From Marinoscillum pacificum (lineage in GTDB: Bacteria > Bacteroidota > Bacteroidia > Cytophagales > Cyclobacteriaceae), in the NCBI RefSeq assembly GCF_024714495.1, contig NZ_JAMZMJ010000005.1, positions 124,001-188,000 of the forward strand: a stretch of 64,000 nucleotides of DNA, read 5' to 3'. Made by a program: the position numbers and the translations under genes. Below the pieces are notes generated by a model. That model was given only the letters and a program-made list of their open reading frames with translations. It made no database searches and was not told the origin of the DNA. Below are positions 1-64,000 of this stretch, one piece after another (the first letter of the stretch is position 1; every line of letters starts with the position of its first letter).

Positions 1-1
1 T

Positions 2-1273
2 AAGTCGATCAGTCACCAAACTGATATAGCATGGGTTTTACATAATAATGGAATTGACCTTATCGAGGTAAATAAACCAATAGAACAAGCTATTACTCAT
101 GTAAAACCTATTCCCGGAAATATATACCATATATCGAGTTCAAAAAACGGAATACTGGCAACAACATCTAAGGGTATTTTTGAGGTTACCAATGATTACC
201 CGTTAAATATTAAAAAAACACCTCAGGTGAACCTAGATTGGATCAAGACAGACAAAACTAAATTCATCACTTCTAAAGAAAACTTAGATTTTATCCCATC
301 TACTCAACAAATTCAAATAAAATTTTCCTCTCCCTACTGGCAGCATGGTCAATCTATCGTTTACCGATACAAACTTGCTGAAACTACCGAGAGAAGTCAA
401 TGGATTCAAACCAGTAAAAACCTAATCACTAGTGACAATCTAAAACATGGAAAATATACCTTAGAAATTCAAGCACGGGCGAATAACACCAACTGGTCAG
501 AGTCTTTTCTCTTACATTTCGAGATGAGACCTTATTGGTATGAGCAGGCTTGGCTTAAGTGGTTATTCGCTTTTTTATCTTCTCTCCTACTAATTACCAT
601 CTTTGGTCGTATAAGGAGTTCTATCCACTATAGAAAACGACTTAAATCTGAAAAACTATTTGCTGATCTATCCGCCCGAAAGGCTCAATTCAAATCTCAT
701 TTTGTATTTAACTCCATCAATTCTGTTAGGAATTACCTACTCAATAATGACCAAAAAACTTCTGATGACTATTTGGTAGCCTACTCCAAGTTGATGCGTA
801 AAATGCTGGACGTGTCCAACAAGGTATTAATTCCACTCAATGAAGAGCTAGAATTAATTGAGTATTACATGTCATTAGAACAAATGAGACTTAGACATCA
901 ATTTGAATATCAAATTGAAATATCTAAGGATATCCGTACTGCTGACTTAAAATGCCCAGCCATGATTACCCAGGTATTTGTGGAGAATGCTATCTGGCAT
1001 GGCATCATGCCCCTTAATGACACAGGATTTATTAATATTTTCATTGCTCTACAACAACAAGATCATTACGTTATTCGGATTACTGATGATGGTGTCGGGT
1101 TTGACAAAACTGATATCAAACAGAAAGATCAGACATCCTGGGGCACGAGTATTGTAAAGGACAAAATCAAACTTATTAAAGAGACCTACGATGTTGATTT
1201 AAAAATTGAGATTGATAGTAATAAAGGAGTAGGTACTGAGGTCTCCATTACTTTACCTATTTCATTCTCTTAA
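2..1273 (+). CDS. Y_Y_Y / LytS-type sensor histidine kinase, 5' truncated by window edge
   Basis: The frame is open from base 2, so the gene begins left of the window; the first in-window start (GTG 227) is internal. About 423 residues are visible. The N-terminal part reads like the end of a reg_prop propeller followed by a Y_Y_Y beta-sandwich (ends near FEMRPYWYEQ), then one membrane segment (LFAFLSSLLLITIFG), then a His_kinase domain with the phosphoacceptor in SHFVFNSINS, then an ATPase with N box FVENAIWHGI and G box DDGVGFD. This is the periplasmic-sensor plus LytS kinase architecture common in Bacteroidota. The usual PHF before the FNS motif is SHF here. It would phosphorylate a LytTR regulator; the one at 14384-15115 is a candidate partner but is 13 kb away. 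The signal sensed is unknown. Confidence 0.88.
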   Translation, partial: KSISHQTDIAWVLHNNGIDLIEVNKPIEQAITHVKPIPGNIYHISSSKNGILATTSKGIFEVTNDYPLNIKKTPQVNLDWIKTDKTKFITSKENLDFIPSTQQIQIKFSSPYWQHGQSIVYRYKLAETTERSQWIQTSKNLITSDNLKHGKYTLEIQARANNTNWSESFLLHFEMRPYWYEQAWLKWLFAFLSSLLLITIFGRIRSSIHYRKRLKSEKLFADLSARKAQFKSHFVFNSINSVRNYLLNNDQKTSDDYLVAYSKLMRKMLDVSNKVLIPLNEELELIEYYMSLEQMRLRHQFEYQIEISKDIRTADLKCPAMITQVFVENAIWHGIMPLNDTGFINIFIALQQQDHYVIRITDDGVGFDKTDIKQKDQTSWGTSIVKDKIKLIKETYDVDLKIEIDSNKGVGTEVSITLPISFS

Positions 1274-1353
1274 TTCGCTGCTAAAAATAATTCTATCAAT
1301 TTAAAATATAGTTGCTATGTAATCGTCTTTGAACTCAGGCAAAACGACGAACA

Positions 1354-1851
1354 ATGAAAATTGCACTAATCATCAGCGATCACACCTCCGAAAGAAACTC
1401 TCTGAAAGTTGGGCTAGAACTTGAAGAAAGACTCAATGCATTAGGAGTTGACAACACATTATTTGATCTTCAAGACGACCACAATATCCAAATTGGAAGT
1501 TATGACTCAATAATTTTAGTAACCGAAAATCAGGGACCACTAATCAGTTTTGAGCTATACAGTATGATATTAACTAATCGTTCAGAATGGGCGGGGAAAC
1601 TTCTTCTACCAATAATTACTACAGAAGAGGCCATTCTTGGTGAATCAGCTTATCAACAAATCAAAACCATAGTAAAATCACTAGGTGCTGAAGTAATCAC
1701 TGAGCACACCATATTCACCAAACTTAGAAACAAATTTGACTCTGACATGAACCTTAAGGATCAGGAGCTTAACTTCGTGATTGATCGGCTGATACTTCTT
1801 ATTCTTAGTGAAAGTAAACCTACACGCTCTAGAATGCGAATCATCGCCTGA
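1354..1851 (+). CDS. Flavodoxin-fold NADPH-dependent FMN reductase-like protein
   Basis: 165 residues with an alternating beta/alpha pattern: MKIALIISDHTSERNS at the N-terminus resembles the phosphate-binding loop of the FMN reductase/flavodoxin fold, and YDSIILVTENQGP sits where the second flavin loop (usually TPEYN) occurs. The loop is divergent, so FMN binding is uncertain. The stop is two bases before the start of the ECF sigma gene, so the two are probably co-transcribed. The substrate is unknown; a role in redox sensing coupled to the sigma factor is only a guess. Confidence 0.55.
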   Translation: MKIALIISDHTSERNSLKVGLELEERLNALGVDNTLFDLQDDHNIQIGSYDSIILVTENQGPLISFELYSMILTNRSEWAGKLLLPIITTEEAILGESAYQQIKTIVKSLGAEVITEHTIFTKLRNKFDSDMNLKDQELNFVIDRLILLILSESKPTRSRMRIIA

Positions 1852-1853
1852 TC

Positions 1854-2432
1854 ATGGAAGCCTATAGTATCAGCGTGAAGCAAAAGGACGAGCATATAGA
1901 ACGGACCGTCAAGGAAAATAGTGGCAAACTACTTTCCTTCATTAGACGGTTTGTCAAACGTGATGAAGAAGCTCAAGACATTTTGCAAGACGTATTCTAC
2001 CAGTTCGTAGTAGGCTATGATCAAATCAAATCCATTGATCAGATAACCTCCTGGTTATTCCGAGTTGCACGAAATAAGGCAACTGATAATCACCGAAAGA
2101 TGAAACCTGATTCATTTTCTGAATTAGCATTCTCAGCTTCTGGTGACGAAGAGCCTCTTATGCTTGAAGACATTCTCCCAGACACAAGTGATCTTCCAGA
2201 TAGAGAGTTGTTGAAAGATGTCATTTGGCAAAAACTCGAAGAGCTACTCGCTTTAATGCCTCCGAAACAACGTGAAGTATTTGTTCAGCATGAGTTCGAA
2301 CAAAAAAGCTTTAAAGAAATGGCCGCCGTGACAGGCGAAACTGTCAACACGCTGATATCTAGAAAACGATATGCAATACTGATGCTACGTGAAGGATTGA
2401 CAGAATTATACGATGAATTAATTAATGAATAA
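1854..2432 (+). CDS. RNA polymerase sigma factor, ECF (sigma-70) family
   Basis: 192 residues. Region 2 is seen at about residues 20-80 (FIRRFVKRDEEAQDILQDVF, then SWLFRVARNKATDNHRK, the -10 recognition helix). Region 4 is at about 125-185 (LMPPKQREVFVQHEF, KSFKEMAAVTGETVNTLISR, a helix-turn-helix). There is no region 3, as expected for ECF factors. It directs RNA polymerase to a dedicated promoter set. It starts two bases after the flavodoxin-like gene and overlaps the next gene by 8 bp, so the three form an operon. No recognisable zinc-finger anti-sigma factor follows; the downstream membrane protein might take that place. Confidence 0.93.
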   Translation: MEAYSISVKQKDEHIERTVKENSGKLLSFIRRFVKRDEEAQDILQDVFYQFVVGYDQIKSIDQITSWLFRVARNKATDNHRKMKPDSFSELAFSASGDEEPLMLEDILPDTSDLPDRELLKDVIWQKLEELLALMPPKQREVFVQHEFEQKSFKEMAAVTGETVNTLISRKRYAILMLREGLTELYDELINE

Positions 2433-2802
2433 TATGAGAAGGTTTAAGTTTTTAAAAATCATTTTGATGGTACTCATCTTCTTCTCACTGGTGAGTGCTG
2501 TAGTAATGACCCTTTGGAACTGGTTGATGCCAGAACTATTCGATCTAACTGAAATAGATATCTGGCAAGCCGCTGGAATACTGCTGCTTTCTAAAATCCT
2601 TTTCGGAGGATTTAAGAAAAACCATTATGGGCCAGATGGACCACCTTGGAAAAAGCATTGGCAGAAAAAATGGCAAAATATGCCCCAGGACAAGCGTGAG
2701 AAATGGAAACAACACTTTGCAAGCAAATGGTGTACCCCACAAGAGTCATCGGAAGAAAACACTTCCACAATAGAAGAGGAAAAACTGAAGGATGGTCATT
2801 AG
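2425..2802 (+). CDS. Small membrane protein encoded with ECF sigma factor
   Basis: 125 residues, family not recognised. The N-terminus has a basic start (MNNMRRFKFLK) followed by one clear membrane segment (about residues 9-30) and a second weaker hydrophobic stretch near 45-60. The rest is soluble and rich in Trp, Lys and His (WKKHWQKKWQNM, then a Glu-rich tail). The start overlaps the sigma gene by 8 bp; a second ATG lies at 2434, just past the sigma stop. Context suggests a membrane partner of the sigma factor, possibly an atypical anti-sigma factor, but no known anti-sigma motif is visible. Confidence 0.7.
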   Translation: MNNMRRFKFLKIILMVLIFFSLVSAVVMTLWNWLMPELFDLTEIDIWQAAGILLLSKILFGGFKKNHYGPDGPPWKKHWQKKWQNMPQDKREKWKQHFASKWCTPQESSEENTSTIEEEKLKDGH

Positions 2803-2821
2803 ACCATCCTTTATTATTTTT
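2788..2821 (+). terminator. Rho-independent terminator of the sigma operon
   Basis: Perfect 10-bp stem AAGGATGGTC / GACCATCCTT with a 4-base loop, followed by a T-rich run (2812-2821). The hairpin overlaps the stop codon of the small membrane protein. Confidence 0.85.
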
Positions 2822-2891
2822 GAGGCCTATCGTAATTTTTACATCCGATTAATCCATTTTTATTAATATCATTCCTGCAATCAAAAACCCC

Positions 2892-3107
2892 ATGGAAAAA
2901 TTTAAACTAAAAGAAAACGAAGAGTACATTCAATTAAATGACTTAATGAAAGTCCTTAACTGGGTCAATTCAGGAGGAGAAGCTAAACAGGTGATTTTAG
3001 GCGAGCATGTAACGGTCAACGGTAGTATTGAAATGCGTGTTAGAAGAAAATTGCATACTGGAGATAAGATACAATGGGAAGATCAGTCTGCTGAAATTAC
3101 ATCCTGA
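2892..3107 (+). CDS. S4-domain RNA-binding protein, YbcJ-like
   Basis: 71 residues that are almost entirely one S4 domain: IQLNDLMKVLNWVNSGGEAK is the first helix pair, GEHVTVNGSIEMRVRRKL the RNA-binding turn, and GDKIQWEDQ the final strand. Length and pattern fit the YbcJ family of stand-alone S4 proteins, thought to bind structured RNA such as rRNA. It is monocistronic: a terminator lies upstream and the next gene is convergent. Its target in the cell is unknown. Confidence 0.8.
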   Translation: MEKFKLKENEEYIQLNDLMKVLNWVNSGGEAKQVILGEHVTVNGSIEMRVRRKLHTGDKIQWEDQSAEITS

Positions 3108-3118
3108 CATACAATTAG

Positions 3119-3970
3119 TTATTCAACGCAGTTGTAATGTTTGTAAGATTTGGTATTCTCATCCTCACAGATGTAGGACACTCCATCTCCATAAAATTCT
3201 AAATAATCAGCATATACTTTGTTGCATTGAGATTCTCCGTAGTGGTTGATAATAACCAACTTACCTTCAGACAAAAACTCTTTTGCTCCTGTGGTGTCCC
3301 ACCAGTTTTTATCATCCGAATACGATTCATAAAGGACACCTTCAAACTGACTAACACCTTCGGTCATATTCTTGGCCATACATTTCATCCCTTTGCTGTG
3401 CACATAGTCGCATAGTGTATTACTATAAGCGATCCCCTCCTCTACGGTGACATTGAAACCATAGGCACTTCGATAATCATCATCAAACACCCAATCCATA
3501 TTGTCAAACTCTACCCAATCACACCCAATTTCAGCTAACCAATCAACTCGCTTTTTTAGCACATCTACAATCCCAGTAGTAGTTTCATTGACAAAGTATT
3601 CACCTTCCCAATCACCCCATTGCTTAGTTACAAGAAATGGTTTCAGTTCATTAAAATCATCACGCCAATTTTCTCCTGCACCAATACTAATATAGGCTCC
3701 AACTTCGTTGCCCTGTGCCTGTATGCGAGCAATATCCTCTTCACTCACATTCTCGTAAGGATCGATCAGCACATAACCTGATTTAGCTTCTGAAAGTATC
3801 AAGGAAATTGGATCAGGATCATAGTTTTCCTGATAGGCGTGATTAAATACACATACAGCACCAACTCCTCCTATCGGTGCTATTTCTAAATCTGGTTCTG
3901 ACGGTTCATCTCCCCCACAAGAGATCATTGCAATGGATAATAAAAACAATGTATATAGGTTTTTCAACAT
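3119..3970 (-). CDS. GH114-like endo-alpha-1,4-polygalactosaminidase family lipoprotein
   Basis: 283 residues. The N-terminus is a lipoprotein signal (LFLLSIAMISCGG, Cys about 18). The rest resembles the GH114 TIM barrel: YVLIDPYENVSEEDIARI, then VGAYISIGAGENWRDD, then GCDWVEFDNMDW, where Asp and Glu lie at barrel strand ends as in the family. Family members cleave alpha-1,4-linked galactosamine polymers; whether this copy is active is not shown. It lies three bases downstream of the TlpA-like gene, so both are probably in one transcript. The locus is not near other glycan genes, so the substrate cannot be inferred from context. Confidence 0.75.
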   Translation of the reverse strand: MLKNLYTLFLLSIAMISCGGDEPSEPDLEIAPIGGVGAVCVFNHAYQENYDPDPISLILSEAKSGYVLIDPYENVSEEDIARIQAQGNEVGAYISIGAGENWRDDFNELKPFLVTKQWGDWEGEYFVNETTTGIVDVLKKRVDWLAEIGCDWVEFDNMDWVFDDDYRSAYGFNVTVEEGIAYSNTLCDYVHSKGMKCMAKNMTEGVSQFEGVLYESYSDDKNWWDTTGAKEFLSEGKLVIINHYGESQCNKVYADYLEFYGDGVSYICEDENTKSYKHYNCVE

Positions 3971-3973
3971 TGA

Positions 3974-5350
3974 TTAAACTGGATTCAGTAGTGCTTCTAT
4001 ATCCTTTGCGATGTTTCCCGAAGGTCTTTGTGCTGTAGCATCCACTATATAACCCTCCTGATCTATTAATACAAATCGTGGAATACCTTTTATCAAATAG
4101 TCTTTCATTATTTGTGCGTCCCAAGCACCAGGAGCAAAAACGTGTACTCCTCCAAGCTTTTTAGCTACAACCATTTTCTCCCATGGTTCCTTTGTACTAT
4201 CAATACTCACAGCTAAAAAAGTCACATTTTGATCTTTAAAACGTTCTTGTAACTTCTCCATGGCAGGATGCTCACCAATACAAGGCCCACACCACGTAGC
4301 CCAAACGTCAATGTACACTACACTACCTCTAAAATCCTCAATTGATAGCGTATCTCCATCTATACTCTCATAAGCAAAATCTGGTGCTGGCTTACCTTTA
4401 GCCAGCTTATTCCAAGATGCTACCAATTCGCTTATCTCAGACAACTTTTCAGTATCAGGATTCCAGGATTTCCATTTTTCGATAAGTTCTGATCTAAAAT
4501 CTTCCGACAAATAGGCATATGATTGAATTATAACTTCCTGGATAAGCTCAATTTTTAAAGGTTTCAGCGAAACAACTGAGTCAACAGCTTGCGAATAACC
4601 TTCGTAATATGAAATTGAATTATCACTTTGTCTAATTTCCGAGGAGACATACCTAACCAACCCTCTTACATACCGCTTGAAGGATTTATTTTCAAGTTTC
4701 GATGAATCACCAATATTCAGCTCTGTGATAAACGAGTAAAACCCTTCACTGACATTGAAATCCTCCATTGGAATCTGAAGATAATATTCGTGTGACCCTT
4801 CATAATCCAACCGGTCAGTATAAGTATCCCAGTACAAATTTTCCTTTGTTTCTTCTACGAATTCCTTATCCAATAAATCTTTCAAATAGCTTATTTTCAA
4901 ATTATTGATAGAATCCTGAGTTCTGATAAAATCATCTTCTTCCAGAATCATCAGATCTTGAAAGGACAACAAGCTATCATTCAACAAAGTCATGGAAGCT
5001 AGATAATTATTAACATCAGCAGCATCACCTTGGAAAACCAGCGTTTCATCAAATAAATCAGTATCTAAAGTAAAAGAGATCTCATCACCTGGATGAGCAT
5101 ATAAATACCCGATTTCATCTCCATGTTTGAATCTGATTCTTCCTGCCTTAGTCAAATCAATTTTAGAGGTAAAAGCACCAAGTTCATTGAGTGTATCTAC
5201 TACCTGAAGTTCTCCATGTGTAAATGTTATGGTCTCTCCTTTCGGATTTGTGATTGTTCCAGAAATGGAAACCATCTTTTGCTCTTCTACTTTATCAGCA
5301 CAAGAAATGATAAAAAATATGGAAACAATCAAAATGGCTAAGTTTTTCAT
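3974..5350 (-). CDS. TlpA/ResA-like thiol-disulfide oxidoreductase lipoprotein with N-terminal DUF4369-like domain
   Basis: 458 residues. A lipoprotein signal (VSIFFIISCADK) is followed by a beta-rich domain of the DUF4369 type (ISGTITNPKGETITF, GDEISFTLDTD), a long helical middle (about 125-310) and a C-terminal thioredoxin-fold domain (about 320-458) with the redox motif WATWCGPC and a cis-Pro loop near KGIPRFVL. It would reduce disulfides in the periplasm or at the outer membrane. This domain order is typical of Bacteroidota, where substrates are mostly unknown. It is the first gene of a probable two-gene operon with the GH114-like lipoprotein. Confidence 0.88.
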   Translation of the reverse strand: MKNLAILIVSIFFIISCADKVEEQKMVSISGTITNPKGETITFTHGELQVVDTLNELGAFTSKIDLTKAGRIRFKHGDEIGYLYAHPGDEISFTLDTDLFDETLVFQGDAADVNNYLASMTLLNDSLLSFQDLMILEEDDFIRTQDSINNLKISYLKDLLDKEFVEETKENLYWDTYTDRLDYEGSHEYYLQIPMEDFNVSEGFYSFITELNIGDSSKLENKSFKRYVRGLVRYVSSEIRQSDNSISYYEGYSQAVDSVVSLKPLKIELIQEVIIQSYAYLSEDFRSELIEKWKSWNPDTEKLSEISELVASWNKLAKGKPAPDFAYESIDGDTLSIEDFRGSVVYIDVWATWCGPCIGEHPAMEKLQERFKDQNVTFLAVSIDSTKEPWEKMVVAKKLGGVHVFAPGAWDAQIMKDYLIKGIPRFVLIDQEGYIVDATAQRPSGNIAKDIEALLNPV

Positions 5351-5466
5351 GAGTGTGGTTTTACAGTTAATTACCTAAACTAAAATTTAATTAGACAATT
5401 AACCAGTTAATAGCCATATTATTATCAAATTGAACGTTATTAGCCACTTACATTATCAGCAACAAA

Positions 5467-6003
5467 ATGAATCTTGAACTATTGAAATTTCCCATTGGAC
5501 CATTCAATAAACCATCAGAATTCAGCGAAACCGATATCTTGGAATGGATTCGTGTAATTGAAACATTCCCTAATGAACTAGAAAGCTTATGCTCAGGACT
5601 TGATATTGAAGCATTAAACTGGGTCTATAGACCAGATGGATGGTCTATTAAGCAAGTAATTCATCACTGCGGAGATAGCCATATGAATAGCTTGATCCGC
5701 TTTAAGCTGGCACTTACAGAAGAACAACCAACTATACGCCCCTATCACGAGGATCTATGGGCAAAGTTGGAAGACAGTCAAGACGATGATATCTCCTATT
5801 CGCTGAGTCTATTGAAAGGGCTCCATTACCGATGGGTAAAGCTCTTGAAATCACTAACTCCTGATCAACTAGCGAGAACCTTTGTTCACCCTGAACATGG
5901 AGAGACATTTACCTTAGTAGAAACTATTGCCAACTATGCCTGGCACTGCAATCACCACAAAGCTCACATTGAGCAAGCTATTCAATACAAAGGCAGTTTT
6001 TAA
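5467..6003 (+). CDS. DinB/YfiT-family putative metal-dependent enzyme
   Basis: 178 residues forming a predicted four-helix bundle. The motifs fit the YfiT/BstA branch of the DinB superfamily: [16 protein letters not shown] gives the first metal-binding His, and [16 protein letters not shown] gives the other two. Other members are thiol transferases that use bacillithiol or similar thiols, or uncharacterised hydrolases. The 3' end overlaps the convergent receptor gene by 4 bp. The substrate cannot be read from the sequence. Confidence 0.85.
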
Positions 6004-9000
6004 TCTTTCTTAAGCGTAAACTGATTTACCTTTTCCTTTAGGTTTTCAACAATATCGGATACTTCTCTGGTCTTGTTGGTATACTCTGACATTCCTGTGC
6101 TCAATTCTGAAGAAGAACTTGCTATTTCTTCTGTACCAGATGCGGTCTGTTCGGATATGACCACTACGCTTTCCATCAACTCTACAACTTTACCAACATC
6201 TGCAGTCTGTTGCCTGGTTGCCCCTACTATACGCTCAGAAAGTCTTAATGTTTGCGAATAGCTAGCTGCGAGTTCTTCAAAAGATACAGATGCGTGCTGC
6301 GAGGCTTCCACACCACCTTCTACGTTGGTGCTCATTTCACCAATTAATGCTGCTGTTGTAGATATCGCATACTGAACCTCACTTATCATCTCTTCGATTT
6401 CTTTAGTGGAGCTCCCTGAATCCTCAGCTAGCTTTCTTATTTGCTCTGCAACAACTGAGAACCCTCTTCCGGACTCACCAGCCTTTGCAGCCTCGATTGC
6501 TGCATTCAATGCTAACAAGTTCGTTTGACCAGCGATTTCCTTTATAATATTCAACACTCTGGATATTTCTTCAGATCTATTGGAAAGAATATTGATAGCT
6601 TTAGTCGTATCACCGCTAATCGACATTATTCGCTTCATAGTATCATCCACCTTATCAATCAGGTCCTTACCAACTGTGCTTTGATCAACGCCTCTCTCTG
6701 CTGCTGCATTAATAGACTCTGCCTGGTCTCCTACCTCTGTGGAGAACCTTAAGATACCTTCTAATAAGCTAGAAGCCTCGTCGATTCTTTGCACCTGACT
6801 CTGGGCACCTCTGCTCATCTCAGCAATTGATGCAGCAATCTCTTTGGTGCTGACATTCATTTCCTCACTGGTAACTTGCATTTCATCAGAGGATGATTTG
6901 ATGGAATCTGTCTGGTCAATAATATCATCCAGTAATCCTGACAAATTTTCAAGTGCGACGTTGAGATTATCGGTAATCTTTTTCACATCACCTTTTGTTT
7001 CACCTGCATACCGAATACTAAGATCACTTTCAGCCATGGAATTAATGACCTTGTTGATCGCTGTAAATGGTGTGAGAATGGAGTCAAACAATTTGTTAAT
7101 TGATTCTCCCAAGTCTCGCCATTCACCTTCTTTTGATTCCAAATCAATTCTGGCACTAAAGTTCCCAGACTCTACGGCTTCTCTAATGACATAATTGGTA
7201 TCCTCAATTGCACCCTTGAGACTCTCCTGCTGAGCTTGAAGACTTCTGTTTCTCTCCATCACCTGGGACGTTGCCTCGTCTACCTTTTTCTGAAGCTCCC
7301 ACTTCTGATGCTTAATTTGCTTTTGTCTCCAAATGGTCACTACTACAATAGATCCCATTACCACGATAAATAGAATCGTTCTGAACCACCAGGTAGCCCA
7401 CCATGGCGGACGGACTGTTAGCGTCAGAATTTTTTCCTGACTAGACCAAACACCATCACTATTCGTTCCTTGAATATGAAGTAAATAGGTATCTGGATCC
7501 AGATTAGTATATCTAGCCTGACGATCTTCTGCAGAGGTATACACCCAGCCTTCATTAAACCCTTCTAGCTTGTATCTATATTTATTTGACAGTGGAGAAG
7601 TAAAGTCTAAAGCTGCAAATTCTATTGACAAAACATTCTGATCATGATCCAATGTCAATTCCTGCAAATCCACCAGGGATTTAGTAATCCACTTAGATCC
7701 ATCCTTATTTGTGTATTCTTTAATTGACTTGTCAAATAAACGGATATCCGTAATCTCGATTTTCGGATGATAACTGCTTAATATCACCTCATCGGGATGG
7801 AAATAATTGAGCCCTTTTATACCTCCAAAATACATCTCACCAGTACTTGTAGTTACTGACGAAGTGTAATTAAATTCTGTCCCCTGAAGTCCATCGGCTA
7901 CCGTAAAATTGATAATATCCTCTGTTGCTGGATTATATTTACTTAAACCTTTGTTGGTACTTATCCAGAGATTTCCCTTTCCATCCTCCTGAATTCCATT
8001 GATTACTGGATTCGCCAATAATTTTGTAACATTAGACTGACGAATAACTTGAGTATTTAACTCCATTATACTCATTCCATCAGCTGTTCCAATCCACAAA
8101 TTACCGTAAGAATCCTCATGAAGTGCTCTAATATTGTTATTTGGAATCGTAGTTGAATCTCCTGCTACATTTCGAAAAACGGTAAATTTGCCTGTACTCC
8201 TATCCAGAAGATTCAATCCACCATCTTCTGTTCCAACCCAAAAATTCCTTTTGCTATCCTCAAATAGCGTGATAATAAGGTTACTGCTTAAAGTGCCCTC
8301 TTCGCCTCCTTGCATATAGTGGGTAAAACCATCAATAGCTGGATTATACCTGGCCAATCCACCACCTAACTCCCCCAACCAAATTACTCCTTCACTGTCT
8401 TCCAGAATGGCCCAAACATTTTTGCTATTCACTGAATATGGATTGTCTGCTTCTGGCAAATAGCTTTTAAACCTGCCCGTTTGTCTATCCAACTTACTAA
8501 CTCCACCTGAGTATGTTCCAACCCATAAATATCCTTCACGGTCTTCTTCAAGAGAAATTGCTACATTACTGCTAATAGAATATGGATTGTTTTCTGAATG
8601 TTGATAATGTACAAATCGATTGGTTTTAGGATCCAGCCTATCCAATCCACCACCGTCTGTTCCAATCCAAACATACCCGTCTTTGGTTTCGTCTATGGCA
8701 ATAACCGAATTGAAACTGATAGTATTCTGTACTCCTGGTTCTTCCTCAAATAATTTAAACTTCTTTCTAAACTTACTGTAGATATTCACACCCCCTCGGA
8801 AGGTACTAATCCATACTACACCCGAATCATCTTGTTTAATCTCATAAACAGCATTACTCGTTAGGCTTTCGTCATCAATGACATTTGAAGTTAATCTGGA
8901 AAAGTGTTTGGTATTAGGGTGGTATATATCAATTCCGTTTCCATCTGTTCCGATAAAAATTTCACCCGTTTCATCTTCATAGAAACAGGTCACAATATTC

Positions 9001-9800
9001 ATCGACAAACCATTATCTGTTGTGAAATATTCAAATTTGTTCTGGCTTATCTGATATTTAATAGCCCCTTTCCCATCAGTTCCTATCCACAAATTTCCCT
9101 TCGAGTCTTTTAACAGAGGCTTTCGGTTGATCTCAGTTACTCTATGAGAACTCTTGTAAGGAATAAGTTCGAATCGTCTTTCTTTATAATAGAACTTAAC
9201 AATCCCCTGTATATGCAGTCCAATCCAATAAATACCTGGCGACTCCTCCACAATATCAAACACTGTATTTGATGGGATACTACTCTCCTTTTCTGGATCA
9301 TTAGTCAGTATTTCAAATTGCTGTTTCTCAGAATCAAAAATAGCCATACCACCTCCCTGGGTTGCGATGAGTAAATTATTATCTGGAGTAACAACTATTT
9401 TGCGGGCCTGAACGTGGGGAATTGGACCTTCGAAATTGGATTCATTTACTCTGGTAAAACGCTCTGTTTCCCAATCAAAAATGCTTAATCCACTTGTTCT
9501 TGTCCCGATCCAAATTCTTCCATCTTTATCTTCGGCCAGAGCAGTTATAACATTTCCACTTATGCTATTTGGATCAGCTGCATCCGCTTTATAAACCGTA
9601 AGTTTATATCCATCATATCTATTAAGACCATCAACTGTACCAATCCAAACAAACCCTTTAGAATCCTTAAGAGTGCAATTAACGGTTCCTGTAGACAAAC
9701 CCTCATCTGGGGTTAGATGTGTGAATTTCCAACTTTCCTGTCCAGTGGCATACAAACTCGCCCACATCAACGTAAAAAATGCGAAAAGTCTGAATATCAT
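6000..9800 (-). CDS. Two-component-type propeller sensor fused to a chemoreceptor (MCP) signalling domain
   Basis: 1266 residues. A signal peptide (1-21) is followed by about a dozen reg_prop repeats (motifs such as [28 protein letters not shown]) forming two beta-propellers, a Y_Y_Y domain near 700-790, one membrane segment near 803-825, a coiled coil, HAMP-like helices at about 870-960 and a methyl-accepting signalling domain whose hairpin tip ([20 protein letters not shown]) is at about 1090-1110. Normally this extracellular part feeds a histidine kinase or a HTH module; here it ends in an MCP module that would normally engage CheA/CheW. No che gene is in the window. Alternatively it controls another kinase. 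The ligand is probably a glycan or its breakdown product by analogy with hybrid sensors, but that is inference. Confidence 0.93.
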
Positions 9801-9940
9801 TGTTTTTTGGTTTAAATGGTCGGGTTCAATTTACTATAATATCTTACTAATAATATAATGATTATGACAGACCTATTCAAAGTGATGATGAATCAGCAGT
9901 TAAAGGGAATGAAACCAAAACCTACTTTGTTGAAATAAAC

Positions 9941-9965
9941 AAAAAAAGGCGCTCAACTGAGCGCC
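9941..9965 (-). terminator. Rho-independent terminator of metG
   Basis: On the minus strand an 8-bp perfect stem (GGCGCTCA / TGAGCGCC, 2-base loop) is followed by seven T (A run 9941-9947 on the plus strand). It lies 35 bp past the metG stop. Confidence 0.88.
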
Positions 9966-9999
9966 TCCATTTATTATTCTTTCAATTTAACACAAACCA

Positions 10000-12057
10000 T
10001 CAACTGATTGTTGCCCCATTATCTGCCTCACTATTTGGAGTAACAGCTTTCAATGACCCATCGGCGTTTTCTGCAAAAAGTAACATTCCTTGCGATTCAA
10101 TTCCCATTATTTTTCTAGGTGCAAGATTGGCCAAAACAGTTACTTTCTTTCCAATCATTTCCTCTGGAGTAAAGTGCTTGGCAATTCCACTAACTATCGT
10201 TCTTTGATCCAATCCTGTATCTACAGTAAACTTGAGTAGTTTGTTTGACTTCTCTACTTTCTCCGCAGTTTTAATCTCTCCTACTCTTAGGTCCATTTTC
10301 ATGAAATCATCAAAAGTCATCTCCTCTTTTGCAGGTGTTACTTTTGACGCTGAAGCCTCAGCTTCATTTGCTTTCTTCGTATCCATCAATTTTTGTACTT
10401 GTTCTTCCACTACTTTATCCTCTATCTTTTCAAACAATAATACTGGCTCATCTATTTTCTGCCCTTCGTTCAACAAATCAATTGAACCTGCATCGCTCCA
10501 CTTGGTATTTTCCTGATTCAACATACCTCTTAGCTTCTCAGATGTAAACGGCAAGAAAGGTTCAGACAATATGGTAAGACTACCAGCAATCTGCAATGCT
10601 AGATTCATGATGGTAGCAACTCTTGTTTCGTCTGTTTTAATCAACTTCCATGGTTCAGTGTCAGCGAGGTATTTGTTACCTACTCTGGCAAGATCCATCA
10701 GGTGATTAAGTGCTTCTCTGAATCTAAATTGTTCTAATGAAGACTCAACCTTGTCTCTGAATGTTTTTATTTCATCAATTACCTCTTGATCTCTGCCATC
10801 TAATGCACCTCTTACTGGGATTTTTCCATCAAAGTATTTGTGAGTAAGCACCACTGCTCGGTTGACAAAGTTTCCGAAAATGGCAACTAATTCGCTGTTG
10901 TTTCTTGACTGGAAGTCTTTCCAGGTAAAATCATTATCTTTTGTTTCTGGTGCATTTGCTGTCAACACATATCTCAAAACATCCTGTTTTTCAGGAAACT
11001 CTTCTAGATATTCGTGTAGCCAAACCGCCCAATTTCTTGAAGTTGATATCTTATTGGATTCCAGGTTCAAAAATTCATTTGCCGGCACATTATCAGGCAA
11101 AATGTAATCTCCATCAGCTTTAAGCAATGCAGGGAATATCACACAGTGAAATACGATATTGTCCTTACCTATAAAATGAACTAGACGAGTATCCTCTTTT
11201 TTCCAATAATCTTCCCAATTCTTGCCCTTATCCGCAGCCCAGTCTTTTGTGGCAGAGATATAACCAATTGGAGCATCAAACCATACATAAAGCACTTTAC
11301 CTTCAGCGCCTTCCACAGGCACTGGAATACCCCAATCCAAGTCACGAGTCATTGGTCTTGGTCTTAACCCATTGTCCAACCAGCTCTTACACTGGCCAGC
11401 CACATTCGATTTCCATTCTTTGTGATCTTCAAGAATCCATTGACGCAACCAATCTTCATATTCGTTCAAAGGAAAATACCAATGTTTGGTTTCTTTCATT
11501 ATTGGTGATTCTCCGCTAAGCATTGATTTAGGGTTGATCAATTCCGCTGGGCTCAAAGTGGACCCGCAGCTCTCACACTGATCGCCATAGGCTTCTGGAA
11601 AACTACAAGTTGGACAAGTCCCTTTGATATATCGATCTGCTAAAAATTGCTTTTCCTTTTGATCATAGAATTGTTCTGAAGAATGCTCTTCAAACTTTCC
11701 ATTCTCATACAACTTCTTAAAATAATCTGAGGCAGTCTTATGGTGGGTTTCAGAACTGGTCCTTGAGTAAATATCAAAGCTGATTCCAAACTGCTCAAAT
11801 GAGTTTTTTATTTGATTATGATATTTGTCTACAACCTGCTGAGGAGTAACCCCTTCTTTTCTTGCTCTTAACTCTATTGCTACTCCATGTTCGTCAGAAC
11901 CACATATAAAAGCAACATCTTTCCCCTGCTGTCTCAGAAATCTCGCATATATATCTGCGGGCACATACACTCCAGCCAGGTGACCTATGTGAACAGGACC
12001 ATTGGCATAAGGAAGTGCAGCTGTTAATGTGAATCTATTGTAATTTTTATTAGACAT
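10000..12057 (-). CDS. metG: Methionyl-tRNA synthetase
   Basis: About 685 residues. Charges tRNA-Met with methionine in the cytoplasm. The class I HIGH element is [14 protein letters not shown], a four-Cys zinc knuckle is [17 protein letters not shown], and the KMSKS loop is KISTSRNW, a variant I know from other Bacteroidota enzymes. A C-terminal EMAP/Trbp111-like tRNA-binding domain (about 575-685, [20 protein letters not shown]) is present, as in dimeric MetG. The frame can start at TTG 12081, but ATG 12057 ([11 protein letters not shown]) is preferred: it is preceded by GAGAG and removes an unusual eight-residue leader. Monocistronic with its own terminator. Confidence 0.97.
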
Positions 12058-12244
12058 ATCTCTCGTTGAAATTGAGGGCAAATATAGAAATAAAAGAGTC
12101 GGCCTGTCAACTGATATGGACGTATTCCAGTATAGAAATTAAAGCCTTACCACTAAGAGTTAACCAGTGCCTTTTGCATAATTTATAGACGAGGGTGAGT
12201 CTAAATTCATTTTCTTTGCCCGAATTTAAACCGAACAATGATTT

Positions 12245-14101
12245 ATGAAGAAGTTGCTAATAGGAGCGCTCGGGCTCGTGCTGATGAATACATCTTTTTC
12301 TCAGGAAAAATATCAGGTAAACATTGATCTAGCTGCTACAGCTGATGACAAGGTACCTGTAGAGGTGTATATACCCCAGTCAGATAGTGAATTTGTAGAG
12401 TACCACATGGCTAAAGTAGTACCAGGGACTTACAGTATTTCAGATTTTGGTCGATTTGTTTCTGAGTTCAAAGCATACGATAGTGCTGGCAATGAACTGA
12501 GCACGGAAAACATCTCTACTAATAAGTGGAAAATAGCTAATTCCGGTAAGCTTGCGAAAATTTCATACCTGGTAGATGATACCTGGGATGAGTTTGAAGG
12601 GTATGGTGACAACATTATCTTCGAACCAGGCGGAACCAATATTAATAAAGAAGAAAACGCATTCGTATTAAACACTTTTGGTTTCATTGGATATATCGAT
12701 GGACAGAAGTTCGTGCCATATGAAGTGGCAATTAAACACAGCGAAAATACGTATGGCGCTACTGCGCTTAAAAAAGAAGCAATCAGCTCGACAGAAGACG
12801 TATTTTATGCGGATGACTTCAATTATTTAGCAGACGGTCCAATCATGTACTCTGTGCCTGATACGGTGACAAGAAAAATTGCAAACGCTGAGATTATTGT
12901 GTCAGTGGTATCTCCGAACAAAATGCTTTCTGCTAAGGATGTAATGGATAACATCTATGACTTGATGGTTGCACAGAGCAACTATTTAGGTGGTGAGCTA
13001 CCTGTTGATCGATATGCCTACCTGATCTACCTCAATGATGAATCAACTCTTTCTGGATCAATGGGAGCATTAGAGCATTCTTACTCCTCTGTGTATTCTC
13101 TTCCTGAGGCTGGAGCAGATAGAATTGGTCAAACTGTAAGAGATGTAGCAGCACATGAATTCTTCCACATTGTTACACCGTTAAACATACATTCTGAGGA
13201 AATTGGCAAATTTAACTACATAGAGCCTGAGATGTCAAAACACCTATGGCTTTATGAGGGAGTAACTGAATACAGCTCCATGCATGTACAGGTAAAATAC
13301 AACTTGTATGGTCCCGACAAATTCATGTCTGAGATTCAGGATAAACTTAGAGTAGCAGAGAGATTCCCTTCTGTTTCATTCACTGAAATGAGTGAACGCA
13401 TCCTGGAGCCAGATTTTGAGCGGATGTATTCCAATGTGTATTATAAAGGAGCATTGATTGGTATGTGCGTTGATCTTTATCTAATTAAATACTCTAATGG
13501 AGAAAAGGATCTTCAGTGGTTAATGAGAGAATTAGCGAAGAAATATGGCAAAGAAATATCCTTTCAGGATGACGAGCTTTTCGATGTTATCGAAGAATTG
13601 ACTTATCCTGAAGTAAGAGCATTTTTAGATACTTATGTAGCAGGAAATGAGCCGCTACCAATCGCTGAAGTATTGGGTTGGGCAGGAATTAACTACACAG
13701 AAGAAAAGACCATAAAACAAACGTCTAGCTTCAGAAGCGGAATAGGCATTACCTTAAATGAAGATAGAGAAATTATGGTTGAAGAAGTGGATCCAGAAAG
13801 TGCATTTGCCACTGCTCTTGGTTACCAAACAGGTGATGTCATTACAGAAATCAACGGAATGGAATTCAATCTGGGTACCGCTCAAGAAGTAATTGAGGCT
13901 TACCAGGAAGAAGTGAAGGTTGGTGACAAGGTGAAGATTGTGGTGAAGAGAGAAACTAAAAAAGGTAAAATCAAAGAAAAGACTTTAAAAGCCAAAGCTC
14001 TAGAAGTCGATACCACTGTAAAACACTTCCTTGAACTGGACAAAGACCCTACAGAAGATCAATACCGCGTATTGCAATCCTGGATAGTAGCAGGAAAGTA
14101 A
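12245..14101 (+). CDS. M61-family (glycyl aminopeptidase-like) metallopeptidase with PDZ domain
   Basis: 618 residues. Signal peptide MKKLLIGALGLVLMNTSFSQ, then the M61 N-terminal beta domain, then the catalytic thermolysin-like domain with zinc motif HEFFHIV (HExxH) and the third ligand in WLYEGVTEY, and a PDZ domain at about 500-585 (ALGYQTGDVITEINGME). Family members release N-terminal Gly or Ala from peptides or act as periplasmic proteases. Exported, probably periplasmic. The gene is monocistronic and followed by a strong terminator. Confidence 0.92.
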   Translation: MKKLLIGALGLVLMNTSFSQEKYQVNIDLAATADDKVPVEVYIPQSDSEFVEYHMAKVVPGTYSISDFGRFVSEFKAYDSAGNELSTENISTNKWKIANSGKLAKISYLVDDTWDEFEGYGDNIIFEPGGTNINKEENAFVLNTFGFIGYIDGQKFVPYEVAIKHSENTYGATALKKEAISSTEDVFYADDFNYLADGPIMYSVPDTVTRKIANAEIIVSVVSPNKMLSAKDVMDNIYDLMVAQSNYLGGELPVDRYAYLIYLNDESTLSGSMGALEHSYSSVYSLPEAGADRIGQTVRDVAAHEFFHIVTPLNIHSEEIGKFNYIEPEMSKHLWLYEGVTEYSSMHVQVKYNLYGPDKFMSEIQDKLRVAERFPSVSFTEMSERILEPDFERMYSNVYYKGALIGMCVDLYLIKYSNGEKDLQWLMRELAKKYGKEISFQDDELFDVIEELTYPEVRAFLDTYVAGNEPLPIAEVLGWAGINYTEEKTIKQTSSFRSGIGITLNEDREIMVEEVDPESAFATALGYQTGDVITEINGMEFNLGTAQEVIEAYQEEVKVGDKVKIVVKRETKKGKIKEKTLKAKALEVDTTVKHFLELDKDPTEDQYRVLQSWIVAGK

Positions 14102-14127
14102 GGTATTGTAGAGATAAAGTTAAAAAA

Positions 14128-14159
14128 GCCACCTGAAACACAGGTGGCTTTTATTTTTT
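14128..14159 (+). terminator. Rho-independent terminator of the M61 peptidase gene
   Basis: Perfect 8-bp stem GCCACCTG / CAGGTGGC with a 5-base loop, then TTTTATTTTTT. It begins 27 bp after the stop codon. Confidence 0.9.
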
Positions 14160-14383
14160 GTACTGGTTAGAAGTAGTTAGGCTTCTTAATACAAAACAGT
14201 TTTAGCTAAACGACCATGGCTGGGTCAGTTATTAGTTAGTCATTCTGGCTAGTCAATCATTATGATTTACCAAACGCTTGATTCGAAATTAGGTCGTCTA
14301 ACTATCAAATGATAGCAATTGGTTATTTATCGTCCCAAGTGGTCATATATCAGGACTAACAGCCAATTAACTACTCAAGTAGA

Positions 14384-15115
14384 CTATAACTGACCAAGCT
14401 CTTTCAACAATTGATCTTTCTTATTACGAGCAACATCCACAATTTGACCTGATTTTAATATCAATTGACCACCTCTACCCTTCTTATATACTTCAACCTG
14501 ATCGAGGTTAACAAGAAAGGATTTATGAACTCTACAAAAACGATAACCATCAAGCGTACGTTCGAAATCCGCCAATGGTTTGGTCGCAATAATCTTCCGC
14601 CCTTCGTCCAAGTGAAAAATAGAATAATTCCTATCTGCTTCTACAAAACCTATTGTAGAAGGCTCTATCATATGTATTTCTTCTGCTGATGAGATCGGAA
14701 TTCTTTCACTTTGATTTTTATTCAAAAGGTCTTTCAAACTGGCAACACTGACCATATTCTGACTATCTCTTACTTTACGTATTGCGTTGAGTAAATCTAG
14801 TTTGTCGACCGGTTTGACCAGATAATCAATGGCAGATGCCTTTAAAGCCTGGAGAGCATACTTCTCATGACCAGTTGTGAAAATAATCTTAGGAAGGGGA
14901 ATTTGATTTCTTTGAATAAGGTCGAATCCAGAATATTGAGGCATGTCTACATCTAAAAAAACCAGATCAGGTCTCAACTTCAAAATCACCTCTTCGGCTT
15001 CAGGAACATTGCGTGCCTCTCCTATCACATGCACGTCTGTACTATTCTGGGCTATTAATAGCCTTAAGTTTTCCCTTGCTGATAACTCATCATCTATAAT
15101 GACTGCATTTATCAT
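14384..15115 (-). CDS. LytTR-family response regulator
   Basis: 243 residues. The receiver domain (1-120) has the acidic pair IIDDE, the phosphoacceptor Asp in VFLDVDMP, the switch Thr in IIFTTGH and the Lys in YLVKP. The LytTR DNA-binding domain (about 145-240) is recognised by VEADRNYSIFHL, RFCRVHKSFLVNL and GQIVDVARNKK. It would bind direct repeats upstream of target genes when phosphorylated by a LytS-type kinase. No such kinase is adjacent; the truncated kinase at the left edge is one candidate. It is isolated, with large non-coding gaps on both sides. Confidence 0.95.
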   Translation of the reverse strand: MINAVIIDDELSARENLRLLIAQNSTDVHVIGEARNVPEAEEVILKLRPDLVFLDVDMPQYSGFDLIQRNQIPLPKIIFTTGHEKYALQALKASAIDYLVKPVDKLDLLNAIRKVRDSQNMVSVASLKDLLNKNQSERIPISSAEEIHMIEPSTIGFVEADRNYSIFHLDEGRKIIATKPLADFERTLDGYRFCRVHKSFLVNLDQVEVYKKGRGGQLILKSGQIVDVARNKKDQLLKELGQL

Positions 15116-15855
15116 GTGCTATACGGTCTAATGTCTTCAATTATGTAAGCTAGTAGGTCACACTTAATATATCAGTTGATAGTAAAAACCGAAACGCCCC
15201 ATATCGACACAGCTGATGATTTAAACAAGCGTGTTAATTACTTTTCAACGATCACTACTTCAAAAAATTGCTGGTAATGGAGGATAAACAATAATCATTC
15301 CACTAATCGAAAACTTGAGAAGTTTGTAAGGCATCATGCCGACAACAGCAACTAAACTATAATACCGTTATGATCAACTAACTAATCTCCTTCTTACTTC
15401 GCAGGTTCCACACTCTTAATCAAAGTAGTTAATCTCGCATGACTATCTCAAATCTATCATTTACTAAGTTAATTCCCCCATTTAGAAGGAGTTTCTTTAG
15501 CTCATTGTAAAAATGAGAATTGATTTTATAGACTGTCGATTAATATCCCAGAGCTTCACATTTTCACAATCAGTGATAATTGTCCTTACCAACTAATCAT
15601 CAACATCACTCCCAGAGACTTGGAGGAATTGCACCAACGTAAAAAATCAAGTTTGTCGTTCTTAATCCATTCAAACTATCTCTATACTGTTCACAACATC
15701 TACCCGCTGTAAAGGTTAATTATTGAAGCTGATACCGACTCACCTTTGAGTCGATAGCACCATGCAGCATATAGTTTAATCTATATCAGATTATATTGGC
15801 TTATTTTTAGGTTTGACTATGAGCCATATATATATTCGAGTATCAGTTACTACTT
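15116..15855. other. 740-bp intergenic stretch without a convincing gene
   Basis: The stretch separates the divergent LytTR regulator and hybrid kinase genes. All frames are broken by stops and I see no conserved protein. Small hairpins are visible (CTCATT-n5-AATGAG at 15501-15517). A TAGGTTTG box at 15808-15815 matches the Bacteroidota -7 element and is placed 41 bp before the kinase start, but I find no well-spaced TTG -33 element. Confidence 0.6.
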
Positions 15856-17631
15856 ATGAAAAAACTGTTAGCCAGCTTAAGTCAGATTATCGAGGCATAT
15901 GACACTCCTTATTACAAGATTCATCAAATGGCACTTCCATTTTTTGCAATTATTGGAGCAATTTGCAACCTGTTCTTTTATATTTTTCTGAAGTTTTTCA
16001 CTGATTATGAAGAGAATATTTGGCTTAGAATCATCGTCATAATTCTTTTTGGAAGTCTTTTAATTTTACCAAGAGATAGAAAACTAACCAAAAAAGAAGC
16101 CTGGTACATGGAGTTTGTATGGCTCGCTACGCTTCCTTTGTTTTTTTGTATTCTGCTGTTCCTCAATGATCTGAATACCTATTGGACTATTTCGCTCTTA
16201 CTTGCTGTAACATTTTATGCGTTGTTAGCCGATCCCATCAAGGGGTTGATTTTATATCCGTTAATATTCATTGGTGTCTTTAGCATATTCGTATTCTACT
16301 TAGGCTTTTCCATTGAAAACATGCAGTCGGTATACGAAAGCTTTTTCGTCACCAATCTGATGAATATAGTTATTGGAGGCTTACATGCTGTCACCAGGTC
16401 TGTTTTTCTGAAATTTGAGCTCACTAATGATATTATTGAAGAGAATAAAGTAGAACTCATCAAGCGACAACAAATTGCTGAAAAAGCGAGTAAAGCGAAA
16501 ACGGATTTTCTGGCGAACATGAGTCATGAAATTAGAACCCCTCTCAATTCAATCATAGGTTTTAGTAGAGCGCTGGAAGAACAAAGTGAAGAACATCACT
16601 TTCCTGAAGAGTCAAATACTCTAATCGGATATATTAGAAACGCTGGAGAGCATCTAACAGAGCTCATCAACAATGTATTGGATCTGTCAAAGATAGAGGC
16701 TGGAAAACTGGAACTTTTCAAGCAACCTTTTAGGTTGAGACGCTTAATTGAAAATGTGTACCATCTTCATTTTCAACAAGCACAAAATAAAGGTCTTAAT
16801 TTAGAATTTTCAATTGACCCTAAACTTCCAGAATTCATCTTATCAGACAGGATTAAGCTCAATCAAATTTTAACAAATCTGGTAGCCAATGCTATTAAAT
16901 TTAGTCATTCAGGAACCATTTCTATTCAGGTCAACCATCAAGAAAACAAATTACTAATAGCTGTATCGGATGAAGGTATAGGCATTTCACCCGATCGACA
17001 AGCGGCAATATTCAACTCTTTCGAACAAGCGGACAATACAACTACCAGACGTTTTGGAGGAAGTGGTCTAGGTTTAGCGATTAGTAAGAAAATGGCCGAA
17101 TTATTGGGAGGAAATATCACTTTAATCAGTCAACCAGGAAAAGGGTCTACGTTCTTTGTTCTTTTACCTTTCGATAAGGCCTACAACGACTATGCAGACA
17201 GTAAAGAGACCAATCAAATTATTAAATCTATTCCTACCAATAAGCAAATTCTGATCGTTGAAGACGATCTTATGAATCAACTGGTTATTAAAGGAATGCT
17301 CGCAAAGACTAAAGTTCCTCTTAAAATTGTTTCTAACGGCAAAGAAGCAATAGATTATTTGAAAAATGGAATGGAAACCAATTCGTTACCTGATTTGGTA
17401 TTTATGGATCTACACATGCCGATTATGGATGGAGTGGAAGCGCTTGGACATATTCGTAATGAAATGAATCTTGGAAGCTTACCAGTTGTAGCTCTTACTG
17501 CAGATGCTCTAGCAGAGCAAAAAGCCAATGGACTTAGAATGGGTTTTTCTGAGTATATCACCAAGCCAATTGTACAAGAAGAATTGTTCCTTGTGCTGAA
17601 TCAATTCTTAAACCAACCTACCAATATTTAG
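15856..17631 (+). CDS. Hybrid sensor histidine kinase with C-terminal receiver
   Basis: 591 residues. Six hydrophobic segments (about 20-195) form a membrane sensor module with no recognised ligand-binding domain. A coiled linker leads to HisKA (FLANMSHEIRTPLNSIIGFS, phospho-His near 226), HATPase_c with N box ILTNLVANAIKFS and G boxes SDEGIGIS and GGSGLGLAIS, and a receiver at about 470-585 with QILIVEDD, phosphoacceptor Asp in VFMDLHMPIMDG, and ITKPI. There is no HPt domain, so phosphate must pass to a separate HPt protein or the receiver acts as a brake. It is monocistronic and convergent with the TPR kinase. Confidence 0.93.
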   Translation: MKKLLASLSQIIEAYDTPYYKIHQMALPFFAIIGAICNLFFYIFLKFFTDYEENIWLRIIVIILFGSLLILPRDRKLTKKEAWYMEFVWLATLPLFFCILLFLNDLNTYWTISLLLAVTFYALLADPIKGLILYPLIFIGVFSIFVFYLGFSIENMQSVYESFFVTNLMNIVIGGLHAVTRSVFLKFELTNDIIEENKVELIKRQQIAEKASKAKTDFLANMSHEIRTPLNSIIGFSRALEEQSEEHHFPEESNTLIGYIRNAGEHLTELINNVLDLSKIEAGKLELFKQPFRLRRLIENVYHLHFQQAQNKGLNLEFSIDPKLPEFILSDRIKLNQILTNLVANAIKFSHSGTISIQVNHQENKLLIAVSDEGIGISPDRQAAIFNSFEQADNTTTRRFGGSGLGLAISKKMAELLGGNITLISQPGKGSTFFVLLPFDKAYNDYADSKETNQIIKSIPTNKQILIVEDDLMNQLVIKGMLAKTKVPLKIVSNGKEAIDYLKNGMETNSLPDLVFMDLHMPIMDGVEALGHIRNEMNLGSLPVVALTADALAEQKANGLRMGFSEYITKPIVQEELFLVLNQFLNQPTNI

Positions 17632-17674
17632 AGTTGTAACAACTGTTGTAAAAGACAGGAAATTCCTACTTGAC

Positions 17675-19561
17675 CTACTTACCAGCTAAAGGAAGTTCTA
17701 CAATAAATTTGGTACCCTCATTCAATTTACTGGTTACAGTCAGATTACCCTTATTCTTGTGTGTAAAGTCATTCACCAATTGTAAGCCAAGTCCCAAACC
17801 TGTTTCTCCAATAGTACCTACAGAAGTGTTCAGTTCTTCTGGGTTGAACAGATTGCTTAATCGCTCTTGGGAAATCCCCACTCCTGTATCTGAAACCTCA
17901 ATTTGACAATACCCATTCGACTGAGTGGCCGAAATATTGACCGAACCGCCCATATGAGTATATTTAATACCATTATGAACCAGGTTTCTAATAATAGTAG
18001 AAATAGTGTTTTTATCACCGAAAAGGAATATTTGTTCTTCAGAATGCGTGTATTTCAACTTGACATCTTTTGCAACTGCATTGTCTTTGTACATATCGAC
18101 AATTCGGTTCACTATTTCATTTAAGTCCAATTTCTCTGGAACATACGGAAATTGCCCTCTTTGATTCATTGCCCAGTTTAGTAGATTATCAAGAAGCATG
18201 ATCAAGCGCTGCACTGAGCCTCCCATTTGTTCCACTATACCCGTAATCTTTTTAGGGTCACCATCTTTCAGGTACATCTGACAGACAGTAATTAATCCAC
18301 CCAAAGTATGCACAGGCTCTCTCAAATCGTGGGAAATGATTGAAAAGTATTTATCCTTCGTATGATTCAATTGTTCCAGGTCGTCGTTCTGCTTTTCTAA
18401 CTGCTTACTGAGCCTATTTTTTGATCGGAAAGATGTGAACACGATAATTATAAGGAAAACAAATGCGGCTAGCAATAGAGCTCCAGTAACAATAACTATC
18501 CGTGTATTCTTCTGTTGCTCCACCAGATAGTCTACTTCCTTCTGCTTGAGCCCAACTTCATATTCGGTCCGTAAATCCCCTAGTCGTTGTGTGGTTTGGA
18601 GATTTTGAATACTATCCTTATAGGCGTAATACTGTGTTTGATATTGAATAGCATCCTCTAGATTGTTCTTCTTTAATGACAGGCGATACAATATCTGTGA
18701 TGCATCTCTTGCTTGCTCTTTTAATCCTGCATTTTTTGCGAGTTCTAATCCCTTTAAGGTATAGGTAAATGCCTCATCCTCTTGTTTCTCTTCTAGAAAG
18801 ATTTTCCCAAGATGATTATAATAATCAGCCATACCATAATCATCACCTATTGGCTGTAGCATTTCTATGGCCTCAAACAACCCCTTTTTAGCCAAGTCTC
18901 TATCTCCTTTTTTCCAATAGATTAATGCCCTATTTCCAATGACATAGGCAATTCCAATTTGCATATCGATCTTCCTCAAAATTGTCTCTGACTCATCATA
19001 ATAAGTCATTGCAGAGTCGTAATTACCAATGAGGTAATGATCATATCCGATATTTATAAGACTTAAAGCGAAATATTGTCGTCGATTGGATTTTCTTAGG
19101 ATATTTACCGTTTTCACTCCATAGTAAAGTGCATTTTCAGAATCACCATTTTGGGTGTAACAAGTCGATATTTCTCCATAAATATCTTCTGCTAGTAAAT
19201 CTCTAAACTGCTCTTTACCTTCTGCTTCCTCCGCGCTTTTAAACAGATATTCAAGGGCTCTGCTCAGATTACCCATAAAACGGTGAGCAATACCAATTTT
19301 GCAATTGGCCTTAATGCGGTATTCTAGGCTATTGGCTTTTTCTGCCAAAACCAATAATTTCTCCCCATATTCAAGTTTTTCATAAGCATCACTCGCAAAG
19401 GTAGATAGCCAGTAATAGGCCTCGAGTTCCTGACTAGGTGACAAAATTCCTTGTTCAATTACTTGTTTGATACTATCCGCCTTTAATTGATTTTGAGCAG
19501 ATATATCAATGGAAATGAAACTAAAGATGAGTAAGAATATGGAAAATTTATAGCTGGCCAT
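17675..19561 (-). CDS. TPR-repeat sensor histidine kinase
   Basis: 628 residues. Signal peptide (1-22), then about seven tetratricopeptide repeats (35-330) facing the periplasm, a coiled segment, one membrane segment near 350-372 (IVIVTGALLLAAFVFLIIIV), HisKA with YFSIISHDLREPVHTLGG, and HATPase_c with N box STIIRNLVHNGIKYT and G boxes DTGVGIS and GETGLGLGL. This periplasmic-TPR kinase layout is common in Bacteroidota. No response regulator is adjacent. It is followed closely upstream by a lipoprotein gene (20 bp gap), which may be co-transcribed. Confidence 0.93.
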   Translation of the reverse strand: MASYKFSIFLLIFSFISIDISAQNQLKADSIKQVIEQGILSPSQELEAYYWLSTFASDAYEKLEYGEKLLVLAEKANSLEYRIKANCKIGIAHRFMGNLSRALEYLFKSAEEAEGKEQFRDLLAEDIYGEISTCYTQNGDSENALYYGVKTVNILRKSNRRQYFALSLINIGYDHYLIGNYDSAMTYYDESETILRKIDMQIGIAYVIGNRALIYWKKGDRDLAKKGLFEAIEMLQPIGDDYGMADYYNHLGKIFLEEKQEDEAFTYTLKGLELAKNAGLKEQARDASQILYRLSLKKNNLEDAIQYQTQYYAYKDSIQNLQTTQRLGDLRTEYEVGLKQKEVDYLVEQQKNTRIVIVTGALLLAAFVFLIIIVFTSFRSKNRLSKQLEKQNDDLEQLNHTKDKYFSIISHDLREPVHTLGGLITVCQMYLKDGDPKKITGIVEQMGGSVQRLIMLLDNLLNWAMNQRGQFPYVPEKLDLNEIVNRIVDMYKDNAVAKDVKLKYTHSEEQIFLFGDKNTISTIIRNLVHNGIKYTHMGGSVNISATQSNGYCQIEVSDTGVGISQERLSNLFNPEELNTSVGTIGETGLGLGLQLVNDFTHKNKGNLTVTSKLNEGTKFIVELPLAGK

Positions 19562-19581
19562 TGTAATAGAATATAGATCAA

Positions 19582-20214
19582 TTAGTTTCCTGTACCATCA
19601 TTCAAATCAACTTCAACCTCTACATCTACTATCCCGTTTTTTATCTGAATCTTTGGGTCTAATCGAACTTTCACACCCGCATAATCTTTTGACTCATATA
19701 CAATATCGTACTTCAACATATTATGATCAGAATCATAATCATCAGGCACTTGCACAACCCACATTTTATAATCTTTAATTTCACTTGGTAAATCATCCAA
19801 AAACTCCAATGATTGATCATCAAAATCGATACTGTCAAGTGAATTAATACCTGCGCCAGAAAACCAAAAAATCATTTCACCAGGCATTACAGATGCCGTT
19901 ATCGTGGTTTCTTCAATTTTCTGGTATCCATTAATTGAATCCGTATTCGTATTGTAAACCAATTCACCCTTATGAAACTTTATGACGGTAATGGACTTCT
20001 TTATTTTGTCAATTGCATCTTCTGCTCTACCATTCGTATTGCTTGATCCATAAGTAGTAGACAAATAAGAATCAACCAGTTCGGTTGCTGATTCCATATC
20101 ATGATCTACCTCCTCAATAACCATAGGAAAATCATTATCCTTACAAGACAATAAACATGAAAAAAGGATTAGAACGATTATGGGAACTTTCCAATGTGTT
20201 TTGATGATGGTCAT
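19582..20214 (-). CDS. Hypothetical lipoprotein upstream of TPR kinase
   Basis: 210 residues, family not recognised. The N-terminus is a lipoprotein signal (IIVLILFSCLLSCKDN). The mature part is acidic, with predicted beta strands in the C-terminal half (KVRLDPKIQIKNG, VDVEVEVDLND). The 20-bp spacing to the kinase gene suggests one transcript, so it could be an accessory sensor component, but nothing in the sequence shows that directly. Confidence 0.65.
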   Translation of the reverse strand: MTIIKTHWKVPIIVLILFSCLLSCKDNDFPMVIEEVDHDMESATELVDSYLSTTYGSSNTNGRAEDAIDKIKKSITVIKFHKGELVYNTNTDSINGYQKIEETTITASVMPGEMIFWFSGAGINSLDSIDFDDQSLEFLDDLPSEIKDYKMWVVQVPDDYDSDHNMLKYDIVYESKDYAGVKVRLDPKIQIKNGIVDVEVEVDLNDGTGN

Positions 20215-20511
20215 AATTTATATAGTAACAGGGTGGATTTAAGTAGCAACCAAAACAAAGGTCTTTAAAATAGTCTCAATTGGCAGCCATCACCCCAACC
20301 TCTTAGACTAACATTAAAATTTGAGCGATGAATAGCAGTATTTACGTGATCAACCTTAAAACATCACACAATCAACTATAAATCAATTATTTACACATAA
20401 ATCAATCACTTTCCCATTCGCGAGATCCACTAAAAACCCTCACTAAAGTTTCAATTCTCACTTACTCTCTGACAAAAATCAACGATGTTGGTGACCATCT
20501 TCATGAGTACG
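20215..20511. other. Intergenic stretch before the PFOR-Rnf cluster
   Basis: AT-rich stretch of about 300 bp between divergent genes. No reading frame of note. It must contain the promoters of the lipoprotein/TPR kinase pair and of the PFOR-Rnf cluster; I could not assign either with confidence. Confidence 0.5.
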
Positions 20512-20568
20512 GTAGGGTTTAGTAGATAATTTCATAATCAGAAATTCATCCTTTCTACTAAATCCTAC
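20512..20568 (+). promoter_or_regulatory. Long hairpin directly before the first gene of the PFOR-Rnf cluster
   Basis: Arms GTAGGGTTTAGTAGA (20512-20526) and TCTACTAAATCCTAC (20554-20568) pair at 14 of 15 positions with the remaining one a possible G-U pair. The loop contains a second inverted repeat (AATTTC / GAAATT). The structure ends 4 bases before the ATG at 20573, where it would cover the ribosome binding region. It could be an operator for a dimeric regulator or an RNA switch of translation. Confidence 0.6.
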
Positions 20569-20572
20569 AATC

Positions 20573-20938
20573 ATGGAAAATCTACAATTAAATCTGGCTT
20601 TTGATAAAGGCGAAGAACTGCTTCGTATTGCTCAAGATGAACTATGCAGACCTGAAGAGGATGTGGTTCCTTACATGGTTTATGAAAAAGCTAAACTGGC
20701 TACTGCTGAGTATTTGATTAGCTATCTCACTCATTACGGCATAGAAGTACATTCAATAGATCCTGAAGTGCTACTCAATCAATGCCGAGAAATCAATAAC
20801 ACCTTTTACGAACTCAACATCACTCCACTTATCCAAGTAGGAAAAGACGATGATGTTTTCGTCAATATCAGCTCTGCTAGAGACTTTGTGACAATTGCTG
20901 AAAACACTAGGGCCATAGTGCTTCGAATATTCGGCTAG
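20573..20938 (+). CDS. Small helical protein, HEPN-like, first gene of PFOR-Rnf cluster
   Basis: 121 residues, mostly helical by inspection. The arrangement of helices (DKGEELLRIAQDELC, YEKAKLATAEYLISYL, then a C-terminal helix SARDFVTIAENTRAIVLRIF) resembles HEPN-type bundles, but the RNase motif RxxxxH is not evident and the assignment is weak. No transmembrane segment or metal motif is seen. It precedes the PFOR gene by 21 bp and follows a strong leader hairpin. It may stabilise or regulate the oxidoreductase. Confidence 0.6.
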   Translation: MENLQLNLAFDKGEELLRIAQDELCRPEEDVVPYMVYEKAKLATAEYLISYLTHYGIEVHSIDPEVLLNQCREINNTFYELNITPLIQVGKDDDVFVNISSARDFVTIAENTRAIVLRIFG

Positions 20939-20959
20939 TCCAATTCACTAAGGAACAGT

Positions 20960-23900
20960 GTGAAAGGACGAATAATAGACGTAATAGAGCAATTCATCAT
21001 GAAAGATTCTTCAAAACAATTCAAATATCCTGGTAAACGAATGGCATTGGATGGCAACACGGCCGCCATCATGTGTGAGCGTGAGTCCTCCGATGCTGCA
21101 GGTGCCTACCCAATCACTCCATCCACGCAGATGGGTGAATACTGGGCAGAAGAAGCGGCCAATGGCCACTTAAACATCTCTGATAAACCCCTCATATTCA
21201 TTGAGCCGGAAGGTGAGCACGCAGCAGCAGCTGTTACGGCCGGTCTATCAATGACTGGTCAGCGTGCTGCTAACTTCTCTTCCGGTCAAGGGATTGCCTA
21301 CATGCACGAATCACTATATGCCGCTGTTGGAAAGCGGCTTACTTATGTATTGAATATTGGTGCACGGGCCATGACCAAATCAACACTCAATGTACATGCA
21401 GGACATGACGATTACCATGCGATAGATGATACCGGTTTCTTTCAGATGTTTGCCAAAAACGCTCAGCACGTTGCGGATTTAAACATCATCACTCACCGAA
21501 TTGCCGAGTTGGCGTTAACTCCTGGAGCAATCGCTCAAGATGGCTTCCTAACTACTCACCTAATAGAGTCTTTAAATGTCCCAGAAAGAGATTTGATCAA
21601 AGAATATCTGGGCCGACCTGATGACATTATTGAAACTCCTACACCTGCTCAGCGCATGATCTATGGTGATACCCGTAGACGAATTCCAGAGCTTTGGGAT
21701 GTGGACAATCCGGTGATGGCTGGTATTGTTCAAAACCAGGATGCCTACATGCAAAGTGTGGCTGCACAGCGTCCATTCTTCTTTGATCACATTCAGGGAT
21801 TGGCGGATCAGGCTTTCAATGAGTACTATCAGCTGACAGGGCGTAAATATAGCCGTGTGATGACTTACAGGGCTGATGACGCGGATTACTTGATCCTTGG
21901 TCAGGGCAGTGTGGTACCAAGTGCCGAAGCAGTTGTCGACTACCTTAGAAAAACACGGGGACTCAAAGTGGGTGTGGTAGATCTCGTCATGTTCAGACCA
22001 TTCCCTGCTGATTTGATAAGTGAAATCTTAAAAGGTAAAAAAGGAGTCGTTATCCTGGAACGTCTGGATCAACCACTTGCAGTGGACGCTCCTATTGCAC
22101 GTGAAGTGCGCTCTGTGATTACCAAATGTCTGGAAAATGGCATAGACAAGAAGAATCGTCCTTACCCAGAGTTAGATACCTATCAACCGAAAGATGTTCC
22201 GGCGATATACTCTGGATCATTCGGTATGGGTAGCCGTGACTTGCAACCTGAAGGCATCATCGGAGCAGTAGAAAACATGCTTCCTGATGGCAAGCACAAA
22301 AAGCAATTCTACCTATCCATTGACTTCATTCGAGAGAATGCTTTCACAGCGAAACAACGCGCACACCAGGAAACCATCATGGAGTCCTACCCTAAAGTCA
22401 AAGAGTTGGCAGTGAAGGGATCTGAGAATCCTAACCTAATGCCTCCAAATTCGATTACGGTTCGTTTCCACTCCATAGGTGGCTGGGGTATGATTACTAC
22501 AGGCAAGAACATGGCTATGACCCTCTTCGATTTGTTGGGGTATGATATCAAAGCCAACCCAAAATACGGTTCAGAGAAAAAAGGTCAGCCAACTACTTAC
22601 TATTTGGTGGCAGCTCCAGAACCAATTAAAGTCAACTGTGAATACAATTTCGTGGACGTGGTATTATCTCCAGATCCGAACGTATTCAAACACACCAATG
22701 CCATTGCTGGCTTGAAAAAAGGTGGTGTATTCATCATCCAAAGTGATAAGAAAAAACAAGAAGATGTTTGGAACGACATTCCTAAACATTATCAAAAACT
22801 GATTATCGACAATGAAATCCATGTGTTCTATGTAGATGGATTCAACATTGCTCGTGAAGAAGCCACAGATCCTGAGCTACAACTCAGAATGCAAGGTATC
22901 GCCTTCCAGGGTGCATTCTTCTCCGCTTCTCCTTTGATGCAAACTGCAGGGTTGACCGAAGAGACTTTACTGAAAGCCATCGAAGATCAGCTGCAGCACA
23001 AGTTTGGCTCTAAAGGTCAGCGAGTGGTTGATGACAACATGCGTGTGGTGCGAAGAGGTTTTGATGAAGTGAAAGAAATCACCAACAAAGTCATCTCCAC
23101 AGAAACTAAAAAACCTGATGGCAAAGCGCTGTTACCTATTCCAAGAATGGTCACCGAGCTTCCAAAGAGCCAAAGCAAGCTGACAGATATCCACCGTTTC
23201 TGGGAACAAACCGGAAGTTTCTATCTGGATGGAAAAGGAAATGACAACATCACCGATCCTTTCATTGGTTTGAGTGTGATTCCTGCCAGCACATCCCTGT
23301 TCCGCGACATGACCGGCATTCGTTTTGAGCACCCGGAATGGGTTCCAAACAATTGTACGGCCTGTGGTAACTGTTACACCATATGTCCAGATACCGCAAT
23401 CCCTGGATTGGTAAGTGATCTGGGCGATGTGCTAGACACTGTCGTGAAAAAAGTAAAACGCGAACATCCACAGCTAACCCATTTACCAAAAGCGGTTCGC
23501 AAAATGGAAAGCACTGTTCGTGAATTGTTTGATCAACCTCACGGTGACGCTACGGTTAACAACCTCATTCAGGACACAATTGATGAAATGATCAAAGCAG
23601 AGTCTGATCCAGTGTTCGCTAAAGAATTTGGTTGGTTCCGTGAAGAGCTTGGTGAATTCAACTTCGCTTTAACTCGTCCATACTATCACGTACGGGAGAA
23701 AAAAGAAAAAGGAAGCGGCGGTCTATTCAGCCTCACCATCAATCCAAACACCTGTAAAGGCTGTATGGAATGTATCAAGGTTTGTAACGATGATGCATTG
23801 CGTCCTGTCATCCAAACAGAAGGCACTATCGCTACACTTCGTCAAGACTGGGACTTCTGGAATGACCTACCAAATACTCCTGAAAAGTACAATCGCATAG

Positions 23901-25897
23901 ACGATCTGGAAGAAAAAATTGGTCCATTAGAGACCATACTTCTCAACAAAGACGCCTATACCAGCTTCGCTAGTGGAGATGGTGCATGTCTGGGTTGTAG
24001 TGAAAAATCTGTCGTCCACTTATTTGTGGCAACAGTAGAGTCGTTGATGCAGCCAAGAGTGAAAAAGCATCTAGCCAAAATCAATGACCTGATATCCAAA
24101 CTTGAGAATCATATTCAGTCAGAGTTGTTGCAAAGCGTAAAAGTGACTGACCCAGATTCGATAAGCAAGATCCTATCGGTTAGTGCCAACAAAGATTTGA
24201 CAATGGCAGACATCACCAGCAAACTAGAATCCGACGCTGGTGGTGAACCGATAGATCAAGACTGGTTGCGTAGAGTCACTCAGAACCTTGCCCAACTGAA
24301 AAATTTGCGTGATCGCTATGAAGTGGGCACTACAGGACGTGGACGAGCCAATATGGGGATGACCAACTCCACTGGATGTACCAGTGTTTGGGGAAGTACT
24401 TACCCATTCAACCCGTATCCATTCCCTTGGGCCAATCATCTGTTCCAGGATAGTCCGTCCGTGGCAATGGGACTCTTTGAAGGTCACATGAGCAAGATGG
24501 CAGATGGATTTAAGGCGATTCGCAAAGCCGAAATGGAGCTAAGCGGCACTTACAATCCTGCAGAACATGACAGCTTCTTCACCTACTTCACCTGGCAGCA
24601 GTTTACCGATGAAGAGTGGCACCTGTGCCCTCCTGTAGTCTCTCTAGGTGGTGATGGCGCGATGTATGACATTGGATTCCAAAACCTATCCAGACTGATG
24701 GCATCGGGCAAACCGATCAAAGTGATTGTGGTGGACACACAAGTCTACTCCAACACCGGTGGTCAGGCATGTACTTCTGGATTCATTGGTCAGGTATCTG
24801 ATATGGCGCAGTATGGTAAAGTGTGGAAAGGAAAACCAGAGCCTAGAAAGGAAATTGGTTTGATTGCCATGGCTCACCGCAATACCTACGTACTGCAAGG
24901 CACCTTGTCCAACACTTCGCACATGATCGAAGGATTCATCGATGGACTGATGGCACGTAGACCTGCCCTTTTCAACTTGTATACCACCTGTCAACCTGAA
25001 CATGGTGTAGCGGATGATTTGGGGTCTACACAAGCCAAACTGGCTGTTGAATCCAGAGCGTATCCGGTATTCAAATACAATCCTGAAAACGGAATCAAAA
25101 CAGCAGATGCCTTTGACCTGACTGGTAACCCGGCGATTACTGACATCTGGCCAACTTATGAATTGAAATATTTGGAGAATGGTCGTCAGAAAACGATGGA
25201 AGTAGCCATGACGTTTGCGGACTTTGCGATAACTGAAGCTCGCTTCAGAAAACACTTCCGCAATGCACCAAGAGACACCTGGAATGACAACATGATTCCA
25301 TTAGCGAAATTCCTGGAATTATCTGTAGAGGATCGAATTGGTAAGTTCCCATTCATCTGGGCAGTGAACAGAAAACAAGAACTGACTCGCGTGATGGTAG
25401 CTAAACCAATCGTAGATTCTTGTGAAGAGCGCAGAGATTTCTGGCTATTACTCAAAGACCTTGCAGGCGTGAAAGAAGAGGAACAACCTCAAGAGGATGT
25501 GGAAGCAAGAGTGAGAAAAGAAGTGGTCGGTAAAATCGCTCAGGGATTGATGAAACTGGCTGGTGATGGCGAATTGGGAAGCCTGGTAATAGACGAGCCA
25601 GTGGCTGAAGCCAACGGAGAAGCACAGGAAGAAACTGCCGCTGCTCCTTCACTGAAGCCATGGTTGGAAACTTCCGAATGTACTGCATGTGACGAGTGCA
25701 TGAAGATCAACTCAAAGATTTTTGCCTACAACGAAGACAAAAAAGCGATTATAAAAGACCCGAATGGTGGTCCATTTGAAGACTTTGTAAAAGCAGCTGA
25801 GAAATGTACTGCTGGTGTGATCCACCCAGGACTCCCTGCTGCTGATGCAAAAGGTGATCTAACCAAGTTGATTGCTAGGGCTGAAAAGTACAATTGA
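20960..25897 (+). CDS. nifJ: Pyruvate:ferredoxin (flavodoxin) oxidoreductase, enlarged form with extra C-terminal ferredoxin-like domain
   Basis: 1645 residues, against about 1170-1200 for typical single-chain enzymes. It decarboxylates pyruvate with CoA to acetyl-CoA and passes electrons to ferredoxin. Seen in order: N-terminal TPP pyrimidine domain (AAAAVTAGLSMTGQRAANFS), gamma domain near 500 (VRFHSIGGWGMITTGKN), a 4Fe-4S motif near 799 (CTACGNCYTICP), a second near 931 (CKGCMECIKVC), the cluster Cys pair near 1008 (GDGACLGCSEK), the TPP pyrophosphate domain (LGGDGAMYDIGFQNLSR), and an added domain near 1574 (CTACDECMKINSK with a distal Cys in EKCTAGVIHPG). The start is GTG 20960 with AAGGA five bases before it; ATG 20999 is the alternative. 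Confidence 0.93.
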   Translation: MKGRIIDVIEQFIMKDSSKQFKYPGKRMALDGNTAAIMCERESSDAAGAYPITPSTQMGEYWAEEAANGHLNISDKPLIFIEPEGEHAAAAVTAGLSMTGQRAANFSSGQGIAYMHESLYAAVGKRLTYVLNIGARAMTKSTLNVHAGHDDYHAIDDTGFFQMFAKNAQHVADLNIITHRIAELALTPGAIAQDGFLTTHLIESLNVPERDLIKEYLGRPDDIIETPTPAQRMIYGDTRRRIPELWDVDNPVMAGIVQNQDAYMQSVAAQRPFFFDHIQGLADQAFNEYYQLTGRKYSRVMTYRADDADYLILGQGSVVPSAEAVVDYLRKTRGLKVGVVDLVMFRPFPADLISEILKGKKGVVILERLDQPLAVDAPIAREVRSVITKCLENGIDKKNRPYPELDTYQPKDVPAIYSGSFGMGSRDLQPEGIIGAVENMLPDGKHKKQFYLSIDFIRENAFTAKQRAHQETIMESYPKVKELAVKGSENPNLMPPNSITVRFHSIGGWGMITTGKNMAMTLFDLLGYDIKANPKYGSEKKGQPTTYYLVAAPEPIKVNCEYNFVDVVLSPDPNVFKHTNAIAGLKKGGVFIIQSDKKKQEDVWNDIPKHYQKLIIDNEIHVFYVDGFNIAREEATDPELQLRMQGIAFQGAFFSASPLMQTAGLTEETLLKAIEDQLQHKFGSKGQRVVDDNMRVVRRGFDEVKEITNKVISTETKKPDGKALLPIPRMVTELPKSQSKLTDIHRFWEQTGSFYLDGKGNDNITDPFIGLSVIPASTSLFRDMTGIRFEHPEWVPNNCTACGNCYTICPDTAIPGLVSDLGDVLDTVVKKVKREHPQLTHLPKAVRKMESTVRELFDQPHGDATVNNLIQDTIDEMIKAESDPVFAKEFGWFREELGEFNFALTRPYYHVREKKEKGSGGLFSLTINPNTCKGCMECIKVCNDDALRPVIQTEGTIATLRQDWDFWNDLPNTPEKYNRIDDLEEKIGPLETILLNKDAYTSFASGDGACLGCSEKSVVHLFVATVESLMQPRVKKHLAKINDLISKLENHIQSELLQSVKVTDPDSISKILSVSANKDLTMADITSKLESDAGGEPIDQDWLRRVTQNLAQLKNLRDRYEVGTTGRGRANMGMTNSTGCTSVWGSTYPFNPYPFPWANHLFQDSPSVAMGLFEGHMSKMADGFKAIRKAEMELSGTYNPAEHDSFFTYFTWQQFTDEEWHLCPPVVSLGGDGAMYDIGFQNLSRLMASGKPIKVIVVDTQVYSNTGGQACTSGFIGQVSDMAQYGKVWKGKPEPRKEIGLIAMAHRNTYVLQGTLSNTSHMIEGFIDGLMARRPALFNLYTTCQPEHGVADDLGSTQAKLAVESRAYPVFKYNPENGIKTADAFDLTGNPAITDIWPTYELKYLENGRQKTMEVAMTFADFAITEARFRKHFRNAPRDTWNDNMIPLAKFLELSVEDRIGKFPFIWAVNRKQELTRVMVAKPIVDSCEERRDFWLLLKDLAGVKEEEQPQEDVEARVRKEVVGKIAQGLMKLAGDGELGSLVIDEPVAEANGEAQEETAAAPSLKPWLETSECTACDECMKINSKIFAYNEDKKAIIKDPNGGPFEDFVKAAEKCTAGVIHPGLPAADAKGDLTKLIARAEKYN

Positions 25898-25898
25898 A

Positions 25899-27245
25899 GT
25901 GTTTAGTCGATTCAGAAATACGTTTAAACACGGTGTACATCCACCGGAGCACAAGGATGAAACCAATGGCCTGGCCATTAGACAATTCTCTTTTGCTCCG
26001 GTGATCACCCTACCAACTTCACAGCATTTGGGTAAACCATCCCGAATCCTGGTGAGAGAAGGTCAGCAAGTGGTCCGTGGACAGCTGCTAGCAGAAGCTG
26101 ATGGCATGATGTCCGTTCCATTACATGCACCAGTGACTGGTGTGCTCAAAAAGATAGCCAATGTACCCACCATCTCGGGAAAAATGACTCCCGGGATATT
26201 CCTGCAGAGTCTGGAAGGTTCCAGCCAGGAGGTGATCGAAGGAACACCTGTGCCGCTGGACAGTTCGCCGGAAGAAATTCTTCAGGGCATCCAGAATGCA
26301 GGAATCGTGGGTTTGGGAGGTGCTGCGTTTCCTACGCATGTCAAACTCAAAATTCCAAAAGGAAAGCATTGTGACACGTTGCTACTCAACGGTGTAGAAT
26401 GTGAACCCTTCCTGACCACTGATCATCGCGTGATGCTGGAACAACCAGAGGACATCTTCACGGGAGTACGCTACGTGATGAAAGCCACGGGAGCTCAAAA
26501 GGCCATAATTGGAATAGAGGCCAACAAGCAAGATGCGGCAGACTTTTTGAAATCTAGAATACCTGATGACCTTCCGCTGGAAGTGCGGGTAGTGCCTGTG
26601 AAATACCCACAAGGAGCAGAAAAAATGCTCATCACCAGTGTTTTGGGAGTAGAGGTTCCTTCCGGAGGATTGCCAATTGATGTGAATGTAGTGGTCATCA
26701 ACGTGGCGACTACAGCGGAGATCGGGCGATTATTACCTCATGGAAGAGGCATTCAGGAACGCGTAATCACCATTACCGGGCCTGGCGTGAAGAAGAAAGG
26801 AAACTACCTGATTCCAATAGGCACTCCTCTCCGATACATTCTGGAAGAAGTGGGTGTGGAAGGCACCATCAAAGAAGTGTATATGGGTGGCCCAATGATG
26901 GGTGTTGCGGTGAGCAATCTGGATATCAGTGTCACCAAAGGAACATCTGGTGTAGTGGTATTTTCTGAAAAGCAGGTAACCACCGATCAACCAGAGTACC
27001 CATGCATCAAGTGTGCTGCTTGTGTAGATGCTTGTCCGCTTTCGCTCAACCCGTCCAAGCTTGGCATACTGGCCAAAAACGAAGCATATGACCTGATGGC
27101 GGACGAATACCATCTCATGGACTGCTTCGAATGTGGATCATGCTCTTATGTGTGTCCGTCACACATTCCATTGGTGCAGTACTTCCGCATTTCCAAATCG
27201 ATTGTAAGAAAGCGAGCAGCTAAAAAACAACTAACCAATGCTTAA
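25899..27245 (+). CDS. rnfC: Rnf complex subunit C, NADH-binding / 4Fe-4S
   Basis: About 448 residues. Peripheral subunit that links NADH to the membrane part of the ion-pumping ferredoxin:NAD oxidoreductase. KHGVHPPEHKD is the usual RnfC N-terminus, GLGGAAFPTHVKL the NuoF-like nucleotide site, and two 4Fe-4S motifs lie near the C-terminus (CIKCAACVDACPLS, CFECGSCSYVCPSHIP). The frame is open from TTG 25872 inside nifJ, but GTG 25899, one base after the nifJ stop, gives the expected N-terminus. The 3' end overlaps rnfD by 8 bp. Confidence 0.95.
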   Translation: MFSRFRNTFKHGVHPPEHKDETNGLAIRQFSFAPVITLPTSQHLGKPSRILVREGQQVVRGQLLAEADGMMSVPLHAPVTGVLKKIANVPTISGKMTPGIFLQSLEGSSQEVIEGTPVPLDSSPEEILQGIQNAGIVGLGGAAFPTHVKLKIPKGKHCDTLLLNGVECEPFLTTDHRVMLEQPEDIFTGVRYVMKATGAQKAIIGIEANKQDAADFLKSRIPDDLPLEVRVVPVKYPQGAEKMLITSVLGVEVPSGGLPIDVNVVVINVATTAEIGRLLPHGRGIQERVITITGPGVKKKGNYLIPIGTPLRYILEEVGVEGTIKEVYMGGPMMGVAVSNLDISVTKGTSGVVVFSEKQVTTDQPEYPCIKCAACVDACPLSLNPSKLGILAKNEAYDLMADEYHLMDCFECGSCSYVCPSHIPLVQYFRISKSIVRKRAAKKQLTNA

Positions 27246-28236
27246 CAAGACCTTACATATCAGCACCTCTCCTCACCTGACCAAAGGGTTGACCACCACG
27301 CAGATCATGCAAAATGTGGTATACGCCCTGTTGCCAGCTGTGGGCTATGCAGTGTATGCATTCGGCTTGGATGCATTCTTACTGATTTCAAGTACGACCA
27401 TGGCAGCCATGCTCACCGAACACATGCTGTGCAAGTGGTCTCATAAAGACTCAACTGTTGGAGACTGGTCAGCGGTGATCACCGGTTTATTGCTGGGGAT
27501 GACACTCCCACCCTCCTTTCCATTGTGGATGGCGTTTTTAGGCGGAGTGATTGCCATCGCCCTGGGTAAGTATGTCTTTGGAGGATTGGGCAACAACTCC
27601 TTTAATCCTGCACTGGTAGGAAGAGCTGTCTTACAAGCAGCCTTTCCGGTGGCCATTACTACCTGGTCCACTTCATTTATCCCACATCGGTTCACTGAGA
27701 TCTCATCATCTGTGTTGGCCTTACCATTTATGAAACCAACCTATGATGCCGTATCGGGTGCCACTCCACTTTCTGCTTTTAAGTTTGATGGCGTAGTGGC
27801 TGACTCCTTAGACCTGGCTGTGGGAATGGTTAGTGGCTCTGCTGGAGAAACCAATGCCTTACTGATCCTGTTGGGAGGCATTTACCTGGCAAGCAGAAAG
27901 ATGCTCAACTGGCGAATCCCTGTTGCGGTGATTGGAACCGTATACGTATTCAGCGCCACCCTCCACCTGATCAATCCGGAAGTTTATCCTTCGGGCTCGT
28001 TCATGGTGTTTTCAGGTGGGCTAATGCTGGGAGCCGTATTCATGGCAACTGACATGGTCGCCTCTCCACTAACCTCTTTGGGAGTGGTGATTTATGGAAT
28101 ATTGATCGGATCCTTAATTGTAGTCATACGCATATGGGGTGGATTGCCGGAAGGCGCGATGTATGCCATCTTGTTGGCCAATGCAGTGTCCCCTCACATT
28201 GACAAACTCACTCAAAACCGTGTTTATGGTACTTGA
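27238..28236 (+). CDS. rnfD: Rnf complex subunit D, membrane flavoprotein
   Basis: 332 residues, about nine membrane segments. Integral subunit that carries covalent FMN; the flavinylation Thr is in VSGATPLSAFK (about 180-186). GGLGNNSFNPALVGRA is a family signature between helices. It overlaps rnfC by 8 bp, consistent with translational coupling. Forms the ion channel together with RnfA and RnfE. Confidence 0.95.
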   Translation: MLNKTLHISTSPHLTKGLTTTQIMQNVVYALLPAVGYAVYAFGLDAFLLISSTTMAAMLTEHMLCKWSHKDSTVGDWSAVITGLLLGMTLPPSFPLWMAFLGGVIAIALGKYVFGGLGNNSFNPALVGRAVLQAAFPVAITTWSTSFIPHRFTEISSSVLALPFMKPTYDAVSGATPLSAFKFDGVVADSLDLAVGMVSGSAGETNALLILLGGIYLASRKMLNWRIPVAVIGTVYVFSATLHLINPEVYPSGSFMVFSGGLMLGAVFMATDMVASPLTSLGVVIYGILIGSLIVVIRIWGGLPEGAMYAILLANAVSPHIDKLTQNRVYGT

Positions 28237-28333
28237 GCAGTGCTCAACCCAATTATAGAGAATTGTTAATGCCCAAAAATGACTAACAAGCAAATGACCA
28301 ACTTCAGAGATAAAAGCAAAAACGACAACTAGC

Positions 28334-29005
28334 ATGAGTACTGTAGCAACCAAACCACAAACACAAAGCTCCAAAATGATTCAGGTCATGGGTGGTCTGG
28401 GAGCATTGTGTGCTTTGCTGATCGTACTGACCTATGAAGGAACCGCCGAGCGAATTGCCCATTTGAAAGATGAAGCCCTGCAACAGGCAGTTGTTTATGT
28501 ATTGCCTGGCTCCACTTCTACTGTTGAGTTTTACATTGATGCAGATCATCACATTTCCACTGAGTGGACAGAAAATGCGGTTCCCGTATTTGCTGGCTAT
28601 GATGATGCTGGTCAATTGATTGGAGTAGCCATAGAAGCAGCCGGAAGAGGCTATGCAGATGTTATCAAGGTCCTCTACGGGTATGATCCTGTAAAAGAAC
28701 AAATCATTGGATTTTATGTGCTGGAAAGCAAGGAAACACCTGGACTTGGTGATAAAATCGAAAAGGACCCCAGCTTCCTGGAAAATTTTGCGGAACTGGA
28801 TGTATCCATTAGCTCTAGCGGCTCACTCAACAATGCCGTGGTAACGGTAAAGCATGGTGAAAAGAAAAATCCATGGGAAATAGATGGAATTACGGGTGCG
28901 ACCATTTCGTCACGAGCTATTGGAGTCATGCTCAATGCGAGCACCAATGAATGGCTTGCGGTCATTCAGAAGAACCTAAGTGTTATCCAAAATCAAGGAA
29001 AATGA
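28334..29005 (+). CDS. rnfG: Rnf complex subunit G, FMN-binding
   Basis: 223 residues. One N-terminal membrane anchor (about 15-33, MIQVMGGLGALCALLIVLTY) and an exported FMN-binding domain with the flavinylation motif GITGATISSRAIG near 192-204. Other conserved stretches are AGRGYADVIKVLYGYD and SKETPGLGDKI. The 97-bp gap before it is the only sizeable gap within rnfCDGEA. Its stop overlaps the rnfE start as ATGA. Confidence 0.95.
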   Translation: MSTVATKPQTQSSKMIQVMGGLGALCALLIVLTYEGTAERIAHLKDEALQQAVVYVLPGSTSTVEFYIDADHHISTEWTENAVPVFAGYDDAGQLIGVAIEAAGRGYADVIKVLYGYDPVKEQIIGFYVLESKETPGLGDKIEKDPSFLENFAELDVSISSSGSLNNAVVTVKHGEKKNPWEIDGITGATISSRAIGVMLNASTNEWLAVIQKNLSVIQNQGK

Positions 29006-29658
29006 GCCAGCTAGTCAAAGAACCGAAACAAAAGAGCTTTTTTACCACGCTGGCAGAAAGTCCATCTACCAATGAGTTTCTCAAAGGGATCTGGAAAGAC
29101 AATCCGATTTTTGTGCAGGTACTGGGCATGTGTCCGGTTTTGGCGGTAACCAACACTGCTGAAAATGCACTGGCCATGGGCTTTGCTACGACTTTCGTGC
29201 TGATGATGTCCAACATACTGGTATCACTCCTTCGAAATGTAATCCCTAAAGAGGTACGGATAGCCAGTTATATCCTGATCATTGCCACGTTTGTGACCAT
29301 GACAGACTATGCCATTCAAGCCATCAGTGTCGATTTGCACAAAAGCCTTGGAGCATTCATCTCATTGATAGTGGTCAACTGTCTGATACTCAGCAGAGCA
29401 GAAGCTTTCGCCTCTAAGAACACTGTAATTCCCTCGATACTTGACGGACTAGGCATGGGTTTGGGATTTGTGCTGGCACTATTCAGCCTCGGAGCGGTCA
29501 GAGAACTACTTGGAAATGGCTCTATACTAGGATTTAGCATCTTTTCAGCCAATTTCCAGGAATGGATTGTCATGATCTTGCCGGCAGGAGGATTTTTCAC
29601 TTTGGCCCTATGGCTGTTATTGTTCAACATTTTGAAAGAAAGGAGAAATCATGGATGA
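29002..29658 (+). CDS. rnfE: Rnf complex subunit E, integral membrane
   Basis: 218 residues from ATG 29002, six membrane helices of the RnfA/RnfE (NqrD/NqrE) fold. FVQVLGMCPVLAVTNTAENA carries the half-membrane Cys pair element typical of the family. An upstream in-frame TTG (28951) exists inside rnfG, but the ATGA overlap start is far more likely. It overlaps rnfA by 8 bp. Confidence 0.95.
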   Translation: MSQLVKEPKQKSFFTTLAESPSTNEFLKGIWKDNPIFVQVLGMCPVLAVTNTAENALAMGFATTFVLMMSNILVSLLRNVIPKEVRIASYILIIATFVTMTDYAIQAISVDLHKSLGAFISLIVVNCLILSRAEAFASKNTVIPSILDGLGMGLGFVLALFSLGAVRELLGNGSILGFSIFSANFQEWIVMILPAGGFFTLALWLLLFNILKERRNHG

Positions 29659-30229
29659 GTCATTATGGTACATCTTCATCAATGCCAGTCTGATCAGCAA
29701 CTTCGTATTGGCGTACTTCCTGGGCATCTGTCCATTTCTCGGAGTATCAGGTAAGCTAGATACCGCGAGTAAAATGGGTGGCGCGGTGACCTTTGTGATG
29801 CTAATCAGCTCCATGTGTGCCTATGGCATCAATACACTGTTGGTAGCCATTGACGCTCCATTCTTGCAACTGATCAGCTATATCGTAGTGATTGCCTCCA
29901 CCGTGCAATTGGTGGAGATGTTTGTGAAGAAAATGAGCCCTGCCCTATTTCGGGCATTGGGAATCTTCCTACCATTGATCACTACCAACTGCGCCATCTT
30001 AGGTTTAGCGCTATTCCAAACCAACAAAGGCTACGGCTTCTTACAAAGTCTGGTCTATGCTTTGGGAGCAGGAATTGGGTTCACCCTGGCACTGGTTCTT
30101 ATGGCAGGCATTCGACAACAATTAGATTTTGCCAGTCCACCGAAGGTGGTCAAAGGAACGGTCATCACCCTGTTGATTGCCGGTATACTGTCTCTGTCTT
30201 TTATGGGATTTTCAGGATTAGGAGGATAG
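29651..30229 (+). CDS. rnfA: Rnf complex subunit A, integral membrane
   Basis: 192 residues, six membrane helices, homologous to RnfE with inverted topology. Conserved motifs are NFVLAYFLGICPFLGVSG near the N-terminus and LPLITTNCAILGLALF near the centre; the Cys in each is thought to ligate an Fe-S centre in the membrane. Last gene of the tight rnfCDGEA run; followed by a hairpin repeat. Confidence 0.95.
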   Translation: MDESLWYIFINASLISNFVLAYFLGICPFLGVSGKLDTASKMGGAVTFVMLISSMCAYGINTLLVAIDAPFLQLISYIVVIASTVQLVEMFVKKMSPALFRALGIFLPLITTNCAILGLALFQTNKGYGFLQSLVYALGAGIGFTLALVLMAGIRQQLDFASPPKVVKGTVITLLIAGILSLSFMGFSGLGG

Positions 30230-30230
30230 G

Positions 30231-30273
30231 AATCAATTTGATTGCCCCTAGCCCTAAAGGGAGCAAATTGATT
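30231..30273. repeat. Hairpin repeat after rnfA
   Basis: Perfect 10-bp arms AATCAATTTG / CAAATTGATT enclosing CCCTAAAGGG, starting two bases after the rnfA stop. It could act as an mRNA stabiliser or partial terminator. No T run follows. Confidence 0.65.
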
Positions 30274-30381
30274 TCTTCGCATTCCCTAAAGGAAATTAAA
30301 GGATGAAAAGGTGAAGAAAATTGAAAGAATAGAATTAAGGGAGATTATCAATAAGAAAATCTTTGACAAATAACTAAGCAT

Positions 30382-30576
30382 ATGTCATCACTCATTACAT
30401 CAGTAGTTGTCATTGTTTCGCTCATGCTTGTTTGGAGCATCGTTCAGCGATTTTGGAAGCAGGCTTTCCCTGAAGATGTGGTGAACGATGATGCCCTGGC
30501 AGGACGTGACAGTTGTGGAAACTGTACGTGCTCAGGGACCTGTAGTATCAAAGCACAATTGCATCAAAAACATTAA
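30382..30576 (+). CDS. Small Cys-rich membrane protein in rnf cluster
   Basis: 64 residues. One membrane helix (ITSVVVIVSLMLVWSIV) and a C-terminal tail with four Cys in DSCGNCTCSGTC. The layout resembles the small FeoB-associated Cys-rich membrane proteins. Encoded 11 bp before the ferredoxin-NAD(P) reductase gene. It may bind a metal or Fe-S cluster, or dock the reductase to the membrane; none of this is shown by the sequence. Confidence 0.7.
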   Translation: MSSLITSVVVIVSLMLVWSIVQRFWKQAFPEDVVNDDALAGRDSCGNCTCSGTCSIKAQLHQKH

Positions 30577-30587
30577 CAAATACAATC

Positions 30588-31445
30588 ATGTCACATTTAG
30601 CAGATCTAGATCAACGCCCACATTTTCATGCTAAGGTGAAGCAGTCCAAAAGACTCACACCAGCAGAAGCTGATGAAATAAGAGAAATCACGCTGGAAGT
30701 TCAGGAACCAAACTTTGACTGTGCAGTCGATCAAAGTTTTGGGGTATTGGTGCCACACGAAAGTGAGTTTGGCACTTCGTTTCATCACCGACTATACAGC
30801 GTCGCTGATTTGCCAGACAAAAAATCAGGTAAGCAGACTTTGAAAATGCTGGTCAAACGATGTGCTTATGTGGACGAATTTAGCGGTGAGCAGTACCCAG
30901 GCGTAGCGTCCAGTTTCCTTTGTGATCGTCAACCTGGAGATCGTATTTTATTAACAGGACCTCACGGACTTCCTTTTGAGGTTCCTGAAGACAAAACTGC
31001 AAACTTGATCCTCATCGGTATGGGTACAGGCATTGCTCCATTCCGTGCTTTCATCAAACACATCTACCACAATGTGAAAGATTGGGAAGGCAAAATCAAA
31101 CTGTTTTATGGCGCTAAAAGTGGTCTAGAAGTGCTCTACATGAATGACCAGGAGGATGACTTAAAGAACTACTACGATCAGGAAACTTTTGAAGCCATTC
31201 AGGCACTAAGCCCAAGACCACACATGAATGATCCTATTGCACTGGAAGAAGCCCTAACAGATCGCACCAAAGACATTTTGGAAATGCTCAACCAAACCAA
31301 TACGTACATCTATTTGGCTGGTTATGAGCAAGTAAAAGAGTTGCTAGACAAAGCCTTTTCGACCATCATGCAATCCAATGAGAAATGGCTATTGCGTAAA
31401 GCAGAACTGATTGCTGGTAAGAAATGGGCAGAGATTATTTATTAG
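30588..31445 (+). CDS. Ferredoxin-NAD(P)H reductase, plant-type FNR family
   Basis: 285 residues. FAD site HRLYSVAD (RxYS) near 67-73, a second FAD contact around GVASSFLCD, the NAD(P) motif GMGTGIAPFRAF near 146-157, and the C-terminal aromatic of KKWAEIIY, which stacks on the flavin in FNRs. It moves electrons between reduced ferredoxin and NADP(H) in the cytoplasm. Sitting between rnfA and rnfB, it gives the cluster a soluble route parallel to Rnf. Substrate preference for NADP over NAD is likely but not proven. Confidence 0.88.
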   Translation: MSHLADLDQRPHFHAKVKQSKRLTPAEADEIREITLEVQEPNFDCAVDQSFGVLVPHESEFGTSFHHRLYSVADLPDKKSGKQTLKMLVKRCAYVDEFSGEQYPGVASSFLCDRQPGDRILLTGPHGLPFEVPEDKTANLILIGMGTGIAPFRAFIKHIYHNVKDWEGKIKLFYGAKSGLEVLYMNDQEDDLKNYYDQETFEAIQALSPRPHMNDPIALEEALTDRTKDILEMLNQTNTYIYLAGYEQVKELLDKAFSTIMQSNEKWLLRKAELIAGKKWAEIIY

Positions 31446-31470
31446 GAATAAGAAATTGATATTCGACTGT

Positions 31471-31566
31471 GTCAGGAAGTTAAGGGAATTGCTTTGACTA
31501 TCCTCATCCTAAATCCTTCTCCTCGAAGGAGAAGGACTTTTTTTAAGAGGTCTTAACTTCCTAACA
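31471..31566. repeat. Nested inverted repeat / terminator between FNR gene and rnfB
   Basis: Outer imperfect arms (GTCAGGAAGTTAAG at 31471 and CTTAACTTCCTAACAG at 31552) enclose a perfect 10-bp hairpin TCCTTCTCCT / AGGAGAAGGA (31514-31536) followed by seven T. The inner part is a good plus-strand intrinsic terminator, so rnfB may be transcribed at a lower level or from its own promoter. The nested design looks like a small mobile repeat. Confidence 0.72.
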
Positions 31567-31606
31567 GACTGCCAAATTGAATTATTGCTCATAAACTAAA
31601 GAAATC

Positions 31607-32470
31607 ATGATTGTTCTCATTGCTTTAGGTACACTAGGAGGTCTTACATTGCTGCTGGCCATCATGCTAATGGTGGCGAATAAGAAGCTATATATATACG
31701 AAGACCCTCGAATAGATCAGGTAGATGATATGCTCCCACATGCAAACTGTGGTGCATGTGGCTACCCCGGATGTCGACCGTTTGCTGAGGCGCTGGTGTC
31801 TGGGAAGGTCTTGCCTGGTAAGTGTACCGTAAGCAGTGATGAGTCCAGAGAACAAATTGCCAACTACCTGGGGGTGGCGCTGGGTAGTGAGGACAAACAA
31901 GTGGCACGACTTGCCTGTGCCGGAGGAATTAATGTGGCCAGAAACAAAGCGGAGTATAAGGGTCTTCAAAGTTGTAAGGCAGCCTCGTTGGTATCCGGGG
32001 GCGGCAAAGGGTGCTTTTGGGGCTGCCTTGGTTTTGGGGATTGTGAAAAATCCTGTGACTTTGATGCCATCCACATGAACCAGTATGGCTTACCGGTAGT
32101 AGATCTGGACAAATGTACCGCCTGCGGCGACTGTGTGGAGACCTGCCCAAAAGACCTCTTCTCCATCCAACCGATGAAGAACCATCTGTGGGTGGCCTGT
32201 AAGAACCTGGAACATGGCGATGCGGTACTGGAAGACTGTGCGGTAGGCTGTACGGCTTGTGGCAAATGCGCCATGGATGTACCGGGCATCATCAGCATCC
32301 AGCAAAACATTCCAATCATCGATTATAGCATGGGACAACAATCCATAGCTGCCATTCAGCGCTGCCCTACGGGCGCAATTGTCTGGCAAAACAACGACGG
32401 CTCAGTCACCAAAGGCGCTGAAAGCAAGAAAATCATTCGCCAAGGGAAGTTGGAGATGGCTGGGAGTTGA
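31607..32470 (+). CDS. rnfB: Rnf complex subunit B, polyferredoxin
   Basis: 287 residues. N-terminal membrane anchor (1-22), then a 4Fe-4S domain with CGACGYPGCRPFAEA and a distal Cys (GKCTVSS), then ferredoxin-like segments: CFWGCLGFGDCEKSC, CTACGDCVETCP (a full motif) and CTACGKCAMDVPG, where the fourth Cys expected after the motif is replaced. Electron entry site for ferredoxin into Rnf. In many genomes rnfB starts the operon; here it is last, behind the reductase and a terminator-like repeat. Confidence 0.94.
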   Translation: MIVLIALGTLGGLTLLLAIMLMVANKKLYIYEDPRIDQVDDMLPHANCGACGYPGCRPFAEALVSGKVLPGKCTVSSDESREQIANYLGVALGSEDKQVARLACAGGINVARNKAEYKGLQSCKAASLVSGGGKGCFWGCLGFGDCEKSCDFDAIHMNQYGLPVVDLDKCTACGDCVETCPKDLFSIQPMKNHLWVACKNLEHGDAVLEDCAVGCTACGKCAMDVPGIISIQQNIPIIDYSMGQQSIAAIQRCPTGAIVWQNNDGSVTKGAESKKIIRQGKLEMAGS

Positions 32471-32471
32471 C

Positions 32472-32535
32472 GGACTATGTCCGATAGTCCTATATATGTC
32501 ATGTTTTACTGCAACAGTAGCTCGGTTGTACCGAG
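32472..32535. repeat. Two hairpins after rnfB
   Basis: GGACTAT / ATAGTCC (32472-32490, 5-base loop) and CTCGGT / ACCGAG (32521-32535, 3-base loop). Neither is followed by a strong T run, so they are listed as inverted repeats that may end or protect the rnf transcript. Confidence 0.5.
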
Positions 32536-32852
32536 TGAAAGCTATTTAAAGAGCCTGGGGCTCAGGATATTTTGACCCTTCATTTTTGCCTTGATGCAAA
32601 AACGAAGCAAAAAAATCAAGGCTGTGAATAAATTCCTGAAATTCGGTCCATTCAGACAATGAATCCAAAATCGCACCGGCGACCCGATCCCTTCGGTCAG
32701 ACAGTGGATTCAAAACAATTTTCATTGGCCGAATTTCTTTTAGAAAATTATTCAAGGCCATTCAAAATCACTAAATCAGTTCATTAATTAACCTCCCTTG
32801 CCAGGAGTCCATTAAGAGAGTGGAAATCTTCAGGACCTAATCAACACCCCTA
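32536..32852. other. Non-coding stretch after rnfB, repeat-like
   Basis: No convincing gene. A 71-codon minus-strand frame (32546-32761) is open but resembles no protein and has the look of a frame through a dispersed intergenic repeat. It leads directly into the repeat at 32853. Confidence 0.45.
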
Positions 32853-32985
32853 CGTCATTACGAACAAGCCTGAATAGGCATGATAAAGTAATCTCACTGA
32901 AATGAGAATACACTTTACTGCTTTATGGGATTCCTGCCCTACCCCGGCAGGCAAGCTTCGCAGGGCACCCGGCTAGGGAATGACG
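32853..32985. repeat. Dispersed repeat with CGTCATT / AATGACG ends
   Basis: 133-bp unit bounded by CGTCATT (32853) and AATGACG (32979-32985), with inner GC-rich palindromic pieces around GGGATTCCTGCC and GGCAGGCAAGC. Intergenic repeats with these ends are widespread in Bacteroidota genomes. A fragment with the same CCTACGCAGGAATGACG end lies on the other side of the IS110 element (34291-34307). Confidence 0.65.
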
Positions 32986-33026
32986 ATTCGTTGAAAAATG
33001 CCATGGCTACCCGACCAGTCCCGATA

Positions 33027-33239
33027 GTTACCTTAGGTTTGTCCTTTGAAGAAATCAATGTTTTGTAGTTATAATTGAAGACCTGCCAGCGACCCAGCGA
33101 TAGCTTTAGATGTTAAGGATCTAACCCGATATTTGGGACTGACAGGATTCAAGAACCAAGACCTGTATAAGATATCAGACAAACCTGTTAAGGTTATTAG
33201 GTAAAGGCTCTTTTACTTCAATTATCTAATCCTAAAACT
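33027..33239 (+). ncRNA. Candidate bridge RNA region of the IS110 element
   Basis: In IS110-family elements the non-coding end next to the transposase start encodes a structured bridge RNA whose two loops pair with donor and target DNA. This 213-bp leader is in that position, has no reading frame, and contains stem-forming pieces such as AACC-n5-GGTT near 33183 and GTAAAGGCTCTTTTAC near 33203. Assignment is by position and family knowledge, not by a solved fold. Confidence 0.45.
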
Positions 33240-34241
33240 ATGAATTTTGAATCAGTAATCGGTATCGATGTAAGTAAGTTAACCCTGGATATTGCGTTGA
33301 TTACGCAAGATGCGGAAGTGGAAAGTTTTAGAATTGAAAATAGATCAGAATCGATCCTAAGATTTTTCAAAAGTCTTTCAAAAAGGATAGATATAAATAG
33401 GTTATTGATTTGTGCAGAGCATACTGGGCATTATTGCTACCCGCTACGTAAGGCATGCTTAGAAAAGGGGTATTATCTATGGATTGAAGGGGGTGCAGAA
33501 ATCAAGCAGAGGTCAGGAGTTACCAGATATAAGAATGATAAGGTTGATGCAATTCGAATTGCTGATTATGCTAAAAGGTATCAGGACAAAGCAGAAAGAC
33601 AAAGAATTGAAGATGAGAAACTGGAGTCAATTAGATCTTTATCCAGCGAGCGAGAATTATTTATTAAAGAACGTGCTAAATACAAGACACAATTAAAGGA
33701 TTTAAAAGGGTTTATCGATGAAGGGCTTTATAAAGCCAGAAGTAAGCGTCTTAAAAAGCAGGTAAATTCTTTGTCAGAATTGATTAAAGAAATAGATAAA
33801 CAGATTAAGCAAATTTTGGAGAGTAGTGAAAAACTGGCAAATCAAAAGGTGATCCTTACTTCAATTGGTGGAATAGGTGATCAAGTAGCTATTAAAACAA
33901 TAATAGCTACTGGTGGATTTGTCAAATTTAGCTCTGGACGGAAATTTGCCTGTCACGTAGGGGTAGCTCCTTTTTCATTCGAATCAGGTAGCAGTCAAAG
34001 ATCTAGGCGAAAAACCTCATTTAAGACCAATATGGACTTGAAAAAAATGTTCCATATGGCAGCCCTCTCAGCAATAAAAATGAAAGGAGAGTTTAAAGAC
34101 TATTTTGAACGGAAAGTTGCTGAAGGAAAAAATAAAATGACTGTGATTAATGCGGTAAGGGCAAAACTGATCAATAGAATTTTTGCTCTAGTTCGTGACA
34201 ACAGATTAAATCAAAAAAATTACAATATTAACCTTGTCTAA
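33240..34241 (+). CDS. IS110-family transposase (DEDD recombinase)
   Basis: 333 residues, full family length and intact. The N-terminal RuvC-like DEDD domain shows GIDVSKLTLD (first Asp), CAEHTGHY (Glu) and KNDKVDAIRIADYA (Asp pair). A coiled-coil linker follows at about 130-195, and the C-terminal Transposase_20 domain has LTSIGGIGDQVA, FACHVGVAPFSFESGSS, with the catalytic Ser in the SGSS region. No frameshift, so the element may still be active. It would be guided by the RNA encoded just upstream. Confidence 0.95.
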   Translation: MNFESVIGIDVSKLTLDIALITQDAEVESFRIENRSESILRFFKSLSKRIDINRLLICAEHTGHYCYPLRKACLEKGYYLWIEGGAEIKQRSGVTRYKNDKVDAIRIADYAKRYQDKAERQRIEDEKLESIRSLSSERELFIKERAKYKTQLKDLKGFIDEGLYKARSKRLKKQVNSLSELIKEIDKQIKQILESSEKLANQKVILTSIGGIGDQVAIKTIIATGGFVKFSSGRKFACHVGVAPFSFESGSSQRSRRKTSFKTNMDLKKMFHMAALSAIKMKGEFKDYFERKVAEGKNKMTVINAVRAKLINRIFALVRDNRLNQKNYNINLV

Positions 34242-34284
34242 TCCATAAGAATATCGGGACGGGTAAAAACATGGCATATGAGCA

Positions 34285-34350
34285 TACATGCCTACGCAGG
34301 AATGACGGTTAACCCAAAGCCTCTCCCCCTTAAGGGGGATTAAAGGGGGT
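34285..34350. repeat. Dispersed repeat fragments right of the IS110 element
   Basis: A CATGCCTACGCAGGAATGACG end (34287-34307) in the same orientation as the left-hand repeat, followed by a second piece built on the perfect palindrome CCCCCTTAAGGGGG (34325-34338) and AAAGGGGGT. Both look like parts of common intergenic repeats. Confidence 0.55.
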
Positions 34351-34352
34351 TG

Positions 34353-34386
34353 AAAACAAAAAAGGTCCCAACGAAAGCTGAGACCT
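34353..34386 (-). terminator. Minus-strand intrinsic terminator with no annotated gene
   Basis: On the minus strand AGGTCTCAG-CTTTCG-TTGGGACCT forms a 9-bp stem with two G-U pairs, followed by TTTTTTGTTTT (A-rich 34353-34362 on the plus strand). No minus-strand protein gene lies upstream within 800 bp. Confidence 0.65.
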
Positions 34387-34510
34387 GTCTGCAAACAGTA
34401 TAAATCGAATTAAAGAAGTGTGTTCAAGTAAGAATGATCGGTGACACGACTGTAGCTGGTCACCGATCAATGTTTAACCGTAACATATAGAATTCACCGT
34501 CATCTATATA
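34353..34510 (-). ncRNA. Candidate small RNA on the minus strand
   Basis: A TACTTTTG box (34517-34524) matching the Bacteroidota -7 consensus TAnnTTTG lies about 150 bp before the orphan terminator. Between them is a perfect 10-bp hairpin GATCGGTGAC / GTCACCGATC (34436-34468) and no reading frame. No good -33 TTG is present. It is not recognised as 6S, tmRNA or SRP RNA. Confidence 0.35.
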
Positions 34511-35177
34511 TGAATACAAAAGTAGAACCACCTTACATCGTTAACTATCACTTTTCCGTCAAATAGTATGACAAAAACGACATGCAGCATTTAGACATAT
34601 TAACCTAATAGCAGTACAAAATGGAATGGGTTGTATTTGCTTTGACCATTGTCCTGAACAATTGTGGTGTGGTGATTATCTCAGGAGTAGATTGGGACAA
34701 CCGATTCTATATTCCTATGGAAAGCGGAATTGTAGTATTATCTGGATATGGAGCGGATAAGGTGATCCAGGAAAGTATCAACTACATTTTCAATTCAGGC
34801 AATGAAGCTTAAAGCCTTTCGGTAGACCTTCGTAACCATACTATTCCACCAGCTATTCTTCCTGGGATAGTATTTGTCAATGGCGATGTTTTTCATTTGG
34901 CTCATGGTTGTCTTTGAGTTTTATATGATGATCTATGCAAAAGTACGAAGAGTATTTATAATAGTTTTCAATGAAACGTTGTATTTACAATTATTTACAT
35001 AATCATAACATCATTTTGTTACGATATAAATAACTAAACAAGCACTTCGTTAAATACTACATAATTGATAATCCGCAGAAATCCATTACTTATTTCTCCC
35101 AAAAAATCAAATTCAATATTTTATTCTGAAGATTGAGGTAACTGGAAATAGAATTGATTGCATCTGCAGGAAAGCGA
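34511..35177. other. Intergenic stretch between IS110 region and pectin locus
   Basis: No convincing gene. It contains a 63-codon plus-strand frame (34621-34812) and a 36-codon minus-strand frame (34795-34905), the latter preceded by another TACTTTTG box (34938-34945); neither resembles a known protein. The right part is very AT-rich. Confidence 0.45.
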
Positions 35178-36356
35178 TTATTCCTGGTCCTGTAGTTTAA
35201 TTAATTCAGATATTGGAATAACTGTAATCTGCACATCTTCCTTGTTAGTAGCGTACCCAACATAGACGTGATCTTTCCAAACTATACTTTTAGGATAGCT
35301 GTAACCTACTCTCTTGTATTTGCCCTCATATCGCAAAGGCTGCAAGTCATCTGGTGATCCACTTCTCAATAGAATGGCCTGCTCAAAAACATCCCCAGCA
35401 GAACTCAGATAAATGGCCAATGGAATTCTGGTTTTGCTACCGGATGGATTGAATACCATGAATGCTGTGCCATGTGGAAGATTTCCAGCAGACTGTTTGG
35501 AACGTGAGTCTGGAATATCCGTCAGTTCAGGGTTCGTCCAGTTTTCTCCACCATCATGACTAATGGATGCGAGCTTTTGAAAGCTACCTGATTGATCACG
35601 AAAGATCATCACCACTCTTCCATCCTTTCGCACAAACCAACTCGGCTCCAACTCACGACTCATTTCTTCTTTGAATAGCAGGTTATTCATGTTTCCCTGA
35701 GTCCATCCTGTTATCCCCAAAGGATCAATAGTGTAATATGGTTTCGTATGCAATCCTGTCTGCACATGGAAAGCTGTTAGCAACCGTGAAGAAGTCAATT
35801 GTCTTAAGTCCTGTTCGATGATTCCTGCAATCCGATTCCCCTGATCACCAAGCACCCAGTCCGGTTGACTCCAGCTAACTCCATCCGTAGACAGCATGTA
35901 TTGAGTAAAACCTCCTTTAGGTTGAATCGAGTCCGGCCAAACATTGATAAACGCCACCAGCGTATCTCCGTGAGACCACCAGCCTCCGCTCGTGGTAAAC
36001 CCTTCATTCCATTCATTGGTTAAAGGCGTTGGTTCACTCCAATGTATCAAATCTGCACTGTAGCTATAATAAACCTTTGTTTCGGGAGCATCTTCATCTC
36101 TCCAGGAACTTTGCCACATAGCATAGAGCTTGTCCTTAAACGGATACAAGACCACTCCATGATTGTATTTATGATCATCGCTATCTGGCGCAAAAACTGT
36201 GTACGTCTCAACTCCTGGCAAGTAGTCTAAACCTAGGGTTTCAGGTTGAGAAGGATCCAATTGGACTGTTGTAGATATAGGGGTTTGTTGTGCAAAAGAA
36301 AAAAGGGTGAAAAGAAGACATAATACTAACAGTCCTATTTCACCCAGCAACTTCAT
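35178..36356 (-). CDS. Secreted BNR/sialidase-like beta-propeller protein, last gene of uronate operon
   Basis: 392 residues. Signal peptide (1-22, LLVLCLLFTLFSFAQQ) and a six-bladed sialidase-type propeller with Asp-box-like turns (SADLIHWSEP, STDGVSWSQP, SHDGGENWTNP). The catalytic Arg triad and Tyr/Glu pair of true GH33 sialidases cannot be placed with confidence. It follows dctM by 12 bp in an operon for uronate uptake and breakdown, so a glycosidase or lyase acting on a pectin side chain is more likely than a sialidase. Family assignment is only at fold level. Confidence 0.7.
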   Translation of the reverse strand: MKLLGEIGLLVLCLLFTLFSFAQQTPISTTVQLDPSQPETLGLDYLPGVETYTVFAPDSDDHKYNHGVVLYPFKDKLYAMWQSSWRDEDAPETKVYYSYSADLIHWSEPTPLTNEWNEGFTTSGGWWSHGDTLVAFINVWPDSIQPKGGFTQYMLSTDGVSWSQPDWVLGDQGNRIAGIIEQDLRQLTSSRLLTAFHVQTGLHTKPYYTIDPLGITGWTQGNMNNLLFKEEMSRELEPSWFVRKDGRVVMIFRDQSGSFQKLASISHDGGENWTNPELTDIPDSRSKQSAGNLPHGTAFMVFNPSGSKTRIPLAIYLSSAGDVFEQAILLRSGSPDDLQPLRYEGKYKRVGYSYPKSIVWKDHVYVGYATNKEDVQITVIPISELIKLQDQE

Positions 36357-36368
36357 ATCTAATCGCTA

Positions 36369-37664
36369 TTAGAATCCAAATACCCTAGGTAACCAAAGTG
36401 TCAAATCCGGCACATAGGTTACTAAAAGCAGCACTGCGATCATGGTAATAAACAGTGGGATCAATGGTTTGAGTACTTTCTCTATTCGAATATTGGCAAC
36501 GCTACATCCAATAAACAAGACACTACCAACTGGAGGCGTACATAAACCAATACAAAGATTCAACACCATCACTATACCAAAGTGAATCGGATCCATTCCT
36601 AGTTTAGTCACCACAGGAAGGAAGATCGGAGTGAAAATCAAAACCGCAGGCGTCATGTCCATGAAGATTCCTACGAAGAGTAAGATCAAGTTGATAATAA
36701 CCAGAATGACCACTGGATTGTCACTAAGTCCAATCAATAGGTTACTTACCTCCTGAGGAATGTTCTCATAGGACATCACCCAGGACATGCCCATAGAAGT
36801 ACCAATTAGCAACATCACTATAGCCGTTGTTAGCACGGAATCCTCCAAAATCTTCGGAAGATCTTTGATCTTGACTTCCTTGTAAATCATGGAAAGCACT
36901 AGGGTATACAATACAGCTATGGCCGATGCTTCGGTAGCGGTAAATATTCCGGCTACAATCCCTCCGATCACTATGATCAAAAGCAACAAACTTGGGAAAG
37001 CAGCTAAAAATTTCTTCAATCCTTCTTTCAAAGATTCTCTCGAATCTCCTTTATAGCCACGTTTCATGGAGTAAACAGCAGCAACTGCCATCAAAGCAAC
37101 CCCAAGCAATATTCCTGGAACATAACCAGCCATGAACAGCGCAGCAATTGACACACCACCACTCGCCAATGAATAGACGATCAAAATGTTGCTTGGAGGA
37201 ATAATCAAACCTGTAGTGGAGCTTGTTATATTAATAGCCGCACTGAATTCTTTGTTGTAGCCTTCCTTTTCCATTCTTGGCCCCATGAAGCCACCAATTG
37301 CCGAAGCGGCAGCTGCTGCTGAACCAGATATTGCTCCAAAGAGCATACACGCCAGAATGTTTACAAACGCCAATCCTCCAGGAAGTGGCCCTACCAATAC
37401 TTTTGCAAAATCAACCAAACGCCTGGCAATACCACCCCGATTCATCAATTGACCAGATAGTACGAAAAACGGAATCGCCAGTAAGGCAAAACTATCCAAC
37501 CCTGTCGCCATTCTTTGCGCCAACGTGGTGAACGCAGTAATCGAAGGCATGGAAATGATCAAAGTGAGTGCTGAGGATAATCCGATGGAATAGGCCACAG
37601 GAACACCTATTGCCAACAGCACCAGGAAACTTAATACGAGGATTAATACTTCAGTTAGTGCCAT
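36369..37664 (-). CDS. dctM: TRAP transporter large permease (DctM family)
   Basis: 431 residues from ATG 37664 (TTG 37670 is two codons upstream), about twelve membrane segments. DctM signatures are FALLAIPFFVLSGQLMNRGG and ASAIGGFMGPRMEKEGY. It is the ion-driven translocation subunit that works with DctP and DctQ. The start overlaps dctQ by 14 bp. Context indicates uronates or short unsaturated pectin products as the substrate. Confidence 0.95.
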   Translation of the reverse strand: MALTEVLILVLSFLVLLAIGVPVAYSIGLSSALTLIISMPSITAFTTLAQRMATGLDSFALLAIPFFVLSGQLMNRGGIARRLVDFAKVLVGPLPGGLAFVNILACMLFGAISGSAAAAASAIGGFMGPRMEKEGYNKEFSAAINITSSTTGLIIPPSNILIVYSLASGGVSIAALFMAGYVPGILLGVALMAVAAVYSMKRGYKGDSRESLKEGLKKFLAAFPSLLLLIIVIGGIVAGIFTATEASAIAVLYTLVLSMIYKEVKIKDLPKILEDSVLTTAIVMLLIGTSMGMSWVMSYENIPQEVSNLLIGLSDNPVVILVIINLILLFVGIFMDMTPAVLIFTPIFLPVVTKLGMDPIHFGIVMVLNLCIGLCTPPVGSVLFIGCSVANIRIEKVLKPLIPLFITMIAVLLLVTYVPDLTLWLPRVFGF

Positions 37665-38115
37665 TGTCAATCAAATAATTAGATATGGAATAATAAATGA
37701 TGAAAATTCCGCTTATTGGGATAACCATATATATATAACCCAATGGGATCTGTAAACTTGGAGATAGCTGTTCTAATAGCAAGGTCAGATACACCAAACG
37801 ACCTCCTCCTATCACCATAACAGTTACTACAAAAAGCACAACCAATGATGTAATGACCAATGAAAGCCGCTGTTTGCTCTTCCCTTCCAGTTTATTCGGA
37901 AGCAGATCTATGGCCAGGTGAAGTTTCTTTCCAGACGCATAAGCTGCTCCTAACAAACCCACCCAAATCAATAAGTAATTGGCTAATTCATCTGTGAAAA
38001 TACTTGGCGAGCCCAGCAAATAACGAGAGGCTACCTGCCACAAGACATTCAACACCATGATGCCCATCAAGAAGGCAACAATGGATCCGAGTATTTTATC
38101 AATTCTTTCTCTCAT
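37651..38115 (-). CDS. dctQ: TRAP transporter small permease (DctQ family)
   Basis: 154 residues, four membrane helices. The family signature WVGLLGAAYASGKKLHLAID is present at about 52-71. It bridges the substrate-binding protein and DctM. ATGA overlap with dctP upstream. Confidence 0.93.
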   Translation of the reverse strand: MRERIDKILGSIVAFLMGIMVLNVLWQVASRYLLGSPSIFTDELANYLLIWVGLLGAAYASGKKLHLAIDLLPNKLEGKSKQRLSLVITSLVVLFVVTVMVIGGGRLVYLTLLLEQLSPSLQIPLGYIYMVIPISGIFIIYYSISNYLIDNGTN

Positions 38116-39083
38116 TTTGCCTCTTCCTTTATCTTCAAAATCAATTCGTATAGCTCCGTCTGACCTTTGTAATCCTCATAAATTGACGACACTTGCTCAG
38201 TGAACTTCGACTTATCCGGACGAATGATCTCTACTCCCGCAGCAGCTACTTTCTCCAGACTTTCCTTTTCGGATTTGGCCCATTCGGCACGCTGAAAAGG
38301 TACAGACTCCAAAGCTGCTTGCTTCAACCAGCCTTGTTCCTGTGGCGTCATGTTTTGCCACCACTCCAGACTTACTAATAGCACATCCGGAACACTGGTA
38401 TGCTCGTCTAGGGAGTAATATTTACAAACTTCATAGTGTCTGCTGGAATAGAAGCTTGGAGGGTTGTTCTCCGCTCCATCCACTACCCCTTGCTGTAAGG
38501 CTGTATACAATTCACCAAAAGAAATCGGTGTTGGGGAACCTCCTAAAGCTGTGACCATGTTCATGGCCGTGTTACTCTTCATCACCCGGATTTTCATTCC
38601 ATCCAGATCCGCAGGAGCTTCTACTGGACGTTCTTTGGTGTAAAAACTTCGAGATCCAGCATCGTAATAGCACAATCCTCTGAAACGATACTTTTCACCT
38701 TCCTCCAAAAGTCCTTCCCCGATTGGTCCATCTAGCACCTCGTACATGTGTTCAGAGCTTTCAAATAAATAAGGCAGACCGAGTACTTTGAACTTAGGAG
38801 CGAAATTCTCTACAATAGCTGCAGATACTTTAGTGAGGGATAAACTACCGATCTGAAGAAGCTCTAGTAATTCTCTTTCATTACCAAGCTGGCCAGAAGG
38901 ATAGATTTTCATGGTCATCTGACCTCCTGAAATCTCTTCCAATCTCTTGGCCATGAAGACCATTCCGGTATGGACCGGATGAGAGACATCAAGTCCATGG
39001 GCTAGTTTCAATTCTTTGGTTTTCGTTTGTTGGGTGCACGAAAAACCGATCATCATTAATAGGGCTAAGGTCAGGTTTCTCAT
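38112..39083 (-). CDS. dctP: TRAP transporter substrate-binding lipoprotein (DctP family), probably uronate-specific
   Basis: 323 residues. Lipoprotein signal LALLMMIGFSC (Cys 16), unusual for DctP proteins, which are normally free in the periplasm. Fold motifs: LAHGLDVSHPVHTGM, GELYTALQQGVVDGAENNP (the helix that closes the site), and the substrate-carboxylate Arg in KIRVMKSNTAMN. TRAP binding proteins specific for glucuronate or galacturonate are known, and the position among kdgA, kdgK and uxaC supports this. Overlaps kdgA and dctQ by ATGA. Confidence 0.93.
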   Translation of the reverse strand: MRNLTLALLMMIGFSCTQQTKTKELKLAHGLDVSHPVHTGMVFMAKRLEEISGGQMTMKIYPSGQLGNERELLELLQIGSLSLTKVSAAIVENFAPKFKVLGLPYLFESSEHMYEVLDGPIGEGLLEEGEKYRFRGLCYYDAGSRSFYTKERPVEAPADLDGMKIRVMKSNTAMNMVTALGGSPTPISFGELYTALQQGVVDGAENNPPSFYSSRHYEVCKYYSLDEHTSVPDVLLVSLEWWQNMTPQEQGWLKQAALESVPFQRAEWAKSEKESLEKVAAAGVEIIRPDKSKFTEQVSSIYEDYKGQTELYELILKIKEEAK

Positions 39084-39736
39084 GCTTTCAGGGCTTTGAC
39101 GGTAGCGAGGGCATCCCTGACTACTTGTGACAATTCTTCAAATGCTTTATTCTTGATCATCTCTTTCGATATCAGTTGACTTCCCATACCTACACAGACC
39201 ACCCCGGCACTAAACCAGGTTTCCAAATTGTCTTTTTCAGGAGTTACACCTCCTGTAGGCATGAGATTCAGGTGACCACATGGCCCTAATACGCCTTTAA
39301 TAAACTTAGGGCCCAGCACATCTGCAGGAAAGACTTTCATCAGCACTGCTCCAAGACGCTCTGCTGTGATGAGTTCTGTCAAGGTTCCGCAACCCGGTGT
39401 CCAGGCTACATTTTTTTCTTTGCAGTAAGCTGCAACTTCAGCATCTACAATAGGTGCGACGATAAACTCCGCACCGGCTTCATAAAACTGCTCACACTGC
39501 GACTTATCAATGATAGTACCTACACCAAGCGCCATTCCGGGAAAGTCCGCTTTTTTAGATACCAGATATCTAAAAGAATCAATGGCTTTTGCACTACGAT
39601 TGGTAAACTCAAACACTCTTATTCCGCCATCATAGCATGCCTTCACGACATCATAAGCCGTCTGAGGATCATCATGGCTAAATACCGGAATAATTCCGGT
39701 TTCTTGTACTTTATCAATTAGTTCTTGAGATGTCAT
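39080..39736 (-). CDS. kdgA: 2-dehydro-3-deoxy-6-phosphogluconate (KDPG) aldolase
   Basis: 218 residues, class I aldolase. Splits KDPG to pyruvate and glyceraldehyde-3-phosphate, the last step of pectin uronate breakdown. Catalytic Glu is in RVFEFTNR (about 42-46) and the Schiff-base Lys in VLMKVFPAD (about 138). GVGTIIDKSQ and MPTGGVTPE are phosphate-binding loops. Start overlaps the kdgK stop (TAATG); stop overlaps dctP (ATGA). Confidence 0.96.
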   Translation of the reverse strand: MTSQELIDKVQETGIIPVFSHDDPQTAYDVVKACYDGGIRVFEFTNRSAKAIDSFRYLVSKKADFPGMALGVGTIIDKSQCEQFYEAGAEFIVAPIVDAEVAAYCKEKNVAWTPGCGTLTELITAERLGAVLMKVFPADVLGPKFIKGVLGPCGHLNLMPTGGVTPEKDNLETWFSAGVVCVGMGSQLISKEMIKNKAFEELSQVVRDALATVKALKA

Positions 39737-40758
39737 TATCGTTGTATTTTTCCGAGGTTCTTCCCTCCCATATAAGACTCAATATCTTCTTTGGTGAAGA
39801 GGCTAAAATCACCTGCTACAGTCATTTTTAAGACGGAAGCCATCGTCGCAAAATTGACGGTATAGTCGAGATCCTTCTTATTGATCAAACCATAGATCAT
39901 ACCTGCCATGAAGGCATCTCCACCACCTATTCGTTCGATGATTGGAGTAACCTCTACAGGCTTAGCGCCATACATCTTACCGTCGTGGTAAATAGCACCT
40001 CCTACGATATTGTGATTAGCAGACTTCACCTCACGAAGGGTCATCCCCATATATTTTAGATTGCTATAGTCATGCTTCAAAGCATCGTAGCTTTCTTTGA
40101 GATCATCTGCTGATCCATAGTATTCCTTAACTGGCACTTTGGTTCCTAGCATCAAATTGGCAGTAGCCGGATCACCTAAAAGCACGTCTACATATCGAAC
40201 AAGACCAGGCATGATATCCGCTGGTTTCTTGCCATATCTCCATAGGTTCTTGCGATAATTAAGATCCATGGAGATGGTCATGTTAAAAGACCGAGCTATT
40301 TTGATTACCTCCAGGCACACATCTGCAGCATTTTGACTGACAGCCGGTGAGATACCTGAGATATGCAGCCATTCGCTACCTCCCAAAGCTTCACTCCAGT
40401 TAAATTCCTTCGGGTCAAGTTTAGCAAAACTTGATTCCGCTCTGTCATAGATCACTTTACTTCCTCTCAACGCAGATCCCTGCTCCAGGAAATACAAGCC
40501 AAACCGACCGGAACCCTTGTAAACAAAGCGAGTATCCACTCCATGTTGCTTAAAAGTAGCCAATGCGTGCTCTGTGAGTTCATTGTCCGGCAACTTAGAA
40601 ATCATTCGTGCATTCACGCCCATCTTTGCCAAACTCACTGCAACATTGGCCTCTGAGCCTCCATAATGCAGTTCCAATCGCTCGGACTGAGCAAATAGCT
40701 TGCTCGACTCAGTAGACAAGCGAAGTAGGATTTCACCAAATGTGCTTACTGCTCCCAT
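39736..40758 (-). CDS. kdgK: 2-dehydro-3-deoxygluconate (KDG) kinase, PfkB family
   Basis: 340 residues from ATG 40758 (MGAVSTFGEILLRLS). An in-frame start 24 codons earlier lies inside uxaC and is rejected. PfkB motifs: YGGSEANVAVSLAKMG and the catalytic GGGDAFMAGMIYG. Phosphorylates KDG to KDPG in the cytoplasm. It begins 2 bp after the uxaC stop and overlaps kdgA by one base. Confidence 0.94.
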   Translation of the reverse strand: MGAVSTFGEILLRLSTESSKLFAQSERLELHYGGSEANVAVSLAKMGVNARMISKLPDNELTEHALATFKQHGVDTRFVYKGSGRFGLYFLEQGSALRGSKVIYDRAESSFAKLDPKEFNWSEALGGSEWLHISGISPAVSQNAADVCLEVIKIARSFNMTISMDLNYRKNLWRYGKKPADIMPGLVRYVDVLLGDPATANLMLGTKVPVKEYYGSADDLKESYDALKHDYSNLKYMGMTLREVKSANHNIVGGAIYHDGKMYGAKPVEVTPIIERIGGGDAFMAGMIYGLINKKDLDYTVNFATMASVLKMTVAGDFSLFTKEDIESYMGGKNLGKIQR

Positions 40759-40760
40759 AG

Positions 40761-42167
40761 TTATTCGTAAAAGCCAAAGTAATTGCGTGCATTGTAATAA
40801 CAGATATTCTGAACTTGCGCTCCCAACCATTCCAGGTCATTCGGCAGCTCACCATTTTCAACATCTGTTCCTATCAAATTACACAAGATTCTTCTGAAAT
40901 ATTCGTGACGTGGATAGGAAAGGAATGATCGGCTATCTGTTAGCATTCCAACAAACCGGCTCAACATCCCCATATTGGACAGTGCGTTGATCTGCTTCTC
41001 CATACCATCTTTTTGATCCAGGAACCACCATGCAGAACCATACTGAAGCTTGCCTGGAATAGATCCATCATTGAAGTTGCCTATCATAGTGGCCATCGCT
41101 TCATTGTCTGCTGGGTTCAAATTGTAAAGGATCGTTTTTGCTAATTGATCTGTAGAATCCAATGCATTCAAAAACTTACTCAATGCCTTTACCTGAGAGA
41201 AGTCACCGATGGAATCGAAACCAGTATCCGGACCCAAAATGCCCATCATGCGATGGTTATTGTTTCTAATTGCCCCAAGATGGTACTGTTGCGTCCATCC
41301 TTTTGCATGGTACATTTTACTCAATTCAAACAATACTGTCATTTTGAATTGCTGCGTTTCCTCAAGGGACAACTCAGATCCTGAAAGCAATTTCTTCAAC
41401 GAAGCATCAGCCTGTTCAGCAGAATAATCTACATCATACAACTGCTCCAATCCATGATCTGACAATCGACCACCATTTTCGTGGAAGTATTCCACTCTTG
41501 TTTGAGCTGCTTGCAAAAGAGTCTCCAAATTGACCACTTCCACTCCAGACACCTCACTTAAATTCTTCAAATAAGCCGTGTAAGCATTGATATTTTCCAC
41601 AGCATACAACTTATCAGGACGGAATGTCGGTAAGATCTTAATCTCAAACCCTTCATTTTTCACCTGTTTGTGATACTTCAGATCATCTATTGGATCATCC
41701 GTTGAGCACACCACTTCCACATTCATTTTGCGAAGTAATCCGCGACAAGTAAATGGAGTTGACTTCAGTTTTTCCGAAGACTCATTGTAAATGGACTCGG
41801 CTGTTTTCGGATTTAAAATATCTGGAATATCGAAGTACCTTCTAAGCTCTAAATGAGTCCAATGATATAGCGGGTTTCTCAAAGTATCAGGCACTGTCTC
41901 CGCCCACTTGACAAACTTCTCTTTGTCTGGCTTGGAACCAGTAATGTATTCTTCATCTACACCATTGGTTCGCATAGCGCGCCACTTGTAGTGATCCCCT
42001 TCCAACCAGGCTTCGGTAATACTTTTAAATACTCTGTCCTCTGCAATATCTTTTGGAGAAAGGTGACAGTGATAATCTATAATGGGCATTTTGGAAGCAA
42101 ACTCATGGTAAAGCTTCTTTGCCGTATCGTTTTGAAGAAGGAAATCCTCCGTTAAAAAATCTTTCAT
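40761..42167 (-). CDS. uxaC: Glucuronate/galacturonate isomerase
   Basis: 468 residues, normal length. Converts D-galacturonate to tagaturonate or D-glucuronate to fructuronate. Metal-binding HxH in IIDYHCHLSPKD; other family motifs are TDDPIDDLKYH and GWTQQYHLGAIRNNN. The next enzymes of that branch (UxaB, UxaA or UxuA/B) are absent from the window and must be elsewhere. Separated from kduD by 97 bp. Confidence 0.96.
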   Translation of the reverse strand: MKDFLTEDFLLQNDTAKKLYHEFASKMPIIDYHCHLSPKDIAEDRVFKSITEAWLEGDHYKWRAMRTNGVDEEYITGSKPDKEKFVKWAETVPDTLRNPLYHWTHLELRRYFDIPDILNPKTAESIYNESSEKLKSTPFTCRGLLRKMNVEVVCSTDDPIDDLKYHKQVKNEGFEIKILPTFRPDKLYAVENINAYTAYLKNLSEVSGVEVVNLETLLQAAQTRVEYFHENGGRLSDHGLEQLYDVDYSAEQADASLKKLLSGSELSLEETQQFKMTVLFELSKMYHAKGWTQQYHLGAIRNNNHRMMGILGPDTGFDSIGDFSQVKALSKFLNALDSTDQLAKTILYNLNPADNEAMATMIGNFNDGSIPGKLQYGSAWWFLDQKDGMEKQINALSNMGMLSRFVGMLTDSRSFLSYPRHEYFRRILCNLIGTDVENGELPNDLEWLGAQVQNICYYNARNYFGFYE

Positions 42168-42264
42168 AATTACAAGTCAATTAATTGAAATGGAGGTAGC
42201 AAAAAACCTAGTGTGAAGAAGTATGAAATTCAGAAATCATTGCTACTCACCATTTCAAATGTTT

Positions 42265-43032
42265 TTATCGGCCCATCCAACCGCCATCCACGGTCAATAT
42301 GGATCCATTCATATAGCTGGAAGCATTGCTCGCAAGGAATACCACCGGCGCTTTAAAGTCTTCAGGAGTCCCCCATCTTCCCTGAGGAATTCTGCTCAAT
42401 ATCGACTCACTTCTATTTGGATCATTTCTCAAGGCTTCGGTATTGTCAGTAGCAATGTATCCTGGTGCAATAGCGTTTACATTTACACCTTTGCTGGCCC
42501 ACTCATTGGAAAAAGCCATCGTCAACTGGCCAATTGCTCCTTTGCTAGCAGCATATCCAGGTACCGTAATTCCACCCTGAAAAGTCAACAAGGAAGCTGT
42601 AAAAATTACTTTACCACTACCTCTGGAAATCATCTCTCTACCAAACTCACGAGTAAGGATGAACTGAGAGTTTTGATTGACCTCAATCACCTGATCCCAA
42701 TATTCATCCGGATGTTCCGCTGCAGGTTTTCTCAGAATAGTGCCTGCATTGTTAATCAAAATATCTACTACGGGATGCTCTGATTTTACCTTCTCAATGA
42801 ACGCATACAGAGACTTGCGATCTCCGAAATCTGCCTGATAAGCTGAAAACTTACGACCTAAGGCGGTTACCGATTTTTCCACATCACTTCCGGATAATTC
42901 CAGTGAAGCAGAAACACCGATAATATCTGCTCCAGCTTCTGCCAAAGCTTCTGCCATGGCTTTACCGATACCACGCTTGCAGCCTGTTACTAGCGCTACT
43001 TTTCCTTCCAGTTTAAAATCGTCTAAAACCAT
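42265..43032 (-). CDS. kduD: 2-dehydro-3-deoxy-D-gluconate 5-dehydrogenase, SDR family
   Basis: 255 residues. Reduces 3-deoxy-D-glycero-2,5-hexodiulosonate to KDG with NADH. SDR motifs: TGCKRGIGKAMAEA (cofactor loop), INNAGT, and the catalytic YAASK preceded by Ser in FTASLLTFQ. It starts 4 bp after the VOC gene. Confidence 0.95.
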   Translation of the reverse strand: MVLDDFKLEGKVALVTGCKRGIGKAMAEALAEAGADIIGVSASLELSGSDVEKSVTALGRKFSAYQADFGDRKSLYAFIEKVKSEHPVVDILINNAGTILRKPAAEHPDEYWDQVIEVNQNSQFILTREFGREMISRGSGKVIFTASLLTFQGGITVPGYAASKGAIGQLTMAFSNEWASKGVNVNAIAPGYIATDNTEALRNDPNRSESILSRIPQGRWGTPEDFKAPVVFLASNASSYMNGSILTVDGGWMGR

Positions 43033-43036
43033 AGTC

Positions 43037-43426
43037 TTAATTCTTATTCAATCTATTTTTTCGTTGACAAACCTGAAGTGGTATGCCCCATGGATCACGA
43101 AGCATCACCAAATGTGTCCCCTGATCTGGACCTTTCTCTTCTACAAATGAAGCTCCAGCCGCTAATAATCGCTGTTTGTCTGATTCAGCATTTCTAGACT
43201 CAAAGGCCATGTGAAAAACCAAATGATGATTCTTAGAGTGATTGGTAATTGGAGCATTAGGATTTTGATACAGTTCCATGACTACCTGATCGGTTTCATC
43301 CGCCAGGAAGCGCATATATGGAGGTTCATCCTGCTCAAAGACCAGGTGCAGCCCAAGATGTTCACAATACCATTGTGCCATCTTAATAGGAGCCTCCACA
43401 TTGAGTGCAAAATGCTCAAATCGCAT
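43037..43426 (-). CDS. VOC-superfamily (glyoxalase-like) protein within kdu operon
   Basis: 129 residues, a single vicinal oxygen chelate unit that would dimerise to make two metal sites. Possible metal ligands: His in RFEHFAL (about 4), Glu in QVVMELYQ (about 52), His in HHLVFHMAF, and Gln in GIPLQVCQ in place of the usual terminal Glu. It shares one base with the kduI stop (TAATG) and lies 4 bp from kduD, so it is made together with these enzymes. Function unknown; isomerisation or ring opening of an unsaturated uronate is a fair guess. Confidence 0.88.
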   Translation of the reverse strand: MRFEHFALNVEAPIKMAQWYCEHLGLHLVFEQDEPPYMRFLADETDQVVMELYQNPNAPITNHSKNHHLVFHMAFESRNAESDKQRLLAAGASFVEEKGPDQGTHLVMLRDPWGIPLQVCQRKNRLNKN

Positions 43427-44262
43427 TATCGAATGTTTTTAAGTTCTTGTCCATCCATATCTGTGAAGGCCTGGTTTTCACCAGCCATCGCCCAGATAAA
43501 GGAATAAGCAGCAGTTCCTGCACCAGAGTGAATAGACCATTCCGGAGAAATCACTGCCTGATGATTGTGAACAGCTATGTGACGAGTTTCCTGTGGATCA
43601 CCCATAAAGTGCATAACTATTTGATCTTCTGGAAGATCAAAATAGAAGTACACTTCCATTCTTCTCAAATGTGTATGAGGTGGGAAAGTATTCCAAATGC
43701 TTCCTGTTTTGAGGGTAGTGAAACCCATCACTAACTGACAAGACTGAATACCACCTTCATGAATGAATTGATAAATCGTACGCTCGTTGCAATTCTCCTT
43801 ACTTCCCAAATTCACTTCATTGGCATCTGCAAGTGTTGCCTTAGTGGTTGGGTATTCTTTATGAGCCGGGCTGGAGTTTATGAAATATTGAGCTGGAGAC
43901 TCTGCATAATTGCTCGCAAAAGAAACCTGCTTCGCTCCTCTACCTATATATAAACACTCCTTATTAGCCAACTCAAACACTTCACCATCCACAGTAATCT
44001 TACCACTGCCACCTACATTGATAATACCCATCTCTCTGCGCTGCAAGAAGTACTCTGCTCTAGTCAACTCCTCATAAACCGGGAGATCTATTGCTCCGCT
44101 TGTAGGAACCGCTCCCATCGTCACCATTCGGTCATATAAAGAATACACCGCTGTGATTTTGCCTTTTTGCATCACCTCAGGGATCAAGAACTCTTTACGA
44201 ATGTCTTCTGTCGTGTACTTCTTAAATGCTTCTGGACTTAGTGAATATCTTACCTCGCTCAT
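43426..44262 (-). CDS. kduI: 5-dehydro-4-deoxy-D-glucuronate isomerase (DKI isomerase)
   Basis: 278 residues, normal length, double-stranded beta-helix (cupin-like) zinc enzyme. Converts 5-keto-4-deoxyuronate to 3-deoxy-D-glycero-2,5-hexodiulosonate. Zinc ligands lie in FPPHTHLRRMEVYFYF (two His and Glu) and IHSGAGT. Start is ATG 44262; a TTG two codons upstream is rejected. First gene of the uronate operon, behind two palindromic candidate operators. Confidence 0.96.
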   Translation of the reverse strand: MSEVRYSLSPEAFKKYTTEDIRKEFLIPEVMQKGKITAVYSLYDRMVTMGAVPTSGAIDLPVYEELTRAEYFLQRREMGIINVGGSGKITVDGEVFELANKECLYIGRGAKQVSFASNYAESPAQYFINSSPAHKEYPTTKATLADANEVNLGSKENCNERTIYQFIHEGGIQSCQLVMGFTTLKTGSIWNTFPPHTHLRRMEVYFYFDLPEDQIVMHFMGDPQETRHIAVHNHQAVISPEWSIHSGAGTAAYSFIWAMAGENQAFTDMDGQELKNIR

Positions 44263-44338
44263 TGTCAACTAATTAATTTCAAATATTATCTTCATTCGTC
44301 AGATTAAAACTGACTACCAATCATTCTCTAGAATATCT

Positions 44339-44359
44339 ACTGTGTAATTTATACACAGT
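44339..44359. promoter_or_regulatory. Candidate operator 1 of the Nudix regulator
   Basis: Perfect 21-bp palindrome ACTGTGTA-n5-TACACAGT, 77 bp before the kduI start. NrtR-type Nudix regulators bind about 21-bp palindromes near their target operons, and the regulator gene is next door. The match between site and protein is inference. Confidence 0.6.
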
Positions 44360-44380
44360 TTAAAAGATTTACAATTATTC

Positions 44381-44397
44381 TGTGTACTAAATACACA
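44381..44397. promoter_or_regulatory. Candidate operator 2 of the Nudix regulator
   Basis: TGTGTA-n5-TACACA, the same core and spacing as operator 1, with its centre 40 bp away, about four helix turns, as expected for two dimers on one face. Confidence 0.55.
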
Positions 44398-44431
44398 TTT
44401 TTCAGATTATCATATTATTACGACTATATGA

Positions 44432-45037
44432 CTACTTTTTCTTTATAGAATAGAGTTCTGGTCCACCCTTCACTCCTGCCTTTTTTTCATTAGTTGCAAT
44501 CAGTAAATCCGTCTGTAAAATCTTCTTTCTGAAATTACGTCGGTCCAACGATTCATCAAGAATACTCTCATACAAGTCCTGCAATTCCTTTAGCGTGAAT
44601 TTCTCAGGAAGCAACTCACCAAAAATTAAATTCTCCTTTAAGTTCTGACGAAGCTTTGCTAAAGCATCAACGGCCAATGAATTATGATCAAAACCTAGAT
44701 TAGGCATTTCATTCACTGAGTGCCAAACCACATCGGAAACATAATTTTTGGCGATCACCGGATGATTTTCAGGTTTCACCAAGGCATAAAAACAAACTGT
44801 CACTACTCGCTTTACAGGGTGCCTATCCACCTCACTGTAACACTTCACCTGCTCTATATGGACGTTATTGATGCCTGTCAAACCGTACAATACTTTACTC
44901 ACAGATTCTTCCATGGTCAACCCTTCTGTCATCATACCGCCGGGAAGCATCCAATAATCCTTGAATGGCTCCACAGAACGCTTCACGAGTAATATTTTTA
45001 ACTCATTGTCCTGAAAACCGAAAATGGCACAGTCCAC
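44432..45037 (-). CDS. NrtR/AraR-like Nudix-domain transcriptional regulator
   Basis: 201 residues from GTG 45037. Nudix-type fold in the N-terminal half (LLVKRSVEPFKDYWMLPGG, GLTMEESVSKVLYGLTG), in which the catalytic Nudix box REx2EExGU is degenerate, as in regulators that only sense a ligand. The C-terminal half is a winged helix (KFTLKELQDLYESIL, DRRNFRKKIL). Likely represses the kduI operon, sensing a sugar acid. The frame stays open upstream to 45121 with family-like sequence (SSYECTITVD) but no ATG, so the real start may be CTG 45091 or another unusual codon. Confidence 0.85.
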   Translation of the reverse strand: MDCAIFGFQDNELKILLVKRSVEPFKDYWMLPGGMMTEGLTMEESVSKVLYGLTGINNVHIEQVKCYSEVDRHPVKRVVTVCFYALVKPENHPVIAKNYVSDVVWHSVNEMPNLGFDHNSLAVDALAKLRQNLKENLIFGELLPEKFTLKELQDLYESILDESLDRRNFRKKILQTDLLIATNEKKAGVKGGPELYSIKKK

Positions 45038-45167
45038 AGTGATGGTACATTCGTATGAGCTTGGCTTAACAGTCGTAATTAATGTTTCCAGTTTCTTCCG
45101 TTTTTTATTGAAAACTGTAATCTAAGTAATTTTAAATATTCTATGTATCTATGACACACTTGCTTCA

Positions 45168-45202
45168 GGCAATAAACAACCCGACTCCATCCAGGAGCCG
45201 GG
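45168..45202 (-). terminator. Intrinsic terminator at the end of the susC-to-PL9 operon
   Basis: On the minus strand CCCGGCTCC / GGAGTCGGG (9 bp, one G-U) followed by TTGTTTATT. It sits 38 bp past the PL9 stop and separates the depolymerase operon from the Nudix regulator. Confidence 0.75.
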
Positions 45203-45239
45203 TATTGATCAATCCTGGGATTAATCCGCCTTAGTATCT

Positions 45240-46982
45240 TTAATTCTCAAACTCAAAAGGTCCTAAATCAGGAGCAGAACCCTCAAATGAAATCCCCACA
45301 TCTATACCCGCATCAATTAGATCACTTCCAGATTGAATTTTCACAAAATCTATATCCGGAAGACTTCCATCAGCTTTTCTAGGACTTTTCAGCAAGTCAA
45401 TATCCACACTTACAAAATCAGATGTGTTTGTTGTGATGCCATTTTGCCATCCATTGTTAGTTATATCCGTAATGGTGGCCTGATATGAATCACCTCCACC
45501 GGCAAAAGAGATGGTATTCTTAATAGTTAAAGAATTAGCGATGTTCGAAGAACCAAAATTGATATTCCGACCATTATCGTAAGCACCACAATTGTACAAA
45601 GTCACATCACCTCTGTTGCTATTATGATCAAAACCATCCACTACATTCCCTGCTGCTATGCAGTTTTTATAAATAGCATGATGCTTCAATGACTTGTCGT
45701 CGCTACCACCAGTTTTGAAACCATTTCCATCACCCCCGCCTACTGAACCATCCTTTAATTGACCATTCAGAAATGCCCAACAGTTTTCGTAGGTAGTAGT
45801 AATGTTATCCGCGCCTCTCAAATAACCATCCCATCCATCATCCAGGTTTTGCCATGCTCTACATCCGATAAATTTGTTACCATCACCTGCATCTAGCTTA
45901 CACGCAAAACCGTCTGCATTTTCAATCGAAGAATCAGCATTGTAATAGGAATCACAATTAAGTACTGTATTATTCGCTGCTCCATTTCCTATTTGCAATC
46001 CCGAATCAGCGTTTTCATAGAAATAGCAAAACTCCACCAAATTGTTGTTGCCACTGATAAACATTCCGTTATCTCCTGCATTGTAAACATCGATCCCTTT
46101 TACGTGCCAAAAATCACCTGAAAGTTGAATCCCTCTATTGCTTGAATTTTCAGCCATTGAAGAAAAATTAAACACGGGACGTTCTGAATCATTAGGATAA
46201 CCAATCAAAGAGATAACATTACCTTCTGAGCCATCTCTGTTCATCGAAATTGTAGATCCAAATGCATACGATCCCCCTCTTACATAGATCTTATCACCTG
46301 GATTGGCATTGCCAATCGCCAATAGTAAATCATTCGAATTATCTACCACAGTTCCGTCTGTCACGACTACCACTCCACTAATGCTAATCTCTTTTTCCCC
46401 TTCAACTCCGGAAGCATCCGTAGCACGAACTTTAACCGTCACATTCCCATTTTTCAATGGCTTCAATAGACCCTCAGCGGTTATTTCTGCTACTGTTTCG
46501 TCAGAAACTGACCATTCAATGTCTTTATTGGTTGCATTGGCAGGCAATACTTCAGCGTTGAGTTGTTGCTCTTTTCCATCATCAATATTTTGTCCATTAA
46601 TAGAAATCGACTCTACCAAGACCTGTGGCCCTTGAACACCAGAAACTTTTATTGATTTGGTGGCGAATACCCCGGATCCATCACTTGCAGTAGCTGTTAC
46701 CGTGACTATTCCATTGGTAACTGCTGTTAATAAGCCCGAATCACTGATAGTTGCAACGTCCTCATTTGAAACAGTCCAGGACACCTCTTGATTTGTCGCG
46801 TTTTCAGGAGTTACAACCACTGAAAGCTGACTAGTACTTCCATCTTCAATAAACTCCCCTCTAATAGATAACGAAGTAACCAACACTTCTGAAGGTTCTG
46901 GTTCTTCAGCATTGCAGCCACCTAATAGGTGTACCAATAACACCAATACACTTACCATCCGCACTTCCATTTTCACTTTCAT
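45240..46982 (-). CDS. Pectate lyase, PL9-type right-handed beta-helix lipoprotein with two Big_2 domains
   Basis: 580 residues. Lipoprotein signal LVLLVHLLGGCNAEEPEP. Two bacterial Ig-like (Big_2) domains at about 34-115 and 120-205 form a stalk. The catalytic beta-helix (about 210-580) has the PL9 signature NADGFACKLDAGDGNKF, with the catalytic Lys and Ca-binding Asp residues, and GCRAWQNLDDGWDGY. Cleaves polygalacturonate by beta-elimination at the cell surface, giving the unsaturated ends that KduI and KduD handle downstream. Six bp from the esterase gene. Confidence 0.92.
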   Translation of the reverse strand: MKVKMEVRMVSVLVLLVHLLGGCNAEEPEPSEVLVTSLSIRGEFIEDGSTSQLSVVVTPENATNQEVSWTVSNEDVATISDSGLLTAVTNGIVTVTATASDGSGVFATKSIKVSGVQGPQVLVESISINGQNIDDGKEQQLNAEVLPANATNKDIEWSVSDETVAEITAEGLLKPLKNGNVTVKVRATDASGVEGEKEISISGVVVVTDGTVVDNSNDLLLAIGNANPGDKIYVRGGSYAFGSTISMNRDGSEGNVISLIGYPNDSERPVFNFSSMAENSSNRGIQLSGDFWHVKGIDVYNAGDNGMFISGNNNLVEFCYFYENADSGLQIGNGAANNTVLNCDSYYNADSSIENADGFACKLDAGDGNKFIGCRAWQNLDDGWDGYLRGADNITTTYENCWAFLNGQLKDGSVGGGDGNGFKTGGSDDKSLKHHAIYKNCIAAGNVVDGFDHNSNRGDVTLYNCGAYDNGRNINFGSSNIANSLTIKNTISFAGGGDSYQATITDITNNGWQNGITTNTSDFVSVDIDLLKSPRKADGSLPDIDFVKIQSGSDLIDAGIDVGISFEGSAPDLGPFEFEN

Positions 46983-46987
46983 AGGTA

Positions 46988-47896
46988 CTATTTGACTGCT
47001 TTTAAGGTTTTATTCAAAAATTCTAAAGTTCTCTCCACAGTAGGTTCAAACCAGGGAGTTAACAACCAAAAAGAATGAGGAGCATCCTCCATAAAATACA
47101 CTTCAGTATGAATATCTGAGTTTTGCAATACGCGCATAAATTCCTCCCTACCAGCCAAAAACCTTGGATACTTACTTGCCAGGAACAATGTTGGTGGTGT
47201 AGTAGCATCAACATGAGTTAAGGCCGATGCTTCCTCCCAAACATTGGGTATTTCTTCATAGGTGCCTCCCAGCCACTGTGAAGCAACTTCACCTTCCTGT
47301 GAATCAGGATGCTTAAACGCCAACACACCATCCACATCAATGATCGCCTGCACAGGATAAGTAGTACCTATCAAAGCAGCCAATTGCCCTCCAGCAGAAC
47401 AGCCCATTACAGCAATCTTGGTGGTATCCACTTGAAATTTTGAGGATTGATTTTTCAACCACTCAATTGCATCAATCAAATCATCCTTTCCTGCAGGGTA
47501 TCTGGCCTCCAGAGACAATCTATACTCAGGAACCAACACCACATAACCAGCTGCAGCCACCTGCTCAGCCAATGGAGTCATCAAATCAGGTGCACCTGCC
47601 CGCCATCCACCTCCGTGAATCAACAAAACTGCAGGTTTCCTCCCTTCACCTTTTGGTAAAAACATATTCGCAGTGAGGGTGCGATAACCCAAATTCTTAT
47701 ACTCTATAGAGGATCTCGTTTCGACTGAATATGGATGAGAAGGCAAAACTCCTTCCACCTTTAAATCAGTGTAATATTTTGCCACCTTCTTCACAGTACT
47801 TTGCACAGTATAAGAAGTATCACGTGGTATTTGGGACACCAATTCCAGCACCAACAAAAAGGTGATTACCAATAAATTAGCTTTCAACCAACTCAT
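46988..47896 (-). CDS. Alpha/beta-hydrolase, acetyl-esterase type
   Basis: 302 residues. N-terminal signal or anchor (WLKANLLVITFLLVLELVS). Oxyanion motif IHGGGWRAG, nucleophile Ser in MGCSAGGQ, acid near ASKYPRFLAGREEF, and His in EDAPHSFWLL. This is the BD-FAE/lipase-3 type of esterase seen in polysaccharide loci. It probably removes acetyl or methyl groups from pectin so that the lyases can act. Overlaps the PL1 gene by 20 bp. Confidence 0.87.
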   Translation of the reverse strand: MSWLKANLLVITFLLVLELVSQIPRDTSYTVQSTVKKVAKYYTDLKVEGVLPSHPYSVETRSSIEYKNLGYRTLTANMFLPKGEGRKPAVLLIHGGGWRAGAPDLMTPLAEQVAAAGYVVLVPEYRLSLEARYPAGKDDLIDAIEWLKNQSSKFQVDTTKIAVMGCSAGGQLAALIGTTYPVQAIIDVDGVLAFKHPDSQEGEVASQWLGGTYEEIPNVWEEASALTHVDATTPPTLFLASKYPRFLAGREEFMRVLQNSDIHTEVYFMEDAPHSFWLLTPWFEPTVERTLEFLNKTLKAVK

Positions 47897-49190
47897 TCAA
47901 ATAAACTTCAATATTGGTATAGTGTTCTTGCAATCCTGTTTCTCCAGAATCATCACTATTTGGATTTAATCCATTTTTCTTTTCCCATTTGTCCGGCATT
48001 CCATCCCCGTCAGTATCCTTAGGTGCTTTTTTAGATTTTAACTCTGGATACCCTCCCACATCATTAGGTGAATCGATAATTCCGTTATTGCCATACGTAT
48101 ATTTGCCTTCGCAAACTTCCTTTACAATTCTTTGGTCTACTGGGTCTCTGTGAAGACTTGCACCAGCATTTTTCAAAACCATGTCAAACGATAGTTCTGC
48201 GGACTGTGTGGCAACTTCAGCGAACTCTACAGGCTTATCCAAAACCACAAAATCAAGCTCTTCTTTACTCACAGCTATACCTTGTATATTGTCTGAGGTA
48301 ACCTCCTCATTGCCAACAAGCACATTACCAGACAGGTAAAAGTGACCATATGGCTTATAAGGATCTAAAATTTTATCTTTTTTGGATGCTGTTGCCGGAC
48401 CAGCTTTGTAGGTGTTATTTATTAGGTTATAGTTTCCTTCTTCTCCGGCATAGCTATTGTTGGATCGCCAATTGTAGATCACGTTATTTCGGAAATCAGC
48501 AATTTCTTCTGATGGCTGTTTATGATATCGAGCACCCTGAAAACGGGGGTTCCTACTATTATGATGAGCAAATAAATTATGATGAAAACTAGCCTTCTTT
48601 CCACCCCAAATACCTCCATAGCCATGCTCACCTTTAGCATGTACAGAATTATTCAAACTTTCTGAAATAATGCAGTATTGAACCGTCGCATATTCATTGT
48701 CATAGACGGATACACTCTCATCAGTACTCCAGCTAAAGCTACAGTGGTCAATAATTAAATTTTGATTGTTTTTAGCACTTATGGCATCATCCTGAACGTT
48801 ACGATCATCTCCCAATCGTGACCTGATGTAGCGTATAATCACATTATCACCTTTCACCTTTAGTGGATAATTCTTCAGACAAATTCCATCTCCAGGTGCG
48901 CTTTGTCCAGCAATAGTGACATTACCTTCATTGATGTCCAAAGGAGACTCTAACGCAATGGTACCAGATATACTAAATAGGATAATCCTTGGATAATCCT
49001 TCCTCAGCGCTTCCCTCAAACTACCAGGACCTGAGTCGTTTAAGTTATTTACTATCAACACTTTTCCTCCTCTTCCGCCAGATGCAAACCTCCCAAAACC
49101 CTCAGCACCAGGAAACGCCAAATCCTGAGCGGCCAGAGAATTCACAACAAAAAGGATGTAGAACAAAGAAGATAGAAACCTTAAATTCAT
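47877..49190 (-). CDS. Secreted pectate lyase, PL1 family
   Basis: 437 residues from ATG 49190 (signal peptide MNLRFLSSLFYILFVVNSLA); the frame opens 18 codons earlier without a good signal sequence. PL1_2-type beta-helix: AFPGAEGFGRFASGGRGGKV, NVTIAGQSAPGDGI, Ca-binding DHCSFSWSTDE, and the catalytic Arg region HNSRNPRFQG. The C-terminus has an EF-hand-like DTDGDGMPDKWE calcium segment. Cuts polygalacturonate outside the cell. Confidence 0.95.
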   Translation of the reverse strand: MNLRFLSSLFYILFVVNSLAAQDLAFPGAEGFGRFASGGRGGKVLIVNNLNDSGPGSLREALRKDYPRIILFSISGTIALESPLDINEGNVTIAGQSAPGDGICLKNYPLKVKGDNVIIRYIRSRLGDDRNVQDDAISAKNNQNLIIDHCSFSWSTDESVSVYDNEYATVQYCIISESLNNSVHAKGEHGYGGIWGGKKASFHHNLFAHHNSRNPRFQGARYHKQPSEEIADFRNNVIYNWRSNNSYAGEEGNYNLINNTYKAGPATASKKDKILDPYKPYGHFYLSGNVLVGNEEVTSDNIQGIAVSKEELDFVVLDKPVEFAEVATQSAELSFDMVLKNAGASLHRDPVDQRIVKEVCEGKYTYGNNGIIDSPNDVGGYPELKSKKAPKDTDGDGMPDKWEKKNGLNPNSDDSGETGLQEHYTNIEVYLNELVES

Positions 49191-49211
49191 AAATAGCTGC
49201 TGGTTATAAGA

Positions 49212-49270
49212 AATGTAAAAAGAGGCCGTCTCAAAAGAAGTCAACTAGACTCTGTTAACACTTTTGAGAC
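49212..49270 (-). terminator. Hairpin between triple-repeat protein and PL1 genes
   Basis: Perfect 10-bp arms GTCTCAAAAG / CTTTTGAGAC with a 23-base loop; on the minus strand CTCTTTTTAC follows. It could attenuate expression of the lyase genes downstream. Confidence 0.55.
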
Positions 49271-49289
49271 AGATTCTTCAAATTTTAAC

Positions 49290-52200
49290 TTACTCTTTGA
49301 TAAATCTATTGGTGACTCGCTTACCATCTATCGATAACTCCAGGATATAAACACCTTTTGGCAAAGTAGATACATCCATTTCTGCTTTATTCTTCTGAAT
49401 AGTTTTAGTAAAAGAAGTGACACGTGTACCGTCCAAACTATATACCTGAATACTTTCAGAAAGAATTGGTTCTGCAGTTGACACCTGAATCACTCGAGTT
49501 GTTGGATTTGGCCAAATAGCAATCTCACCATTCAAACCTTCTTCTCCCAACACAACACTACCATCCGTGTTTCCAGTAAGAGACAAGGCAACTGAACTCA
49601 CCCCTACACTACTATGACCTAATTCACCGTTGTGATTACCTCCAGAAGCGCTATTGAGTCTTACATAAATAGTTGTTTCCCCAACATTACCATCTAGTGG
49701 TGCAAGAGATAATGAGGACAACCATAGCTCTCCATTGAATGATATTTGATAATCTGAAGGAACCGAAATCACGATACTTCCAGTTAAGTTGGAACCAGAA
49801 ACAGTATAAGACTGAGCCTCTGAAGGTCTACCCAAAATCTGAGTAAAGCCAGTTAACTGACCTGATAAATTTATTCCAGGATCAGGAATTGTTTGCCCTG
49901 AAACCGTTACTGAAATACTCACCGCATCAGTCGATGCATGTACGATATCTCCTGAGTAGTCACCTGTAGTTGTTGCATTTAATCGTACATAAACTACCGT
50001 ATTGGCAACTGTACCTTCACTGTCTGGCGAAATAGCAACCGTTGACGCCCAGGCCGAACCATCTAATGACAATTCGAAATTAGCAGGAGCTGCAATATTG
50101 AGGTCTCCAACCAGGTAAATAGCAGAAACGGTGTATGACTGTGCATCAGAGAAAGAACTTACACTTTCCTTAAACGATTCAAATGTACCGGAAGCTGTAA
50201 TCTCAGGTACTACGGTTAATCCAGTTAAAGAAATTGCACGTGTTGTTTCTCCACTTGCCAGCATGAGGTCCCCATTATACTCTCCAACTTCCGCAGCATT
50301 CAACCGAACATAGAAGGATGTATCTGCAATCACTCCATCAACTGGAGTTAACGTAATTGCATTAGTCGTATAGTCAGATGATGCATAAGCAGATATTTCA
50401 TAGCCTGCAGGTGGTGTAATAGACATATCAGCTTCAAGATTAGAAGCAGAAACACTAAACGACTTACCCTCTGTTGGAGAGCCTAAGTGCTGTAAAAAAG
50501 CAGATAGTGAAGAAGGTGAATTTAATGTTGGAGTTGGCCCTTCATCATCACCGGTGAATGTTGCCGGCAATCTGGTCTGAGATGGCGAATAAGCGCCTGT
50601 CACATCATGTACTATGTAATCGATGTATGCAGAATAAGTTGGACTTCCATTACCATCACCAAATCTGTAATAATTAGATCCAGTAGTAGTTGTAGTTACG
50701 GCAGTCAAAACCGGTGAAGGGTTTTCGTTTAAATATATTTTAACCACTCCTTCTGTACCACTACTCGCATCAACTGTCATTCTGAAAACATTCCAATCTG
50801 AAACATTCAACACTTCTGAAAGATCTACAGAAGCGCCTGATCTCTGTAATGACAACTCACCATTAGATCGGATATTTAACTGGTCTCTGAAACCATTAAT
50901 ATGCATGTCAATATCGGTCAACCTATCCGCTGCCAGATCCTTCGCCTTTACTCTCATCGCAACTGTTACTGCTGTTGGCACTGGATCAAAATCAGCCGTT
51001 TTGAACATCCCTGAAGCATCCGCTCCATCCAATGCCAAAATATTATTTCCAACAACTAGTGGATCAGACTCTATAGCCCATACCGTACCAGAACCGTTAC
51101 TTGAACTCCAAGCCGGGTCCGCAGCGTCTGGTAGTTCATTCGCAGCATAAATTGACCATTCCCCAACAGGTGGTTTTGTAACTTCATTTGGAAGTCTGGT
51201 CTGCTCGGGAGAATATGCTCCTGTCAAATCATAACTCACATAATCAACATATGATGAATAAACCGGGCTACCGTTTCCATCACCAAATCGGAAATAATTA
51301 GAGCTGGTAGTTGTTGTGGTTGTAGCAGTCAAAACAGGATATGGATTTTCATTCAGATAAATCTTCACAATTCCTTCGGTCCCACTACTCGCATCAATGG
51401 TCATTCTGAAAACATTCCACTGAGCAACATTCAACGATTCTGACAAGTCTACAGAAGCACCTGATCTCTGCAAACTCAACTCACCATTGGAACGAATATT
51501 CAACTGATCTCTAAATCCATTGATGTGCATATCAATATCTGTTAAGCGATCAGCTGAAAGGTCTTTAGCCTTTACTCTCATAACTACAGTAACTCCAGTT
51601 GGCACAGGATCAAAATCAGCAGTCTTATACATACCTGATGCATCTGATCCATCAATTGCCAGGATATTATTACCTACTCTTACAGGGTCTGGCTCAATGG
51701 TCCAAACTGTTCCCGAACCATTACTTGAACTCCATGCAGGATCTGCGGCATCAAGCAAAACATCAGCATGATAGATAGTCCATTCACCAACAGGTGGCAT
51801 GGTTACTTCATTTGGAAGTCTTGTCTGAGCAGGCGAATAGGCCCCGGTTACATCATAACTCACATAATCCACATATGCAGAATATGTTGGACTGCCGTTT
51901 CCATCACCAAATCTGAAATAATTAGAGCTGGTAGTTGTGGTAGTTGTAGCCGTTAAAACCGGAAATGGATTCTCATTAAGATAAATTTTCACAATTCCTT
52001 CAGTCCCACTACTGGCATCTATAGTCATTCGGTAAACATTCCACTTGGAAGTATTCAGCAAACCAGAAAGGTCTACCGAAGCACCAGAGCGCTGAAGACT
52101 CAACTCACCATTTGATCTAATATTTAATTGATCTCTGAATCCATTGATGTGCATATCAATATCTGTCAGACGATCGGCAGTTAAATCCTTGCCCTTCACT

Positions 52201-52520
52201 CTCATAACCACTGTCACTCCAGTTGGAACAGGGTCAAAATCAGCCGTTTTGAACATACCAGATGCATCTGCACCATCGAGAGACAATATGTTATTGCCAA
52301 CCCGTACAGGGTCTGATTCAATCGCCCAGACAGTACCTGACCCATTACTGGAACTCCATGCAGGATCTGCAGCATCAGGTAGTTCATCCGCATGATAAGT
52401 AATCCAATCTCCAACTAGTGGCTGATTAGGATCATTCTGCGCTACCAGGCTATTTATTCCTGCTACAAATAGCAACAGGCAGCAAAAAAGGTTAGTTATT
52501 AATTTCATAATACCATTCAT
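49290..52520 (-). CDS. Large T9SS-secreted protein with three tandem lectin-like repeats
   Basis: 1076 residues from ATG 52520 (signal peptide KLITNLFCCLLLFVAGINSL); the open frame begins earlier, inside the upstream gene. Three near-identical units of about 208 residues (about 35-239, 240-446, 447-655) share DAADPAWSSSNGSGTVW and INGFRDQLNIRSNGELSLQR and look like a concanavalin-type lectin sandwich. Three Ig-like units of about 95 residues follow (QSYTVSGSNL type), then a Por_Secre_tail sorting domain (IAIWPNPTTRVIQVS). No catalytic motif seen. Probably a surface pectin-binding adhesin or an enzyme of an unknown family. Confidence 0.85.
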   Translation of the reverse strand: MNGIMKLITNLFCCLLLFVAGINSLVAQNDPNQPLVGDWITYHADELPDAADPAWSSSNGSGTVWAIESDPVRVGNNILSLDGADASGMFKTADFDPVPTGVTVVMRVKGKDLTADRLTDIDMHINGFRDQLNIRSNGELSLQRSGASVDLSGLLNTSKWNVYRMTIDASSGTEGIVKIYLNENPFPVLTATTTTTTSSNYFRFGDGNGSPTYSAYVDYVSYDVTGAYSPAQTRLPNEVTMPPVGEWTIYHADVLLDAADPAWSSSNGSGTVWTIEPDPVRVGNNILAIDGSDASGMYKTADFDPVPTGVTVVMRVKAKDLSADRLTDIDMHINGFRDQLNIRSNGELSLQRSGASVDLSESLNVAQWNVFRMTIDASSGTEGIVKIYLNENPYPVLTATTTTTTSSNYFRFGDGNGSPVYSSYVDYVSYDLTGAYSPEQTRLPNEVTKPPVGEWSIYAANELPDAADPAWSSSNGSGTVWAIESDPLVVGNNILALDGADASGMFKTADFDPVPTAVTVAMRVKAKDLAADRLTDIDMHINGFRDQLNIRSNGELSLQRSGASVDLSEVLNVSDWNVFRMTVDASSGTEGVVKIYLNENPSPVLTAVTTTTTGSNYYRFGDGNGSPTYSAYIDYIVHDVTGAYSPSQTRLPATFTGDDEGPTPTLNSPSSLSAFLQHLGSPTEGKSFSVSASNLEADMSITPPAGYEISAYASSDYTTNAITLTPVDGVIADTSFYVRLNAAEVGEYNGDLMLASGETTRAISLTGLTVVPEITASGTFESFKESVSSFSDAQSYTVSAIYLVGDLNIAAPANFELSLDGSAWASTVAISPDSEGTVANTVVYVRLNATTTGDYSGDIVHASTDAVSISVTVSGQTIPDPGINLSGQLTGFTQILGRPSEAQSYTVSGSNLTGSIVISVPSDYQISFNGELWLSSLSLAPLDGNVGETTIYVRLNSASGGNHNGELGHSSVGVSSVALSLTGNTDGSVVLGEEGLNGEIAIWPNPTTRVIQVSTAEPILSESIQVYSLDGTRVTSFTKTIQKNKAEMDVSTLPKGVYILELSIDGKRVTNRFIKE

Positions 52521-52575
52521 TTTTCTGTGTCGATTAATGAAAATCACTTCGTTTCTTTGATTCATTACCATGAGA

Positions 52576-54132
52576 TTATTGTCTCCAACGTGCCGGACCA
52601 ACTTCCTCATCAATCATCGTTTGATTGGTAATGGTAAAATCTCCATTTGCTGGATCCACTATTCCTGGATCAGCTTCTGAAGCATCAACAGAACCTGGAT
52701 CTGTATATTCTCCTTCAAATAAACCAATGGCATTATAGTAGAAGTTATCACTATAGCTAGTAGTCACAGCTGGATCTATATCACCTAGTCGAGACCAGTT
52801 ACCATAAATAGCTCCACCAGTTCCTTCCAATCCTGTCTCCACAAAAAGACATTGACTCACTTCAAGTGAATTACCTGCTCCTGACATTCTAAAGAAGCCT
52901 CTGTTATTGCTGTTGTCAGCAATACATGCTTGATAGAATGTACAACTAGTGAACACTACATCAGCAGGCACCTGCATTCTTAACAAAGAGCGTATACCTT
53001 TAGCAATTACAGTATTGCTCACAGTAAGTGATCCAACTACTCCTCCGCGGAAATCAAAACCATCTCCACCTCCACCAGGGATGTCATGAATGTATGAATC
53101 CAGTATGGTGATATCACCATAAGTACCTCCACTATTGCTGTAGATAATGTTGTTGTCGTAACCGCTTATTTCACAACCTTCAATTGTCAATGCTCCCAGG
53201 TTACACTCAGCAGCAGATGCATTAAAGAACTGACCATAGTTATTCTCGCCACGAACATCCAAATATCTAAGAGTAATAGAACTCACACTGGATGCACAGG
53301 TAAACTGACCCGTAACAACCGGCATGTCGTACCACTTTTGTCCTTCGATAGTGATGGATTTAGTGATTTCAGTACCACCGATATCATAGGTACCTGCTGC
53401 CACAATCAATGTAGCACCGTCTGCAGCAGCTGAAATTGCGGCAGCCAAATCATCATTAGCTGTTACAGTAGCCTCTTTAAGCGTTGAAAAGGTAACTGTT
53501 CCTCTTCTCTTGGTTCCATTGTACAATGTCACCGTATAATCAGTGGCTCCGGCCAAACCATCTATGGTTGCTGAACCTGCAGCGCGTTGACTATCGGAAA
53601 TCTGCACTAATGTATTTCCAGGAGATACCAGCAAGTGAGTCACTTCACTACCTGCTGCCCACAATACAGTGGCATAGGTATCTTGTACATTTTCACCAGG
53701 TAAAGCGAGGAAAATTTGCTCAGGATCGGTTTTAACAGCCACCGTTGCCCATTTAGACTCTGCCAAACCTTCTTCTACCGCTTTAATTCTTGCGGAGTAT
53801 ACAGTCTCTCCTGAAAACGATTCTGTGTAGGTAATGGTACCTTGAGCAGGTATTTCATCCACAGTAGCAGTACTAACCGGATCTCCAGAAAAAACTAAAC
53901 TATCCTGAAAGAACTCAATAATGTATTGATCGACAGATGGATCAGCAGTCCAGCTCAGTTCAATGTTTACTTGATTTCTAACTCTTGCTTCCAACCCTAC
54001 AGGAGCAAAAACCCTTGAGGTATTTAACTCTTGAATGACCGGATCAATATCATCTTCACAGGCTATGGATATCATGGATATCACACAAAGAAAAACCCCT
54101 GTTAGTTTTGTTAATCTATTGTACATGATCAT
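52576..54132 (-). CDS. DUF4957/DUF5123-type surface lipoprotein with FnIII domain (SusE-position)
   Basis: 518 residues. Lipoprotein signal CVISMISIACEDD. One or two FnIII-like domains (about 40-230, INIELSWTADPS-type strands) and a C-terminal parallel beta-helix at about 240-518 (DDLAAAISAAADGATLIVA, IEGCEISGYDNN, GDGFDFRGG), the DUF4957 plus DUF5123 layout. It lies six bp after susD, the usual place for SusE/F-type surface glycan-binding proteins. A lyase activity is not excluded, but no catalytic residues are evident. Confidence 0.85.
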   Translation of the reverse strand: MIMYNRLTKLTGVFLCVISMISIACEDDIDPVIQELNTSRVFAPVGLEARVRNQVNIELSWTADPSVDQYIIEFFQDSLVFSGDPVSTATVDEIPAQGTITYTESFSGETVYSARIKAVEEGLAESKWATVAVKTDPEQIFLALPGENVQDTYATVLWAAGSEVTHLLVSPGNTLVQISDSQRAAGSATIDGLAGATDYTVTLYNGTKRRGTVTFSTLKEATVTANDDLAAAISAAADGATLIVAAGTYDIGGTEITKSITIEGQKWYDMPVVTGQFTCASSVSSITLRYLDVRGENNYGQFFNASAAECNLGALTIEGCEISGYDNNIIYSNSGGTYGDITILDSYIHDIPGGGGDGFDFRGGVVGSLTVSNTVIAKGIRSLLRMQVPADVVFTSCTFYQACIADNSNNRGFFRMSGAGNSLEVSQCLFVETGLEGTGGAIYGNWSRLGDIDPAVTTSYSDNFYYNAIGLFEGEYTDPGSVDASEADPGIVDPANGDFTITNQTMIDEEVGPARWRQ

Positions 54133-54138
54133 TAGGTT

Positions 54139-55923
54139 TTAGTTGAGTAAATCGTTGTTCAATTGTCCATTGCTACCGTCAACAAACACTTGCCAAATTG
54201 GCCAGAATTGATTTGCATCAGGATTGCCAACATATAGACTCTCTATTTTTTGATCATCTAGTTGTCCAGGGACTGCCCAGTTCATATTATCCGAATACTC
54301 TGATGATCGATCTTCCGTTTGACCTCTTTCCAGTCCATAAAACTCTAGTGTTTCATTATCATCCGCCAAACGATAGTACAAAGTACCTGGCACATTACTA
54401 TATGCCCCAGACTGATTTCTCAAATCGTACATTTTCTGCTTTGCTTCAGCAAGTTTATCGCTTAGTAGATTCCATCTGATGAGTGCCTGCTTTCTTTGCA
54501 TTTCTCCACACAATTCCAACTTATGCTCCTCAACAATGGCATTAAACACTCCATCTCCAGACAAACCATTCAAGTAATTTTCCACTTTGTCAGTCCAGTC
54601 TGCTGGATCAAACGCTCTCTGACGAATTTCTCTTAGGTATGGTTTAGCAGCTTCTGCCCCTTCTAGTTCGTAAGCAGCTTCTGCAGCCATAAGTAGAATT
54701 TCAGCATATCGCATGTACATGAAGTTGGTACCGTCATCATTAGATGCAGTCACTCTTACATTCTTCCATTCATAGCGATACTTACCAAACATCCATTGGT
54801 CGATCCCTGTAGGTTCTTGCTCTGCTACATCTTCCGCGGGGCTCACATCTTTCCACTGATAAGGAACACATGTCACATCACGACGAGTGTCTTTAGCATC
54901 ATAATCATAAAATACGAATGGTAAAGGTCCTCCTTGACCACCACGAGGCTGGCCAGTATATTTATCTCTACTTTGGTGTCTCACAGCGAAAGTGAACAAC
55001 CATCTTCCTCGACCTGAAGCAAATGGAATTTCCCAAAGAGACTCACCACCAGCAGTTACATCATCCTGGTTAAATTTTCTCCATAGATCCTCAAATGAAG
55101 ATTCTAATCTCACTGTGCCACTCTCAATCACATCTCTACACTCTTGCAAAGCAATAGCGTACATATCTGCTCTAGCTAAATCTGGATCGTTGCTTAAGCG
55201 AACTCCATCACCATACTGAGAATAACCACCAGCAGCTAAGGCCAATCGAGCACGCAATCCTTTCACAAAAGCTTTATTGATTTGCTCAACTGTAGTTGTC
55301 ACAGAAGATTCATTTGGCCACGGAACATAATTAGCTGCTTCAGCAAGATCTGCTAACAATTGCTTGTAAATCACATCCCTGCTAGAACGTGGCAAATACA
55401 AAGTTTCTGTTGCTATAGGCTCAAATCGAGCGGGAACATCACCCCAGGTTTTCACCAGGTCAGCATAATAGAATGCTCTTAACGTAAGAGCCTCTCCCAA
55501 CAAATAAGCCATGTCCGGATCGTTTTCAACATCACCATAGGCTCTCAATCCTCTAATGCAGATGTTAGCACGTTCAATCCCTGAATACATCATTGCCCAG
55601 GCATTGTTGGTAGTATTCATCTGATCATTATTTGGTTTAGCATCATACTTTACCAAATCATAATTATCATCAGAATTATCTGAGCTATTGTGCCATTCAA
55701 CATCCGTATTCATTCCATACCATGGAAGGTATCTTCCTCTGTAGGAGTTCGTTTGACCAAGCGGTTCCTTAATACCATCTACAGCACCTTTTGCCAGTGT
55801 GTAGACCGAAAAAATCTTGGACTCATCCAATGTGGATTTAGCTGGAGCTTCTAGGAAGTCCTCACATGAGGATACACCCATTAACAGAAGTCCTGCAAAC
55901 ATTATGTTTAATATCTTTTTCAT
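54139..55923 (-). CDS. susD: SusD/RagB-family outer-membrane glycan-binding lipoprotein
   Basis: 594 residues. Lipoprotein signal FAGLLLMGVSSCEDF. Typical SusD features: NNAWAMMYSGIERANICI, the TPR-like helices around ALTLRAFYYADLVKTWGDVP, and the C-terminal YGLERGQTEDRS region. Forms the lid of the SusC channel and binds pectin oligomers. Between susC (19 bp) and the DUF4957 gene. Confidence 0.95.
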   Translation of the reverse strand: MKKILNIMFAGLLLMGVSSCEDFLEAPAKSTLDESKIFSVYTLAKGAVDGIKEPLGQTNSYRGRYLPWYGMNTDVEWHNSSDNSDDNYDLVKYDAKPNNDQMNTTNNAWAMMYSGIERANICIRGLRAYGDVENDPDMAYLLGEALTLRAFYYADLVKTWGDVPARFEPIATETLYLPRSSRDVIYKQLLADLAEAANYVPWPNESSVTTTVEQINKAFVKGLRARLALAAGGYSQYGDGVRLSNDPDLARADMYAIALQECRDVIESGTVRLESSFEDLWRKFNQDDVTAGGESLWEIPFASGRGRWLFTFAVRHQSRDKYTGQPRGGQGGPLPFVFYDYDAKDTRRDVTCVPYQWKDVSPAEDVAEQEPTGIDQWMFGKYRYEWKNVRVTASNDDGTNFMYMRYAEILLMAAEAAYELEGAEAAKPYLREIRQRAFDPADWTDKVENYLNGLSGDGVFNAIVEEHKLELCGEMQRKQALIRWNLLSDKLAEAKQKMYDLRNQSGAYSNVPGTLYYRLADDNETLEFYGLERGQTEDRSSEYSDNMNWAVPGQLDDQKIESLYVGNPDANQFWPIWQVFVDGSNGQLNNDLLN

Positions 55924-55942
55924 TGCAAATTCAGTTTTGGGT

Positions 55943-58900
55943 TTAGAATGTCAGGTTTAATCCAACAGTTAATTGTCTACTTCTTGGATATGCTGAATAA
56001 TCTACACCTGGAGTAAGTGGTGTTTTTCTTCTGGTAGAAACCTCTGGATCAAAACCAGTGTAGTTCGTCAACAAGAACAAATTGTATCCTGTCACATAGA
56101 ATCTCAGGTTTTCAATTTTAGCTCTTTCTACTATTGATTTTGGTAGTGTATAGCCCAGAGTTAAGGTATTCAGTCTTAAGAACGATCCATCTTCCACAGC
56201 CCAGTCACTGAACACATATCGATCCATATAAGGAGACCACATGGTCGTATTTGCATTCGCAGCAGCTAACTGATCCATGTCCGTTATCAATTCTCCTGTA
56301 TTCCAATCAATATTGGTCCATCTCTGACCTTCTTCCTGAATGTCAATTAGATTTCTATACTGGTTATTTTGATTGGCAGAAGTAAACTCTATCTTATTGG
56401 CATTGTAGATATCGTTACCATAGCTCCAGTTAAAGGCAGCTGTCAAATCAAATCCATAAGCATAACCATTGATTACAAATCCTCCTGTGTGAAGTGGGTT
56501 AGCATTACCTATGAACTTACGGTCATCTACCGTAATGGTATCGTTACCATCCAGGTCTCTTAATTTCATCATTCCAGGACGAGGAGTTAATATTCCGTCA
56601 GAGGTTACTACTCCTTCTTTTAAGATCCATTGATCGGTCGCTTCATCGTATCGCTCAAAATCACTCACCTCATATCGGCCGTCATTTACATAGCCATACA
56701 TCATTCCTATTGGATCTCCTACTCTTGCCAAATAATCATTCGCAATTTGGGTGGATGCCCAACCAGTAGTCACCTCACTACCAATCAGCTCTTCCATTAC
56801 ACCTAGAGATTTGATGTTATTTCTGTTTAGTGCAATGTTAAAATTGACATTTAGGCCATAATCCTTTTTATCAAGTGCAATACCAGTTAATGAAAGCTCT
56901 AAACCTTTATTCTCTGTTTCACCCATGTTTCTGTACTGGTATTCATAACCTGTTCCTGAAACCGGGAAACGAATTAATAGATCCTTAGTATTGTTTTGAT
57001 ATGCTTCAATAGTACCTGTAATTCGTCCTTGCAACATACCAAAATCTATCCCTATATTCTTTGTTTCTGTAGTTTCCCATTTCAAATCAGGGTTTGCCAT
57101 GATCGTTGAAGCCGCCCAGTAACTTGCTACATCATTGATATAAGTAGTGGTTTTAGATTCAAATGACTGTACCGTTTGACCTCTTGGGATGTTGTTATTT
57201 CCTGCTAAACCGTAACTAACTCTAAGCTTCAACAAGTGCATCCAACTAGATGTGCTGGACATGAAGCTCTCTTCTGAAATCTTCCAGCCTGCTGATAATG
57301 ATGGGAAGTATCCCCAAACATTGTTTCCTTTGAATCTACTAGATCCATCAGCTCTATATACAGCGCTAACCAAATACTTACCTTCATAGTCATAGTTTGC
57401 TCGACCAAAGAAAGAAAGCAGTTTATCATCCGGGCTAAAGTTATTATCCGCATAAATGGAAGTTCCCTGAGTGGTAAGCTTGAATGCTTCTTCAGAACTA
57501 AACAACACCGGATATCCCTGTATCTCATATTCTAACTCATTAGTCTGTGTAAATAGCACTTCATGACCTGCCATCACTTTTAACTTATGAGGACCAACAT
57601 TTAGCACATCATAGTTTACAGTATTGGTGTTTCGCAAGCGTAATTCCTTTCTATCGCTAAAAACCGCAGATGGTTGATTAGGAAATGCCGGAGATCTATC
57701 TCTTGCTTTGTAAGTTGTGACTCCATAAAATCTGTTATCCAGATAGTTGTAATTATCAACAGTAAAAGATGTAGAAACAGATACTGGTTCTATTACCTGC
57801 CAGGCGAAACTACCCGCAATGTTATAGTTTCTTCTTTGCTGTGATCTATTGTTATCATTAGTTGATCTAATCGGGTTTACCAGATCACTAGCTGTCTGCT
57901 CATTGGTATCATCCGTTAAGCTAACACCAGATATAGGAATAGGCGCATAAGCTACTGCATGCTTTAATCGAGAATCTGCGGATGAAACTTCATTTTGTTC
58001 GTTAGCACCACCGCCGTTAATTTCCGTATCTGAGTAACGTAGAGAGAAGTTTAAGTCTATCTTATCATTTGGCTGATTTTTGAATTTCAGCGTCACATTG
58101 TTTCGAACATAATCTGAACCGATCATGATGGCTTTATCTTCAAATCGAGCAAAGTTGGCAGAGTAGTTAAATTTCTCACCACCACCTCTTACACTTAGGT
58201 CATTACTGAAAGTAGTACCTGTACGACCATAAATCTGACGCTGCCAGTCATTAGCCTGTTGCCCTCTGTATAGATCAATGTCTTTATACAATCCAAAATA
58301 ATCTTCATATGAAGAAAGGTCAGGAGTACCATTGTCATTTTCTCCATCAGAATCCAATACCGCATACTCATATTGCCATCTCACATAATCTTCAGGATCT
58401 AAGACATCAAGAGTTTTCGCAATTTTCTTTGCAGCAAAAAAGGAATTGTAGTTAACTGTAACTTTTCCTTTCACTCCACTCTTAGTGGTGATAATTACAA
58501 CACCATTGGCACCTCTGGAACCATAAATAGCAGTAGATGAGGCATCTTTCAATACATCAATTGACTTGATATCTGAAGGTGACAAATCAGAAATAGTATT
58601 CACCGGAAATCCATCAACAATAAAAAGAGGAGAACTACTTTGGGTTAAAGACGCTCCTCCACGTACTCTTATTCTTACCTCAGCATCAGGTGATCCTTCA
58701 GTAGTGGTAATCTGAACCCCTGCCAATCGACCGGTCAAAGATTCAGCAACCGTTGATACCGGAACCTTTTTAAGTGACTCCCCACTAACAGAAACTACAG
58801 ATCCAGTAAGATCTGATTTCTTTTGAGTTCCGTATCCCACAACTACCACTTCATCTAACGATTGAACATCCACTTCTAGCTGGACGTTTATGGTGGTTTT

Positions 58901-59188
58901 TCCAGCAACCGGAATCGTTTGATTGGTATAACCAACAAAACTGAAGATTAAAGAAGCATCTTCTGGAACCGGCAATTTATAATTACCTTCTATATCAGCA
59001 ATTGTTCCATCTGAGGTACCGGCAATAACTACACTCACACCAGGCAAACCCTCTCCGGTCTCTTTATCAGTAACCCGACCAGAAACAGTCCGGGTCTGAG
59101 CTATAGAGACATTTATAAAGGCCATCATCACCATCGGTATGATGAGCACCTTTATCCATGAACTACTATTAACGGTTTTAGTACACAT
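55943..59188 (-). CDS. susC: SusC/RagA-family TonB-dependent outer-membrane transporter
   Basis: 1081 residues. Signal sequence, CarboxypepD_reg-like domain (VSGRVTDKETGEGLPGVSVV), plug domain with VVVGYGTQKKSDLTGSV, the family motif DASSTAIYGSRGANGVVII, and a C-terminal beta-barrel ending in Phe (RQLTVGLNLTF). Energy-dependent import of pectin oligosaccharides across the outer membrane. First gene of the susC-susD-binding protein-lyase operon, with a candidate LacI operator upstream. Confidence 0.97.
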   Translation of the reverse strand: MCTKTVNSSSWIKVLIIPMVMMAFINVSIAQTRTVSGRVTDKETGEGLPGVSVVIAGTSDGTIADIEGNYKLPVPEDASLIFSFVGYTNQTIPVAGKTTINVQLEVDVQSLDEVVVVGYGTQKKSDLTGSVVSVSGESLKKVPVSTVAESLTGRLAGVQITTTEGSPDAEVRIRVRGGASLTQSSSPLFIVDGFPVNTISDLSPSDIKSIDVLKDASSTAIYGSRGANGVVIITTKSGVKGKVTVNYNSFFAAKKIAKTLDVLDPEDYVRWQYEYAVLDSDGENDNGTPDLSSYEDYFGLYKDIDLYRGQQANDWQRQIYGRTGTTFSNDLSVRGGGEKFNYSANFARFEDKAIMIGSDYVRNNVTLKFKNQPNDKIDLNFSLRYSDTEINGGGANEQNEVSSADSRLKHAVAYAPIPISGVSLTDDTNEQTASDLVNPIRSTNDNNRSQQRRNYNIAGSFAWQVIEPVSVSTSFTVDNYNYLDNRFYGVTTYKARDRSPAFPNQPSAVFSDRKELRLRNTNTVNYDVLNVGPHKLKVMAGHEVLFTQTNELEYEIQGYPVLFSSEEAFKLTTQGTSIYADNNFSPDDKLLSFFGRANYDYEGKYLVSAVYRADGSSRFKGNNVWGYFPSLSAGWKISEESFMSSTSSWMHLLKLRVSYGLAGNNNIPRGQTVQSFESKTTTYINDVASYWAASTIMANPDLKWETTETKNIGIDFGMLQGRITGTIEAYQNNTKDLLIRFPVSGTGYEYQYRNMGETENKGLELSLTGIALDKKDYGLNVNFNIALNRNNIKSLGVMEELIGSEVTTGWASTQIANDYLARVGDPIGMMYGYVNDGRYEVSDFERYDEATDQWILKEGVVTSDGILTPRPGMMKLRDLDGNDTITVDDRKFIGNANPLHTGGFVINGYAYGFDLTAAFNWSYGNDIYNANKIEFTSANQNNQYRNLIDIQEEGQRWTNIDWNTGELITDMDQLAAANANTTMWSPYMDRYVFSDWAVEDGSFLRLNTLTLGYTLPKSIVERAKIENLRFYVTGYNLFLLTNYTGFDPEVSTRRKTPLTPGVDYSAYPRSRQLTVGLNLTF

Positions 59189-59731
59189 AATTCATCATGT
59201 TATAGGTTAGTCGATTTAATTAGAGAAATTGAAATGGTGATTCAATTCGTTTGTTTTGTACAATCGATTGCACTTCACCTGTAAAAAAAAGCTTTTCCGG
59301 CGATCAAATGAATACAATCCACCATTTAAGCAATCTATTTCCTTCATTCTTGTCATCATTTTGGTTAGAAAAGTTTCTCTAAACAAATCAATATTTATGA
59401 TAATTCCGAATTATTCAATTACAATTTATGCAATGAAATAGGCATCAAACTCCACCTTAAATAAATTATTCAAATCATAAAATCGTTTTCATTTCATTTT
59501 TCATAATTAATCAAGCAATTCATTAAATGAACTCACAGCATTCCTTCATTTAATTAAATCAGATTTTTTTAAGCCTGATGATATTTTCTGGCGGATTGAG
59601 ATTCATGCCCATCCTCTTTACAGGACCATTACCTAAATGACCATGAATTAAGTGAGCCATGAGCTTTCATAATCACTCTTTTTGTGCTATCCTTTGCACA
59701 AACAATTCCACAGTCTAATCAATTGTACCCT
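59189..59731. promoter_or_regulatory. Divergent control region between susC and the GH43 gene
   Basis: About 540 bp, very AT-rich, no gene. Holds the promoters of both operons. An AATCGATT-centred palindrome lies at 59258-59273 and a weaker AATCGTTT site at 59481-59488. Confidence 0.6.
59258..59273. promoter_or_regulatory. Candidate LacI-family operator before susC
   Basis: GTACAATCGATTGCAC, a 16-bp palindrome with one mismatch, centred on CG as is typical of LacI-family sites. It lies 70 bp before the susC start and matches 63567-63582 at 12 of 16 positions (14 of 18 with the next two bases). Confidence 0.55.
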
Positions 59732-61345
59732 ATGCATTCAAAAAAGCATCTGATTCTACTTCTTCTACTCCAACTTAGCATGCTATCTTACAGCCAAACT
59801 TCAGGGGTTTGGTCACCAGATAATGAAGACGACACATTTACCAACCCAATCATTCATGCTGACTACTCAGACCCTGACATTTGCAGAGCCGGTGATGATT
59901 TCTACATGACTTCCTCTTCTTTTAATTCAGTCCCAGGCCTACCTATACTTCACTCCACAGACCTGGTCAACTGGAAAATCATCAATTATGCAGTTCCAAC
60001 ATTCCCTGGGAGCTATTACGATATTCCTCAGCATGGCAATGGTGTATGGGCACCCTGCCTAAGGTTTCACAATGGAACCTTCTATATCTACTGGGGAGAT
60101 CCTGACAGAGGCATCTACATGGTACAAACCAAAGATCCGGCTGGTGACTGGTCTGCACCTATTCTGGTTAAAAAAGCATATGGCAACATTGACCCGAGTC
60201 CACTTTGGGATGATGATGGACGGGTTTACCTCGTACATGCGTTCGCGCATAGTAGAGCAGGCATAAAAAGTACATTACAAGTAGTAGAGCTTAAACCGGA
60301 AGGTGATGAGATATTAGACAAAGGGGTGATCGTATTTGATGGACATGAAAATCATGAAACCATAGAAGGCCCCAAATTTTATAAGAGAAACGGCTATTAC
60401 TACATATTTGCTCCGGCTGGAGGAGTACCAACCGGATGGCAACTCATTTTGCGATCTAAAAATATTTATGGTCCATATGAAGAAAAGATCGTACTAGCCC
60501 AAGGCAATACGGAAATTAACGGACCTCATCAAGGTGGAATGGTTGAATTAGACAATGGAGAATCGTGGTTCGTCCACTTCCAGGATAAAGAGGCATATGG
60601 GAGAATTGTCCATTTGGAACCCGTCAATTGGGTCAATGACTGGCCAATTATGGGCAACGATCCTGATGAAGATGGCACAGGCGAGCCAGTTATTACTTTC
60701 AAAAAACCAAGCTTACCAAAAACCAAGCCTGTAAATCCAGCTGATACCGATGAATTCAATGAACCAAAACTTGGTTTACAGTGGCAATGGAGTGCCAATC
60801 CACAACCCGGATGGTATGATTTGACTTCAAATCCAGGAAGCTTAAAACTAAACACACAGCCGGCTCCAGAAATGGCAACCAATCTATGGATGCAACCCAA
60901 CCTGCTTTTCCAAAAATTCCCAGCTTTGGAATTTAGCAATTCGGTAAAAGTGGACGTAGCAAATCTGAAAGTTGGAGAAGAAACCGGCCTTTTGATATTT
61001 GGCAGAGATTATGCATCCCTTACTATCAAAGCACTTGATAACGGCTATTCTGTAGAGCAAAGAGTTTGCAAAAGTGCAGACAAAAACATACCAGAAACAC
61101 TGAATGAGAAAGTATCAACTACTAAATCAGTCATCTACCTGAAAAGTGATATTACTGATGGAGGCATCACACAATTTAAATACAGCCTGGATGGTAAAAA
61201 GTACATCAACATCGGTCAACCATTCAAAGCAAGAGAAGGAAAATGGGTCGGAGCAAAAAGTGGACTATACGCACTTAAAAGTAAATCCACTGGCATCAGC
61301 GGTTTTGCCCTTATTGATTGGTTTAGAGTAAAACCAGTAAACTAA
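59732..61345 (+). CDS. GH43-family glycosidase (arabinofuranosidase/xylosidase type)
   Basis: 537 residues from ATG 59732 (signal HLILLLLLQLSMLSYSQ); an in-frame GTG 16 codons earlier is rejected. Five-bladed propeller with the catalytic base Asp in ADYSDPDICR, the pKa-tuning Asp in NIDPSPLWDDDG and the acid Glu in TIEGPKFYKRNG. A C-terminal GH43_C2 beta-sandwich is present (about 330-537). Likely removes arabinose or xylose side chains from pectin. Its stop overlaps the pectinesterase start (TAATG). Confidence 0.93.
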   Translation: MHSKKHLILLLLLQLSMLSYSQTSGVWSPDNEDDTFTNPIIHADYSDPDICRAGDDFYMTSSSFNSVPGLPILHSTDLVNWKIINYAVPTFPGSYYDIPQHGNGVWAPCLRFHNGTFYIYWGDPDRGIYMVQTKDPAGDWSAPILVKKAYGNIDPSPLWDDDGRVYLVHAFAHSRAGIKSTLQVVELKPEGDEILDKGVIVFDGHENHETIEGPKFYKRNGYYYIFAPAGGVPTGWQLILRSKNIYGPYEEKIVLAQGNTEINGPHQGGMVELDNGESWFVHFQDKEAYGRIVHLEPVNWVNDWPIMGNDPDEDGTGEPVITFKKPSLPKTKPVNPADTDEFNEPKLGLQWQWSANPQPGWYDLTSNPGSLKLNTQPAPEMATNLWMQPNLLFQKFPALEFSNSVKVDVANLKVGEETGLLIFGRDYASLTIKALDNGYSVEQRVCKSADKNIPETLNEKVSTTKSVIYLKSDITDGGITQFKYSLDGKKYINIGQPFKAREGKWVGAKSGLYALKSKSTGISGFALIDWFRVKPVN

Positions 61346-62286
61346 TGAAGAATATAATCAGCGTTCTTACCCTGCTCATCACTATAAGTTGTTGTGGTCA
61401 ATATGCTACAGAAATCACTGTAGACCAGACAGGTCACGGTGATTTCACTTCTATTCAAGAGGCTATTTATGCAACCAAGGCATTTCCAGAAAAGGACATA
61501 ACTATTTTGATTAAAAATGGTGTTTATAAGGAAAAGGTGACCATATATTCATGGAACAATCGCTTAACCTTAGTCGGAGAAAACCCCGACAGCACCATCA
61601 TCACTTTTGATGATCATTTTGACAAAATAAATTTGGGCAGAAACAGCACCTTTCATACCTATACTTTAAAAGTAGATGCCAACGATGTATCATTGAAAAA
61701 TCTAACAATCCAAAACACATCAGGACCGGTGGGACAGGCAGTGGCGCTTCATATAGAAGGCGATCGAGTACAAGTGATCAATTGTCAAATACACGGCAAT
61801 CAGGATACATTATATGGTGCTGGCGAAGGATTTAGGCAGTATTTTAAGAATTGTGAGATAGACGGCACCACTGATTTCATCTTTGGAGAAGCGACAATGG
61901 TATTTGAAAATTGTGCTATTGAGAGCAAGGCAAACTCTTATATCACTGCAGCCTCCACTACTCAAACCAGCAAATTTGGATTTGTATTTATTGGATGTGA
62001 CTTGACGAAATCAGACGAATCAATTAACAAGGTATATCTTGGAAGACCGTGGAGAAGTTATGCTAAAACCGTCTTTATCAATTGCGAGATGGACTCTCAC
62101 ATCACTCCTGTTGGTTGGAACAATTGGGGATCAGCGGAAAAAGAAAAAACGGTCTTTTACGCTGAATATCAATCAGCAGGTCCTGGAGCTAATGACCAGA
62201 ATCGCACCACCTGGTCACACATACTAAGCAAAAAAGAGGCTGCCAAATACCAACTCAATAACATATTCGGCAACTGGCAGCCATAA
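61345..62286 (+). CDS. Pectin methylesterase, CE8 family
   Basis: 313 residues. Exported (LTLLITISCCGQYA, possibly a lipoprotein). Beta-helix with the family motifs: GNQDTLYG (acid Asp), GTTDFIFGEA (nucleophile Asp) and LGRPWRSYAKTVF (Arg). Removes methyl groups from homogalacturonan so that PL1 and PL9 can cut. Translationally coupled to the GH43 gene; convergent with the DUF4861 gene, 4 bp away. Confidence 0.96.
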   Translation: MKNIISVLTLLITISCCGQYATEITVDQTGHGDFTSIQEAIYATKAFPEKDITILIKNGVYKEKVTIYSWNNRLTLVGENPDSTIITFDDHFDKINLGRNSTFHTYTLKVDANDVSLKNLTIQNTSGPVGQAVALHIEGDRVQVINCQIHGNQDTLYGAGEGFRQYFKNCEIDGTTDFIFGEATMVFENCAIESKANSYITAASTTQTSKFGFVFIGCDLTKSDESINKVYLGRPWRSYAKTVFINCEMDSHITPVGWNNWGSAEKEKTVFYAEYQSAGPGANDQNRTTWSHILSKKEAAKYQLNNIFGNWQP

Positions 62287-62290
62287 GATT

Positions 62291-63490
62291 TTATTCAACG
62301 GCGATTTTCAGAGGTTGATTCAATTTAGTAGCTTCTTTCAACAGTAATAGCTCGAATTCAGCCATAGAAGAAATTGGGTTGATACCTTTTTCCCATACAG
62401 CCATGAAGTAATAAGTCAATTCCTTTTCTGGATTGAATAACACCACGTGACTTCCTGCTCCACTAACCTCATCCTGAATGGAAGAATTTTCAACGATAAT
62501 CGCCAATCCCATTTTATCATTATTCAGACTAAAGTCTCCATAAGTAGCAAAAATGCGATAATCACCATCTATTATATCCAAATATTCCTCACCTTCATTC
62601 TCCACCAATCCAGTGCAAAAACCTTCTAAAGGAGTAGAAAAATTCAATTTATGAGTAGTAAGCGCTGAGCCAGCCTGAATTCGAATGGTTGAAGTTAAAT
62701 CTGTTGACACCCCTCCATCTTTCCATCCATAATAATTGGTAACTATTTCAGATTCCAGCAATCCATTCTTAGCAATGGCACAGGTTACTGAATCTGTTTC
62801 CTTGAATCTGAAAAGGGTATCATTTCTAAACTGACCGATAGATCCTAAACCCAGGGTCTTGCCTACTTTCAGCAAATCCAGTCCCCAATCACTTAATTCA
62901 TGATAAGAATCAAACCCATCCTGACCAACGTCTTGCAACACAGGCTCAGGCTTGGTTTTACCAAAAACATCCATCCCGTTACGCCAGTCCAGATAGAATC
63001 GATATCCCATTTTATCTGACTCCCATCCTGGCCCTTCATAGCGAATAAAATACGTATGATCTGTATGCTGATCTGGTACTCTTAAAAAATCAAGGTTCAC
63101 AAATTCACCACCAACATATTCCTCTTCAGTCCACTCTCCTCCTTCTTTTATAGATATCTCAGCCTGGGTTAATTTCTCTGATGTTTTTGGTGATTCCACA
63201 GTTTCAATCACCAACTCAGTGCTGGTGGAAGGCGGTAATGAAACCAGCACATTAACCTGATCATTTTCTCCATCATTGTCCAGGTCTACAAACTCAGACG
63301 GAACAATTTCTCCCCCTATTTTAATTTGATTTCCCTTCACACCCTCAGGCAACACATAAGTCACTACTTCAGCTCTTTGCATCGCTGATGGGTTCGTAAT
63401 TTTAACAATTGGTGTATTTTCCTTTGGAGATGGCGAGCATGATGTCAATACCATAATTACTCCCACAAATGGTATAGCTAAGTTCTTCAT
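62291..63490 (-). CDS. DUF4861 domain lipoprotein
   Basis: 399 residues. Lipoprotein signal VGVIMVLTSCSPSP. The body matches the DUF4861 family (RYEGPGWESDKMGYRFYLDW, NGMDVFGKTKPEPVLQ, GLGSIGQFRNDTLFRF), which is common in pectin and alginate loci. The family is all-beta and of uncertain activity; a surface or periplasmic role in processing uronate oligomers fits the context. It is divergent from the lacI gene and shares its control region. Confidence 0.88.
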   Translation of the reverse strand: MKNLAIPFVGVIMVLTSCSPSPKENTPIVKITNPSAMQRAEVVTYVLPEGVKGNQIKIGGEIVPSEFVDLDNDGENDQVNVLVSLPPSTSTELVIETVESPKTSEKLTQAEISIKEGGEWTEEEYVGGEFVNLDFLRVPDQHTDHTYFIRYEGPGWESDKMGYRFYLDWRNGMDVFGKTKPEPVLQDVGQDGFDSYHELSDWGLDLLKVGKTLGLGSIGQFRNDTLFRFKETDSVTCAIAKNGLLESEIVTNYYGWKDGGVSTDLTSTIRIQAGSALTTHKLNFSTPLEGFCTGLVENEGEEYLDIIDGDYRIFATYGDFSLNNDKMGLAIIVENSSIQDEVSGAGSHVVLFNPEKELTYYFMAVWEKGINPISSMAEFELLLLKEATKLNQPLKIAVE

Positions 63491-63566
63491 AAGTTTCAGG
63501 TTTTAAGAGTATAGAAACTCCATTGTATGGATATTAAGTACCGAATTTATTAGTTTAAAACTAATT

Positions 63567-63582
63567 GCGCAATCGTTTACAC
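63567..63582. promoter_or_regulatory. Candidate LacI-family operator between DUF4861 gene and lacI
   Basis: GCGCAATCGTTTACAC, aligning with the susC site over 18 bp with four differences (AATCG core and CACTT tail identical). It lies 77 bp before the DUF4861 start and 188 bp before the lacI start. Confidence 0.5.
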
Positions 63583-63735
63583 TTATTTTTATATCAGCTA
63601 CATTCGAATAAATTGCAATAATTGCAATAAAATCATTATTATAGAGCTATAAATTAACAATCTGCTCATCACAACTCCTTACAAGAAAGAGAAAATTGAG
63701 CAATCCATTACGCAAAAAGAGCGAATTTTCCTTCG

Positions 63736-63744
63736 TAACTTTGC
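63736..63744 (+). promoter_or_regulatory. -7 element of the lacI promoter
   Basis: TAACTTTGC, an exact TAnnTTTG box. It would place the transcript start about 20 bases before the TTG start codon. No clear TTG -33 element at the right spacing. Confidence 0.5.
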
Positions 63745-63769
63745 ACTGTTTGCGAAAACACCCAAGAGA

Positions 63770-64000
63770 TTGAAAGGAAAAAAGACGACAATACACGAGA
63801 TTGCTAAAGCGTTGAATACGACCGCCTCGACTGTTTCTCGTGCACTAAATAACAATCCTCGCATCAGTGAGGAAACCCGAAACAAGGTTTTGAAAATGGC
63901 TGAGAAATTGGGCTATGAACCCAACACCATGGCCGCATCTCTTCGTCGGGGACATTCAAAAATCATCGGCATTATTGTACCCTATGCAGATAGGATATTC
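63770..64000 (+). CDS. LacI-family transcriptional regulator, 3' truncated by window edge
   Basis: 77 residues seen, cut off by the window end. Helix-turn-helix TTIHEIAKALNTTASTVSRA, hinge helix region YEPNTMAASLRRG and the start of the sugar-binding core (KIIGIIVPYADRIF). Controls the pectin locus, most likely with a galacturonate-derived ligand. The start chosen is TTG 63770, which gives the normal LacI N-terminus (KGKKTTIHEIA); the frame is open further upstream but without an ATG and past the -7 box. Divergent from the DUF4861 gene. Confidence 0.9.
   Translation, partial: MKGKKTTIHEIAKALNTTASTVSRALNNNPRISEETRNKVLKMAEKLGYEPNTMAASLRRGHSKIIGIIVPYADRIF

What the first reader, a model, noticed from the sequence alone, without database searches (positions are those of the whole stretch)
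6000..9800. Propeller/Y_Y_Y sensor ending in a chemoreceptor signalling domain
The extracellular half is the reg_prop plus Y_Y_Y module that in Bacteroidota feeds hybrid two-component systems for glycans. Here the inner half is a full MCP hairpin, HAMP-like helices included, with no kinase or HTH domain. Gliding bacteria lack flagella, so this may steer gliding toward polysaccharides or drive a non-motility CheA pathway. No che genes are nearby.
Basis: partly seen in the sequence, partly recalled or inferred. Interest (0 to 1): 0.7.

Follow-up and report, generated by a model that had tools for sequence, protein, structure and literature searches.

The report
Propeller-headed bacterial chemotaxis receptor
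One bacterial gene joins the large outside sensor normally used to switch on sugar-digestion genes to the inside half of a chemotaxis receptor, which suggests that the cell uses food-polymer signals to steer behaviour instead of gene expression.

Summary
The genome has 3 such genes among 16 MCPs; 12 of 390 family genomes (6 genera) carry 26 (at most five candidates scored per genome). Order and phylum samples added none at the cut-offs used. CheA and CheW exist here, FlhA was not found, GldK was. All 12 carriers have CheW (112 of 390 do) and one type of CheA; in four carriers its cluster matches in number all CheW-domain hits. Most chimera MCP halves branch beside receptors near that cheA, so it is the likely partner. 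Some copies sit among lyases, glycosidases or sulfatases, others do not, which fits glycan sensing without proving it. Sensor halves have been exchanged; the architecture arose at least twice here and occurs in a Treponema. Ligand and output are unproven; gliding is the favoured output.

The parts
6000..9800 (-). whole gene, 1266 codons: propeller / Y_Y_Y / TM / HAMP_2 / MCP
   Evidence: ORF; Pfam
9741..9800 (-). residues 1-20, signal-peptide-like N-terminus (by eye only; below the hydrophobicity threshold used)
   Evidence: sequence
7791..9728 (-). residues about 25-670, Reg_prop beta-propeller region (boundaries approximate)
7413..7604 (-). residues 733-796, Y_Y_Y domain
7320..7397 (-). residues 802-827, transmembrane helix
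7191..7247 (-). residues about 852-870: zone where similarity passes from sensor-kinase-type linker helix to receptor-type helix (inferred fusion zone)
   Evidence: (of the rows listed, receptor-only matches mostly begin near A1 position 128 and kinase-only matches mostly end near 134-150, a few as late as 185-204)
6951..7130 (-). residues 891-950, HAMP_2 domain
6024..6929 (-). residues 958-1259, MCP coiled-coil hairpin, gap-free against 2ch7
6459..6527 (-). residues 1092-1114, hairpin tip [23 protein letters not shown], the CheA/CheW contact zone in known receptors (recalled)
   Evidence: 20 of 23 positions invariant in six rows

Best explanation
It is a transmembrane chemoreceptor whose ligand-binding part is a hybrid-two-component (HTCS) propeller/Y_Y_Y sensor. 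Shown by sequence: one polypeptide, the right order of parts, a complete MCP hairpin that aligns with those of the genome's other HAMP_2 receptors, and a family of such genes with exchanged sensor halves. Inferred with good support: it works in the array of one conserved che cluster (contig C7 here: two receptors, cheW, siaC, parA, a long CheW protein, cheB, cheA, cheR, cheY genes, cheX, a NIT-HAMP-HATPase protein and a SpoIIE phosphatase). Inferred with moderate support: the ligand is a glycan breakdown product in the periplasm, or a binding protein carrying it. Ligand binding shifts the Y_Y_Y domain and the TM/linker helix, the HAMP relays it, and CheA activity changes the CheY~P level. Inferred with weak support: the output is control of T9SS-driven gliding, because flagellar FlhA was not found in this genome and no pilT-family match reached its cut-off in any of the 12 carriers, while gliding-type Gld proteins are present.
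For: Domain content and two same-architecture paralogues. Gap-free match to 2ch7. Three CheA proteins with HATPase and CheW domains, two with a Pfam Hpt hit and the C7 one with an HTLKG Hpt-like motif in an upstream-extended frame. 12 of 12 carrier genomes lie within the 112 of 390 with CheW (P 2e-7 without correction for kinship; at genus level 6 of 6 within 37 of 84, P 0.006). C7-type CheA over its full length in 12 of 12 carriers. G161, G088, G059 and G060 have only 3 CheW-domain matches each, equal in number to the cheW, long cheW and cheA of this cluster. 20 of 23 chimera MCP halves form one clade (100/100), whose sister group (92/77) is receptors lying within about 15 kb of C7-type cheA genes. 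Glycan loci: KDPG aldolase, two Chondroitinase_B-family lyases and a weak cupin match around L032; GH88, GH78, GH39 and 3-keto-disaccharide hydrolase around L248; GH20 beside L240; GH2 beside L238; sulfatase two genes from L236. No FlhA match in the own genome; no pilT-family match over cut-off in 12 of 12 carriers; GldK in own.
Against: No ligand, phosphorylation or movement data. The gene is far from any che cluster. The C7-type CheA is not special to carriers: it also stands, over its full length, in genomes without a chimera found, G007 and G133 of the same genus among them. GldJ-like frames score below the family cut-off in all 12 carriers; GldK and FlhA were sought in the own genome only. 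The cluster's SiaC, SpoIIE and NIT-HATPase proteins could mean a non-motility output. Of 10 neighbourhoods read at two genes each side, 5 have a glycan-active enzyme (L032, L236, L238, L240, L248) and 5 do not (L237, L239, L241, L242, L243; L239 has only a glycosyltransferase). Of 4 read at one gene each side, L245 has a mannitol-dehydrogenase-family gene and L233, L234 and L249 have no glycan enzyme. The two genes read upstream of L113 match no Pfam family. No control set of random loci was scanned. In the window the GH114-family gene is the third gene away. The two MCP-half trees print long-branch warnings.
Confidence: 0.6

Rival explanations
1. The receptor is real and feeds the C7-type CheA, but the output is not movement: the pathway sets a partner-switching state (SiaC / SpoIIE phosphatase / HATPase kinase) that controls adhesion or biofilm in response to glycans.
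For: siaC (PF09345, 5.9e-36) and a SpoIIE phosphatase (9.1e-13) lie in the own cluster, and a NIT-HAMP-HATPase protein too. Of the 8 other carriers' clusters read, 4 show a SpoIIE-like and 6 a NIT-HATPase homologue in the stretch read. One listed paper links SiaABC to biofilm in Pseudomonas (PMC7647112, search listing only).
Against: siaC homologues were seen in 3 of those 8 clusters (L224 and L230 at 84-92%, L231 at 33%), so it is not a constant part, though L229 is cut by its contig end before that place. The own cluster also has cheY genes, CheX, CheR and CheB, the full adaptation set.
Confidence: 0.25
2. The propeller receptor does not sense glycans but another large periplasmic ligand or cell-envelope state; its link with glycan loci is incidental.
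For: Half of the neighbourhoods read at two genes each side show no glycan-active enzyme. Y_Y_Y matches are common here (28 over cut-off in this genome). The window's own neighbours within two genes are a DinB-family protein, a thioredoxin-like protein, a MetG-like protein and an M61 peptidase (MetG named by its similarity to the L242 protein that Pfam names).
Against: Close relation to solved HTCS sensors; the periplasmic parts of four HTCS bound glycan fragments by calorimetry in PMC3243724 (passages read). L032 lies between a KDPG aldolase and a Chondroitinase_B-family lyase on one strand.
Confidence: 0.3
3. A decayed or non-functional fusion: a sensor gene that captured an MCP end without a working partner.
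For: Three of the 26 homologues read are frame-split (L033, L241, L245), perhaps by sequencing errors in draft genomes.
Against: Intact in the window and in its two paralogues; hairpin identity with the orthologue L031 is 89-91% against 70-75% in the propellers; 20 of 23 tip positions invariant in six rows; 12 of 12 carriers have CheA.
Confidence: 0.05

Closest known systems
Bacteroidota hybrid two-component systems with Reg_prop/Y_Y_Y sensors (solved part: 4a2l)
   Same: The periplasmic half aligns in pieces from near the N-terminus to residue 803 (E 7e-129); after the TM helix 14 of 40 residues agree with a linker helix of an own sensor kinase.
   Different: The kinase, receiver and DNA-binding parts are replaced by HAMP_2 plus MCP hairpin, so control of CheA replaces transcription control (inferred).
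HAMP_2-containing chemoreceptors of the same genome, above all those in the C7 che cluster (dCache and PAS sensors)
   Same: Same HAMP_2 and a hairpin that aligns without the large deletions of C3_97; the MCP half of the main chimera clade branches next to cluster-linked receptors of this family.
   Different: The sensor is about 800 residues of propeller plus Y_Y_Y instead of a Cache or PAS domain.
Thermotoga maritima receptor 2ch7 (class 44H, recalled)
   Same: 302 residues aligned without gaps, conserved tip.
   Different: Different phylum; 2ch7 is only a cytoplasmic piece.
Treponema saccharophilum WP_002704105.1 on plasmid pTS2
   Same: Reg_prop, Y_Y_Y and MCPsignal in one 1173-aa protein; 25% identity to the window protein over most of its length.
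   Different: No HAMP or HAMP_2 hit, gapped and different MCP part; another phylum; annotated only as a propeller protein. Looks like an independent fusion (not tested by a tree).

Membership tests
Methyl-accepting chemoreceptor (MCP) | MCP signalling hairpin with conserved tip | tested here: met
   PF00015 2.1e-33; [23 protein letters not shown] at 1092-1114
Methyl-accepting chemoreceptor (MCP) | hairpin of a recognised length class | tested here: met
   gap-free over 302 residues with 2ch7; the class name 44H is recalled
Methyl-accepting chemoreceptor (MCP) | transmembrane topology with outer sensor and inner HAMP | tested here: inconclusive
   TM 802-827 found, N-terminal span below threshold; HAMP_2 891-950
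Methyl-accepting chemoreceptor (MCP) | methylation sites | tested here: inconclusive
   one match to a recalled consensus near residue 1224
Methyl-accepting chemoreceptor (MCP) | CheA, CheW, CheR and CheB in the genome | tested here: met
Methyl-accepting chemoreceptor (MCP) | binds and regulates CheA | not testable with these tools
   needs biochemistry
Hybrid two-component system (HTCS) | Reg_prop propellers plus Y_Y_Y sensor | tested here: met
Hybrid two-component system (HTCS) | histidine kinase, receiver and HTH_AraC domains | tested here: not met
   none at E 0.001; hence not filed as an HTCS
Receptor for gliding (T9SS) motility | gliding machinery present, flagella and twitching pili absent | tested here: inconclusive
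   GldK over cut-off in own genome; GldJ-like frames below cut-off in 12 of 12 carriers; FlhA no match in own genome; pilT-family over cut-off 0 of 12, though 4 carriers have matches of 173-179 bits
Receptor for gliding (T9SS) motility | alters movement | not testable with these tools
   needs a mutant
Glycan sensor | gene lies in a glycan-use locus | tested here: inconclusive
   5 of 10 neighbourhoods at two genes each side; clear for L032 and L248; no random control

The most novel reading that the evidence does not exclude
A class of polysaccharide chemoreceptors in which the sensor repertoire of glycan-utilisation regulators is transplanted, and repeatedly exchanged, onto one chemotaxis chassis, so that surface-gliding Cytophagales steer T9SS-driven movement by the same oligosaccharide cues that switch on their digestive loci; it would be one of the first sensory inputs to Bacteroidota gliding.
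Probability: 0.35. Interest if true: 0.85.

Novelty: new variant of a known kind. Interest (0 to 1): 0.62.

Why it matters
[quoted passage not shown] Introduction and passages read). A 2024 study only hypothesises a CheY-like role for PorX (PMC10951265, passages read). This family gives a named receptor set, one candidate CheA cluster and, through enzyme neighbours, candidate ligands (uronate oligomers for the L032 type, inferred), so a direct test becomes possible. It would also show that glycan sensors can be moved between gene regulation and behaviour.

Tried and rejected
Frameshift or assembly artefact: rejected. Genome without che genes: rejected. C7 CheA lacking Hpt: my first ORF start gave 525 aa without an Hpt hit; the frame continues upstream with an HTLKG motif, so the idea was dropped. 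Single origin of all chimeras: the MCP-half tree splits 23 chimeras into 20 plus 3; 0 percent of 200 bootstrap trees have one group and an AU test gives p 0.008 for one clade. Both trees print long-branch warnings, and the place of the group of three is weakly supported (27/73). The propeller-half tree (115 rows) mixes chimeras and kinase sensors; deep branches are weak and it too prints long-branch warnings, so no number of fusions is read from it. Finding the seam by gap-free identity worked against a sensor kinase but not against a C7 receptor (no step of ten above 3: the register slips), so the receptor side of the seam rests on the profile matches. Mobile origin: no relative in viral contigs with the junction profile and no phage record covering 80%. 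Rfam: no family at gathering score in the window. Structure prediction was not run because both halves already match solved structures by sequence.

Print: ten paper searches were made. No listed paper names a Reg_prop or Y_Y_Y chemoreceptor in its title or in the start of the abstract shown; some lists were cut (15 of 152 shown, 15 of 21, 12 of 144), and most subscription journals are not held. PMC6801697, the one paper holding all three terms, was seen in the listing only. PMC1183210 and PMC13070061 were read in passages and gave nothing on this point; the CheA hits of the latter that were shown are words such as cheating.

Rows dropped: L033 (frame-split), L245 and L249 (tip motif not matched) from the careful MCP tree, leaving 23 of 26 chimeras; the quick tree also has 23. 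L235 is the same gene as L033 and was left out of the trees. The identity table leaves out L033, L235 and L245.
Full report
WHAT IS THERE. The ORF at window:6000-9800 on the minus strand is 1266 codons long with no interruption. Pfam finds Reg_prop (2.8e-58), Y_Y_Y at 733-796 (1.7e-13), HAMP_2 at 891-950 (3.3e-10) and MCPsignal at 1064-1209 (2.1e-33), and no kinase, receiver or HTH family. A hydropathy scan gives one span over the threshold, 802-827; the first 20 residues look like a signal peptide by eye only. The outer part aligns in pieces with the periplasmic part of a Bacteroides hybrid two-component sensor (4a2l, E 7e-129). The inner part aligns gap-free over 302 residues with Thermotoga maritima receptor 2ch7 (E 8e-26), which I recall as class 44H. 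Of the own genome's 16 receptors, 15 were aligned; 14 of the 15 lack the large hairpin deletions that C3_97 shows. The sixteenth, C3_100, was left out there for lack of the tip motif, and it pairs with C3_97.

ITS FAMILY. The own genome (6.40 Mb) has 17 MCPsignal match pieces, counted as 16 receptors because two pieces share a frame. Three have the propeller architecture: the window gene, L113:9232-12999 and L116:7161-10964. A profile of the junction (A1, residues 725-1040 of six rows) separates three kinds of match in 390 family genomes: full-length matches (363-587 bits), receptor-only matches (up to 230 bits) and kinase-sensor-only matches (up to 164 bits) among the rows listed; the list was cut at its weak end. 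Full-length matches are 26 genes in 12 of 390 genomes and 6 of 84 genera. Only five candidates per genome were scored, so this is a lower bound; one genome (G224) has five. Repeats in 390 order genomes (129 genera, E 1e-55) and 395 phylum genomes (171 genera, E 1e-50) gave full-length matches only in the own genome; these samples overlap the first one in part, and remote fusions would be missed at these cut-offs. Named relatives include a Marinoscillum MAG (72% and, as a paralogue, 39%), a MAG labelled Rickettsiales (77%) and a Cyclobacteriaceae MAG (32%); NCBI places Marinoscillum in Reichenbachiellaceae, Cytophagales.

HOW IT WAS MADE. In one search, receptor-only matches mostly start near residue 852 and kinase-only matches mostly end near residues 858-874 (a few reach A1 position 185-204). 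In a gap-free comparison, 14 of the first 40 residues from 824 on agree with an own sensor kinase (L121) and 3 of the next 40 do; the like test against a C7 receptor was uninformative. The seam is therefore in the helix that links TM and core (inferred). In the careful MCP-half tree (57 rows) 20 of 23 chimeras form one clade (100/100). Its sister group (92/77) holds receptors of genomes G059, G035, G106, G141, G165 and G215; their places lie within about 15 kb of C7-type cheA genes. Three chimeras of genus g68 (L243, L246, L247) form a second clade (100/100), and one clade for all is rejected (AU p 0.008). Long-branch warnings were printed for these trees. L032 shows a sensor swap: against the window gene it is 24-34% identical in the propellers and 57-68% from HAMP on, whereas against L240 it is 44-53% in the propellers and 45-51% from HAMP on. 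The trees agree.

WHICH CHE SYSTEM. The genome has three che clusters, two on C3 and one on C7. All 12 carrier genomes are among the 112 of 390 with a CheW match. Without correction for kinship P is 2e-7; by genus, 6 of 6 within 37 of 84, P 0.006. The C7-type CheA is present over its full length in 12 of 12 carriers at 53-100% identity, own genome included. That call was given 64 of the 112 CheW-bearing genomes; 54 of 64 matched at 1e-60, some over part of the length only, and full-length matches occur in non-carriers too (G007 and G133 of the same genus, for example), so the CheA is needed company, not a mark of carriers. The clusters of eight other carriers were read and share much of the C7 gene order (L224, L227 and L229 are cut by contig ends; G224, G068 and G175 were not read). 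G161, G088, G059 and G060 have just three CheW-domain matches each, the same number as in the cluster (cheW, long cheW, cheA), so no second array system is visible there. Sharing of array partners was not tested directly.

LIGAND. The window's near neighbours are a DinB-family gene, a thioredoxin-like gene and then a GH114-family gene on one side, and on the other a MetG-like gene and an M61 peptidase. Much of the block recurs around L030 and L031, the GH114-family gene included. Other copies: L032 lies on one strand between a KDPG aldolase and a Chondroitinase_B-family lyase, with a second such lyase, a cupin match below its cut-off and a kinase-type propeller frame near by; a lipoprotein-like start of the lyase lies about 35-45 bases after the chimera's stop (read by eye). 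L248 has GH88, GH78, GH39 and a 3-keto-disaccharide hydrolase within two genes; L240 has GH20 and L238 GH2; L236 has a sulfatase two genes away; L245 has a mannitol-dehydrogenase-family gene and an MFS transporter. L237, L239, L241, L242 and L243 show no glycan-degrading enzyme at two genes each side, nor L233, L234 and L249 at one; two genes upstream of L113 match no Pfam family. The remaining loci, mostly syntenic with one of these, were not scanned. No random control was scanned, so enrichment is not claimed.

OUTPUT. FlhA gives no match in the own genome (the control search rings in 4 of 14 genomes). A pilT-family match over the cut-off occurs in 0 of 12 carriers; four have a match at 173-179 bits. 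GldK is over its cut-off in the own genome. A GldJ-like frame, in the own genome on another contig than GldK, is found in 12 of 12 carriers below the cut-off. Gliding is therefore the most likely movement output, but the cluster's SiaC, SpoIIE and NIT-HAMP-HATPase proteins leave a partner-switching output open.

ELSEWHERE. A plasmid of Treponema saccharophilum carries a 1173-aa protein with Reg_prop (7.2e-46), Y_Y_Y (1.6e-11) and MCPsignal (2.4e-25), annotated only as a propeller protein. The gene table of that record, which PLSDB calls incomplete, names no second propeller protein. So the architecture is deposited already, but I found no paper that describes it.

VERDICT. A real chemoreceptor family with an HTCS sensor; a new variant of a known kind. 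Array partner well supported, glycan ligand likely, gliding output plausible. Marked steps: domain content and distribution are shown; the partner is inferred from co-occurrence and phylogeny; ligand and output are inferred from context.

Noticed in passing
L114:8598-10808(-) and 3746-8424(-): A Cache-domain receptor lies directly beside a SusC-like and a SusD-like gene in the own genome: a second link of receptors with glycan uptake.
   Followed up: partly
L112:765-9687(-): A 588-aa HAMP_2 receptor without a recognised sensor domain lies upstream of a gene run with SusC-like and SusD-like genes; the two genes between look like a sigma factor and an anti-sigma factor by eye only.
   Followed up: partly
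L028:12879-16700 (+): The likely partner che cluster encodes SiaC, a ParA-type ATPase and a second, long CheW protein with a lysine-rich N-terminal stretch: perhaps positioning of the array by a ParA partner.
   Followed up: partly
window:227-1273(+) and upstream on contig C28: End of the last of four Y_Y_Y frames in a row (C28:115790-124520), this one with a His_kinase (LytS-type) end.
   Followed up: no
window:3119-3970(-): GH114-family glycosidase gene, kept near the orthologous chimera in L030 and L031.
   Followed up: partly
L116:13661-17170(+): 1169-aa protein with WD40-type repeats and a caspase domain, kept near the paralogous chimera in L249, L250 and L251.
   Followed up: no
L031 (PBTY01000012.1): A contig labelled Rickettsiales carries the window's gene block at 60-89% identity for most of its genes, so the label looks wrong.
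   Followed up: partly
L249 and L250: Two contigs of one genome carry near-identical chimera proteins (99-100%) and like neighbours: probably an assembly duplicate.
   Followed up: no
L252:11902-15423(+): Treponema saccharophilum propeller-MCP fusion on plasmid pTS2, next to a Cache-GGDEF-EAL gene and another receptor.
   Followed up: partly
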